A stretch of DNA of 64,000 nt. Source: Dipodascopsis uninucleata var. uninucleata (Eukaryota; Ascomycota; Lipomycetes; Lipomycetales; Lipomycetaceae). The stretch's first letter is position 1. Every line of letters starts with the position of its first letter. Under the pieces are notes generated by a model that had not been told where the DNA came from, made no database searches, and saw nothing but the letters and a program-made list of their open reading frames with translations. Below, piece by piece: positions 1 to 64,000 of this stretch. The stretch spans positions 421,609-485,608 of the forward strand of contig JAJLTO010000013.1 in the NCBI GenBank assembly GCA_030568195.1. Direction: 5' to 3'. The translations under genes were made by a program, and so were the position numbers.

Positions 1-245
1 TCATATTGCCTTGCACTCATAGGCAAACTATTTGGACTTGCTTTTGGAATCATCAATAGTGTTCGAAATCGATCCGCAGTAATGTGCGCGCACACATACG
101 CCCGCGCATGCTCCTGGCGTTGTGGTAGCTGGACTCTACTCCTTGATTGAGCTAGAAGACTCATTGTCTGCCGCGTCAATTCCGCCGGAATGGTCGTAAG
201 CATCGGTAGTAACGTTTGTAGCGTGGCATTCAGCGTTGTATCCAT
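1..245 (-). CDS. ORC6: Origin recognition complex subunit 6, N-terminal part (cut by window edge)
   Basis: An open frame starts at the ATG at 245 and runs without a stop off the left edge, giving 81 codons. The translation has the pattern I know from the N-terminal cyclin-like fold of fungal Orc6: a helix with SLLAQSRSRVQL, then ARAYVCAHITADRF, where the family has ARPYACAHIAADR. Orc6 is the smallest ORC subunit and helps load the MCM helicase at replication origins. The start lies 218 bp from the ARP3 start on the other strand, so the two genes share a bidirectional promoter. Only the N-terminal fold is visible. Identity is inferred from this motif alone, so confidence is moderate. Confidence 0.7.
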   Translation of the reverse strand, partial: MDTTLNATLQTLLPMLTTIPAELTRQTMSLLAQSRSRVQLPQRQEHARAYVCAHITADRFRTLLMIPKASPNSLPMSARQY

Positions 246-463
246 TTTTCTCTCATTTTCTGCTCGTCAGCGTTTTCCTTTCTTTCCAGGCTTGTCCTCA
301 AATAAGCGTGACGTTGCTAGCAATCACTGAGTCACGTGAGTTGATAACTTTTCCTCTTCCAAATTGTAAGCAACGTATAATCAGTCGTACACCGCCTCTT
401 CCTCAGGAAAATCACGACCAGACAGCTTAGAACTATCGGGATTTTCGACCAATCCATCACACA

Positions 464-1941
464 ATGTCGCACCTCAGTACGCCTGCCGTTGTCATGGGTA
501 AGTATGAGTGATATAGATGAATGGATATTTCAATTATGGATAATTGCTAACTGATAACTTATAGACAAGTATGTATAGTTTAGGACTGAGATAATACTCG
601 GGAATAAAGGACAGGAGCTGGTGTAGCTGATATGAAATACTAACATCAATTCAATAATATAGTGGTACTGGCTTGACAAAGCTTGGTTTCGCTGGGAATG
701 ATTCTCCTTCGTTTATCTTTCCAACTGTGATCGCTACCCGTCAATCAGGGGGTCCAAATGGTGGACGACCTCCTCCACCTTCTAAACCAAACTATCTTTC
801 CGGCCCAGCGGCCCAGGCAGCTTCAAATGCTGGACATCTTTCTTCGAAGCGTGGAACTGAAGATCTCGATTTCTTCATCGGAGATGAAGCAATTAGTGCA
901 GCAAACGGAGCGGGATATGGATTGAATTATCCAATTCGACATGGACAAATTGAGAACTGGGACCATATGGAGCGATTATGGGAGAATTCAATATTCAAGT
1001 ACTTGAGATGTGAACCCGAAGACCATTATTTTTTACTTACTGAGCCTCCTCTTAACCCTCCTGAGAACCGTGAGATGACTGCAGAAATTATGTTTGAATC
1101 ATTCAATTGTGCAGGATTGTATATCGCTGTTCAGGCGGTCCTGGCATTAGCTGCTTCCTGGACTTCTTCTAAGGTTCAAGATCGTTCGTTGACTGGTACT
1201 GTTATCGATTCAGGCGATGGTGTTACTCACGTTATCCCTGTCGCTGAAGGATATGTTATTGGTTCTGCTATCAAGAATATTCCTATAGCTGGCCGTGATA
1301 TCACCTACTTTGTTCAAAGTCTGCTTAGAGATAGAAATGAGCCTGACTCGTCTTTACGGACAGCTGAGAAGATCAAAGAAGAGTTCTGCTATGTCTGTCC
1401 TGACATCGTTAAGGAGTTCAACAGATTCGATCGCGAGCCGGAGCGTTTCCAGAAGTTTATTGTTGACATGCACTCTGCTTCTGGACGGTCTGTCACAGTT
1501 GATGTTGGTTATGAGAGGTTTTTGGCTCCAGAGATTTTCTTTAATCCAGAAATTGCTTCTTCTGATTTTTTAACGCCGCTTCCAGAAGTTGTTGATAATG
1601 TTATTAAGGGAAGTCCTATTGATGTTCGTCGAGGTTTGTATAAGAACATTGTTCTTTCGGGTGGTTCCACAATGTTCCGAGATTTTGGACGACGTCTCCA
1701 GCGTGATATCAAACAACTTGTTGATACTAGAATCAAGCGCTCCGAGCAGCTTTCTGGAGCCAAGTCTGCTGGTGTAGATGTTCAGGTTATATCACACAAG
1801 AAACAAAGGAATGCCGTGTGGTTTGGCGGCTCTCTACTTGCACAGACTGCAGAGTTTAAGTCATATTGCTATACTAAGCAGGAGTACGATGAGCGTGGGC
1901 CAGGTATTGTTCGTCAGTTTTCATTATTCAATGTGCCATAA
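464..1941 (+). CDS. ARP3: Actin-related protein 3, Arp2/3 complex
   Basis: Exons 464..497, 565..568 and 663..1941 join to 438 aa. Arp3 is the actin-like subunit of the Arp2/3 complex, which nucleates branched actin filaments at endocytic patches. The N-terminus reads [20 protein letters not shown], the phosphate-binding loop of the actin fold. The second actin signature is [16 protein letters not shown] and the C-terminal one is [18 protein letters not shown]. Length fits the family. Exon 2 is only 4 nt (ACAA) and supplies most of the conserved Asp-Asn pair. Both introns have good signals: gtaagt with gctaac, and gtatgt with tactaac. Skipping exon 2 shifts the frame into a stop within a few codons. 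Divergent neighbour of ORC6. Confidence 0.95.
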
Positions 1942-2327
1942 ACATGTAGTTGTTAGTTTGTTTTTCACAGTAAAAGCTACGCTTGTTCTATGTCATGTTT
2001 GGCGACATCCGTTTATTCATCATATCTGTTATTGTTATATGTATAAGTTCTGTGTTTCTCAATTTTGTTCTACGTTTCTTAAATTTAAATATTCTTATAT
2101 ATATATCTGGAAAAGCTCTATTTTAGCTCTTATTCAAAGTGACTATTATTATTATCATTGACTAGCATATTCAATTAAAAGTTGCCCAGTAGAGCTTCTC
2201 TTCGTTCACGAGGTATGGAAAGAAAGAGCCAATTCAATATATACAAAAACCCATAAAATAGTAATTTATGCTGGACCTTGTGGTCCTTTTTGCATTTCCT
2301 AGATAAAATGAAATTAATAACTTAGTA

Positions 2328-2798
2328 TCATATATTACCATTACTACTAGTTGCTAATAGATGCATTTGCTTCTAAAATTAAACAGAGACAAGGTACAGG
2401 TCACACCGAGACGAAAATGACCAGCAATGCTGTATAAGGAAACAAAGTAACCTACCATTCCAATCAGCTTTATTGAATGAAAAAACTTTCCGATACATCT
2501 ATCAACACAGTTTGATTCGCCCTTGTTGAGGTCGGCATCTGAGTAGTGAGTCGGAACGCATTTGTCGAAGCAGAGATCAGAGGCACTATAGTAAACGAGA
2601 CACATTCAACGTTAACAATCTATCACAATCAAAATTATATATCCAGTAATCTACACCAGAAGAGAATTGAAATCTATGCGAATAGGTTTCCACCTACCGT
2701 TCTTTCATCTGCTGAATCATGAGCATCTCGCCCTTCATAGAGTTGACTTTATTTTCGTCATAGTCTAACTGTGGACGACCGATTCCGAGAAAAGACAT
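2328..2798 (-). CDS. TIM10: Mitochondrial small Tim chaperone Tim10
   Basis: Exons (minus strand) 2798..2698, 2585..2456 and 2372..2328 give 91 aa. Tim10 with Tim9 forms the intermembrane-space chaperone that carries hydrophobic carrier proteins across to TIM22. The protein starts MSFLGIGRPQLDYDE, typical of Tim10, and has the twin CX3C motifs CFDKC and CVDRC separated by 16 residues with the family segment YSDADLNKGES between them. Length agrees with Tim10 (about 93 aa). Intron 1 is 112 nt with a gttaac branch site. Intron 2 (2373..2455) has a good gtaggt donor and ttttag acceptor but a weak branch site, so the last 15 codons are less certain than the core. Divergent from MSK1. Confidence 0.88.
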
Positions 2799-3405
2799 TG
2801 TTTCCTGTATTTATAAGAGATGATAGATTTGAATTTTAAATATTCCCTTTTCCAAGAAAATAGCCTATTTATTATTGAGAAGATGCTCAGTTTATTATCA
2901 GCTATATAAAATGAATAATGAGAAATTTAGTTGAGTTTGACGGGTTATAGCAATGAAAAACAAATTTTCGTCCACTGCGATCTCGAGGGTTGTGGACTTC
3001 AAAAGCTGAGGGTCGCGCGGGCTCTTAGCATAGTGTCCAAAACGCGACATCGGCAATTCTCTAGCATTGCTGGAACCAGCGTACGATATTCATATTGAGT
3101 TGACTAAATATCATCGCTCAATAGAGACGACAAGGTTTGTTATGTAAGAATTTTCTATATTTGCTGACAATTCGAGATCGCTCACGAGATTATGATGAGA
3201 TATGGCTCACGGCAAGTCGATGCAGATTCTGCAACGACAGTGATGCCGGACAGCGATAATGACCAAAACGCTAATCTTCTCTCTGATATAAAGACATGTA
3301 CCTTTGTCGCCTTGGAGTAGTATCATATGGTTGCACGATGTTACCAGAATGTAATCTTTGTAATGAGCTCAACTGATAATTTTATATTCTTTGATATAGC
3401 AGAAC
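2799..3405. other. Divergent promoter region TIM10/MSK1
   Basis: No gene is supported here. On the plus strand, 3192 opens a 36-codon reading frame that meets a possible donor near 3297, with an intron-like stretch ending in gatatag just before the MSK1 start. Splicing that way does not enter the MSK1 frame, so it may be an upstream ORF or a 5' UTR intron. Confidence 0.4.
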
Positions 3406-5181
3406 ATGCCGCCTATTACTCGATTGCGTCATGCTATACGACAACATCTTCTAAGTAGATCTCAAATGATCATATTTCGTCAAGGCGGTCGTCGATATTT
3501 TGGCAAAGCAATCACTGTCAAAGACGTGTTGTTTACACCTCTGACTTCGCTTGTATCTCCTACGGCACATGCTGACTTCAAGGGCCGTCTCGATGCCCTA
3601 CTTAATACTGATAAGGAAGTCTATCCAGTTATTCAATCGGACAATAATGCGCAGAGAATCGGAATAATACGAGAGAAGTACGGTGATCTGTCAGCAGAAC
3701 AATTGATTCAGCTGAATCCGGAAAATAAAGGTTTGTATATTACTGTTCGGGGACGAATACATTCGATCCGGACCCAAGGAAGCAAACTTCTCTTCTTAGA
3801 TATATTTCAAGAGGAGAGCTCTATACAAGGTATATACAGACAAAACTCCATTGCGAATCTGGATACATCGACGTTTAAGAAGTCATATGAGAATATTAGA
3901 AGAGGTGACTTCGTTTCAATTAGTGGTACTCTTTGTCGAACGAAGACCGGCGAGCTGTCTGTCAGAGCAGTCGAGCCAATTATTCTACTCTCCCCCTGTC
4001 TCCATCCAATTCCAACTGAACTACTTAATGAGAAAACTCGAGCACATCATCGTACGGTAGATTTCCTAGTTCGCGATCGCTCGCGGAAATTTTTACGGGC
4101 GCGCTCAAAGCTGATAAGTTCTGTGCGAGATTTCCTAGATGCAAAAGATTTTATTGAAGTCCAGACTCCGATATTGTCTGATATCGCTGGCGGTGCAGCG
4201 GCCCGGCCCTTTTTAACCCATGCGAATGTTTTAGGTGGAACTGAGAGCAACTTAAAAAATAGTAAGGCAGTACCATTAGAATTAAGAATTGCGCCCGAAT
4301 TATGGCTCAAAAGATTGATAATTGGTGGATTTGATCGCGTGTTTGAAATTGGTCCAGTATTTAGAAACGAAGGAATTGATGCAACGCACAATCCCGAGTT
4401 TACTACGTGCGAATTTTACCAAGCATTCGCCAATCTTGACGATCTTATTCGGCTGACAGAAGATATGATACGGTCAATTGTAAAAGATTCTATAGTGTCG
4501 GGCCACACCATTATTTCGGAAAATATAAAGGAAAGAAATTGGTCATTTGACGGGCCCTTTCCTCGCATTGATTTTATACAAGCTATTGAAGATGGTTTGG
4601 GAGAGCCTTTACCGGATTATGTTTATAATTGCCATGCAGACGAACATTCCGATTTGTCCTCTAATGCACATGATTATCTAGCAAAGATTTTCAGACGAGA
4701 ATCTATACCATTGCCGCAGCCTTCAACTGTTCCTAGAATGCTTGATAAGCTTGCGGATTACTACATTGGCCCGCTTCTCGAAGCTACTGAAACGCCTATA
4801 TTTCTCATCAATTTTCCAGAGAGCCTATCTCCACTTGCAAAATCTGCGAAACAAACATTTCAAGGTAGAAATTATCAAGTAGCTCGGCGATTTGAGTTAT
4901 ATTTAGGTGGAAAGGAGCTTGTCAATGCTTATGAAGAAGAGAACTCTCCATTTGCACAGCGTAGAAAGCTGAAAGCTCAAATAAGCGACCGCGAGAAGAG
5001 AGGAGATTTTGAAGCTCATCCGCTTGATGAAGGATATTTGGCATCATTGGAATGGGGCCTTCCGCCGACTGGAGGATGGGGAATGGGACTTGATAGATTG
5101 GCTATGTTGTTAACCGGAGCCGAGAAATTATCTGACGTTCTTGCTTTTGGCGGCATTAAAGGCGTTGTGAAGCAAGAATAA
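3406..5181 (+). CDS. MSK1: Mitochondrial lysyl-tRNA synthetase (class II)
   Basis: A single exon of 591 aa. It charges mitochondrial tRNA-Lys. The first 40 residues are rich in Arg and lack acidic residues, as in a mitochondrial presequence. An OB-fold anticodon-binding domain follows (about residues 110-200, with YITVRGRIHSIR and GDFVSISGT). The class II catalytic core has motif 2 as FRNEGIDATHNPEFTTCEFY and motif 3 as PPTGGWGMGLDRLAMLLTG. The segment AGGAAARPF is specific to lysyl enzymes of this class. The start at 3406 is the first ATG that yields the targeting sequence. Convergent with PAH1. A cytosolic enzyme is unlikely because of the presequence and the lack of the long charged extension. 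Confidence 0.93.
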   Translation: MPPITRLRHAIRQHLLSRSQMIIFRQGGRRYFGKAITVKDVLFTPLTSLVSPTAHADFKGRLDALLNTDKEVYPVIQSDNNAQRIGIIREKYGDLSAEQLIQLNPENKGLYITVRGRIHSIRTQGSKLLFLDIFQEESSIQGIYRQNSIANLDTSTFKKSYENIRRGDFVSISGTLCRTKTGELSVRAVEPIILLSPCLHPIPTELLNEKTRAHHRTVDFLVRDRSRKFLRARSKLISSVRDFLDAKDFIEVQTPILSDIAGGAAARPFLTHANVLGGTESNLKNSKAVPLELRIAPELWLKRLIIGGFDRVFEIGPVFRNEGIDATHNPEFTTCEFYQAFANLDDLIRLTEDMIRSIVKDSIVSGHTIISENIKERNWSFDGPFPRIDFIQAIEDGLGEPLPDYVYNCHADEHSDLSSNAHDYLAKIFRRESIPLPQPSTVPRMLDKLADYYIGPLLEATETPIFLINFPESLSPLAKSAKQTFQGRNYQVARRFELYLGGKELVNAYEEENSPFAQRRKLKAQISDREKRGDFEAHPLDEGYLASLEWGLPPTGGWGMGLDRLAMLLTGAEKLSDVLAFGGIKGVVKQE

Positions 5182-5701
5182 ACTAGAACAGATCTCAAAA
5201 GCAGAAATACTTTCGAGTTTCCAAATATTGTATATAAATGTATCAGAACAAGGAATACAATAAAATTATTTTGTTGGAGGCTACGTTATGAAGTGGCTAA
5301 ATAGTGTTAGACTAATCTAAATAACATGAATATAACATAAATACAGGGCTCTTTATAAGTAAAAATTTACAAAGATGACAACTAACCAAATCGTAGTAAC
5401 TATTATAAACATGTAAAATATTAGTAATGCAATAAAGAAAACTTAAGATCAAATCAAAGAAACAATGACAGAAGAGACAAAAAAATTACAATACCAATTC
5501 CTAATATTCTAGCCTAGAGAGAGGAGAGGAATCAGGGCGAGTAGACATATTTGAGAGAAACCAATATCATGAATAAAAAGTGCACCGAACACGCCAACAA
5601 ATCAAAGAGCGAGAGTCAAGAGATATCATTCTACCTGAGAGCCTCAACTATAAGAAACATATTTTATTATACCCTAACTAGAATAATTTCAAAAATACTG
5701 G
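5182..5701. other. Intergenic, convergent 3' ends MSK1/PAH1
   Basis: AT-rich spacer between two convergent genes; it presumably carries both 3' UTRs. I see no coding feature. Confidence 0.5.
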
Positions 5702-8323
5702 TTAATCTAGATTTTGCGGATCAAAACTTTGATTAACGTTACTGCTAGCTAGAATACTCTTAGAGCTAGTTTCTGCGCTATCATCTGTAAAACCGTCATT
5801 GAATTCTTCGTTTGCTCGGGGACTATTCTTAATGCTAACTTCTCTCTCAACTCCATCCCCATCCTCTTCTTCTGCTCCATCCTCGTTCTCTACAGCTTCA
5901 TCATCATCATCATCTTCATCTTCTTCTTCTTCTTCTTCAATGTCATCATCGTCGTCATCGTCCTCTATATAATCATCTTCTTCATCATAATATCCATCGT
6001 CGTCATCATCCTCATCTTCTTCATTAGGCGTTGAGAACACACTACGTGAAGCGGAGCTTGTATTTCTCTGTCTAACGCTGTTTTCCTCATCATCGAGATC
6101 ACTTTCGTCGATTTCCGGAATAGGCTCGCGCCAGTAATTCACATCTGTGAACCTTTCATCGCCTAACTGGACGGAGACAGGAGGGAAGAAATGATCAACC
6201 AAGTCGGTCATATGAATGTAAGAACTCTTATAACCTGCTAATTCCAGAAGTTCCATATGTACGTCAGCACTAGAGTTGATTGTGAAAATACGTGATGACG
6301 GTACTCCGACAGATCTATAAGAGAGTGCATCTGTAATTCGATTTCCAAACCCTGCATAGAATGGAGTTCCTTCTCTGAGGCCAAAAAGGCTTTGAATATC
6401 ACGAAGGCAAGCCATCTTAAATACTTCTGGTTTTCTAGCAATAACCTCACGTCGAAGAGCAGCGATTGTTCGGTCAGGAGATAGAATGACCGGGCCATCT
6501 GGTAATTTGTACATACCCTGCTCTATTCCTCTCAAGTAATGCCTAGTCGAGTCAGCTTGACCTACAGAACGAGACGTCAAATACATCAGGTTGTAGCCAT
6601 TATTGTGAATGTCAGTAAACAATTTGGCTACGCCAGCATGAGTCCAATCTCTTCCAAGCATAGTTAAAACATGACCTAGGGCATCAGATTTCGTGATCGT
6701 ACCGTCAATATCTGAGATTACAACTGGGAGGTTATATTTCCAGTAAAACATTCTAGCGGTACAAATAGCTTTGCCACCATTGACGCTGAATGAAACAGGA
6801 TTCGCTCCAGGCATCAAATCCAAGCTTTTCAGTTGATCTGACGTAAGTCTTAATGTCTTTGCGTAGTTCTTTTGCTCTCTACTATCATCTCCATCTTGAT
6901 CAGTTATTGATCTTGTCACAGGAGAACTTACTAGTGGAGGCGTTGAGGATGAGATACCAATTTCAGGCTTTGGAGACGATGATGAGCTGAAAGTACCCAT
7001 ATTAACTGAACTGTCGGGCTCATAATCAAATTCCATGGATCCTCCCCCTGGAACAGCTTGTTGAACAGCCTTGTCTTTCGCTTCCTCTGATGCATAAATC
7101 CATAAATTTCCGTGCTCGTCCGGTGCAATTAAGGAAGCAATCTCTGTGTTGATTTCAAGCTCTTCAGACAATATCTTTCTAGCAACAGATTCCGCTCTTC
7201 TCGTCTCCTCCTCGCCAGCAAGATAACCGCGCATATCTAACACCAAGTCACCATTGTCAGTAACTTTTGTAGGAATGCGTGATACACTGAGCTTACGACT
7301 TAGCTCCTTAGCCCTTTGAATTGCTTGATCACGACTCAGTGGTGGACTTCGCGGACGTACAATAGGAGTCGAGTTTCCTGGGCTGCCGCCATTCGAACCT
7401 TGCGAAGAACTCAACTGAATCGCAGTCGTTGCTTCCGGATCTTCTGACTTCAAACTATTTAGCAATGCTTTTGATAGCTCAGTGGATGGCCATCTATCCA
7501 TTCGGCGATCTACAGGAGAAGATCGTCCCGAAGAAGCAGAGTCACCCAAAGCAAGCTCAGGCGTCGAACTTTCATAATTAAAGGAGGAGACACGATTCCG
7601 TCGTAGCTCTTTCACAAGATCATCAGTATTATCCAGCTTAAAAGGGCCAGGAGCCGGAATATTACTATCGCTGGCAGAATCTAAGGTGCATTTGGCCGAA
7701 GGGAGAGACGGCGACGAAGAAGCTTGTGGTTGCTTCAAAGTCGAAGGCAATGGGTTGTCACCATCGGACGATAGATCTAAATATTCCGGCTCCTGGAGAT
7801 TTGGTAAATCGGGAGCCGCGTCTCCATGAGACGGAGAAGATGCAGCTGAGGATGATGGAGATATAACAGGAGACGTTAACAAATCTGATGGGATGTCGAT
7901 GTCAGTCTCGAAAACGAAGAACGCTTCTCCGCCATCACCAAGCTTCATGGCAAAATCAGTTTTCTTTCCATTAACAGAAAAATCAACCTATCAATAAATA
8001 TATTAGTATCGAAATAAAAAAAAATCACCCTGAGCTGCCTCAAGTGACTAGTTGAAACTAGCATACCTTCTTCTGCGATGGCTGGAGAAGAGCGAACTTG
8101 CCGAAGCGAATATGAAACGGCGAACAGGCTAGATCACCTATGACCGTAAGCATTTCATAAGTTAGTAACCACATAGAATCACAGCAAAATATAACCCAAA
8201 AAAAGTATATTTACCATTCTCCTGCTCAATAACGATCACATCAATTGCTCCGGACAGAGTGGCTGGATTGATAGAATTCCATGTTTTGGAAACACTGCCG
8301 ATAGCTCTTCCGACGTACTGCAT
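5702..8323 (-). CDS. PAH1: Phosphatidate phosphatase (lipin, Mg-dependent)
   Basis: Exons 8323..8215, 8137..8067 and 7987..5702 give 821 aa. The enzyme makes diacylglycerol from phosphatidate at the ER and nuclear envelope and sets the balance between storage lipid and phospholipid. The N-LIP domain opens the protein (MQYVGRAIGSVSKTWNSINP; conserved Gly in KLGDGGEAFFV). The haloacid-dehalogenase catalytic motif DIDGT (DxDxT) lies near residue 484, followed by KSDALGHVLTMLGRDWTHAG and NGYNLMYLTSRS. Between the two domains is a long Ser/Pro-rich stretch that is a likely phosphorylation target. The C-terminus carries a very acidic tract of Asp/Glu repeats (about 5890-6030), as in yeast Pah1. Introns are 77 and 79 nt. 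Divergent from LYS1. Confidence 0.95.
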
Positions 8324-10971
<2,648 letters not shown>

Positions 10972-11480
10972 TATTGAATCATGCACTGTATTGACTACGG
11001 CGAGGAACCAAAAATTTGCTAGGTAGAAAGTGTATAATTATTGATTTTCAGAGATATTGTTGGACAACTGGCTTTCGCTGTTTTGATATATATGTATTTA
11101 ATTGTTGTCTTGTCAATAAAAAGACTAGATAATTGTTGTTCATAGATATATTTATTATTAATTACTTGAAAAACTATTATTAGACCTAAGTGCTCTAAAC
11201 TGATTAAAAAAATTATCGCCATATCTCGATAGTATAAACTATATTACATGCTGCGTCCTAATATTTATATATCATAGTAATAATCTCACACATCATATTC
11301 GTTTATATTTATCACACATTTAACAGTGACTATGACTATATCTGAATAACAGAATGAAATTATTAACAACTGTAAGTAAATAATAGCACTATATCTATAC
11401 GACAGTATTAATCATCCAAAACAAGTTAGTAGAAAATGCAAAGCCAAAAAATTTGTTGCCTAAGATTTTTACTATACAAC
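10972..11480. other. Intergenic, convergent 3' ends LYS1/CCC2
   Basis: AT-rich spacer; nothing recognised. Confidence 0.5.
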
Positions 11481-14405
11481 TTAAACAGCGCTTGCCAGAG
11501 CATCCTGATCTCTCAATCTAACAAATTCTTCTGGCGTCTCTGTTATTGGACGAGGATTGGAGATGACTTTTCCAAATAGAGATCTGAAAGGGAGAGCAAA
11601 TAGTGATTGATTCCAGCCTCGTCTAGATGTATCTCTAAATCTTAGCTCCTGGCTAACATCCTGATTTTCGAAATCTGACCAAGAGGGCCGCTTCCATCTA
11701 CGTAGAAGTAAGGAAGACGCAACAACAGAAACAGAACTTAACGCCATAGCTGCAGCTGCAGCCATAGGCGACAACGACCATCCGAAAGGTAGAAACAGTC
11801 CCATAGCAAAGGGAATCATAAAAAAGTTGTAAATTGTAGCCCACAGTAGATTTGCTTTAATTCTAGCAAGAATATCACCACACAGTGAGAAAGAAACTGC
11901 AGTGTCCATTAATATGGTATCAGATCGCATCAATACAATATCGGCTGCTTCCATTGCTACGTCAGTGCCTGAAGCCATTGCAATTCCAATATCAGCAGAA
12001 ACAAGCGCTGGCGAATCATTAATTCCATCACCAACCATTGCAATAACTGCCGGTTTGCCATTTACACCGTCTTGTATTTGCATGGAACGAACAATTTCTT
12101 GTTTCTCTGGTGGAGTCACGCCAGCATAAACTTGAGTTTCAGGTATTCCAATCTCTCGCGCAACTCGTAGCGCTGATGGCAATTGATCTCCGGTAAGCAT
12201 AGCTACTGACTTGCCCATTCTAAACAAAGCTTCAATAGTCGCAGCAGCTTCTTTGCGAATTGTGTCTTCTAAGAATATTTTACCTGCATATGAGCCGTCA
12301 ATAGATATAAATATTTCAGTAGCTTGCGATGTAGATGATCGATCAAACTCTTCACCTAGATCAACATTACATTCATTCATGAATTTCAAGTTTCCAACAG
12401 CCACCAGAAATTTCTCGTCACCATGACTGACTACAGCTTGCACACCACGACCCGGAGATGCAAGGAAATTTGTAGCAGAAAGCTCTTTAGCAGATATACC
12501 AGGATTAGCTGAAATTTCATCTTCTGCGTACGTAACTATAGCTTTTCCAATAGAATGTTCACTTTCCACTTCAACAGCACGTACAAGTCGCCACCAGAGT
12601 GTAGCTCTGTATGGTGTCGAGCTCCAAATATGTGTTTTGAAATGTTGGGCAACTGACATCTGACCTAAGGTAAGAGTTCCAGTCTTGTCGAAAACAACCT
12701 TATTCACCCTTGTTGCACACTCAAGAACGCCTCCACCTTTAATAAGAATGCCCTGTTCAGCTCCAACACCAGTACCTACCATAACAGCGGTAGGAGTTGC
12801 TAGACCAAGAGCACATGGACAAGCTACAACAATGACTGATATACATAGGTTAAGGCATACAAGAAACTTTCCATCTGAAGTATTGAAAACTGATGGAAGC
12901 TTCTTAAGAACGTGAGATAAAATCATCCAAACAGTAAATGTTAAGCAAGCAAGTATTAAAACAACAGGAACAAAGCGACCTGCTATTACATCAACGAGCC
13001 GCTGAATAGGAGCCCTAGTAGTCTGTGCATCCTGTACCAGCCGAACGATTTTCGAAAGCTGAGTATCTTTGCCAGCTTGAGTGACCCGAAAATCAATTCT
13101 TCCAGCACCATTAATAGTTCCTCCAATGACCTTTGATCCCGGATGTTTCTCAACTGCAATAGGCTCTCCAGTAACTAACGACTCGTCTAGATATGATTCA
13201 CCTGCAACAACAATACCATCTGCAGGTGCAGTTGCACCGGGTCTTAGAATAACTACGTCTCCAACCTGAATAAGCTCAGAAGGAACAGATCGCTCTTCTT
13301 GATTAGAAATAATGTTTTCAGGATCGGCGTAGATAGTAGACATTGAAGGAGTTAAGGATAACAATCGAGAAAGTGCAGCAGAAGTTTGACCCTTAGCCTT
13401 GTTTTCGAGATATTTTCCTAATGTAATGAGAGTAATGATCATTGCTGACGTCCCAAATTCTGTCTTGGGCGGCATCTCTTTTGCATGCAAAACAGAATTC
13501 AATACAACGATAACCGAAAATAAATAAGCCGTCAAAGTGCTAAAGCTGACCAAGACATCCATTGTAGGTGCACCGTGTTTCAGAGAACGGTAGCCTGATG
13601 CCAAAAATCTGCTCCCAATGCCAAACTGGATTGGAGTAGTGAGAACAAATGAAAGGAACTCTCGGACATGCAAGCCCGGAATTAAAAAAGTAGCTTTTGA
13701 GAAATCTGCTTGTGGGAAAAAGTGAGGTAGTATCATGTTGATAACAAATACTGGAGTAGTAAGTAACGCGGCTCGTTTAGCAGCACTCCTCCATGCCTTG
13801 ATATCTCGAGTACGAGCAAGAGACTCGATTTGTGCATTGTTATCTGCGTTCTCTGAGAGAAGAGCATCAAACCCACAGTCAGTGATTGCATCAACGAGAT
13901 CTCTAACACCACATTCTGACTTTTCGTAGACAACCTTTGCTTCTTCAGTAGCAAGAGAGACGACAGCAGATTCGACTCCACTGACAGCCCGAAGAGCATT
14001 CTCAACTGACATAGTACAACTAGAGCACGTCATGCCATATACCTTAATGTAGCATATGTCCGTCCCCTGAGATGGTGAATTTTTGAAATCGTCCGAGACA
14101 GGATCAACTGATTGCGATGACAAGAGCTGATTTTCAAAACCGCAGTCATCAATTCTGAAACATAAAAAGTCAGTTCCAATCACTCATACGTAGATCAGCG
14201 ACATAAAACACAGACAGAGAACTTACGCTTCTCTGACTTCTTCTGGAGTAATAACATTGATATCATGCACAACAACGGCTCTTTCCGTCATTAGTGAGAC
14301 TGAAACATCAAAAACACCGTCTCTACTACTGACACCGTTGTGAATGGCTGAGGTACATGCACCGCAGGTCATGCCCTGGACGGCGAACACTGACTTTGTA
14401 GCCAT
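11481..14405 (-). CDS. CCC2: Copper-transporting P1B-type ATPase
   Basis: Exons 14405..14227 and 14154..11481 give 950 aa. It pumps Cu(I) into the late Golgi to load secreted copper enzymes such as the multicopper ferroxidase. Two heavy-metal-associated domains lie at the N-terminus, with GMTCGAC near residue 13 and GMTCSSC near residue 99. The intramembrane CPC motif (ACPCALGLATPT, about 508), phosphorylation site DKTGTLT (about 548) and hinge MVGDGINDSPAL (about 770) are intact. The nucleotide-binding HP motif is changed: it reads SEHSIGKAI where SEHP is usual. An in-frame ATG nine codons upstream (14432) is an alternative start. The 72-nt intron falls between the two metal-binding domains. 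The copper radical oxidase at 60 kb would be a plausible client. Confidence 0.95.
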
Positions 14406-16250
14406 ATTAGTGATTTTCCTAGAAATCTGCAAACGTCAGTTTGTGCCAGGGTAGTCAACAGATGACTGATTGCCAGCTGCGGAGATCAAATTCGTCGGCT
14501 GACAACTACAGCGTAGAATTCAAAATTCTTTGGATTAAAAGACTATAGATGTATCTATTAAATAATTCTGCTCAGATTCGCGGACACCATGGTACGCATG
14601 AGCAAACATTTATGTTAGTGAATCTATCACAACATGACTTGCCACACTGCATATATATTCACACATAGACTAGCAGCCGACTCTGCGACAACCCAAAATT
14701 CTCTCGACTAATGGAATTGGATACTCCCGAAATACAACGCAATATACAACATTATACATACCGCCAAGATGAGGTTGAGAACCAGCTAGAAGTAGGACCA
14801 AAACATGAGAAGCTATATCTTAGTAGACGAAAAAGCAGCTAAGATGCTGGTTCAATGCCACAGTTGAACCAGAGCAGTAGGTTAAATCCACTTAGAATAA
14901 CGATTACCAAAATTCAACGACGAACTACCGAAACAATACGTAGAAAGAACGATACAGTCAAAAATGTCAAAAAAAATCGGGCCAGAAGAAACTTCGCTAG
15001 TTATATGGCTGTCGTTCCCATTAACACTTATGTAATTTCCGGATGGACAGTTTACAGTGCAGGCAAGAAAAAAGTTAGAACTGATAATTTTAGGTTTTCA
15101 GTACCATACCCTTATAAAATCTGATTTTGGCACATCCTGGTCACCATTTTCGCCCGGTCCGGAATAGGGAGTATTAGCTAAAATTTTGATTATGTATTAG
15201 TTTACGACTAGAATTATCGCGTAGGTAAAAACATATCGTAAACAAGCTGTTGGAGTTCTGTTTGACTTTCTGCGGCCGCTAGTAAGGATTATTAAGCTGC
15301 GGTTGAAGTTCTAGGCTGCTTAAGAGTCAGTAGCTCCGAAGACCACATATACGGTTTATCAGATGGGTATTCCCAAACAAGCTTAGTGTATTTGTTAACT
15401 TGCTTACTTCAAGATATTCCGTGTAATGACTAATAGAGCAGGCTGACGGAAAATTATGTTGGTAATCTGTTCACATTCTCACAACTTAATTCATGTTTTC
15501 TTCTACAAGAACAAATGCCAATCTACTACTGAATTTATCTAATGTGAGCGAGGAAGGTCTTCCTGCAAAACATGCTCTTATCAATATAGCATAAATACTC
15601 TGTAGGACTATCTGACATCTGTAGCACTTGCAGCTCTTTCAAATGAAGAGCTTTTATGTAGTCAGGGAATATATATGAGAAAAGATAGTCATAGCTGCAC
15701 GATGCTGTACTTATCTAAAAACCATAAGAATAAACATCCGAATAGACGATAGTGAATGGCCATACAATCGCATATGTACTTTAAATGTAAGAATATGGCT
15801 TTCGCTAATGATAGCCCAAGCCGCATAAGTAGTGAAGTGGTGTTCGATAGCTTTGAAGGTTTACCAAGTGGACCCTGAGAATTCTGTGAATCTGTAAACT
15901 TCATTCTCGTGCAAAGCACTGCTTTACCATAGTTCGCCTAAGATATAGTGGTAGAAATGTGGTCTATGTGCGGTCTGGTAACACCAAAGGAGGTGTGAGC
16001 CAAGGCGGAGAGATTCAAGTGTCTTTCTCTCGCGCCAAAATTATCTCCCGGCATCGCCACAAGAAAAAATGCCCAGATTTCCATAATTATCTGACAACGG
16101 TCGTACTCTTTTGCCTCTGCAGATTTTTTCTTAACACCTATACAGTGCTTTTTCATTCAGCACACTTGCGACTGATAGCAAATCAACTATTCATTTATAT
16201 CTAACAGCACTAGTTATAAATCCCCTTTAGCGTTCAAGAAATAACTCAAA
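14406..16250. other. Divergent promoter region CCC2/CYSTM gene
   Basis: 1.8 kb with no recognised gene. A plus-strand frame at 14855-15124 (89 aa, basic) starts with an ATG but has no features I recognise and no flanking exons, so I leave it out. Confidence 0.4.
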
Positions 16251-16859
16251 ATGTCTGCTGCTGAGTACCATAACGGTCCTGATGTAAGTACTAATTACAA
16301 TTCTGGATGCTATTATAATTAGAAAATAGGCAAACCAGAAACAACATTTTGTACATTATATTGGATACACAAGTCTCTTTGTCAGAACCTCTGAGAAATA
16401 TAGAGGAAGATTAAGAACTTGGAATTCGAGAGTTATATTGACAGCTTTATCTAGAACTTCGCTTCTCCGTCCTCGCCTCCTCCAAACTATCCCCAGCAGC
16501 CTGCAAATGCTTACACTGACCGCTCCTTCGGCAAACCTAATGACAGTTATAGTCAGCAGGGTCAATACTATCCGCCTTCAAATGGCTATCCACAGCAGGG
16601 CTATCCACAGCAGGGCTATCCACAGCAAGGCTACCCTCAACACGGCTATCCGCAGCAGGGCTATCCACAGCAGGGCTATCCACAGCAGGGCTATCCACCA
16701 CAAGGTTATCACCAACAGCAAGGATATTATCCTCCACAGCAGCCGGGACAGGCGTATATAGTACAGCAACCAGCTAGACAAAGTAATGGAGACGACTGTT
16801 GTTTAGGATGTTTCGCTGCGCTTTGCGCTTGCTTTGCGCTTGACATGTGCTTGTTCTGA
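16251..16859 (+). CDS. Gln/Pro/Tyr-repeat protein with C-terminal cysteine-rich CYSTM-like module
   Basis: Exons 16251..16283 and 16455..16859 give 145 aa (33-nt first exon, 171-nt intron). The middle is eight near-identical 15-nt units, each coding for Gly-Tyr-Pro-Gln-Gln. The C-terminus is [20 protein letters not shown] followed by Leu-Phe, a short hydrophobic segment studded with six cysteines. This layout matches the CYSTM family, small tail-anchored stress-related proteins that are often palmitoylated. Fungal CYSTM proteins commonly carry such PQQGY-rich N-termini. Function is unknown; membrane association through the Cys-rich tail is inference. Frames on both strands across the repeat are open because of the repeat and are not separate genes. 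Confidence 0.8.
16584..16703 (+). repeat. Tandem 15-nt repeat, about 8 units
   Basis: The unit GGCTATCCACAGCAG is repeated head to tail inside the CYSTM gene, in frame, coding for GYPQQ. Units 4 and 8 are the most divergent. Copy number is likely to vary between strains. Confidence 0.9.
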
Positions 16860-17422
16860 TTGCTATAGAAATAGAATCAAGCAATTTTTTTAGTTCTTTC
16901 TTTGTATTCTTATATCTGTTTAGTAGGACCTGTTAGCCGATAATGCTCTTGTATGCCTGGTTTTTGTATTTGTATGTTTCATTGATGCTGCGGGCCATAG
17001 TTGTATGTGTTTTAGTCAGGAAATCTTAGGACATAATTCAATGTGTAATATACTATAATTGTCTTACATTATGTAGAAGTTGTTAAAATTAATTATCAGC
17101 ATTTATTTCTAATATTCTCTTATAGACTAGAATCCGTAGAATCTTGATTCAGAGTCCCAACTCTGTGCTGAAATTGATGTCTTCAATCGTATAAATGTTA
17201 CTTTTGCTCTTTCTCACAACTAGACAATGCTGGGAAATAAAGTATATGAAAAAAAAAATACTTTCGTTCTTCTTTAAATCGACGCTGAGAAGCATTGTTA
17301 AACTTCAGACCATCATCAAAACCTCTTTTTCTGCTCCTCTATTCATCTTCATCCGTAGCAGAATAAACCAATCAAGAGTCTAGAAATAAGAGAAACTTAA
17401 GTTTGCTTAAGTTTGCAGAAAA
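16860..17422. other. Intergenic, CYSTM gene to TAF10
   Basis: Spacer between two plus-strand genes; 3' UTR and promoter only. No feature recognised. Confidence 0.45.
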
Positions 17423-18503
17423 ATGTCATCGCCTCAGGCAGATCCAGAGACTACTGTGTCCATGGATAAGGATGAGGCGTCTCGGTCACCAGAATTACGA
17501 GGATCAGATATACAGACAGCAGAGGCACAAGAACAGAATGAACAGATATTTCAAGAAGTAGATGAGAATGAGGAAGTTGAGAATGAGGACAATGAAAATA
17601 AGCCGTTAGGATCTGGATCAAACGAAGATGCAGAGGCCGAGACCGGAAAGTCTCAATCCGCGGATGATGACGCACCTGAAAGAAGCCTTAATGACAATAA
17701 CGAACTACCGCGAGAAGTGTATTCAGAAGAAATGGACACACAGTCATTATCTGCTGTTGGCGATATCCCATTGTCTAATGCAGCCCAGTCCATGAGTACA
17801 AATACGGAGCAGAACGCTGGATCGACGGAAGACAATATGGAACTTGACCCTGATATGGGCGCTGACGATGAAATTTTGATGACAGATACTGGTTTACAAA
17901 ACTCACAGACTGAAAATAATGATACTGGCGTACCCGAAGTTATCGCATCTTTAGCACCTAGTCTCGCGGCTGCTCGTCGTGATAAGTCTTTGAAAGAATT
18001 CTTGGAGATGATGGATGATTTTGCCCCTATCGTATGTTTAATGCATGATTCACTTACTTTGTTTGTTTATGATAGTTTATGGAGATTTCTAACAAGCTTT
18101 CGAATCCAATTAGATACCGGATGCTGTTACTGACTATTACCTGATGAAGTCTGGATTTGAGTCGTCTGATGTTCGAATAAAGCGTTTGCTTGCTCTCGCT
18201 ACACAGAAGTTTGTTTCTGATATTGCCACCGATGCATATCAATATTCACGTATCCGTTCGGCTTGGTCAGCAAACTCTTCTTCAGCGAACGCCTCTGCGA
18301 CATTGCCAGCTCAAGGTGGCCAGTTCAGAGGTGGAACTGGAGCTGGTAGAGTTGGCGTGGGCGGTGGAATCGGTGGTGGTCTAGGAGCCACTGGCGGCTC
18401 TGGACAGGGATCTGGAGGAAAAGTAGTTCTTACAATGGAAGATCTTGCAAGTGCATTAGCAGAATATGGAGTCAACATTCATAGACCAGAGTTTTATAGG
18501 TGA
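17423..18503 (+). CDS. TAF10: TFIID/SAGA subunit Taf10
   Basis: Exons 17423..18031 and 18114..18503 give 332 aa. Taf10 is a histone-fold subunit shared by TFIID and SAGA. The first 180 residues are acidic and disordered. The histone fold then begins at [20 protein letters not shown] and continues [20 protein letters not shown] and [20 protein letters not shown]. The third helix, [20 protein letters not shown], ends the protein. Between the second and third helices sits a Gly-rich loop of about 50 residues, longer than in animals; yeast Taf10 also has an insertion here. The 82-nt intron lies inside the first helix region, with a ttctaac branch site. Confidence 0.95.
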
Positions 18504-18827
18504 TTTATCATTGAAGTGGAAAGTTTAATTGAAGCAGCTTAATAGGATGTATGTCTCTCACTAAAAAGTTGCGGTACTCCTGTATAATAAGATTTTTTGT
18601 ACTTTTCAGATATTAAACAAACTAAATCAAATAATTTATGTACGTATAATAGCATAATTCTATATACAATTCGAGCAGAACTAAACTGTACTGTCCTTCC
18701 TTCAGTAACCAGGTAGATGCTGAACACTTATCGACCTGTGTGATGTAGTATGTAACGAAATGGCTAAGCATATGGGATATGCTTTGAACTCTCTTCTCGT
18801 TCTAATTCTCTTGTTCATCTGACTAAC
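18504..18827. other. Intergenic, convergent TAF10/RSM19
   Basis: 324 bp between converging genes; nothing recognised. Confidence 0.5.
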
Positions 18828-19174
18828 CTATCGATGTTCACCCTTATAACTAAATCTTTTTCTTGTAGGAACAAACTCTCCTAACTTTGAGCCAACCATG
18901 TCCTCGGTTACCGTGAAAGTGAAATACTCCATTCCGTTATGAACCTGAAACGTTAATCCAACGAAAGACGGTAATATTGTACACGAGCGCGCGGTCGTCT
19001 GAATAGGGATTTTATTCTCTCGAGCTTTAACAATTGGTAATTGAACAATATTTGGCCCTATAATCTATCTGTTAATTGCTTGCTGTCATTCGTAAAAAAA
19101 GCAGTTGCGGGTTCAATCCCTTTAGCCTTACCTTTCCACGCGGACCTCCGCAGAAGTATCATTGCAGGTCTCAT
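18828..19174 (-). CDS. RSM19: Mitochondrial small-subunit ribosomal protein uS19m
   Basis: Exons 19174..19132 and 19057..18828 give 90 aa, matching yeast Rsm19 (91 aa). It binds 16S-like rRNA in the head of the mitoribosomal small subunit. The spliced start is [19 protein letters not shown], where RSAWKGP is the uS19 hallmark. The C-terminal block [20 protein letters not shown] is the second hallmark. The 74-nt intron interrupts the Gly codon of WKGP, with gtaagg at the donor and attatag at the acceptor. Because it is small and split, no single long open frame reveals it. Divergent from CSN7. Confidence 0.95.
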
Positions 19175-19500
19175 TTGTAGCAATGTAAGTTTCCTTCTAT
19201 AAAAAAATCTATAAATCACTATTTTGTTGTTCTCCTTAGTACAGGTGTTATGAGCTAATAGAAATCGTAATGAAGTTGGAATTTGAGTCTAGAAATTTTC
19301 AATGCATTGAAATGTATATATGGGTTAGGTCGTATATGTGCTAGCTTCTCTTCTGGTAACTGGATCTCTCTCAGTGCGTTGAAGTTATCAAGAACGGGAT
19401 GAAATAACTACTTAGGAAGCACTTTCGGTAAATTGGTACTTGAAAGTTTAGGACGACCCAATAGATCAAGTATTTCTAGTTTTTTTAGGAGACTGAGGAA
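19175..19500. other. Divergent promoter RSM19/CSN7
   Basis: 326 bp; promoter of both genes. No other feature seen. Confidence 0.5.
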
Positions 19501-20310
19501 ATGGATCATGCAATATTTGCCTTGATACCGCTAGTTAATAGCGAACGGGCGGCCATAGACTTGGTTGAGCGAGCAATTACAGCCCAAGACTTGTTCACAT
19601 TTGGCTATCTTCTGCATTCAAGCCAACTAAGAAACTATCTGCCCGAATCTTACAAAGCGCTATTACGTCTTTTTGCAAATGGAACCTGGAAGGAGTACGT
19701 TGGGTCGGCTAAGGGTATCTATCCGGAGCTAACAAATACTGCCGCGATTCTAAAGCTGAAGCAGCTATCTCTCGTTAGTCTTGCATGTCAAAACCATATA
19801 CTTGAATATAGTATTCTGATGGATCAGCTAGATCTTCAAAATACTAGAGACTTATCTACGTTGGTAGTGTCTTGTATTTATGCCAAAATGATAACAGCCA
19901 CTTTAGACACGAAATCTCAAGTCTTGCGTGTCACAGCTGTATTAGTTGGACGTGATATTGTGGATGAGGAAGGAATCGTTGATTTGCAAAATGTACTAGG
20001 AAAATGGGCTAGTCAATGCGAAGTTACAATTGCATCTTTAATGCAGCAAATCAGAAGTATCCAAGAGTATTCTATACAGGAAAGCAGAGACGTTAAAGAG
20101 TTTAACAAAGAAGTGGAAGCAATTAATAAAGCACTTGGTGCTCCTTCAAAGAAAGGAGACCCCGCAAGTCTGAACATATCAAGTTCTGAGGGAGCTATAG
20201 GTAGTAGTGCTTCCGGTGATAATATGTTAAATACATTAGCAGAAGCAATGGATATGGACGAGTTGAGTCCTGTTAGCGATTCGAGCACTACTTCCAAAAA
20301 AAGAAAGTAG
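19501..20310 (+). CDS. CSN7: COP9 signalosome subunit 7 (PCI domain)
   Basis: A single exon of 269 aa. The COP9 signalosome removes NEDD8 from cullin-RING ubiquitin ligases. The PCI domain spans roughly residues 40-165. The diagnostic segment is KLKQLSLVSLACQNHILEYS, which matches the KLRQLTIVSLA core of Csn7, followed by the ISDATL-like winged helix (MITATLDTKSQVLRVTAVLVG). A coiled C-terminal tail ends in a basic Lys-Lys-Arg-Lys cluster. Saccharomyces keeps only a degenerate signalosome, so a canonical Csn7 argues for a less reduced fungal genome. It could be confused with eIF3m or a proteasome lid PCI protein, but the length and this segment favour Csn7. Confidence 0.88.
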   Translation: MDHAIFALIPLVNSERAAIDLVERAITAQDLFTFGYLLHSSQLRNYLPESYKALLRLFANGTWKEYVGSAKGIYPELTNTAAILKLKQLSLVSLACQNHILEYSILMDQLDLQNTRDLSTLVVSCIYAKMITATLDTKSQVLRVTAVLVGRDIVDEEGIVDLQNVLGKWASQCEVTIASLMQQIRSIQEYSIQESRDVKEFNKEVEAINKALGAPSKKGDPASLNISSSEGAIGSSASGDNMLNTLAEAMDMDELSPVSDSSTTSKKRK

Positions 20311-20819
20311 GTAAATGAAGAAGACAACAGTGACTGGACTTCTTTCTAGAGTTCTTTGAGTTTCTGTGTGCAGCATCAGGGAGACGTAGAAACATGAATA
20401 TAATATGTACTTGTTTTACCTTGGAATCAATCATATACTAATACTTATCGATAGACAACGGATCGTATCATAGACTTCAATTTTGTCAATGAATGTTTGT
20501 GTGCTTACTTCTCATTCATTCATCATTAACAGAAACTACCGTTGCATTGGTATGTAGCGAATAATCCTCGATACTACGCATATCATTATTTCTGACGGAG
20601 ATCCATTGTCTCATTAGAAACTACGACAGGATAGGAATATGCATGTGATTTTGTACAGCTATTTTCTATGAAGGTTATATAAATATTACTATCCAAGTAA
20701 AATCATTCCCTAAAATACATATAGAGACTAGTATTGCCAACGCATAGCTATCCTCTGATATCAAATTAACTTGTTCAATTGTTCATGCTTGTAATTCGTG
20801 CACATGACTGCTATATGTA
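20311..20819. other. Intergenic, convergent CSN7/OPI10
   Basis: About 500 bp of AT-rich 3' flanks; nothing recognised. Confidence 0.5.
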
Positions 20820-21646
20820 CTAATCAAGTCTGTCTAAAAATGATGGATCGACCTGTAGCTTACCCATAAATTTCTGCCACCAGTCATTGAACGCTTTTAA
20901 AGATACCATTCCGTCGGGTGTAGCAAATCCACTCAAAAAGTTAAATGCATGCTGCATTATTTTATTTGCCAGAGCTGCCGTAGAGTTCGGATCCAGTTTA
21001 GCTGAGCTTATTCGTGAGTTCGATCTTGGTACAATGGCAGAGTTTGATCCACTCTGTTTATTTTGTAGTTCAGCAAGCTGAGCGCTAACTTGATCTGCGG
21101 GCTCTATTGATATTCCCAAACTAATAGTAATAGGTTCAGTACTCGCTCCGTCATCAATCATATCATCAATTGATGCTATAGCCGTAGAATTTATAGCCGA
21201 ACTGCTCTGGTTTACTCGAAATATAGCTGACGGCTTAGAATTGGAAATACTGGTAGACAATGTTAGATCATTACAGCCTCGACATAGTCTACCATTATTA
21301 GTACACTTACGCTCCAAGGAGTTGAAATGGCTTCCCAGGCCATTGAAAGTACACTGAAGCCGCTACATTTGGGTCCAAAACATCTAGAATAAAGAAGTTA
21401 GAAAAGAGGTATTGAGCGCTATTCGATACAGTGATAAAACACTAACTTCCAGGTAGTAAGAAGACCGTAATATGATTTACTCTGGCGCCATCCTCAATTT
21501 GAAACACAAACTTGGTAGGGTCAATTTGTTGAATATTAGTTTGGACTGTAGAATAAAATTAATAGCATTAGTACGTTACTCACATTTACTAGAACCCCTT
21601 CGATACTTATCTTACCTGCTCTGCCCGCGCAGATCGCACCAAACAT
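20820..21646 (-). CDS. OPI10: Hikeshi/Opi10, Hsp70 nuclear import carrier
   Basis: Exons 21646..21616, 21545..21447, 21383..21311 and 21249..20820 give 210 aa. Hikeshi proteins carry ATP-bound Hsp70 into the nucleus during heat stress. Joined exons start MFGAICAGRAVQTNIQQIDP, then FVFQIEDGARVNHITVFLLP and YFQWPGKPFQLLGAISNSKP followed by SAIFRV, all family signatures. The C-terminal helix ends in an aromatic cluster (FNDWWQKFMGKLQ). All four exon joins keep phase, and introns are 61-70 nt. Yeast OPI10 mutants overproduce inositol, hence the symbol. Divergent from BUB3 by 343 bp. Confidence 0.92.
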
Positions 21647-21989
21647 TTTGATTTTATACAATAAATCACTATTAACTTGAAAAGCTACTAATTGGATAAC
21701 TTTCAAGGAAAGAAAACTACTGATATCTGAAAATCAGATTATAGACAAATAGTAAGAAATCAAAAATTTATGGAATGTCATAAAAATATCACAACGAGCA
21801 CAATATTTCGTTCTAGAAGTTCATGACGTTATAAGTGTTGCCTTGGGAACGAAATATCTGTCTAAGTAAACATTGCTCACAGCATACAAAGTTGATTTAC
21901 ATTGATCCTCACTCGTTATCGACTTTTTATTATTTTCGAACAGGCTTCACCAAAATTATATTACTAGTGATAGAATAATTTCGTGAGTA
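21647..21989. other. Divergent promoter OPI10/BUB3
   Basis: 343 bp between two starts; no further feature recognised. Confidence 0.5.
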
Positions 21990-23113
21990 ATGCAATGTAT
22001 GTATCTAAGGAACAGTCACAGGCTACAAGCCATAGTGTTATGATTTCTCTGCTAAAGCTCCTCTATAGACCAAATTCAAAACGTTTCAGCGGATATCATT
22101 TCCTCTGTGAAGTTCAACCCGTCAGAAAGTAGTATTTGGAATAACTATCTGTTAACCGCTTCTTGGGATACAAATCTCAGTTTGTATGATACCTCAAGGG
22201 AGTCAAATCAGCTTTTAACACGCATAGACTGTGTTGCGCCCTTGTTGGATACATGCTGGGATGGAACTGGACAACATGCTTTTGTGGGTGGCCTAGAACA
22301 AACAGTAAGAGGGTATGTAATACATGTGCTGTGTCATGAGGAATTATGTGTTAATTGATATAAAGAATTGATCTAGAGTCAGGTAATACTACAGTTATCG
22401 GCAATCATGATGGTGGCATATCATCACTGCTCTATGAAAACAATTCACGAGCAGTCATATCTGGATCATGGGATAAAACAATCAGAGTGCATGATTATCG
22501 GGGAGGAAGTCGAGCAGCAGTATTTGAACAACCTCACAAAGTTTTAGCTATGGATATTACCGGAAATTTGTTGGTCACTGCCTTGTCTAGTAGAGCTGTA
22601 TTCGTGTATGACATTCGAAATATGGGTGAGCCTTTTCAGCGACGTGAAAGTAGTCTAAAATATACTACCAGAAGCATAAAGTGTATTCCAACGGGTGAAG
22701 GATTTGCGTCATGTTCAGTGGAAGGAAGAATTGCAGTAGATTTTTTTGATCCCAATCCAACCGTCCAGGCCAAAAAGTATGCCTTCAAGTGTCACAGGGC
22801 CATAGAAAACGATACGGTTGATCTGGTATATCCCGTCAATACGCTAGCATTTCATCCACAATATGGTACATTTGTTTCAGGCGGTGGTGACTCTTTAGTA
22901 TGTTTCTGGGATCATAAAGCACGAAAGCGACTACGACAATATCCAAAATTCCCTTCTGCTATACAGTCTATGGATTTTCATAAGAGCGGTTCAAAACTTG
23001 CGATCGCATATGGTGGCGATTCCTATCTCGAAGCGAGTTGCGGAATGGCTCCCATTGTAACTGGAATTGCAATTAGATCACTGGCCACCGGCGAAGGAAA
23101 AAGTAAAATATAG
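21990..23113 (+). CDS. BUB3: Spindle checkpoint WD40 protein Bub3
   Basis: Exons 21990..21996, 22069..22312 and 22366..23113 give 332 aa. Bub3 binds GLEBS motifs of Bub1 and Mad3 and signals unattached kinetochores. It is a seven-bladed WD40 propeller; visible blade motifs are NYLLTASWDTNLSLYD, AVISGSWDKTIRVHD and TFVSGGGDSLVCFWD. The Bub3-specific run RNMGEPFQRRESSLKYTTR and KKYAFKCHR are intact. The first exon is only 7 nt (ATG CAA T), giving MQYQIQNVSADIISSVKFNP after splicing with a canonical gtatgt donor. The second intron (53 nt) ends in an unusual aaag acceptor but gives VRGIDLESGNTTVIG, which fits the family. Confidence 0.92.
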
Positions 23114-23360
23114 TTTTAAGAGATACTATGATCAATAATAATCGCTCTTACGACTTATCTATCCGAATATATCTTCAAGTAAACATGAACTTGAATTAGA
23201 AATTCGAACATCTAATGCATTAATATATATAAGAAATGACGCCGTACTATCCATTGTGCCTGTATAAATTATTAAACTACCAAAAGAATTCTCTCTATAG
23301 GGATAGTATGAAATGTTTTGAATAGATGATATAGTACAAGATGCTTCTGTACAAGTTCTA

Positions 23361-24048
23361 TCATGAAGATTGAAAGGGGCGAAGTTTGATCATTCGTGAT
23401 AATATTCGTAATACCCTCTAAGTCAATTATCAGCACAGGTCAATTTAAATAAATGAACGAATGAACATCATACCGGATCAACATCTATTGTCATTAAAAG
23501 CTCCTCTGGCGAGAAATATGCATGCATAGCTGTGTAATAACTTAACGCGGCATCTTCAAAGTCCTCTATATTGCTGACAGCATCACGCAGCCAAAGACCA
23601 TTAGATTTCATTATTATAGACATATTCAATGTTTATCAAGTAATGCATACCTTTAATTGTATATTCATCTGCCCGCTGGAGATTTTGGACAATGAATGAG
23701 GCAGTGGCTTGTTGATCTGTCTGCGTCACCCGGTAGCTCTGACTGATTCGATCATCAATCAAGTCGCAATATCTTTGTAAAACTAGTTGTCGTTCCGCTT
23801 TTCGATACTGTCTCATAATGCGACGAATGTTCTGCCTGAACGTACGGCTGTGCCTTCTTTTGTAATCAAAATATATACAATACAATACTGTAAGAATCAA
23901 TATGCAATAGGAACCAGTTAGTAACCGTTCATATCCGATACGGTACACACCACAATTCAGATTATAATTCGCACAATAGGTAACTCTAATACTCACTTGG
24001 ACATAATATAATAGTGCCCACTATAAAACTAGTCGCTCGTCGCTTCAT
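23361..24048 (-). CDS. TOM20: Divergent tandem copy of mitochondrial import receptor Tom20
   Basis: Exons 24048..23997, 23887..23651, 23565..23474 and 23417..23361 give 145 aa. Tom20 sits in the outer membrane and recognises presequences. The N-terminal membrane helix ends in LYCIYFDYKRRHSRTFRQNI, the Tom20 signature YFDYxRR. The later segment EDFEDAALSYYTAMHAYFSP resembles the single TPR-like motif of the receptor. It lies 710 bp downstream of a more canonical TOM20 on the same strand. All three introns are at matching positions and phases (1, 1, 0) in the two genes, which shows they are duplicates. This copy is 26 aa shorter, has several substitutions in the receptor region and lacks the C-terminal tail. 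Whether it is functional is unknown. Confidence 0.78.
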
Positions 24049-24758
24049 TTCTTTCGTTTATCGCTTTATGTAGCAGCTCTTATTCCCCAGTATCGTCTCC
24101 AATGTCTTCGCTTCACGCGTACTAGTTAATGTCTCGCAAATTATCTCATTTTCATTCCCTCCAGTACCTAACAGACACAACATCTACTTTATTGATATTT
24201 TCTAGATTCCCATCATGCTATTTGTGATATTCTAAAAAATTTATTTTAGCAAATGGTAAGAGCGTCTTTGTTAACTGTTTAACCGACATCGTCGGAAAGG
24301 AGTATACAGAGTGATTTCGCAGTTCCGCGATTTGGTGTCCAGTAAGGGTTTGGAACTATACTACCAGCAGTCCAATTATGATCCGCACAAATATGCAAAT
24401 GCTAGCAACAAGCCATGAATTACGACATCTTAATTATATTTATCTACATTTTTATTTATTTGTTAAACAATAATGTTATATATGCTATTAAGATACATAT
24501 AAACAAATAATACGCGTTGATTGTGGACTTGTTAAATATCGAGAACATTTGATAATGTCAGCATGAGCACAAGTGACCCTAATAACAGAAAATGAAAGAG
24601 ATATTGATGAAAGAAATTCAACAAAGAGAGTAAGCATATAAAGCCAAACAAATATATTACAAAGAAAAATAGTTCGTGTAGTTCAGCATATGTCTCTAAT
24701 AGTATAGAACCCTCGGTCCGCTCAAATCAATTTATATGTTTGCACTGGTCGTCATCGT
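24049..24758. other. Spacer between the two TOM20 genes
   Basis: On the plus strand, 24256-24309 looks like an intron (gtaaga donor, gttaac branch, atacag acceptor) preceded by ttttag at 24249. It is followed by an open stretch to a stop at 24418 that reads ISQFRDLVSSKGLELYYQQS. I could not build a full reading frame with a start, so I record it as a possible small gene only. Confidence 0.25.
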
Positions 24759-25472
24759 TTAGTCCAAACTGGAGGTTGCACCTGACTGAACATTTGATTC
24801 AGCAGCGGTAGCACTGAATCCAGGAATGGGAAGAATTTTGACAAACTCAAGAACGAGTTGCATGACCTCCTATATTGTATAAAAGTAAGTAAGATGCTAG
24901 TAGTGCACGTATTAATTTAATTACGTACCTCCGGAATATTCTGCTTAAGAGCCTCGAGAATCTGAGCTGGAACTGGGTGTAGAACGAGCAGACGATAGAT
25001 AGATATCACCATGTCATTATATTTCTTGTCACCTGTAGTAATTAGTTTAGTTTGTTAGCAATGATAAGAACAATATGATAACCATAAATCATAGTATACC
25101 TTGACGCATATAGGCATCGATCTTCATGAGCTCCTGGCTCATGAGAGACTCGAATTGAGCAGCAGAGGTAACAGTGACTGGATCATCTTTGAGACTTTGA
25201 ATAATACTCTCCTTAAGAGTCTCTTTTGCCTCTTCAAGTTCCTTCTGCTTGCTTAGCTCAATGGTCTTGCGATACTTGCGCTCATTCTGACGAAGCTTTT
25301 TTCGGAAATTTGGTGAATGACGTCTCTGATAGTCGAAGTAGAGGGCATAAGCAGCTGGATGTTATAACAAATGGTCAGCATTATGTTCAATTGGCGAGAA
25401 TGTCACTACCACAGACTATAATTTACCTGCCGACACTGTGATTGCTGTCAGTGTATATGTTGCGGTCTTCAT
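24759..25472 (-). CDS. TOM20: Mitochondrial import receptor Tom20
   Basis: Exons 25472..25427, 25354..25100, 25032..24929 and 24869..24759 give 171 aa, close to the fungal size. The membrane helix is followed by AAYALYFDYQRRHSPNFRKK, the Tom20 hallmark. A Lys/Glu-rich linker comes next, then a TPR-like region ending VLHPVPAQILEALKQNIPEE, which matches the conserved VYPQPxDLLxIYxxxxPE pattern. It forms a tandem pair with the gene at 23361-24048. Introns are 72, 67 and 59 nt. This is the better conserved of the two and probably supplies the main receptor. Confidence 0.9.
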
Positions 25473-25871
25473 TTTCGTCTATTACTGATATTAGTAAAAT
25501 TTGCTATATTTCTATATTTCTATCGATTACCCCCACGCTCACCAGCACCTACTTTCAATAGATCTTGGATATTAGTTATCTAATATTCAATGCCAATATT
25601 TCAGAGAATAGTAATTCAATATCAATATAAAGGAGTTGAAATGTCCAGTCCTATTGGCTCTTGACCGTTGTTGTTCATTTTCATTGATTTTCATTTCAAA
25701 TTATAAAAAATTTCGGAGTTTGTGTAACATTGAATTTCATACTTACACCATAAATAAGCCACACTGTTGATATCAAATTTCGGCTTAAATATTAATGGCA
25801 AATAATTAAGGACTAGTAGATTCTCCAGGAAAATTATCATACAATTGACCATTGTATGCTTTTATAATAAA
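25473..25871. other. Divergent promoter TOM20/GPN2
   Basis: 399 bp; AT-rich promoter of both genes. Nothing else recognised. Confidence 0.5.
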
Positions 25872-27125
25872 ATGCCTTTTGGACAGGTACGTAAATATCG
25901 CAGAACTTTGAGATTCACTGAAATATATATAACTGATCTTGTATATGTAGCTTGTTATCGGTCCTCCCGGTTCCGGGAAATCAACATATTGCTTTGGAAG
26001 TAAGTGACATCAGTAAATTGATGTTGATCATTAGGCTAGCATAATTGTGAGAAGCGATATACGCTTCTAGAGCATCTGTATAGCGCTTCTGAAGAGTGAA
26101 ATTTCATATTTTGGTCTGATGCGTTACTAATGGGCTTACTAGTGTATCAATTTTTGTCTGCTATTGGTCGAAAGGTATCTGTCGTTAATCTTGATCCTGC
26201 CAATGATAGAACGAACTATGAAGCTGCACTTGATATTCGAAAATACATTAAATTGGAAGATATCATGGAAGAGGGCGGACTTGGACCTAATGGTGGCATT
26301 ATGAAGGCAATTGAAGAGCTTGAGCAAAACTGGGAAGAGTTTATGGAGCAGATCCAGGGCCTTGGAAATGACGACTATATCATATTCGATTGTCCGGGTC
26401 AAGTTGAATTGTTTACCCACCATGATTCATTGAAGCGGCTATTCTTAAGGCTCCAAAAACTAGATTATAGGTTGGTTGTTATTAATCTGATAGATTCTTT
26501 CTATTTAACATCACCGACACATTATATATCAGTCTTGTTGATGGCATTACGTAGTATGCTGCAATTAGAGTTACCCCACATTAATGTTCTTAGCAAGATT
26601 GATATGCTCAGCAGTTATGGAAATCTAGACTTCAATCTAGACTTTTACACAGAAGTACAAGATCTCAGATATTTGTTACCGTTAATTGAAAAGGAATCGC
26701 CTACGCTACTCGGCAAAAAGTTTGCAAAGCTCAATGAGTCCATTGCTGAGATGATTATGGACTTTGGTCTAGTTGAGTTTGAAGTTTTGGCAGTTGAAGA
26801 CAAGAAATCTATGATTGCTCTCCTCGCTACTATTGATAAAGCAACTGGGTATACTTATGGTGCAACTGAAATCGGTGGTGATACAATATGGGCGGAAGCA
26901 ACGCGACAAGGTGGATATCTTGGCAATGTTGCCGACATACAAGAGCGCTGGATTGATCACAAAGAGTCATACGATCAAGCGGAACGCATTGAACAGGAAA
27001 AAGCCATGAGGGAGTTTGAAGCCGAGAACAATCGCAAGTTAACGCCAGAAGAAGAATGGGAAGAAGAGATCAAGAAATGGGAGGCTGAATATGGCAAAAT
27101 GTCAGGGTTCAAAAATCAGATGTAG
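25872..27125 (+). CDS. GPN2: GPN-loop GTPase 2
   Basis: Exons 25872..25886, 25951..25999 and 26143..27125 give 348 aa. GPN GTPases help assemble and import RNA polymerase II. The spliced N-terminus is MPFGQLVIGPPGSGKSTYCF, a P-loop at the very start as in the family. The defining Gly-Pro-Asn motif is in GGLGPNGGIMKAIEELEQNW, and DYIIFDCPGQVELF is the G3 element. The helix YTEVQDLRYLL and the length distinguish Gpn2 from Gpn1 and Gpn3. The C-terminus is a charged helix. The first exon is only 15 nt, and intron 2 has a perfect ttactaat branch site. Confidence 0.93.
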
Positions 27126-27196
27126 ATTTCTTGGTTTGTAAAATATATCTTGTACATATTTATGGCATTATAAAGGAGCTTGAGAATGTTATATCA

Positions 27197-28424
27197 TCAT
27201 TTTACGCCAATATTTCTGGCGGGCTTTGAGGCTCCACCAACCACGATATTTGAATTATGCAGTCTAGAGATCTGAAAGGTCGCTTCTTTTTGATCTGAGT
27301 TCATATATGCAATGCACATCGATTGAGTTGTGTGTGCGAATATCATATGATAAAAGTCTCCGGTATTTATCACTGAGAGTAAACCAAGTGCTGGTGGATT
27401 TGCCTGCAAATTATGGTGCTGTGATATCTTCCGCAGCCAGTCATATATTGCAGTTATTTCGTCATTATTTTCGTCGCAGTCAGCAATAATATTTGCGCAT
27501 TGGGAAGCTAAGTTTAAATATACAATGTCCTCGCCAGTACCACTAGCACAAACAGCTATCGTATTCACAACTGATCCATTAGCAGACAAGTCTGTTTTAT
27601 TAGTCGTCGTAACCCAAAGACCGCTACCTAAAATTGCAGCAGGACCTACTCGGCCAGGATATTTCATGGCTACGCCACCTGAACTCGTCGCAACAGCTAC
27701 ATTATTCTTGCTATCGATACAAATTACTCCTACTGTATCAGTGACAGCATTGCCACACTCTATATCAAATTCGATATTGGTGCCTGCACGCATGGTTAAG
27801 AGTTCAGACCACTTATCGTATCGTTCTTTTGATTCCGGTGAAAGGAGCTCATCCTGTGTCGCTATCTTAGCGCCATTTTCTCTAGCAAACTTGCATGATC
27901 CACTTCCCGTTAATATCCTATACAACAAAAACAATAATCGGAATTATTAATATACTGTTACGCCACGTGCAGGTAGAAACCAATTTCAAAAACATACGCA
28001 GGACAAACGAGGCCAAAAGGTCTCTGTTCGAAAGACTGGAGTAATAGTCTTCTTGCAACATCGATAGGATTATGAGCATTTGATATGCAACCGATTCCAG
28101 CTCCGCGACCAGACCTAGATTCCATGATAGAAGCATCGCATTCGACAAGTCCATCAGAATTCAAATTTGACCCGACTCCAGCGTTCGTTAGGTGCGAGTC
28201 TTCTAGGACCTTACATACTTCTGAGACTGCTGTTGTAGCGTCGGATTCTTGATTCAACTGATCTAATCCAACTTTACAAGCTCTTCATAGAAAAAATTCC
28301 TGTTTAGTGCGTGAATAGATAACTGGAGTCTCTATTGAGCCTACCTCTTACATAATTCTTTATATTGACCCTCCTTGAGACTAGAATGAAAACCTGCTCC
28401 TACATGTAAAGCTATAAATGTCAT
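27197..28424 (-). CDS. Threonine aspartase (taspase-1-like, Ntn hydrolase)
   Basis: Exons 28424..28345, 28282..27998 and 27917..27197 give 361 aa. It belongs to the type 2 asparaginase superfamily, which matures by self-cleavage to expose an N-terminal threonine. The N-terminal half has LTNAGVGSNLNSDGLVECDA and SIMESRSGRGAGIG. The likely cleavage site is Asp-Thr in NAVTDTVGVICID, followed by the taspase pattern ATSSGGVAMKYPGRVGPAAI. In animals taspase-1 cuts MLL and TFIIA; the fungal substrate is not visible here. A plain asparaginase or glycosylasparaginase is possible, but the PGRVG block favours taspase. Exon joins preserve phase; introns are 62 and 80 nt. Confidence 0.82.
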
Positions 28425-28753
28425 TGCATTACCAATAAAAAGATAATTAATAATTAAACCACTCAGACGCTATTGTCAATGAACTTAAGAAATCTCTGTC
28501 CTTAATAATATAATACAGAATATTAAACTTGTTGGAATGCTAATGCTTGTTCTCGACAAATTTAGACGAATCTTATATAACTCATATAGTGACTTGACAT
28601 ATATTCTGAAACGAACAAGAGGCATTGATAGCTACTAACATTATTTCACTTTGAAGGGAGATATGATTGCCCTTTTCTCTCTGAAGCGGCTCTAAAATAC
28701 AGTCACTACAAAGTAACAGACTACAGTACCGCTCAATTGATTGTTTTCACGAA
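28425..28753. other. Divergent promoter taspase/SSP120
   Basis: 329 bp between two start codons; no feature recognised. Confidence 0.5.
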
Positions 28754-29524
28754 ATGTATATTAAGCAATTAGCAGTAATATTAGTTTTCCTTGCATGCTC
28801 TTTTCAATCTGGTGTAGAAGCAGCTGCAAAGCCGGATGCTAAAGCAGGCACTGATGAATCATGGGCTAAAATGCACATGAGGGAAGAGCACAATATCGAA
28901 GACTACGATCCACGCTCGTTCTTCTCACTCCACGACTCTGATAAGTCAGATACATGGACTAGACTCGACATTATGAATCTTTATGGTGTCTACAATCGTA
29001 TGGACCCAACAGGACAACGAAAACGGCCAATCACTCCAAAGGAACAGCGAAAAGTAGTGGAAAAGATTCTCGATCTAATGGACACAAACAAAGATGATGT
29101 CGTATCTATGCAAGAATGGATTGATTTCAACGAGAAAGGAGGAGAATTACCAGATTTTGGACTTGGCCCCGGTCATCATGGCGATGTTGAATACGAATAT
29201 GAACGTAAGTGATGCAAGTGGTTGACATCTCTCATCTTCGTAAGTCTGCAAATGGGAATTTACACTGACGATTACAAAAAATTAGTTCACCACTGGCTGA
29301 AATACCACTCGGAAGACGACTCAGAGGAGTCATTGACTCATCCAGAAGACATGTAAGTGACTTGGCTTAATCAAAGCTTAAAACTAAAATTGAGTGTAAG
29401 TTTCTAATACCTTTTGACTCTTTAATTTTATAGTGAGCATGAGAAAATCTTCCATAATATAGAACATCAGGTTCTTGCGGATCAAGAAAATAATATTCCC
29501 GCTAAATTTCTAATACTTGATTAG
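28754..29524 (+). CDS. SSP120: Secretory-pathway EF-hand protein, Ssp120/nucleobindin-like
   Basis: Exons 28754..29204, 29286..29352 and 29434..29524 give 202 aa. A signal peptide opens the protein (hydrophobic ILVFLACSF, probable cleavage after GVEA). The mature part starts with the family block SWAKMHMREEHNIEDYDPRS. One clear EF-hand loop is DTNKDDVVSMQEW. The segment PDFGLGPGHHGDVEYEYELH also matches yeast Ssp120, a secretory-pathway calcium-binding protein proposed to work with the Emp46/47 cargo lectins. The C-terminus ends ENNIPAKFLILD and has no HDEL. Introns are about 81 nt each. Confidence 0.87.
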
Positions 29525-30495
29525 AAAATCATTCTATAAGTATATTTATCTACTATATTAAAATTATATGTTACTTTCCTTTTTTATGATAGTTACTATT
29601 TCGAAGTAATAAAATATATTGATGATCATTTGCTTCTAAGCTAGTTACATTCATTTATCCTATGACAATAGCGATCATAGCGATCATAATCCAACATGCG
29701 AATGCGAAACGTATATTATTCTTCAAAACTAAAATAGTACTTTCCATTATGTATTGTTAGTATTAACAAATAATGATTGAGTACTTCTGTAGTGTTGAAA
29801 CTGTAGAAGAACTAATTTTGAGATGTCAATAGAACATGAATATAACATGACGCTATATATAAGAATTTGAACCAAAAAGAAAAAATTATCGTAAAGGGAT
29901 ATGAATAACAATGATGAAAGTGGAGAATAAGCATAGTAGACTAAGAGACAATGTAGATAAGCTTTAATCATATTTCACCGTAACAAACGGAGTTTTGTTG
30001 AATGGTGAGAACGAAGTTAGGATGAAAGCATGGCCTTTATTTTGCTTTAGTGGTTATCTGATGAATGAAGTATCAGTTCAATCTGCAAGTATCAAAATAC
30101 TTGTCATTCTCGCAATATGCAGTTCGCTTAGTCCGTACTATCACTGCAATCATAAAATATTCCACGCGTGCCGTGCATTGCTAATAAGAAATAAGTCTTT
30201 GCTTTGCTCATAAACTGACACTCAGAAATTATGTTGGCTGGTCGCTAACACGACTGCTAAGTAGACACAAATACGTCAATCCAATTATAAGAAATATGAC
30301 ATCACAGCGATTGATGAACCCAAAAGTGAAAGGCCTGCAAACAAATGGCAGCATACATTAAATGAAACCGTAAAATGCAGACGTATACGTGCGTGTCGAA
30401 ACATAAATAACAAAGTAATTAACAAACAAGAACAATTAAGCAACATCAAAAGGAAGCAACAAAAACAGGAGTCTCGTGCCACCAAAATGTAAAAT
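29525..30495. other. Intergenic, convergent SSP120/SIT4
   Basis: About 970 bp of 3' flanks; short open frames on both strands look like chance. Nothing recognised. Confidence 0.45.
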
Positions 30496-31711
30496 CTACA
30501 AGAAGTATTCTGACCTTTGGTTTCTTTGAGGCATCAATCGGGTATCATCGTTAACAGCATTGAAGATTACAAACTCAGGCTTAAGGTTATTATCAGTTAT
30601 ACGCATGATACTCGCAACATTACCGCACCTGTAACAGTAATTAGGCGCACTCCATACAGTAACAACATTCTTCTGGTCGAAATGATATTTGAAACCTTCT
30701 TGTACAAGCTGGTGTGCTCTTGCAACGAGCTGCAGACCATTAACGTGATTGAACTCAGAAGCAACTTTTGCTCCAAAAATCCATCCTGCCCCACGAGGAG
30801 ACACACCCCATGTGTCAACGTCATCAGGGTCAGACCAAACTAGATCGCAGAAAGCACCTTCTTGAGGGATTTCCTGTGCCCTTGCAACTACACGGATCTG
30901 GTCGAGAGTACGAATCTCTGGACTTAGACCACCGTGAACACAAAGAATTCGGCCGTCAATGATGGCAGCTAGCGCCAGAAAGTCAAAAACTTGACAGCAA
31001 TATTGCCAAACGCTTGCTCCTCCATATTTATTGTGGCATTCTTCGTAGAATCCGTAAACCTGGGTGATTTGTCGAGACTCATGGTTTCCTCGAACCAGAG
31101 TTAGGCGTTGAGGATATTTTGCTTTTAAACACATCAAAAGAGTGAATGTCTCTAAACTGAAGTAACCTCGATCAACGAAATCACCCTGTAAAGCAAATGT
31201 AAGTGTAAACTCATAAATTTAAAAAACATATACACATTTATAGTACTTACCAAAAATACGTAATTTACATTGTCAGGCATACCGCCGCCGACCCTAAATA
31301 ATTCCAAGAGATCATGAAATTGTCCATGTATATCTGACATTTTGTATTAGATTCTATTAAAACCACAAGTATTCAGATAAAAATCTGCACATAATTACCT
31401 CTATAAAATAATATTAGCTTATCGTTATCTTGAAATATTCTCGAGTACCCCAAATTTCAATAGCCATACTTACCCACACACGGTAACCGGAGTATTTACA
31501 GGCTGAATATTTGATTCTACACGTTTACTGTCAGTATTGATTCATTTACAGATTCATTCACCTTCTTGAAATCAAGACTCAAATAGTTATTGATATATTC
31601 ACCTTCCATAAGCAACTCCTTCACAATTTCACAGAGCTGCTTCATTTCGTTCTCAGGTAAGTATTGACATTTTTTGACTGTCTCCAACCACTCGTCCGGT
31701 CCTCTAGCCAT
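30496..31711 (-). CDS. SIT4: Ser/Thr protein phosphatase Sit4 (PP6-type catalytic subunit)
   Basis: Exons 31711..31603, 31516..31474, 31400..31399, 31333..31251 and 31185..30496 give 308 aa. Sit4 acts with SAP subunits in TOR signalling and the G1/S transition. The start [20 protein letters not shown] is typical of Sit4 rather than PP2A or PP4. Metal-ligand motifs are GDIHGQF, GDFVDRG and RGNHESR, and the protein ends in the methylation tail YFL. The codons for the first GDIHG come from three exons, and the third exon is only 2 nt (AG). Its flanking introns are of normal size (73 and 65 nt) with gtaagt/ctaat/tatag and gtaatt/ctaat/tcag signals. Omitting it brings a stop eight codons later. 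Confidence 0.93.
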
Positions 31712-32787
31712 TTTGTCGAAACTTTTTTATCACAACTATGTCAATTATATCCTTTTGTTCTCTCCGTAGATGAATTTATGCACGTATAGCTATAAACATA
31801 TAAAATGCTCCAAAACAACTCTATTACGCAAGACCTCACTTGAACTAAAACCACGAATTCAATAAGAGCCAATCTCTGCTGTCAATCAATCCAAATTTCT
31901 GCGAAACCAATTCAACACAATAGAATCTATTAAGATTGATCAGCTAAGAAGATATCTCCTATTTCAATATTATTTCTCACTGTTCTTCGCGATATTGTCC
32001 GTCACTGGTCTCTTTAGAAGTGTACTAATGTCTCTTCTTTGCAGGCGTCAGCCTATTGCTAGTCGCCACTGATGCCTGATTTTCTTTTCCAGAAATATTT
32101 TTTACTACGTGAGAGCCCAACAAGTCCACTTGCAACCTATACCAAGACAATCGACAGCAAAATAAATACTGAAATTCATACAAATCGTTGTACCGTGAAG
32201 TATCTATTGCAGACCTTTTCTAACTTCGTACAGAAAAAGACCAAAAGAGAGCATGGTTTAGGGTATTGATCATGGTACAAATTACTCGGATTTAGAGGGC
32301 TCGTGTCCGGAGCAAATTAATTCTACACACCAAAGGAACGATTAGGAAGAAGAACATGCAGAAAAAAACAGTAGAACACGATCAGTCATAAGGAGCATAG
32401 AGAGGATCCACGGCAACAACTAGTGAGAATATTGAAAGCAGACTATGCTATATGAATTTAATTTTCGAATCAGAGGTAGAATTTATTAATTTTGATAGAG
32501 ATCTTGTATAATTGTACGACTATTTGAATGTGTTACGGTCCGTACGTGAAGAAGAGGACAAGCACGTACAACTATATGAAAAGCTGATTCATTTGCAAGG
32601 CAAATTGGAGTTAATATATAGGCTAACTCGAATAAAGAGAGCCTGCTTGAAGTACACTGAGAAAGGTGTCTCCGCGCGGTGCTTGTACGGGTGGAATAAT
32701 ATCATAGGGATACTAGAAGCAGAAAATTTAACGTCTAGACAGAACAGAACACACTTATACTGAAGTCAAGCAGACTTTATCAGTATA
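31712..32787. other. Divergent region SIT4/UPF3 with two small open frames
   Basis: A plus-strand frame with an ATG at 32072 (65 aa, ending KKTKREHGLGY) and another at 32512-32763 (83 aa, no ATG, stop directly upstream) lie here. Neither matches a family I can name. The second ends with a Trp-Asn-Asn segment faintly like the DASH subunit Dad2. I treat both as unproven. Confidence 0.25.
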
Positions 32788-34296
32788 ATGTCAAAGAAAA
32801 AAATACTTCTCGCGAGGCGTCCAGACAATGTAGAAAACCCAGACTTGTTGACTACAGATGTGGTATCATCAGACACCACTAGACGTGCAAATGAAGCTAG
32901 TCGTGAGCATGGCTCAAATAACAAGGAATTTGCTAGTGCTACTGTAGGTCTCGCTGCGAGTACACAGAGCGGTGGCAATACCACAGAGGGTCCTTCAAAA
33001 AAGACTAAGGCGAGGTCTTCTGGAAGACAGCGATCCATCAAGCAGAAAGAGGAAAAGCAGCAAGAGTCAGAGCTGCGAACTAAGGTCGTTATTCGTCATC
33101 TGCCGCCACTGACGGAAGAAGAAGACTTTGTCAATCTTGTTGGCGACGAGTTTCTGGGCATCGATAACGTCGAAGGATTGTATTTTGTGAAAGGGAAAAT
33201 ACATAAGAGTAGGTCTACTCCTACGACATATGGTCGTGCATATGTAAGATTTAAGAGCGTCGAAACGTTGATAAAATTTCGTCGGAAATTCTCTGGCATG
33301 TCATTAAAAGACAGCAAAGATAACGAAAGCACAATCCAGATTGAATTTGCACCATATCAAAAATTTGCCCACAGTAGGCTGACTTCTAAGGCGGCTGGCC
33401 CTGTTGACACTGATTCAGCTTCATTACAAGACAGAAGAATGGGTACCATTGAACATGATACAAGTTTTATTGCTTTCAAGAAATCCTTAGAGGAATCAAA
33501 AGAAAACATAACGAAGCTCGATTTGATGACTTTAACGACTGAGCCAACTCCAGAAGTCCTTACAACTCCGCTGATTGACTATATCAGACAGAAAAAACAT
33601 GATAGGTTAGACCGACTTCGTCGCAAGCGTGAAGCTAGACGTTCCCGTTGGACAGGAAAAGAGAGTATAACAGAAGATGAGAAGACTGAAAAGTCAAAGG
33701 AGAAGGCTGATAAGAAACGTCTTAAGCGAGAAAGACAAAAGCTTAAGAAAGACAATAAAATTAAGAAGAAAAAGAAATCAAGTAGAGATATCACGGAGAA
33801 TAATGTAGTAGATCAAGGTGACACTGTTGAGACTGGTAATACTACTAAACCAAAGGCGCAGGACCAAGAGAAATCTAAAAAGAAAAGGCGAAAGGACAGA
33901 AATAGCAAGAGGGAAAATCAGGCACAACAAGCAACTCAACTACAAGGTGATGCGGAAGAGAAACAGATCAAGCAGGACAGCGAGCCAACTTCAGCTAAGC
34001 AGAAGTCAAAGCAGTCAAAGCAGCCAAAGCAGCCAAAGCAGCCAAAACAATCAAAGACGTCAAAACAGCCAAAACCACCTACAACCACATCGATTCCGGT
34101 GCAGATACCAGCTAATTCTGATGGAAATACTGCATCTATTGATTCCAATGATACGCCATCCAATAGCTGTAGAGGACGCCGTGGTCGAGAAGGTGGCAGA
34201 GGAAGAAATGGACGTCGGGGTGGTAGAGCAAGTAATGGTGACTCAAATACAGGCTCCAATGTAAGAAATAACAAAACTGAGAATAATCAAATATGA
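32788..34296 (+). CDS. UPF3: Nonsense-mediated decay factor Upf3
   Basis: A single exon of 502 aa. Upf3 links Upf2/Upf1 to premature stop codons. The Smg4/Upf3 RNA-recognition-like domain starts at TKVVIRHLPPLTEEEDFVNL (about residue 95) and continues with GRAYVRFKS and IEFAPYQKFA. A conserved TPLIDYIRQKK helix follows. The C-terminal half is very basic: long Lys/Arg tracts, a QPKQPK repeat and an RG-rich end (about 34169-34225) suited to RNA binding or nuclear import. The start is the first ATG after an in-frame break. Convergent with the Nudix gene by 113 bp. Confidence 0.9.
   Translation: MSKKKILLARRPDNVENPDLLTTDVVSSDTTRRANEASREHGSNNKEFASATVGLAASTQSGGNTTEGPSKKTKARSSGRQRSIKQKEEKQQESELRTKVVIRHLPPLTEEEDFVNLVGDEFLGIDNVEGLYFVKGKIHKSRSTPTTYGRAYVRFKSVETLIKFRRKFSGMSLKDSKDNESTIQIEFAPYQKFAHSRLTSKAAGPVDTDSASLQDRRMGTIEHDTSFIAFKKSLEESKENITKLDLMTLTTEPTPEVLTTPLIDYIRQKKHDRLDRLRRKREARRSRWTGKESITEDEKTEKSKEKADKKRLKRERQKLKKDNKIKKKKKSSRDITENNVVDQGDTVETGNTTKPKAQDQEKSKKKRRKDRNSKRENQAQQATQLQGDAEEKQIKQDSEPTSAKQKSKQSKQPKQPKQPKQSKTSKQPKPPTTTSIPVQIPANSDGNTASIDSNDTPSNSCRGRRGREGGRGRNGRRGGRASNGDSNTGSNVRNNKTENNQI
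34012..34074 (+). repeat. 9-nt tandem repeat inside UPF3
   Basis: Seven degenerate copies of CAGCCAAAG, in frame, encode the Lys-Gln-Pro run of the Upf3 C-terminal region. Confidence 0.8.
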
Positions 34297-34409
34297 TGGT
34301 TAATGATTATATTACAGGCCATAATAATGGGCGAATTAAACAGTTGAGAGAGCAGACAATATGGAATAAATACATTTGACAATAAACATTCTACTAGCTA
34401 TCATTGCCA

Positions 34410-35564
34410 CTACTTATGAGGGAAACCTATATTTCTATGCATCCGAGAAACTATCTCAAGATAATCTGGTTCATTTTCTGGCGTAATAATTCCGTGACGT
34501 ATAAAAAAGTCAATCATGACTGTAAAGTTATATCTAAAGTCAGTAGTATTCTTATCACAAATAATCTAAAACCGTACATTCATTATTATGGGATTGAGTT
34601 AAGAGTACATACCTAGTGCAGTATTAGACTTAAAATTCCCTGCCATTAATTCTGCTTTAACCTATTCAGAATGATTAGTATCAGTACTATCAAATACCGA
34701 TTCGAAATTATCGGTCCTGGAATTCTTAGTAACGAGGTCTCGAACAGAATATAATTGACATACAGTATCAATATCCCATAAATGAAATTCCTGTGCTTCA
34801 CCATCTACTGGCCAAGGCTTTATTGAATCATCCTCTAAACACAGATCATAGCAATATTCGCATTCAGGTTCAAGAAGGTCAGTCTCACCCCCCGCATGTT
34901 TATTTCGAACAGAGAAATAGGTAAGAACACCGACAGGTACTGCGCAAGATCGAACGAGCTCTTCAGCAAATCCAGCCTCTTCAGAGCATTCTTTAATAAC
35001 GGTCTCAAATACGCCGTATGGATAGCCTAGACCACCGGCAACTGAGTTGTCTAACATACCCGGATAGGTTGGCTTTGTATTCGCACGTCTAGGAACCCAT
35101 ATCTTCATAGGAATTTTGTCGTTCGCGGGAATATATGCCGTTAAGTGAATGCCATAGCAGATAACTCCAAATAGAGGACATGCCGATCGCTCCAATGTCA
35201 TATAGACCTCTGAATTTGGATAGTAAATTGCGAATTGCTCATTACGCCATCCGGAAAGGATCTTGAATCTGCTCTCCTCTCGCCATTTAGCTGCAATTTC
35301 ATTCACTGATGCAGTCCGTTTCTCAAATGTATCCAAACCCTCGACTAAATATACCCTTCTCGTAACGTCGTTTACCAGAAATATATTTTTTGCTTCGCGA
35401 CATGCAGCTACGACAGCGGCAGTAATTAAACCAATGCGTGTGGTTTTGTCATGAGTAATGAACTCGTACAACACATCTTCATCCTTAGCATTGGCATTGA
35501 TCTCACTTAATTCGCTGTATGGAAATGAATCCACTTTTGCAACTAGATCAAGATACGAATGCAT
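34410..35564 (-). CDS. Nudix hydrolase of the DUF4743/Tnr3-like family
   Basis: Exons 35564..34764, 34661..34613 and 34519..34410 give 319 aa. This family (yeast YJR142W; the Nudix part of fission yeast Tnr3) removes damaged thiamine diphosphate derivatives. The N-terminal DUF4743 domain holds ILSGWRNEQFAIY and LERSACPLFGVICYGIHLTA. The Nudix helix reads GVFETVIKECSEEAGF, with Lys where the consensus has Arg, as is common in this group. The frame also stays open past the true donor, so a naive model would end 47 residues early. Splicing restores the conserved end VKAELMAGNFKSNTALVMID and FFIRHGIITPENE. Introns are 102 and 93 nt. Confidence 0.88.
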
Positions 35565-35902
35565 ATCTGATATCTCTACGCTTCTATTATAAAACCGTTT
35601 TCTAATATAATAATGCTAGGAGCAACCTCAAGATTAATATAGTAATAATTCCTTATAGGAAGCGCTGGATAATTCATAACAATCAAACTTTAGGGTAATT
35701 ACTGTGCAGTGAACAGAGTAAAAGTGAACTCTGCCCTGATTCTTCACAAACAACCAGCCGAATCCAGCATACCTGCTATAAAAATAAAATCATTATAATA
35801 ACTAGTATGAGCTTTAGCTGAAGATCGCATTGGCTTTGAATTTTTTTAACGTATAGCCAAAAAAGTCTTTTTTAGAGCTATTTAAAAATAATTAAAAAAA
35901 AT
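35565..35902. other. Intergenic between Nudix gene and tRNA-Thr
   Basis: 338 bp. The T-rich stretch at about 35891-35902 (minus strand) is the RNA polymerase III terminator of the tRNA. Nothing else recognised. Confidence 0.5.
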
Positions 35903-35989
35903 TGCCCCCTGTCGGAGTCGAACCGACGATCGCTGCATAACATAAAATAACATACGAGTGCAGCGCCTTACCAACTTGGCCAAAGAGGC
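35903..35989 (-). tRNA. tRNA-Thr (anticodon CGU) with 14-nt intron
   Basis: The cloverleaf folds completely: acceptor GCCTCTT/AGGGGGC, D arm GCC/GGC, anticodon stem CTGCA/TGCAG, T stem GTCGG/CCGAC with loop TTCGACT. The anticodon CGT is at 35956-35954. A 14-nt intron (35952..35939) begins one base after the anticodon, the canonical site. A run of T follows the 3' end as terminator. The sequence closely follows fungal tRNA-Thr(CGU). Confidence 0.95.
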
Positions 35990-38557
35990 AGTACTCAATG
36001 GAAACATTGCAATTGGCGACTGTTATAGTAAAATATTCATCTAAATTGCTATTTAAGAACCAAAACGATGAATGAATTTAAAATGATTGCGCGCAATGTA
36101 GGTAACGAAGAGAGGCTCGCTAGTAGAATGTGGCTATGTTATGTGCTATTACTACACTCATATCATATTAAATTATATCAATGAGAGCAGAATAAATTGA
36201 TGTATGATCAACGGTGTTTGAATTTCAAGTGAGAGTATCTCGTGGACAATTGTCGAACCTTGCTATTTGGTATTCTTCCAAGAGTAATGCCTACATATAA
36301 TAATATCTTTTCTATTTTTGCACGCTGTTCTGCTTGAATATCATCTATATCACTGATTATAACGCGGGTTTAAGCTAAGCCAATAGAAGTCGGTTTTTCA
36401 ATGATATGCACTTCAGCTGAAACAGTAATATCTATTAATGTAATCTGATCATGTAAAATTGAGGTGTTTGTTGACCAGAGCTATTTTCTCTCGCAAGAAT
36501 TTGAATATTGAAGAGAGTTTTAAAAAATATCTTGTGCATTTATTAATCGCTGTTTCGATCGTCTGCTTTGAGCTCTAAAAATTTATTACCATGGTCAGAC
36601 TAGTTTGTCTTCTATTTTATCCAGTCCCTCCGCATCATCTTGGAATAACTAACTACTGTATGCACTGCACACAGGAAATTAAGCTCTCAACACTATCTGA
36701 AACTCTAAAACGCACGAGCCCATCAAATATGTCAACCTAAAAACTCTAATAAAAACCTAAACCAGGAGAGCGGTATCAACATGCAATAAGATCGAATAGC
36801 ATATGACGAGGATGAGCAGTGATGTTCTCGTGCAGGCAACCAGGAAGTTGAGTTCAGCATAGGGTAGTATTTATGAACGTTGAAAAGTGTGAAATTGCCT
36901 ATAACGAAAACTTGGTAATATTGTCGCCTTCATGGAAAATTCTATTAATCATATATTCATAGAAGCAATTTTGATCCCAATGAATTTGAATCAGTATAAG
37001 ATGCCAATAGCTGATTTTTGTACTTCTATTCACATTAACAGCTAGTGAAGTTTTCATATAAATATTCAGGATATGTGACGTGAAAATATCTTGCTACTCG
37101 TATGCAATACAAAAGACGCATGTGTTGCAGATATATTGCATATTAAAATACTCCGCCATCGTTGCATTGCACTGCAGATATATACTTCCTGATATGGAAT
37201 ATGAGTCAACGTGGTGTCAATGGCCTTAATCCCAGGGAGAATTAGATTTTTGTTGCCTTGGAGTGCTCCACATTTACTGAATGTTACGGACGCAATCTCT
37301 TGGATGTACGAGAAGAGAAGGCACACTCCCTGTACGGACATCAAGAACTTATTCCTTACGTTAAAAGTCGCAAGGAGTCTCTTTACTCAAAAAGTCGATT
37401 CTAGAGTCTATTAGATGGACACAAATGTTTCAAGGCCGTTGTGGTCTAGATTAACGTCTCCTATCGCTTGTTTAGACAACAAGTTGAAAGGTTTTACTTA
37501 ACGAGAGCTATCGAAAAGAAGCTTTGCAGGAAGAGTTGCAGATAGATCGGTAATCGGATACCGCAAGGGCAAAGAAGTACATTTCAGTACTGGCAAAAAA
37601 TAAATGGAAATAAAAAGAAATAAAAAAAAAGGGGTAGGCGGGACAAATATTCTAAATACCATGACATCAATATAATAATTAGGAGAACAAGCGCAAATTT
37701 CAGCACCGCACCTCATGAGTCTAGCAAGGCTAGAGATATGATGTTACGAACTAGATCTCAAAAGAAATTCAATAGAGCTGCCCAATAAGCCTCTACTGAA
37801 GAGATCTATAGGTATTATAGACAACATTACTATGAATTTTGTCGCTTGTTAGGTGTTGCATATTTAATGTATTTATGCTATTATATATGATATCTGGGGG
37901 CTGGTCAACTGAGTGATGATGCAATTAGAATTATAGTGGTGCTTTGACAGCATGTGACATATGCATGTATACCATGTTATACGCGTGGTTAGCTTAAATC
38001 GTTGGAAGGTACAATGCGAGATATAACTGCGCGATACTAGCATTTAAAACTCACTAGCGTCTTCTCATGTCAAGAAAGGTTTACATATTAAACTGAGACC
38101 ATGTGGATCTTCTCATATCTATCCATTGCTTGGACTTGTTACATTAGCAAAATAAAGAAGAGAGAAGCGGAGATCGACAGGATCAGACATCCTTAGGAGG
38201 CAACGGACTTGTTTCCTTTAGGCGCGTCAGACATGGTCGTACTACAGTAACAGAGCATCAGTAGACCAAGAGCAAAAAAAGTTTGCAATCGTCTGCAGCT
38301 AGAGAATACTCCAATCTCAGTTGCTGCCACTATGAGATTCGACTTTGGTACACCGTTGCCCACATGCAACAAAGAATAACAACAAATATAGGGAAGTGGC
38401 TACGTAGATCTGCCGAGACAATATGAGAACTACATGTCTAAGTAGCCGCGTTCAGAAGGAGTGGATAGCAATATTACCTATACACTACACGATACTCATT
38501 TCTGACTAAAGTAATGGTCCAACTTTTACTTGTACTTGTGTTCCTGACTAGACGTAA

Positions 38558-39376
38558 GAATAGACAATATCTCACTACTAGTGTGCATCCTTATGTATAT
38601 TTGTGCGAAAGAACAGCAAAGGAGAAGCTTAAAAGGATACTACGATATTTACGATATACATGCGATGCTCAAACATCCTAAATCAAGTGCATATGGTTCA
38701 TGCAATTGCAAAGAGAAAACTTTAGAAAGAGGTTCAAAATAGCAGGCGACTCAGGCAACTTAAACTCTATTTAATATAAACTAGTAAGCATATATGTTCT
38801 TCCCAATGGACTGAAGAATCTAAAACACGATCTGAACGGTGTGAACGAAGGAAAAAGTGGTAATTCTTAGTATTATACCTGAAATGCGAACTCGACAGAC
38901 CAATTACAGCTTATGGATCGAGACACCGAATGCGAAGCATTTTGATCGGCTATAGACGTGCGGTGACGCTTAAGAAATAGACTTTGTTGATACTCCGCTA
39001 AATGTCAATCGCAAAAGTAGTATGGAGTCGACTGCCTCACATCATTCAGAGGCCCTTATATATAACATACCGCATCTAGCTGGCATCTCATCCACTCAAC
39101 GAATTAATATAGTTACATTGACAGCAGAAGCGAGTCGTAGAAAAGCGAGAAATCTCATTTGACCGTAGTTGTGGAACAATCCCAGGTGTAAACGCCACAC
39201 AGGAACAAGAGTAGGCCAAAGACACGGAGACGAGATAATTCACATATTGTACCACAAAGCCCGCAAACCAAACCTACAAGGCCCTTTGCTGCGTGTGGAT
39301 TATTGCCAACAGGCGCATCAGCAAGGCATTTGCATCACTATTACATGGCTATAAGATTCTATAGGAAGAGGGGTTC
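38558..39376 (+). mobile_element. Decayed Ty1/copia retrotransposon, RNase H region
   Basis: Translating in shifting frames gives, in order, the landmarks of the copia RNase H domain: YLTTSVHP (family YLTxxTRPD); KLKRILRYLRYT at 38625-38660 (KRILRYLKGT); AGDSG at about 38742; SIYVLPNG at about 38783; STDQLQLM to ECEAF at about 38892-38942 (SSTEAEYMA to EA); HILYHKAR at 39241 (HIDIRYHFIR); and VDY plus LPT at about 39295 (VxYxPT, then A..L). Many stops and frame shifts separate them. A purine-rich tract at 39363-39373 could be the old polypurine primer site. I saw no LTRs, protease or integrase. Confidence 0.5.
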
Positions 39377-41651
39377 TAGATTCTACGGAGTCAATATGTC
39401 CATTTATGACCAAATTGCAATGCATGTAATCCCATCCCTATTTATCCGGCAGTCATCAAGCCTCAGCAACGAGCCAAAGAAGCGGACGACTCGCAGATGC
39501 CAATAAAAACCTAAAACGAGAATAACCTTCTACGCATACGCATAATAATGAGCGTACAATACCTGCATTAGTGAGAAGTTCTTACGTGGACTATACAAGC
39601 TCTGCAACGCCGATGAGCTTTTTCATACAAGCAAGCAAAGAGAGCAAACACGGAGAGTAAGCTTGTTTGAAATCTAGATTCATAATCAATAACAGTGGTT
39701 CGGATTCGCAGTCAAGTCGACAACAGTACAGTTTAACTAGGCGGAAAAGAACTAAAAATTATTATACCCATACCCAGAAAAGAAGAATCATAATCTCTAT
39801 TAGATACGAGAGCCCAGTGAAGTAGATAACTAGTTGAAAGACCTCATTGATAGCACCATTTTTTTAAGACGCACCAGTTTGCTCACAATCAATGCATACA
39901 GATGCAGCTGTTTTCGCACAGGAAAACATGGAAAAAGATAAATAATAACCGTGATAGTAGGAGATCAAAAAAGAACGAGTCAAGTAAAGGGGGCTGTTTC
40001 CGATTGGCAACTGCTTTAAAAAAGGGTAACAAGATAATAAGTCTATCAAAAGTACGACGCCAGAAAGCAAGGGGCACTCGAAATTGTGTATAGGGTTAGC
40101 TGAAAGAGTTCAAAATAATAAGAAAAAGTAACGTTAGCGAGAGTCTAAATCCAAAGTATATGCAGAGCTCAATTTGTCTGCCATATTCATACCTATTCGT
40201 AGATTTGCACTTTTCTTTTTTGTACGTGCCTGCTCCGAAGGGAAAAATACGTTACAAATGTTAAGAATAGGCTGCGATTGCTACAACACTAAGGCTCGAT
40301 TGCTTGCTAGCTATGACCAACCACACCGCTTATTTCCCCTTCAAGCCAGGTTTGCCAGTTCATAATGCAGACCTCGTATGATCATCTTCATGCGACAATA
40401 GCCTACTTTCCACAGCTTCCGCTAAAGGACGAGTTCATATTGCGCTTGCCCAGTATTCGACTCATTTGTTTGTACCAATACAATTTCTCGGGTATCATCC
40501 TTATCAAAACAGAAATAGAACAAAAATAAGAACAACAAACATGATAAATGTGATAAAATGTGATAAAAATTAACACGAAAAAAGAAAGGAAGAGAAAAAT
40601 ACATGCGCATAGTTGTTTCTCGCTATACCCATTATACTCATGTCAGACGTACCACATGCACCACGTTGCTCCTAAATTCTGTGGAGACCATAATAGAGGT
40701 CTATGTAAAAAATTACGTAAAATAAAGAAAGAAAATAGCCAAAGGCTTAATTATGTAAGATGGACGGCATTGAAACTCGTGAGGTTACTAATTACTCTAG
40801 CCTATATCAGTCATCTAGTTTTCAAGAAAGGATGAAAGTAAGAGAAATGTTAGTCTAGAGAACGGGACGGTGACAACAGATTGGATGAGCCTAGTACCAG
40901 GCAAGATATAAAGCAATTTCATGCTATTTTCAGTAGACGGAAGATCCACTAACCCAATCTCTGCATATTTACTCGTCGCTTAATCCATGAGATTTTAAAT
41001 GCATCTTAAAGATTTAATCACTGCTCATAACAGTAAGTATGAAGGTGCCTTGGTTTCGGTTAGCTTAGCTAAATACTAAATTTTAGCTGCTGCAAAGCAT
41101 GAAGCTGATAGCTTCTTCGGACGGTAATTTGTTGCAGTGCCATTTTACATCTCCATAATAGATAGTGTAAAGAAATCTTGATGCGCTCATGGATCGCAGT
41201 TATTTTCGCCCGTGAACTAGACTGCAAGTATCTTCAGTTCTGTTTATAACCTCGTTTTACGTCGTCTCTTGATGCTATTCTTGGCTGAAATGTTCCCGTA
41301 GTTGAGCTACATTATCTTCATGTAAATTAACTTACGGCTTATGGTTTCTATTTTATTTTATTTATTTTCTCTTTTGGAAACTGTCACCTCTTACCTCCAT
41401 TGGGTAAAGTTAAAAACAATAGAGGAATTTTCCATTCGTCCTTCCTGCACTCGCTTTTTTTTGAAGCAGATCAAGTATTTGCAGCTACCGAAGGGGTTTT
41501 GTTAACGTGAGTTGTGCATGAAAGGTGCGCCGGAATATGCCAAACATCGATTTCTAGTTGATATAACGCATATTAGAAAGCGGATAGCTGTATGATTTAG
41601 ACCTACGAATGACGCGGCGTAATATAAGAAATCATCTGAGCAGTCCAGCCC

Positions 41652-41685
41652 GAGTTTTAGCTAACAAACAGCAAAACTAAAACTC
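41652..41685. repeat. Short inverted repeat
   Basis: Perfect 9-nt arms GAGTTTTAG and CTAAAACTC separated by 16 nt. It lies in the gene-poor region and has no evident role. Confidence 0.5.
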
Positions 41686-43953
41686 AGTAGCGAGCGTAGC
41701 GTGTTATTGTTGTGACAGTTGGCGATGACGATCGCCTAGAAGCTCTTTATATTTGCAAAATAATATGAACCAAGAATCTTGCACTCGAACAAAAGAATGA
41801 CTGATGAACAGTCTTCTCATTAAGCCGGTCACACTCATCGCAGATACTATTCATTCTTGCACGCAGTTTCTCGTGGCTGCCGCTAGCAGCTATAAAAAAG
41901 ATGGAAGAAAAAAATTAAAAACAAGTATTTAGTCTCACCGTAACTGATATATGTAAAAAAGGTATTAGCACGAGAATACTCTCAGGCCACTTTATCGCAC
42001 TATCTTACCATATATTCTTATTAGGCTATGATTGGGTTTTACTTGCCGATGACTGCAATAAAAATTTGGAATTCAATTTTGGACTCGACCCTGCTGCGTC
42101 GTTTACGTGGATGCTCTCGAATGCTTCTTTTACGAGCAAAGACTTTACAATTAGTCATTTCTTGATGTCTTATATGTTGTATTTACGAGCTGATGAAGAC
42201 TTCATGATTATCTTGTCATCATACTGGTATGGTATATGTATGTACGCTTTTTTCTGTGCGTTAACATTAGTAGCACTAGTCAGCAAGCCAACTACTAGGG
42301 CAAAATATAGAATTCCAACCATCAACGGACCCTGCCGACCCCAAGCTCGCTAAACAGTCCTAATACGCACATTCAACTAGCTCTATGGCTCACTAGGCGC
42401 TTGACTCGAAAAAATCAGCCCACACGGTGCTGAAGAGCTGAGCGAAAGCCGTTTTATAGAACGATAATCGTGGATTATTGATTTACTACTCCATGTAAAG
42501 CGGCGGTCTGAATAAATCTTGCCCACCAATAAGCTGTACTAATCATATTAGTCGGGTTTTTTGACAACATAATAGTAACGAGTTCGTTTATGATTAGATT
42601 ATGGCATCCCATAGCACTCTTCGCACAAGATTTCTGCAATTTCGGAAAATCATTCTTCTCGTGTTGTCCCCAAACTAGACCTCGTTTGATTCTCCTATCA
42701 GTAAATAAAAATATATTGACTGAATCGCATCATCATATGAATATAACCTGCACATCCATTCACATGCTTAGTAAAATAGTCCCCCAATCCTAATATACCA
42801 ACAAGTTTGCTATATATTAAGGAACAGATCTATTGATCACTAATTGACTCTTACATTCTCACGTTGAGTGCTCCGTCCGACATGTAATTACATGGCTCGG
42901 CTTATACGGCGATTCTTCATGCAAAAGCTGTAAGTAACCTTCTTGCCTTTTTCGTCCAAATTTTGTAATGCACATTCACTAGTTCTCCGGCACCTATTCT
43001 TGTCATACTCGCGGATCGCCTTTACGTGCACTCCTGCTTCCTAGACTAGTGCTATGAAGCCAATTTTCCCTTCAATTTCTCTAACTTCAATATATTTAGC
43101 TTTGTTTTATAAAACGTTATTTAGAAACTCAATTGGATTCAGCGTTGCTTTTGGACGTAAAAAGCAAAGTGATTCTAAAAGCAAGTTTATTGTATTCCTT
43201 CGCAGTTATTAAATGACAATTACTATCACTTACATTACTTTTCAAACTAGTTCTACTTCTCGCTGCCTGTTCTCGAGTTTCCTTTTTGTTTAGAGTTGTG
43301 TTTAGTCTGTGGTTTACCATTGAATTCTTAAATCTGAGCGTACCCTTGTATTGCATATATATTATAAATTTTAGCTTTTGAGCTGAAGAAAGAGCTCAGT
43401 GTACTAACCAATTAAGGTTCTTTCATCCAACTCAATTTTTCCAATTTCAATTCCTCTTATTTACATGTACCATACATTTTGCCGCCCACCTCTTCCATAT
43501 ATATAGCCTTCTATTCTTTCTCTCTTCTGTTCCTAGAAATTTATTATAATAGTTATAATTCCCTATTTCGCTCGTTATTATAAGGCTAATATTTCTTGTG
43601 TTTTCAAGGAGATCACTTCTGTGACTTACTAGCTGACTGGGTTAACTGCTGCAGCATTTTTTCTAGTCTCCTAATATCATTGCAGCTATCGCGGTAGCAT
43701 AGACGAGTAGCAGCACTTCCGCAACTGTCAAATTGCACTGTGAATTATTTCTCGCATTAACAGAAAGCAGAGTGACTCATTATTGAGTATATCAATTAGT
43801 GCTGGGTATATTGCCATTCGCTCGATTCACACGAGACTTCATTGCATTGTTTTGATTATCGCGTCGCGCCTCTCATATATTCAGACTAGTTTGCACTAGT
43901 TTGCCACAGTAGTACAAATTGTTAATTCATCTTCGCGCCAGATATTGTACAAG

Positions 43954-45453
43954 ATGGCTGTTCTTTCTGCAGTAAGGAAGAATTCTAATATACACGGTCA
44001 GTATGGAGTGTCGGCAGTAGACGAGTCCACAGCATCCGTGATCTCGCCAACAATCTCTGCAACTAGCAGTGCCCCAGAGGCAGTAAATATTCGTGCTTCA
44101 ACTCAGAGTAGTGCGACTGCATCTTCTAGCAAAACAAATCTGCCGGAATCTGCTAACTTTCATCATACGATAACATCTCAGTCATCAAATTCAAGGCTTA
44201 CTGTCACGTCATCGAATCTTCACATTAACGAGAAGCCAACGGATAGACCTTCACCGATGTCTACTATTTCGACACGATCATCAGCATCCACTACAGTATC
44301 TGCTGTATCAAGTGCGAGCAATGCTACACGTTCCACAGCGCACACATCTATTAGTTCCGTTGTTGGTGGACCAGGACGCCGGACTCGCTTTAAAGATATT
44401 ACTATCGATTTGACAACTGAAGATGCTATCGCTGTGAAGGAGGTCTGGAAACAGTAAGTTATAATTTGTTGTACACTTCATTGATCATACTTGCTAATCA
44501 CTGATCTAGAACTGTTGGTCTATCACCATCGAATCCTACTGCTGCGTCTAGTGGATCTCCTGCCAATTTATTCTACAACCAGTTTTACGAGAACCTTTTT
44601 GCTGCGAGACCTGACCTTGAATTTATGTTTCCCGACATTAATAGACAATCCGCTGCTATAGGTGGTGTATTTTCTGCTGCCCTTGCTATGCTTGAGAATA
44701 TCGATGCTTTAGACCAGACTCTTGATAGATTAGGGCGACGACATGCTTACGTTATGGGAATCGAGCCGGAGCATGTAAGAATCTCTTAATATTTTATTTG
44801 AAAAAGGGGAATTGCGTATAGGCTACCTTTGTATTTTAAGGGGCCTACTATTGTTTTGGTCTCTGGCTCTTGTGTAGCTGAAACAACACGACCCCGGTCC
44901 TTTTTTTGTTGTTCGTTTAGCGTACAGCGCTAATGCAATTAAACTCTAGTTCGAAGTTTTAGAAATGGCACTTTTTCAGACCCTGCGAGATCGAATGAGG
45001 GAGGTAAGTCACGTGAACGAATATCTATTGATTTTCCACTAATGGGTGATGCTACAGAAATTTACCCCACAAATTGAACTGACGTGGTCTAAGATCTTCA
45101 CGTACATGGCAAGCAAGATGATTGCGGCTGGAGGATATTATGATGATGAAGTTCCACCAGTGCCGTCTCTTAACGGTGCTCAATGTCATTCTAGCATACA
45201 GCCAAGTAGTTTGCGTAAGTCTCAACAGAGACCATCACGGCCGTCGATGGCTTCGTCTATGACACAAATATCTCAGCAGCAAAAACCCCAGCAGCGGTCT
45301 CAAGGTGCAAGTGCTCCTGGACAAAATACATCTGTAGTGCGACCGTCAAATGCTGGATCTTATAAAAGACCGCAAATCATGGGTAGAATGGGCCCTATGA
45401 AGGGTAGGGCAGAGAGGGCTAAGGTGCGTGCAAAAGAATGTACAATTTTGTAA
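43954..45453 (+). CDS. Globin-domain protein with Ser/Thr-rich N-terminus and C-terminal CaaX box
   Basis: Exons 43954..44453, 44510..44774, 44950..45003 and 45058..45453 give 404 aa. Residues 1-145 are Ser/Thr-rich and disordered. The globin fold follows: LTTEDAIAVKEVWKQTVG (A helix), FYENLFAARPDLEFMFPDIN, then LDRLGRRHAYVMGIEPEHFE with the likely haem-ligand His in GRRHA. The segment EMALFQTLRDRMREKFTPQI is the G/H helix region. A Gln is placed near the distal position (NRQSAA). The tail is basic and Gln/Ser-rich, ending RAERAKVRAKECTIL, a Cys-aliphatic CaaX box after a polybasic stretch. Leu at the end favours geranylgeranylation. I infer a membrane-bound haem sensor or redox protein. No reductase domain is present, so it is not a flavohaemoglobin. 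Confidence 0.85.
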
Positions 45454-46467
45454 GACTGTATGATCGCTTTTTTTGTACTAGAAATGTATTCCTATTTTGT
45501 TTGTATAATGTCTTTTATACATATAGATCTCTATGTGCTTGTGTATGTTGGTATTTGTAAATGTTTATTTTATTACATCTATTTGTAGTCAAGATGATAT
45601 ATTTTATTATCATGATTTATGGTCTAGAACAAACGAATCTATATATCCTCTTTAAAATAGTTGTTTTGTTTTAATGTGAGTTTGAATTTTCCATATCTTT
45701 ATTTTCTGTTTAAACTATGATATTTTGCTTTTGGGATAATTTTTTAAAGGGAAACTTGGTGAGCCAATGATGAATTTAGCATGAATGAGTTAACAGTTTA
45801 CGTGAATGTATATAAATCTTATAACAGTCACTGCGATATGAGTGAAACGGAGAGATAAGTCTAGTTAGCCAGGGCTATTTCATTTACACTTGCAACTACT
45901 TCTAAGTCTACTCCTATTTCTATTATTTTACTATTTTACTATATTATTATTATTCTATTATTACTACTTTTATCGATATTTAAAATTGACTTGAAGACAG
46001 AGAGCATTAGATTAAGAGAGTATGTGCTAAACAAGTCAAAGGTTGTCTCGAGTCATAGAATATAGCTTGTGATTATACCTCTCCTTTTCGAATCTGAAGT
46101 TTATAATATAGAAATATGGTATTGTCAGTTGCTTGACGTTTAGATTTAAGAGACATATCTCTATTATACGACATATATTTAACTTGCTTTGCAAGTATTG
46201 TTGATTTGTTACACTGGTTGCAATGTCAGATAGAAAGGAGTATCCAATTTTCATGAATACATGTGCTAACGAGATTAAGAAATTACTAAATACTAAACAG
46301 TATATTGATTAATATGTGATAGGCGAGATTTCATGTAATGAATATTACGAGGAGCAATAATAATGAACATATATATACACAAGAAATGGAAAGCCAGCGA
46401 GTATTTTTCGCTGCTCTCTCGGTGCCGGAAGTAAAATCAATAGTTCAGCATATCTGCTAGAAAAATT
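45454..46467. other. Intergenic, convergent globin/MCP2
   Basis: 1 kb of AT-rich 3' flanks with T-rich runs; no feature recognised. Confidence 0.45.
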
Positions 46468-48375
46468 TCAACCTTCTGTAAGTCCAGGTTTAATATCAAG
46501 GCCAAAGTTATTTCGAGCAACACCTCTAAGCTGGCGTTCCAAAATATCTTCAAAGCCCTCCTTGTCATTTTGAAGCAAGAACTGACGGAATTTGGAGATA
46601 TAAAAACCGAGATCAAACATAAGCATAACCAATCGGAAAATCAAATGATTTGTCCAAGCACGAGTTCGCTGACGAACGCCAATATCAGGGAATGTTGCTA
46701 AAGATTTAGAGGCCCAGTTAGCCAAAATTTTAACGCGATTCACAGGAGATCCCATTAGTTGATTACAGCCCTGAATGATGCGCATATTTCTACCAAGAAA
46801 TATTAATTCCAAGGGTATTTTGTTAGTGTCCTGAATGAAGTTTCGGAAGGAGTTTCTAAGCTGCTCATGCTGCTCAAAATCTTCATTTCCACTGTCATTC
46901 AACGAAGCCTTTCCGATTTGTCTAAAAGGACCCTTTTTAGCACCAGAATAGGGCTTCAGCATAACACTGGACGCAAATAGTTCAGGAGAGCCAATTCCCC
47001 AACTCTCAGCGAGATCTTTGATTTCCTTGTTATCGAGCAAGAACATACTCTTCCAGAATCTACAATATTGTTCTCGGAAGTCTCTTCTCTCGTATATGTA
47101 GAGACCATGATCGATAAGTACGACTTGTGGTTTACCATTACTAGTAGAAGGATCACTTCCATTCCGATTTCTAATGATGATATTTCCAGGATGTGGATCA
47201 CAATGAACCACTCCCCATGCAAATATCTGTGCAGCGAACAAGTTAACAATGGTGTCCATAATCTGTTTACTACTATAACCACGACGTCGAAGTTCCTCTC
47301 TTTGGCTTAGACTGACTCCATCGATCCATTCACTAGTCAAAACATGAGTAGAAGTGAGATCTTTATAAATTTTTGGGATATGGACCTGCTCATTAAGACT
47401 CGAATCCTGTGACAAGTATTCTCGTAAATTCTCAGCGTTTTTTGCTTCGTTATGAAAATCTGTCTCCAGTAGCAACCTGGAGCAAATGTATTCCGCTGTA
47501 AAATATATAGGCATATCGAAGATATAGCGATCATATATGTACATAATTAATTTATAGGCATTCAAATCCCAGTTGACCTGCTTCTTGATCTTAGGATGCT
47601 GTATTTTCACGGCTACCCATTCGCCATTTTTTAGCTGTGCTTTGTGTACTTGTGCAATACTAGCACTAGCAATTGCTTCGTGATCTATGTAATCGAATAT
47701 TTGATCTGGAGACTTCCCGAAATCGTTAATGAACATGGCCTCGATTGCGGGCCAATTATCTTGTGGTGCCATATCGAAGAGTGACGCAAACTTATCTCTA
47801 ATGACGGGTGGAAGAACAGCACTTTGCATAGCAATCGCTTGTCCTATTTTAATATAGAGCCCACCATTGCTGCTGATTAGATTGAAAACACGATCCGCTA
47901 CTCGAGAATGCAGTGCTTCAATATCATGATCTGGTGTAAAATTGAGCTTATAATCTATTGCCACTATTGACAAGACAACAATACATTTCAAATTTCTGTA
48001 CAAGGAGCTCTCCATGTACATATAATCATAGCCAAAAACCAAAGCTCCAATACCAAAGATAGTGATTCCAGTTCTGCTAAAGAGGATTCGTTGGAAGATA
48101 TTCGGTTTGGGCTTCTGATTTAAGATATTTGGTGGAACGGCAGTGACAGTCGAGAAAGTAGACTTCGATCGTTGTCCTAGATATCGACTGTCAGCAGCTG
48201 CTAAATTATGCAACTGCAAGGTAATAGCAGTATCTCTATGGCACTTCAGCGAAATGCTAGGCATTTTACATCCATTTACGTACACCATATGACCTTGAGC
48301 TGATGAGAATTGCTTGGTGGCTAGTTTTCGGCTCCATCCTAGTTTTCGGGCACGCGGCATAAAATTTCTGTACAT
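46468..48375 (-). CDS. MCP2: Mitochondrial ABC1/UbiB-family atypical kinase, Mcp2/Cqd2-like
   Basis: A single exon of 635 aa. UbiB proteins are atypical kinase-like ATPases; Mcp2/Cqd2 acts in inner-membrane lipid homeostasis and coenzyme Q distribution. The N-terminus is basic and poor in acidic residues, as in a presequence, followed by a membrane helix (ITIFGIGALVFGYDYMYM). The family motif KxGQ is in GGLYIKIGQAIAMQSAVLPP. The Ala-rich loop is ASASIAQVHKAQL, the ATP-site Lys is in WVAVKIQHP, and the catalytic segment is WGVVHCDPHPGNII with VVLIDHGLY. The run KKQVNWDLNAYK and the length favour Mcp2 over Coq8 or Cqd1. Confidence 0.87.
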   Translation of the reverse strand: MYRNFMPRARKLGWSRKLATKQFSSAQGHMVYVNGCKMPSISLKCHRDTAITLQLHNLAAADSRYLGQRSKSTFSTVTAVPPNILNQKPKPNIFQRILFSRTGITIFGIGALVFGYDYMYMESSLYRNLKCIVVLSIVAIDYKLNFTPDHDIEALHSRVADRVFNLISSNGGLYIKIGQAIAMQSAVLPPVIRDKFASLFDMAPQDNWPAIEAMFINDFGKSPDQIFDYIDHEAIASASIAQVHKAQLKNGEWVAVKIQHPKIKKQVNWDLNAYKLIMYIYDRYIFDMPIYFTAEYICSRLLLETDFHNEAKNAENLREYLSQDSSLNEQVHIPKIYKDLTSTHVLTSEWIDGVSLSQREELRRRGYSSKQIMDTIVNLFAAQIFAWGVVHCDPHPGNIIIRNRNGSDPSTSNGKPQVVLIDHGLYIYERRDFREQYCRFWKSMFLLDNKEIKDLAESWGIGSPELFASSVMLKPYSGAKKGPFRQIGKASLNDSGNEDFEQHEQLRNSFRNFIQDTNKIPLELIFLGRNMRIIQGCNQLMGSPVNRVKILANWASKSLATFPDIGVRQRTRAWTNHLIFRLVMLMFDLGFYISKFRQFLLQNDKEGFEDILERQLRGVARNNFGLDIKPGLTEG

Positions 48376-48989
48376 CTCTTGACGGTCTCTTGCTTTCTAG
48401 TTTTGTCGTGAAAGGGTTTTATCGTTGCATATCGATATACTGTATCAACTCTTCTGTAATACTGTGTGACTCCGCTAATGGATGAGATTCATTTGAATCG
48501 CTATAGCTATTTGAATACATCGGAGCATAGCGGACATAATGCGTCATTTATATTCTTAACTCCACTGCAAAAAGTTTAAGGAACTAATACGCTGAGCTAT
48601 AAACTGGATCAGCAAACCACCAAAAAGGATAGATTATCTTCAAACAGTATACAGTAATGAACGACTTAGATTTTATAGAAATTTCGTGCTCTAAATCCTA
48701 TTATACATTCAAATAGCGCCCCTTATTAGATATAGAGTATGAATAAACAGAAATATTATATATAATAAAACGCTAAATATATGAAGTACAATAGCTAGAA
48801 AACAAAAATGAAGTTATATTTATAAGCTACTCAGGAAATCTCCAATAGACCTAAGATACTATAGAGAGCCCTGAAAGTGGTATAAATAAAGTTCCAAATT
48901 TACAAAAAGTTCGATTATGTACAAAGCTGTGGACATGCCAGTGTCTATATATGTAACACCAAGTGAAATTTATATAAATTTAATAGCTA
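48376..48989. other. Spacer between two minus-strand genes
   Basis: Promoter of MCP2 and 3' flank of the large gene upstream of it. Nothing recognised. Confidence 0.45.
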
Positions 48990-51900
48990 TCAAGCAAGTC
49001 GTGGATATCTTCCCGGTCCTAGTAAAGAGCTGGGATCAAAATCTGAGCCCATGGTAGACAGCCCATCATCATTATTCGCAGACGGCCGTCTTAGGCCACC
49101 ATTAAAACTGTAGCTAGACATATTAGATGTCAGCGATAGCGTTCTCTCATTGCTATGACCCAGCTCAGGGACCATTCTATTGCCATCCCAATCACCTTCA
49201 ATATATTCAGACTGCTCTACTGCTCTTCTTTGCTTTTCGTAACCGGCATTCGGAGTCCTTGTGCCAGATTTCATCATCATATTCATGGATGAAGCTGGCG
49301 CTCTCATACCAGGACGTCCACCAAAATCGATAGAAGACAATCCAACAGGTACAGATATCCCGTCATCGTCATCATCAAAATATCCATTATCATTGGTCAT
49401 GTCTCTCGAACCCTTGCGACTAAAAGATCCGGTCCAAGACCTTTCAGTACGAGATGATATACTATTTGCTCGACTACTATCTCGTCTGTCTGCAGCTGCC
49501 CCAGATAACATATCCATCGGCAAAACTGGAATGTCGGACATCTTATATGCCGGCATAACACCTGACGTCTGAGGCCCATTATTCTGCGAAAATCTAGGAT
49601 TCTGTCGGAACCGTGGTGGCATCTGCATATGTGGATGCACTGGTATCATATCATCATAGAAATCATCAGACTGCAACATTGGAGACATTGGTCGACTATT
49701 GGATCCTGAAAACTGAGGAGTTGAATACATGGCCGGTGAAGGAGTCATAGCGCGCCTTTGACCAAGTGCTGTGCCCGGCCGATATGGGCCAGCACCAGGG
49801 CCAGCAGGTTGACTCGGTAAAGATGGACGACGCGCGCTTAAGCCAGGGTGCATCTCTCCATTATATCCCATACTCATCGGAGAAGGACTCATTCGACCTG
49901 TAGATGCGGGACTCATTCTACCAGTCGGAATGGGGCTCATACGGCCTCTATTTGGGACAGGAGTCATACGACTCGTAGCATATCCTCTACCGACCGGAAC
50001 ACCTCTACTGATTGGCCATCCCCTAGGAACACCTCTACCTCTTATCATTGGAGGAGCACCCCTGCTCATAGGCATTTGACCCCTAGCACGTCCACGACCG
50101 TATGGAATATTAGAAGCAGGGTGGTTCATATGTGGCATCATCATAGATTTTAGAGGATATCCATAATAAGCGTTTGAAGAGGATAAAGGCATGTCGGGAC
50201 TCTGCACTTGAGTGCTTTCGTTCTGTTTAGTCAAAGACTGAACTCGTGGTGGAATTGCGGCTACTAGATCAGGTTCAGATTGAGATTTGGACATATGCTG
50301 TGAATCAGAATCTGCATCGCAAGATCCGTCACGCTCCAATTTCACTGGTTCAATGTCTTCAAGCTTTTCTGGTTTCCATTGACTGGGTAGAGATGATCTG
50401 CGCTTCTTGGTAGTCACGCTGTCGTTATCCTGACCTTCAACAAGCGTAGTTTGCTCTGTTTCGTTTGAATCGCGTACAGATCCAATCTTCTCGATAAGCT
50501 GCTCCTGCTTTAAAACTTCTTTACCTTTTTGCATTTCAAAGGCTCCCATATTGATCTCATCAATTTGTTTATCGTCTGCCGACTCCGTCATTGATTGTTC
50601 TATAAATGGCTTTTCTACCACTAGCTTTTGTTTCATGGACTCTACTATCAGCGGCAGCTCCGCCTCTCGCTCATCCACCCTAGACCCTGCTGTTGATAAA
50701 CCAGTTAATCCTACTACTTCATCTTTCTCCAATTCAGTATTTGGCGTTTTAATCGACTGAACCAGCTCAGGAGTTATAAATTTGCATTTACTCTCTGAGT
50801 TCTCGGGATATTCATTATCACTCATATTTTGGATTTGACGAATAGTTTCTCTGGGTAAAGTTGAAGAGTCAGAAGGTGGAACTAGCTCCGTCGAAGTCGA
50901 GTTCAAGCCAAAGCTTAGTAAAGTTGATTTCGAAGCTGCAGAAAGAGGAAAACCATTAATGTCCGAAGAATTGAAACCAGGCGCACTGTTGGTAGACTTC
51001 TCGCTTGCAGATGATATCCTCAGCATATTCTCAGGTATCTTCTCTGTTGACCCAGAGGACGATAAAGGAGGTGTACTCAGAGACGCATTGGATCTATCGG
51101 AGGGTGCATCAAGAGACGGAGAGACAGACGATGGCATAGAAATTGAAATAGGAGCACTGTAATATGAATCCGGTATGTCTCTTGATGTAGCTAACGAAGA
51201 CTCCGGCTGCTGTTCCTGTGCTGTTACCGACTGAGACGGAAAAAGATTCATAGAATTCGATGTCGACGTTTTCAAGGGCTTTCGCTGTACAATCTTCTTT
51301 GCTTTAGCATCATTAGGCACTATATCGGTACTGTCCGGTATAATGTTAAATGCACCATCAAGATCCTTACTACTAGCCGCTGGGATCGAGGATAGCAACA
51401 GTTCCGATGATAATTTGGAATCTGAATCGCCAGCTTTCCGCTCTTGCTTGAAAGCAAATGGATTCTTCTTTAGCTTAAAAGAGTTGTTTTTGGCAGGACC
51501 TTCTGAAGATGTCAAATTCGAGGAGGTCAACTCGTCAGGTCGGACCGTGCGAATAGCCTGCTTGTGCTCTGTGGACTTCCGTAAAGGATTGAGTTTCTTT
51601 AAGTCTATACCTTTAAACCTCCTATTAAATCCCGTTGATGAGTTGCGAGACGGTACAGGTAGGCTGTCAGCCAACGGCTGTTCCATTGATTGCTTGGATG
51701 ATTGCTTCACGCTCTTTGCCTGACGCATAGAAGGCGGTACTCCCATTGCATCAATTTGAAGCATATCCTTAATTTTTGCTTTGAAATCCACTCCTTTGTA
51801 ATCACTATTAGAAGTATCAATGTTTTCGTCAGAATGAGCTAGCACAGGCTTTCGTTTCACTCGTTTCTCATTAGCAGTTTCAGATTCAATTGGGCCTAAA

Positions 51901-52919
51901 CTATTGAATTTTCCAATCGAATCCAGAACAGCCAATTCATGCTCTAAAAACAATCTTGTGTCTTTTCGATTTGGCTGAGAGAACTCTGATTTTGAACTTA
52001 AATTGGCATCCGACGAGTGATCTCTATCGATATGTTGTGGAAAAGAAGGTAACATCACAGGCCGATTTTCAGATAGAATGTCAGGGGTATTATCAGAATG
52101 GCTAACAAAGTTACCACGTGAACGGGCTTTGGGTAAAGAAAAAAGAGTTGCACTCGCATCACGAGCAGCTCGGCGTGGCTCCTGTGTTGAATCACTTTCA
52201 GAATATTTTACAACTACTGGCTTAGCAATCTCATTTTCGATATCTGGTTCATCTTCCAGAAAATTGAGAGAATCTAGCTGTTCTATTTCACTTCCAGTGT
52301 CGTATTCTTCCTCTTCGACGGGTCTCATACCATTAGGCGTACTAGCATTGGATACTTGATGGGAAGGGGGATCAGAAGATACAAGAAGCGATGCGTCAAA
52401 ATTAGGCGTCTGCACTGATATTCGCTTAATTTCCTCATCAGTGTAGGCGCTCAAAATTGCCTGTATTTCATCAACATAATAGTGATAATCGTCTGACGCC
52501 ATCTTGTTATCATTCTTCGCCATTAAGGTTGACAAGCGTTTTATATCATTTTCATATTTTCGAGGACCTAACCGAACGTCTAATTAGAGACAACACCAAC
52601 TAAATACGTCTATAGCCTTAGTAACAAATTTGAACGTACCATAGCTATATCTAAATTCTCTAGGCCGAACTGAACGCTCTTTCTCTTTAATGTAATTTAC
52701 ACCAGCGAGCTCCTTGTAGTCACTCGCATCTATTGATCCACCATTCTCTTTATTGTTATCGACGGCTTCCAGTTCGTGACTAGAGGCAGATTCACGTGAT
52801 AGAGGTAACGCAGACTCGGGAGAAGCAGGACATTGAGATGTGCTAGGGTATCTTTCATCAACAATATTGTTGGTAGTGTCGTTGTCATTTGAATATTCGA
52901 CTGTATCTTCATACACGCT
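48990..52919 (-). CDS. Large low-complexity protein of unknown function (5' exon unresolved)
   Basis: Two exons are clear: 52919..52640 and 52579..48990, about 1290 codons. The first begins right after a ttgcag acceptor and has no in-frame ATG, so a start exon lies upstream (one option, ATG at about 53000 with a weak gttatg donor, is unproven). The join gives an ordered segment, PREFRYSYDVRLGPRKYEND then MAKNDNKMASDDYHYYVDEI and QAILSAYTDEEIKRIS, probably the only folded part. The rest is Ser/Pro/Asn-rich, with an Arg-Gly region (RGRARGQMPMSRGAPPMIRG) and GRMSP repeats around 49880-50000. I do not recognise the family. The RG region suggests RNA binding, as inference only. Confidence 0.75.
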
Positions 52920-53495
52920 CTGCAAGAGTAGAAAAAGTTTTAGGACACAGCGTCAGCATTGATATCAAATATCAGACATAACAAGAAAACTCCACAAAAA
53001 ACTAAATGTTTTCATAATCACTCATGCAGCTGAAGACACCAATCCAGAGAATCAACGAAGAGATAAAGCAGATGAATAATGCACAGTAGACCAGAGATCA
53101 GAATAACGAATAGAAATCACTATAGAAATAATAAAAGACAAAAATCCTATTACTTGCTATACAATACAGTCATTATTCATTATAAATAAACTTGCGAAGT
53201 TCATTGAAACTAAGCAAAAAAGACCTCTTAACATTTCTTTGAACGAGCTGATCAGGTCCAAGAAAGTAAGATAGATCATATATACACTAAACTAGATCTT
53301 CAATAAATTTCATAACACATCCAAATACTTAAATATTACTTATTATCAACTGAACTATAGCGCAGTGGTAAGTAGAACAAACGAGCATAGATAGACACTG
53401 GAGCTGAATATTTCAACTATAGAACACAGGAGATTTTCCATGTTGATTAAAAATTCTGACTATTTCTTCAAAAAAAATAACGAACGAACATCAAG
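52920..53495. other. Spacer between two unknown genes
   Basis: 576 bp, probably promoter, 5' UTR and an unresolved first exon plus intron of the downstream gene. No in-phase splice from the gene at 53496 into 52919 works. Confidence 0.4.
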
Positions 53496-55422
53496 CTACC
53501 TTTCAGAACCAACAATCTGTTTACCAAATCGTTTAGAGAGCTTGAAAAGTCCCTTGGATTTTTCTCCGACTCGTTCCATCATCTCAACTGACTTTTCACC
53601 AGCACGAGAATTAAGAACTTGCCGATTTATATGAGAAACTTGATGTCCAATTGCACTTGTAGTCCTGTGCAAAGTGCTAGGCGGTACCCTAGAACTGCTA
53701 CTGTTAAGAGGAATCGTCGTAGGAAATGGCTGAACTAAATAAAAAGTTAGCATGTTTAATCATGAGAAATAGAAACAAGTAGAAAATAATAGACTTACCA
53801 TCAGGTCTGTAATCTCGCATATACTTTAACCAACTCTGAGCTCCAGTGTCATGCAATTGCTCTACTTTCCTAGCATTATCAAAGTACATTCTCTGCTTTA
53901 CAACACCTTTTTCTCTCGTAATAGGAACAAAATTCCATTTTGGAAGTGGATTGGGTACAGTTATAAACATATAAGTGAGATCTGGCACATTTGGTAGTTC
54001 TTTATCACGTACCTTATCATCCTCTTCAATAGAAGGCTCTCTATTATCAGATGGAGAAGCATATACTACCTCATTACTACTAGTATACGATTGTCTGGTA
54101 TGTACCCCACTATCCATTATATCCTCTCCATATGGACTCGCCTTAAAAGCAGCATCCTCTTCATCGTGCACTGGGACTGGACCTTCTGCGTACGCTGATC
54201 CTCCTCCACCACGTTCATTGTCAAAGGAAAAGGATCGATCCGATAGGCTGATAGTGTATGGATTCGGAGAACTGCCATCGACAGTTGGATGCTCGTAAGC
54301 AGGAGTTGATCGACTGTTAGCAGAAATCATACTCACGCGTCGAGAGTCTAAAACTGCATCTGCCTGAAGAGTCTCAAGAAGAGATTCAGTAAGCTTTTCC
54401 GACTCTGATTTTCCTGTGGCAGTTGAAAAGTTTCGCTCGTGAGATTTATTATTGTCTAGAACACTTGCAGATGTGTCAGTAGCAGATGGTTCACCACTAG
54501 TAACAATGGACCCATAAGACGATCGCCTGCTTTTATTAGCGTCATCATAAGTATCCATAGATAGCTCCTGAATCTCTTCAGGCAGATGTATTTGGGGATC
54601 GTCCTCCTTTTCAGAATCAGAATCATCGGCGGTATTCGCGATGCGAAGCTTACTTGGAGAATCCGGTCGAGGAGCATGAAATGCAGAAGTCACCAAATAT
54701 GGATTCACAGGAGCAGTCGCCCCGTCAATTGTAGATGCGCCAGGTCCAAGAAACATACTCAAACGATTAAGTCCAGCGTAATCGTGACCAGCGACAGACG
54801 ATGGAATTGAAGAAGGAATAGAAGATAATGGACTAGCGTCCGCATCATTAGTAGCATCTTCAGCCTTAGGACTTTCATTCTTAGCATCATCATTAGAAAC
54901 CTCAGAATCCGGAACTGTGATGCTAAGCTTATTTCTATTATGACTTGGTGAGAAAGACGTTGAACTCTCCTCGTCAGCTACAGTCATAGTTCTCATAGCT
55001 GTTGGAAGATCGTCCACCACTTTAGAGAGCACTGCCTCCTCGATTTGTAATGGCATGCTAAATTTAGCATTATTGATTTCATTAACTCCGGTTTTCGCTT
55101 CCTCTGATGTTGGCACTTGCTTCACATCCTGTGTCTCACGAGCGTGTGTAACCGAGACAGTATATGCAGTGCTTGATGAAATTTCTGGAACATCGGGTGG
55201 GTGAGATGGTGAATTACCAGCGATATCCGATTCATCCTCATCCCTATAAAAAATCAGGATGTCAGAAAACGCTTCATGCAAGTCGTATTTCTCTATTGGT
55301 AGAGAAAAATATGCCAGTTCCGAAAGATAAGAAAAGCTAACTTACCAATCACTTCCATCGTAGTTGTACTGAGGAGCTTTAGTCCATCGCTGTGATTTCA
55401 CTCTGTCCACATTCTTTGACAT
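53496..55422 (-). CDS. Disordered protein of unknown function with N-terminal RW/YDGSDW motif
   Basis: Exons 55422..55346, 55243..53799 and 53734..53496 give 586 aa. It starts MSKNVDRVKSQRWTKAPQYN followed by YDGSDW. A Trp-x(n)-YDGDxW motif of this type occurs at the N-terminus of several fungal proteins that often also carry SH3 or polarity domains. The middle is acidic, Ser-rich and disordered. A conserved-looking block PNPLPKWNFVPITREKGVVK and GAQSWLKYMRDYRPD follows, then a basic amphipathic end (GLFKLSKRFGKQIVG). No enzymatic domain is visible. A cytoskeletal or cell-polarity role is speculation. Introns are 102 and 64 nt. Confidence 0.75.
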
Positions 55423-56808
55423 GTTGACTCTTGTATGAGAAACGGAAGCCTGTCCAAAAGATTGTAAATACTAATATAGGCTTTTCTGGGATTACTTTAT
55501 CCTGTCAAGCCGAAAGTCAGGAAAAAGGTAGAAGGCAAGTCTTTTCAGAATTGATTCCAGTAATCCCGAAGAGACCGACGCCGTTTTTCCAGGCCAATGA
55601 TCTCCCACGAACTGAAAAATATAGTGAGCGAAGAAGAGAAAGGATTAATGATGGAACAGAATAATATAGAGAAAAGTTACAAGCACCAGGGATATTATGT
55701 CAAAAAAGAACAAAGCAATAATTGATAAATCGCCAACTCTCAGACACCAGCTTGAAAAAATTTGAGCCGTGGAAGCCTGCCTGATTGACTGTAGAATAAA
55801 AATAAGATGCAAAAAATGAATGGATAAAATAATCCAACAAAAATAGAGTCAAGTTTAGGAAATTAAAATTAGTCCAGAACTTAGGCTGTCGTGCTTTATA
55901 GACACGCCAGTCATACGTCAACAGAAGAGTAGTTCAAGTGATTCATCAGTCTGAAGATGTGATGATGAACGATTTAACGCCTGAGGCATATGAAATTGAC
56001 GGTTTCGTCCTCTGGCAGTATCCCTTTCTAATTCTATATAGGCTACAGATGATTCACAATATGGTGCACACACTGTATTGATGGAAAATACCTTCTATAT
56101 GTATGTACTAGCTAAGCAGCTGAAATTTTAAACCATTTTTATATAATAAGTTTAAACGCTGGAGAAGGGTGGTATCCGGATTTGGCTTTCCCTTTAAAAG
56201 TAGTATGGAATGCAGCTAAACGTAAAACTTATTCGCCATTAAGTAAGGAATGTTAGCTCGATTTTTAGTACGCTGGTTCAGCCATCTTAACCTGTTATCC
56301 AAACTTATCTTCTGCAGCGGCCGAAGATTATATTTGTCATAGCTGGATCACTACGCACGTTAAGGCTAAATTGTGTAGTAAATCTAACCCCATAGATTAA
56401 AGCCCTTATTAACTTCGAACTAAGGGAAATTTTGTCGAGATGCCTTAGTTTATTGGCGTAGCATTTTTGTAGTAGAGGTGTAAAATTATGCGGCGGCTGT
56501 GGCTCCATAAGTAACAACATACGCTATTTGTGCCATCTAGATAACATGCTGGCTTTTCAGCCAGCATAGAAAGAGAAGGGAGATAGCTGGTGCTTCAAGA
56601 GTAAATATTGATCAAGTTAGAATCGTTCTGCTAGATATTTTTAAAGCTCTGGTTATCGGTTTCAATTGCCAGATTCTTGGCCTGTATAGTGAGTCTGTAA
56701 ACGTCATTGTTTAGTCGCATATTTTTTTTAAAAAAATCGTTTTTCTCTAGTCAAGTAGGGGGTGCGAAGAAGTCTTCAACTTTTTTACGAGCCTATACTT
56801 AGCAGGAT
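55423..56808. other. Intergenic, about 1.4 kb
   Basis: Promoter of the gene at 53496-55422 and 3' flank of the small gene at 56809. Short frames on both strands (for example 55431-55664) show no recognisable features. Confidence 0.4.
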
Positions 56809-57045
56809 CTACAACCCCATCTTCATAGCTTGCTTGTTTCGTTGTTCTTCTCGACTTTTTCGAACTTTAAAATACCTTCTACCATCGACTATCTGTTGGA
56901 ATTGAGCAGTGGCGTCTAGTGTGTCATAAAGTAGCAGAACTAAGGATCGATAGTGTGAATCGGAAAAAAAGTTGCCAGAAAGCTCACTAGCTAGCTGTTC
57001 AACACGGATCCATTGCTTACCACGACTAAGAGTCCGTATTAGCAT
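56809..57045 (-). CDS. Small protein of unknown function (start uncertain)
   Basis: From the ATG at 57045 the frame gives 78 aa; it reads WIRVEQLASELSGNFFSDSH then LVLLLYDTLDATAQF and VDGRRYFKVRK, which looks like a compact helical or winged-helix domain. The frame continues upstream to a good ttttacag acceptor at 57069, adding YTGRLVP, so a 5' exon is likely. A 13-nt exon at 57191..57179 (MPLYR) would fit in phase, but its donor (gttgct) is poor. I do not recognise the family; a mitochondrial ribosomal or RNA-polymerase accessory protein is possible. It lies 257 bp from the divergent SED5 start. Confidence 0.5.
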   Translation of the reverse strand: MLIRTLSRGKQWIRVEQLASELSGNFFSDSHYRSLVLLLYDTLDATAQFQQIVDGRRYFKVRKSREEQRNKQAMKMGL

Positions 57046-57301
57046 TGGTACCAATCGGCCAGTGTATCCTGTAAAAGGTTAAAGATTGTTGATTAAATAT
57101 CGTGATAATATCAGCGCGTGCAGAAGGACCGTGTTGATATTCAGTGTGTCTAGTGTGTTTAGTGCTGCAGCCAGCAACGATATAGAGGCATCGCTGCCAC
57201 ACAGGTATATTGGTTATCTTGTGTCGGACAATCTTACATTAGAACACAATTATAAACGAGTTGAATAATTCTAGAGAAATAATTATTGATTTGGAAACAT
57301 C

Positions 57302-58573
57302 ATGGCGGTGGCAATCCAGGACCGAACGCAGGAATTCCGGTCTTGCGTTGCGTCAATATCTAAAATAAGTAATTTGACGGCAGCTTCAAGGCAGCAGCTG
57401 TTGAAGTCTCCGTCACCATCTCCTGCTCAGCAAACCCGCGGCCAGAGAACGGAGTTTGCCATGCGTGCAGCTAGCATCAGCAGAGATATTAATAATGCTA
57501 TGGGAAAACTTCAGCGTCTTGGACAGCGTAAGTGTCCTGGTCTAATAAAAGTAGACTATGCTGGTACTGACACTTAATCATATATAGTTGCCAAACGAAA
57601 AACGCTTTTCGATGATAAGCCAGTAGAGATCGCAGAACTTACATTTGTTATCAAGCAAGATCTTGCTAAGATAAACCAAAGTATATCAGAGCTGCAGAAT
57701 TTCGTAAAACTTGGAAAGAAGAGCTGGGGTCGCAAAGGCGAAAACCAGGTGGAGGAGCACTCGGAGAATGTCGTTGTTCTTTTGCAAGGAAAGCTTACTG
57801 ATGTGACTGCAGGATTCCGTGAAGTATTAGAAGTTAGAACGAAGGTAAGCCAAGCTTCCATAACTCACAGTTTTATGCGAGTTATAGTACTGATGAACTC
57901 TCATAGAACATACAAGCTAGTAAATCACGAACAGAGCAATTTATCTCTTCAACATCGTCATCCGTCAAGGACTGTAAGTGCTTGTGATAATCTAGTATAG
58001 CTAAAGTTCAATACACTTACGTGTACTAATCACTGTTAATTATAGCTACTCAACTTCAGAGTCGGTCACCGTTATATGGGCAAAACGGCAATAGTCAGAG
58101 TATATTAGAGAATCCATATGGTACTTCCACTGGATCTGATAATCCGTATGGGTCCTCAAATAATCAAGGGGAGTACCTAACTCTGCCTGATCAACAACAG
58201 AGTCTCTTACTACTGGAGGAACAACAAGATAGTTATATCAACGAACGAAATACGGCTATAGAAGCAATTGAGAGCACCATCCATGAATTAGGGGGTATTT
58301 TTTCTCAACTCGCCACTATGGTCGCTGAACAACGTGAAGTAGTACAACGAATTGATGCTGATACGGAGGATATTGCCATGAATATGTCAGGGGCGCAGCG
58401 CGAACTCCTTAAGTATTTCGCAACAGTCTCTAGCAACCGCTGGCTCATGGTTAAGGTATTTGGCATCATCATTGTAAGCTGTTTTCTTTTAAATTAACCT
58501 CGTTTTATATGTATGATCCGTTGCTAATACTTTGAATCAGGTATTTTTCCTTCTTTGGGTCCTTGTCAGTTAG
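57302..58573 (+). CDS. SED5: Golgi syntaxin-5 family Qa-SNARE
   Basis: Exons 57302..57527, 57588..57844, 57907..57973, 58046..58473 and 58541..58573 give 336 aa. Sed5 drives ER-to-Golgi and intra-Golgi fusion. The N-terminus MAVAIQDRTQEFRSCVASIS matches the Sly1-binding peptide of Sed5 (DRTxEF). A Habc bundle follows. The Qa-SNARE helix is HELGGIFSQLATMVAEQREV then VQRIDADTEDIAMNMSGAQR. The tail anchor (WLMVKVFGIII-VFFLLWVLVS) is split across the last intron, and the final exon holds just ten codons plus stop. All joins keep phase. Confidence 0.95.
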
Positions 58574-60098
58574 AATTTTTACTTCATTATGGAGGCAGTG
58601 TTATAATTTTCATTCTTAACATTTCGTAATTCACGCTTTTTCTCGCATATAGCAAACATTGAATATCTCTCTATCGCAAAATTCATAATTGTGGTCACTT
58701 GTATTTCTTGATTATATCTCATAAATTGGCTGCCTGTTAATAAATTATCGGTCTATGAAGATTAATTGGTTCCCACTACTATTAATTATTTTTCGATATG
58801 ATAGTCGGCTCGGCAGTGCATATATCATTATTCATTTTATTCCTGCACTTTCTTTTATCGTAGTGGATGCACGATTGATCTCGAAGACGTCTGCGATTTT
58901 TTGCTTCTGTAAGCTGAATGCTTCACAAGTTAGGATTCCCATAAATGGGATTAATATTGCCATCTACATTCCAGCCTCATATTCTTTCGTCCATCTTCTG
59001 TACTGCACCGATAGTTGAAGTCTTAAGTCTGTCCGTTGTTATCTGTTATTTCTATTTTAAAAGCTCTAATGCGAGTGTACCAGTGTGATGATATGTTTGG
59101 TCTCCATTATTCAGTCTAAAAGGTATCCGTAGTCGGCATTGAAGAAAGAAAGAACCGGCGATGGGATCGATTATTCCACGAGCTATTTTATGTTATTATG
59201 CATCTTAGTCTATCTTTCCAAATCTTTGAAGACTAATCTAATGTCGTATATCCAAGATGTATATTGTCTTTCGCTTACAAAGGGCAACTATATCCACGAG
59301 ATACGATGAATTTGACTCTTTACAAGGGTTTTTGTTCAATAAAAGATCTGTCATTTTTTAATATATTTGTAACCCCTGAATCTCAATGTCCTCTTGAGAC
59401 TAAATATAATTAAAGTTTAATATTGTAAATAAACTATATTCAGCCGCATAATGACATCGACCAATTCTACAGTAGCAAATAAATTCAGAGTAGAGTAATA
59501 ACCTGGTTTTAATTCCAGAAACTTTTGACTTCTCAGGCTAATCGTGGAATAGATTATTAAACCTCTTGATGATTTGTATGATTAAGGAAAGTATTGCTTT
59601 TCCACTAAAGGAAGACGTATTATGGTTACTTGTGTTTGATATCATTCGAGAACTATAAAATCGCATGTTCTTGGTAGCTCTCATTACTTCGCATATATCG
59701 TTTTGCCCCTTTTATTTCTTGCCTTTTCTGGATTAATATTTTAAATAGATATGTGTGTTTGAACCAAGGAGCGAAAACTGATCAAGGCGATTCAAGATCA
59801 GAGTATCCTGTAAGCCTCAAGTTCTCTTTCAGTCTCAAAGCAGTTCCGTGCACTATACCTCATTGTAGTTGTTTTTAATCGACCCACTTAATGGAGGTTA
59901 CATCATGCTCCTCTTATTTTATCTTGTTGAGGCGGTCGAATATTCTGTGCAATCGCAAGCCTACATATAGATAGCTATTAATACTGCAGATATCGCACTC
60001 GATGTCCGCCTTCAAGTATCCTAGATTTATTGCTTACTCTAAACCTTGGTAGGACGAAACAGACTAGTCGCTCTATATGCAAGCTTGGTACTATTGCC
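58574..60098. other. Intergenic, about 1.5 kb
   Basis: 3' flank of SED5 and promoter of the copper radical oxidase gene. The open frame at 58755-59018 has no supporting feature. Confidence 0.4.
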
Positions 60099-62702
60099 AT
60101 GAAGTATACACGAATAATTCTTTCCATAGGAGTAACTCTGCTCTTATTTGCAGCTGTGACGCACGCGCTGATATTTCCAAAGGTCCACAACAAGTGCAAT
60201 TATGATCTTTCTTCTAAACATAGATGCCCTAGAGGTCAATGCTGCGATGAATCTAACGGATAGTACGTATAGAAGGTTAGTTGACCGTGGTCACATATAA
60301 CTAATATACAATATAGCTGTAAACCCTGTATTCAAATCAGAGAGACATCGATAGCAGGTGGTTATTCCTTAGATGGCCAATGTGGATCAGACCATGATGA
60401 CCTTATATGCTCGCCTGAGCATGCTAACTATCTGTATAATGGAACGTGCTGTTCTGCTAGTGGATGGTGCGGAGATACTATCTTCCATTGTGGTGCAGGA
60501 TGTGTATCCGGATGCACAGACACTTATTCTATACCGGCAAGTGGATCAGTGTCGATCGACGGAACGTGCGGTGCAGATAATTATGGTATGATTTGCCCTG
60601 AAGGTCAATGCTGCTCTCAGTATGGTTACTGTGGTGTAGGAACGGATTATTGTGGTTCCGCTTTGAGTTCTTCGAGTGTACTATCCTATAGCGCGTCTTC
60701 CATTGTTATTTCATCTAAAAGCAAAGACGGTACAAGTCAGCAAGTATCTACTACTTCCCATTCCATCGCATCTTCAATAGTATCTCTGTCTACTACCTCC
60801 ACAAGTGAAACGGTATTGCCGAGTGTCTATAGCACCACGATTGCAACTGGAGATGAACCAGTATTGGGAAAGCCTACATCAACATCTCTGACTTCCACAG
60901 CGACGTCGACATATGCGGTCACAAGTGATGGCACTTGTGGTGCTGCAAATGATAATATGGTTTGCGGGGACTGGATATATGGCAATTGCTGTTCCGAATA
61001 TGGATTTTGTGGAAATACTTCTTCGCACTGTGGCGATGGTTGTCAGTCGGGAGATTGCTATAATGATCCAGTTGAAGCAGCACCTAGTGCTATACCGGCA
61101 CCCATTGCTCTTGGTGACGACGCGGGCGAATTTGAAATAATTGGTGAATCCGGTGTTCCAGCAATGCACGGGGGACTTTTGCCAAATGGTAAAATATTTT
61201 TCCTTGATAAAGTTGAGGATTATACCCAGATCGTACTAGACACTGGATATTATGCATATTCAACTGAGTATGATCTCAGTTCAAACTCGTATACTGGCCT
61301 TGCTTACAAGACAAACGCTTTCTGTTCTGGTGGTACATACCTGGCTAATGGAGATGTCATCTCCGTCGGCGGAAATGCTGATTTGAGTTGGCTAGACCCA
61401 ACTGTTGGTAACGGCTTTAGAGGTATTAGATATCTCAAGCGCTCTATTAACGACTCATCCCTAGATGGTACAGCATGGAGTGAGCCAGGCAATGAGCTTG
61501 ATACAGCTAGATGGTATGCTACTGCACAAAATCTCGCGAATGGCGAAGTATTTGTGGCATCAGGCTCCCTTAATGGTCTTGATCCATCAGTTGCTGCAAA
61601 CAATAATCCCACATACGAGATCCTCGATAAAGCAGGAAAATCATATGGCGAGAGCATTCCAATGGACATTCTATCTCATAATCAACCTTATTATATGTAT
61701 CCATTTGTGCATCTTCTGCGAGATGGAAATATCTTCATTTTTGTCTCTAGGTCATCAGAAATATTTAATATTACTTCGAATGTAACTGTTAAATCTCTAC
61801 CAGATCTTGCTGGGGACTACAGAACTTATCCAAATACTGGTGGCTCAGTACTATTGCCACTATATTCTAGTAATAACTACGCAGCTGATATTGTTGTTTG
61901 TGGCGGAGGATCCTACCAAGATATCACTTCTCCTACAGATGCTAGTTGTGGTCGCATTCAAGTTGAAGACGATGATCCAACATGGGAACTCGAAGCGATG
62001 CCTATAGGACGTGATATGGTCGAAGGCATTTTGCTACCTGATGGAAAGGCCGTATGGCTCAATGGTGGAAATATAGGTTCCCAAGGATTTAATTTATCGC
62101 GTGATCCTGTATATGAATCTCTTCTATATGATCCTGATAAAGAGGTTGGTGCAAGATTTACTGTCTTGGCTAATTCAACCATTGCACGTCTTTATCACTC
62201 TATAGCTACTCTCACACCAGATGGTACAATTCTTATCGCAGGATCTAATCCTGTCCAGATGCCCATCTTGACACCTGACCAGTATACACCGTACGTAACC
62301 GAGTTTCGTGTGGAAATATTTACACCCCCATATTTAATGGGTAATAATCGAGAAATACGGCCCAGAAATCTTACTCTTTCGAGCACATATCTTCAAAATG
62401 GAGACAATTTTACGCTATCATACATCAATGGGACTTCTGGTACATCAAGTGTCAAAGTGGTTCTATATCATGGTGGATTCGTCACGCATTCGCTTCATAT
62501 GGGCCACAGAATGATATATTTAGACTATGATAGCCTAGTCTCTGATAGCTCTGAGGGCACTATGCGAACTTTAAGAGTTAAAATGCCAGCTATTGGTTAT
62601 GAAAGTGTTACTCCACCTGGGCCCTATATGATATTTGTAGTTGCGGATGGAATTCCATCTGTAGGTGAAATGGTAATGGTGAATGCAGACATGTCTTTCT
62701 GA
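60099..62702 (+). CDS. Secreted copper radical oxidase (glyoxal/galactose oxidase-like) with four chitin-binding modules
   Basis: Exons 60099..60262 and 60317..62702 give 849 aa. A signal peptide (cleavage probably after THA) is followed by four Cys-rich CBM18 hevein-like modules, with CC-x-x-x-G-x-CG patterns such as QCCSQYGYCG and NCCSEYGFCG, the last two separated by a Ser/Thr linker. The catalytic kelch propeller carries the expected copper-radical residues: Cys in NAFCSGGTYL, Tyr in ARWYATAQ, Tyr-His in ARLYHSIATL, and His in GFVTHSLHMGHRM within a DUF1929 domain. Such enzymes oxidise aldehydes or alcohols to make H2O2. The modules suggest anchoring to chitin, in the fungus's own wall or that of prey. 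Copper would be supplied through CCC2. Confidence 0.9.
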
Positions 62703-62852
62703 TAAATCATCGTTACATTGGAGTCATCTTATCTGTTTAAATAATTGTACTTTTGGCGAAAAATATCAATACAACTGTAAAGCCCGTTGAGGGTCTAATT
62801 TAGTGACATTTAAAAGAGCACTACAGCGAATAAGTAAGAAAATTATACATAT

Positions 62853-64000
62853 TCACTTCTGCTTCTTATTCCACTTCTTAGGAACTCGAGCAAGCCAATA
62901 GAAAAAGATTGCCGCGCAAATATTGAAGACGACGTATGCCCATAAAATTCCAAAATTTCTCCATCGTCGACTATAATCGCATGATACAGAGGCTAAAAAC
63001 ACATTAGTGGAAGAAACTGTACAGAACTCGCACTGACCTGTGGAATTAGGATTCAGTACAGTTCCTCCTGCGGCATACATATATGGCTCTAGGTATTGGC
63101 CGCACTGCATACCATCTACAGGATAAAACCGAACAACTTCAATGGTTGAACACTTTACTTCTGTGTTGGCTAGTCCCACGGACAGCATTGAATCTGACAA
63201 GTACGTAAACGGTGACACTCTATACATGAATATCCAAAACCCAGGCATAGCAGTAGGAGAGACCAAGATACCACAGAAAATCAAGCTCATAGAAAACAAA
63301 GTGTTTGCAATATTTGCAGCATTATCTGCGAGATCCATTCCAGCCACTATCATATGAGCGAAAGTTGAGTTCAAAATATACATCACCATAAGTAGAAGGA
63401 ACATCAAACCTCCACGCTCAGTTACTTGGTGCGTTGGCTTAGCATTCTCGTAAAGACCGATAGGGTAGTACCATGTCACGAAACAGAACAGAGCGCCCAT
63501 GATCTGCCATGGGATCTCTGCAAGGATATTTGCTGCCATAAAAGAAAGCCATGAATATGTCTTCGATGGTCGTTCGCGAGCTTCATATAAGGATCGCTGA
63601 GTAACAAAATTAGGCATTAGCTGATAGCAGATATTACCAAAGATAGTGTATATCATAAACACAGCGTACATTTGATTTTGAAGCCCCTGTAAACTGATAC
63701 CGGCTTTGTAAAACGAAAACCCAACAAAGAAACCAGACGATAGACATAGACCAAGTTTGGACCAAATATAAGAAGGCGTACGGTAGTATTGCTCACTTAC
63801 GCGTTTGAAAACTTCCCAGAACTGAACATACCATGGCGCTGCGAACTCATTAGTAGATGCGTTATCCGTCTTAGGTGGGATCTGCGAAAGTTCCGAACGC
63901 ATCGCTTCAATCTCTTCTCGCACTTTAGCACGCTCTGCTGAATCCATCCAAACTTGCGCCCAATCTCGCTCAGCAACTGATCCTGGTGCCGCTCCAACAA
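62853..64000 (-). CDS. PDR-type ABC transporter, C-terminal part (cut by window edge)
   Basis: An open frame of about 382 codons runs in from the right edge and stops at 62853. It contains the second transmembrane domain of a pleiotropic drug resistance (ABCG) pump: FWEVFKRVSEQYYRTPSYIW, then GNICYQLMPNFVTQRSLYEA and RERPSKTYSW, which matches the PDR consensus FxxxRxxYExRERPSKxYSW. The extracellular loop has several cysteines (CSTIEV, CGQYLEPYMYAAGG, CEFC) and the last helix is followed by the basic tail PKKWNKKQK. It exports hydrophobic compounds from the plasma membrane. The nucleotide-binding domains are outside the window. Confidence 0.92.
   Translation of the reverse strand, partial: VGAAPGSVAERDWAQVWMDSAERAKVREEIEAMRSELSQIPPKTDNASTNEFAAPWYVQFWEVFKRVSEQYYRTPSYIWSKLGLCLSSGFFVGFSFYKAGISLQGLQNQMYAVFMIYTIFGNICYQLMPNFVTQRSLYEARERPSKTYSWLSFMAANILAEIPWQIMGALFCFVTWYYPIGLYENAKPTHQVTERGGLMFLLLMVMYILNSTFAHMIVAGMDLADNAANIANTLFSMSLIFCGILVSPTAMPGFWIFMYRVSPFTYLSDSMLSVGLANTEVKCSTIEVVRFYPVDGMQCGQYLEPYMYAAGGTVLNPNSTGQCEFCTVSSTNVFLASVSCDYSRRWRNFGILWAYVVFNICAAIFFYWLARVPKKWNKKQK

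Follow-up and report, generated by a model that had tools for sequence, protein, structure and literature searches.

A probable two-nucleotide exon of SIT4

Can an exon of two nucleotides, less than a codon, be what carries a reading frame through the catalytic motif of a conserved phosphatase? This question is raised by a minus-strand gene at positions 31711-30496 of a 64,000-nt stretch of DNA from the yeast Dipodascopsis uninucleata var. uninucleata (hereafter "the window"), whose genome comprises 16.2 Mb in 25 contigs. The gene encodes a 308-amino-acid, PP2A-like SIT4 (PP6-type) phosphatase, and the spliced protein carries the motifs GDxHG, GDxVDRG and GNHE together with a Metallophos domain (PF00149, 150.4 bits).

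All SIT4 features lie on the minus strand. Exon 1 (31603-31711), which starts with the ATG at 31711 and the boundary of which was placed by homology (EESNIQPV), is followed by intron 1 (31517-31602; 86 nt, GTGAAT...GTGTAG) and by exon 2 (31474-31516), ending in GTG TGT GG; these elements, as well as exon 5 with the stop codon TAG (30496-31185), were derived by splicing and translating the sequence in silico. Intron 2 (31401-31473; 73 nt) extends from the donor GTAAGT via CTAAT (branch A at 31414) to TATAG, and intron 3 (31334-31398; 65 nt) from GTAATT via CTAAT (branch A at 31347) to GTCAG, the A of CTAAT lying 14 nt ahead of the following exon base in both. Between these introns lies the dinucleotide AG (31399-31400), which completes Gly51 (GG/A) and starts Asp52 (G/AT), while exon 4 (31251-31333) opens with AT ATA CAT GGA and contributes the rest of Asp52, followed by I-H-G. 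Intron 4 (31186-31250; 65 nt, GTAAGT...TTTACAG) has a poor best-scoring branch site (1st percentile). A sequence-only reading had proposed these exons, splice sites and introns of 86, 73, 65 and 65 nt, and its coordinates hold to the base; likewise, the coding sequence with AG included amounts to the 927 nt it had given (308 codons and the stop).

The AG exon carries no message beyond finishing Gly51 and Asp52. In an alignment with human PP2A, Asp52 falls on the Asp of CGDVHG, the residue of the GDxHG motif that binds metal. At each of the seven other phosphatase loci covered (eight loci of 16 genome matches) GDxHG is contiguous in the DNA. With a canonical acceptor and donor at its ends (TATAG/AG/GTAATT), a length within the 15 nt that delimit ultra-short microexons, and both the reading frame and a conserved motif depending on it, AG would belong to a known kind of exon.

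Enumeration of introns and chance controls

Exon 2 (TGT GG) joined directly to exon 4 (AT ATA CAT GGA) is two bases short of C-G-D-I-H-G. Within 31516-31300 all 83 segments of 35-200 nt that open with GT or GC and close with AG were removed in turn, and second removals were enumerated on every first-step product, which thus covers nested introns. None of the 83 single removals in this interval generated VTVCGD[IVL]HGQ, and the two-step removals did so through exactly one pair of introns, excised in either order. As the sequence-only reading had claimed, and as far as GT/GC-AG introns are concerned, the frame through CGDIHG is therefore kept only with the AG exon.

To gauge how readily such a solution arises by chance, the 140-nt stretch was shuffled by dinucleotides 5000 times, with the outermost 6 nt at each end kept fixed. 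A motif-restoring exon of 1-12 nt was present in 163 of the shuffled sequences (3.3%), and in none of the 5000 did both introns reach at least the quality of the weaker observed intron. A single non-canonical intron (GT-TC or TA-CA) formally restores the motif as well and was rejected, since canonical ends are present. Formally, the ribosome could also recover GGA-GAT from the skipped mRNA by a -2 frameshift, which was judged unlikely upon inspection. A common origin of introns 2 and 3 was also considered and dismissed, as their local alignment (score 9.0, compared to a shuffled mean of 9.7) reveals no similarity.

SIT4 models in related yeasts

In a homologue search 7995 proteins were scored and the best 120 considered. 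The closest named proteins among these derive from Lipomyces tetrasporus (94% identity), L. starkeyi (93%), L. oligophaga (93%) and Dipodascopsis tothii (92%; now listed as Neoaidaea tothii), all of which are Lipomycetaceae. CGD[IVL]HG is kept in 116 of the best 120 of the 7995 homologues, and the exceptions (P0003, P0004, P0005 and P0007) are the only named Lipomycetaceae among the matches listed. At the site the first three read VCGYVYIVHNIHGQ, VCGGTLESDHNIHGQ and VYIHGQ, and the last has lost VCGDIHGQ altogether. The four clusters represent 6, 11, 2 and 1 member sequences, respectively, with one representative model compared for each. Another search, in which scoring was confined to residues 100-308 so as to include truncated models, yielded no additional named Lipomycetaceae among the matches listed. 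Pooling gave 158 proteins, of which 12 were set aside because the stretch preceding the motif is absent (four with the motif, eight beginning downstream of it); of the other 146, the motif is intact in 142, the same four proteins being the exceptions. An unnamed fragment of 205 amino acids (P0250) resembles the Lipomycetaceae SIT4 proteins and starts downstream of the motif.

The named Lipomycetaceae models are thus broken exactly at the AG site in four cases out of four, and each in a different manner. The L. tetrasporus and L. starkeyi models retain C-G and I-H-G with inserts between them, which, assuming flanks as in D. uninucleata, would amount to invented exons 20 nt and 23 nt long. That both lengths equal 2 modulo 3 follows arithmetically from the assumed flanks and was discounted as evidence. 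The L. oligophaga model is identical at this site to the product that an alternative donor, GTGGGT, would give in the present genome. The models of the relatives are probably garbled because an exon of this size is beyond what annotation software can place, and these protein models suggest a 2-nt exon that is conserved, yet unannotated, in the Lipomycetaceae relatives. Failure at the same site in four relatives also argues against an assembly error or a pseudogene.

Gene prediction blind to proteins

A small, purpose-written gene finder was trained on the window and 200 kb of contig C1 without knowledge of proteins. Its splice models rest on 100 introns from those 58 of 86 predicted genes that scored at least 25; SIT4, with a score of 16.0, falls outside this training set. 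By its own choice the gene finder placed introns at 31473-31401 and 31398-31334, and hence the AG exon. Compared to the 100 training introns, the total score of intron 2 ranks at the 93rd and that of intron 3 at the 35th percentile, the intron 3 donor GTAATT being at the 32nd. With introns 1 and 4 set by hand, the structure containing the microexon scores 21.22, versus 14.22 for the best in-frame rival with a single intron (a margin of 7.0 nats), and the corresponding Pfam scores are 150.4 bits and, for the structure using the GTGGGT donor, 135.0 bits (a margin of 15.4 bits).

The vote of the gene finder is not flawless. Intron 1 of SIT4 was misplaced (31561-31503), and of the five internal exons of up to 9 nt that were predicted, the SIT4 exon included, one is an artefact and one is unsupported. 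The former, 5 nt in length, belongs to a predicted gene that, judged by eye, is a fusion of two unrelated proteins; the latter, 9 nt in length (C1:282850-282858, plus strand), lies in a poorly conserved stretch of a gene that presumably encodes a Gdt1-like membrane protein.

Predicted tiny exons in ARP3 and a Rab-like gene

A similar case is found on the plus strand of the window in ARP3, where the gene finder, enumeration and scores point to a 4-nt exon, ACAA (565-568), which completes D-N of the motif MDNGTG. It is flanked by exon 1 (464-497), introns at 498-564 and 569-662, and exon 3 (663-1941). The two-intron solution is unique for MDNGTG, as single GT-AG introns lead to MGNGTG or MGKYDGTG instead, and the structure with the microexon scores 89.72 versus 83.51 in the gene model and 290.9 versus 286.0 bits with Pfam. 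DNGTG is present in 107 of the 120 ARP3 homologues listed. Five of the 13 exceptions are named Lipomycetaceae, which read MGNGTG (twice), MGIGTG (twice) and, in L. arxii, MDSGTG, where the Asp is retained. Four further proteins, from Cyberlindnera jadinii (MGIGTG), Trichomonascus vanleenenianus (MGNGTG), Babjeviella inositovora (MGTGTG) and Saccharomycopsis crataegensis (MGDGTG), belong to species that we take to be Saccharomycotina; other listed yeasts, e.g., Nadsonia, keep DNGTG. The remaining four exceptions either carry DNDTG or show an N-terminus that diverges or is short. Since MGNGTG is the product of a downstream donor of exon 1 in the present genome, the 4-nt exon may be old, as judged from the protein models of the relatives.

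In a Rab-like GTPase gene on contig C1 (plus strand) a 6-nt exon, GATACG (C1:190078-190083), supplies D-T of WDTAGQE and is part of the only two-intron solution for this motif. Against the Ras profile the product scores 181.6 bits with the exon and 165.2 bits without it; skipping would keep the frame, so that the motif is what speaks for the exon. Of the DNA analysed, only the C1 block was picked independently of this finding, and its one supported tiny exon per 200 kb is too few for a genome-wide figure.

On balance, we lean towards the view that the Lipomycetaceae and, in the case of ARP3, perhaps several Saccharomycotina lineages carry an entire class of conserved exons, 2-6 nt long, that sit within the best-conserved motifs of essential genes (CG-D-IHG in SIT4, M-DN-GTG in ARP3, W-DT-AGQE in the Rab-like gene) and would be spliced in two successive intron-defined steps despite the presence of Mago (see below) and be mis-modelled in public proteomes.

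Weighing the alternatives

Given the frame, the uniqueness of the intron pair, the quality of its splice sites and the broken models in the relatives, AG at 31400-31399 is very probably a real and constitutively included 2-nt exon. The structure that comes closest to replacing it is one intron of 144 nt, which extends from the donor in TGT/GTGGGT to GTCAG and yields the protein VTVYIHGQ without C-G-D. This is the sole single-intron, in-frame product in 31516-31300 that keeps IHGQ, and at the site it agrees with the model deposited for L. oligophaga; yet its donor ranks at the 3rd and its total score at the 8th percentile of the 100 training introns, it forfeits the 15.4 Pfam bits and 7.0 nats given above, and it deletes an Asp present in 116 of the 116 other listed homologues. 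Moreover, the models of the four relatives are mutually discordant, as would be expected from annotation work-arounds, and we regard the 144-nt intron as very unlikely. Even less credence is due to an indel in the assembly or the sequencing, such that AG adjoins ATATAC in the true genome and only one intron exists: introns 2 and 3 both carry full signals, and four other species have models that break down at this very position, a coincidence not to be expected of independent errors. Stwintrons, where one intron is nested within a splice element of another, are known from reticulon genes of Lipomyces (PMC7138796); but the two-step enumeration, nested introns included, returns only two side-by-side introns, and at SIT4 no internal intron interrupts a donor, branch site or acceptor. 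A stwintron thus appears as implausible as the indel. Nor does the site act as a recursive exon of zero length, since use of TATAGAG/GTAATT drops AG and shifts the frame.

A different proposal accepts the exon and assigns it a role as a regulated poison switch, with skipping creating a target of nonsense-mediated decay (NMD) that tunes SIT4 under TOR control. Skipping could proceed through the acceptor TATAGAG/GTAATT or by pairing the donor of intron 2 with the acceptor of intron 3, and would lead to a stop at codon 58, 751 nt ahead of the normal stop. The sequence-only reading had located this stop eight codons downstream, which is accurate when Gly51 is counted (codon 58 is the seventh after Gly51). 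Retention of intron 2 or intron 3 results in stops at codons 52 and 60, respectively. UPF1 and UPF2 are encoded in the genome, and UPF3 (Smg4_UPF3, PF03467; 32788-34296, plus strand) is the divergent neighbour of SIT4, arranged head-to-head at a distance of 1,077 nt from ATG to ATG (31711-32788), in agreement with the roughly 1 kb noted before. AG-skipped transcripts could accordingly be NMD substrates, and mis-spliced SIT4 transcripts may be decayed. However, skipping would shift the frame at every exon with a length not divisible by three, and the adjacency to UPF3 is no evidence for NMD control of SIT4. Tiny exons also occur in the unrelated ARP3 and Rab-like genes, which suggests a general property of the genome rather than a SIT4-specific switch. 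The poison switch is speculative and, in our estimation, very unlikely, if slightly less so than the structural alternatives.

Relation to known microexons

The AG exon seems to be an ultra-short microexon of a known kind, apparently undescribed before in this group. Exons of 1 nt have been proven in plants, in APC11 and VPS55, where misannotation is common (PMC4674806, PMC8831610). As described in these reports, the plant cases share with SIT4 an exon of 1-2 nt between canonical introns, which is essential for the frame, missed by annotation and, in SIT4 to judge from protein models, probably conserved across related species. They differ in that the plant exons are documented by cDNA and, for APC11, by reporters, whereas the SIT4 exon, 2 nt long and flanked by introns of 73 and 65 nt in a yeast, is predicted from sequence.

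Among fungi, the P450 genes of the basidiomycete Phanerochaete chrysosporium contain predicted microexons, the shortest of which is 6 bp (PMC1184071). According to that account, these are likewise tiny exons of fungal nuclear genes and provide a fungal precedent for the 6-nt exon of the Rab-like gene, but they encompass whole codons (2-10 amino acids), while AG is less than a codon. The Trichoderma gene Xlr2 harbours a 20-nt microexon, ten times longer than AG and regulated by glucose, and the abstract of that study states that functional microexons were previously undescribed in filamentous fungi (PMC11121469). The Lipomyces stwintrons, as portrayed in the published account, resemble the SIT4 arrangement in that they occur in the same family, require two consecutive splicing reactions per interval and involve intron definition; in contrast to the side-by-side introns and the 2-nt exon of SIT4, they are nested and leave no exon between them (PMC7138796). 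The term "microexon" is absent from the main text of that paper. In the open-access literature searched, no fungal nuclear exon of 2-4 nt and no work joining Lipomyces with microexons was found. Two apparent precedents were discarded: in a paper on HLA-F the relevant passage is a deletion table, and in a Cryptococcus paper microexons are merely a mapper setting.

If the exon is real, near-minimal exons, demonstrated to date for plants with a length of 1 nt, would extend to a yeast family with small genomes, which would allow direct splicing tests. For an essential-type phosphatase as well as for ARP3, public Lipomycetaceae models would then lack or alter active-site residues, and the same modelling error is to be expected in other genes.

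Proposed splicing of the exon

The natural route for splicing the AG exon would be intron definition, with both short flanking introns being recognized across the intron and excised successively; their small size and the position of CTAAT in each are in keeping with this route. Successive removal is expected because U1 on the intron 3 donor and the machinery at the 3' splice site of intron 2 presumably cannot share 2 nt. Either order would yield the same mRNA, since the core consensus of each intron is unaffected by removal of the other: the intron 3 donor reads GAG/GTAATT both before and after excision of intron 2, and the intron 2 acceptor reads TATAG/AG both before and after excision of intron 3. 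This independence of signals sets SIT4 apart from stwintrons.

Should intron 2, the stronger of the two, leave first, the intron 3 donor would be situated 2 nt from a fresh junction. Donors near a newly formed junction are, in human cells, held in check by the exon junction complex (EJC; PMC6224609). Human recursive splicing and EJC-repressed microexons, as reported there, resemble SIT4 in having a donor within a few nucleotides of such a junction; but while the human donors are repressed, the SIT4 donor must work if intron 2 is excised first (PMC6224609). The genome strongly encodes the EJC component Mago (5.2e-70), and loss of the EJC was therefore rejected as the reason why tiny exons are tolerated. 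The absence of a match to Btz is uninformative, as control genomes lack one as well. How the intron 3 donor would escape repression is a testable question, and the AG exon offers a test of the sequential use of splice sites 2 nt apart and of the need to exclude the EJC.

Finally, the sequence at 31403-31398 (minus strand) comprises tandem acceptors 2 nt apart (TATAG/AG/), located immediately before the intron 3 donor; the second of them would function as a recursive site of zero nt, and its use would shift the frame.
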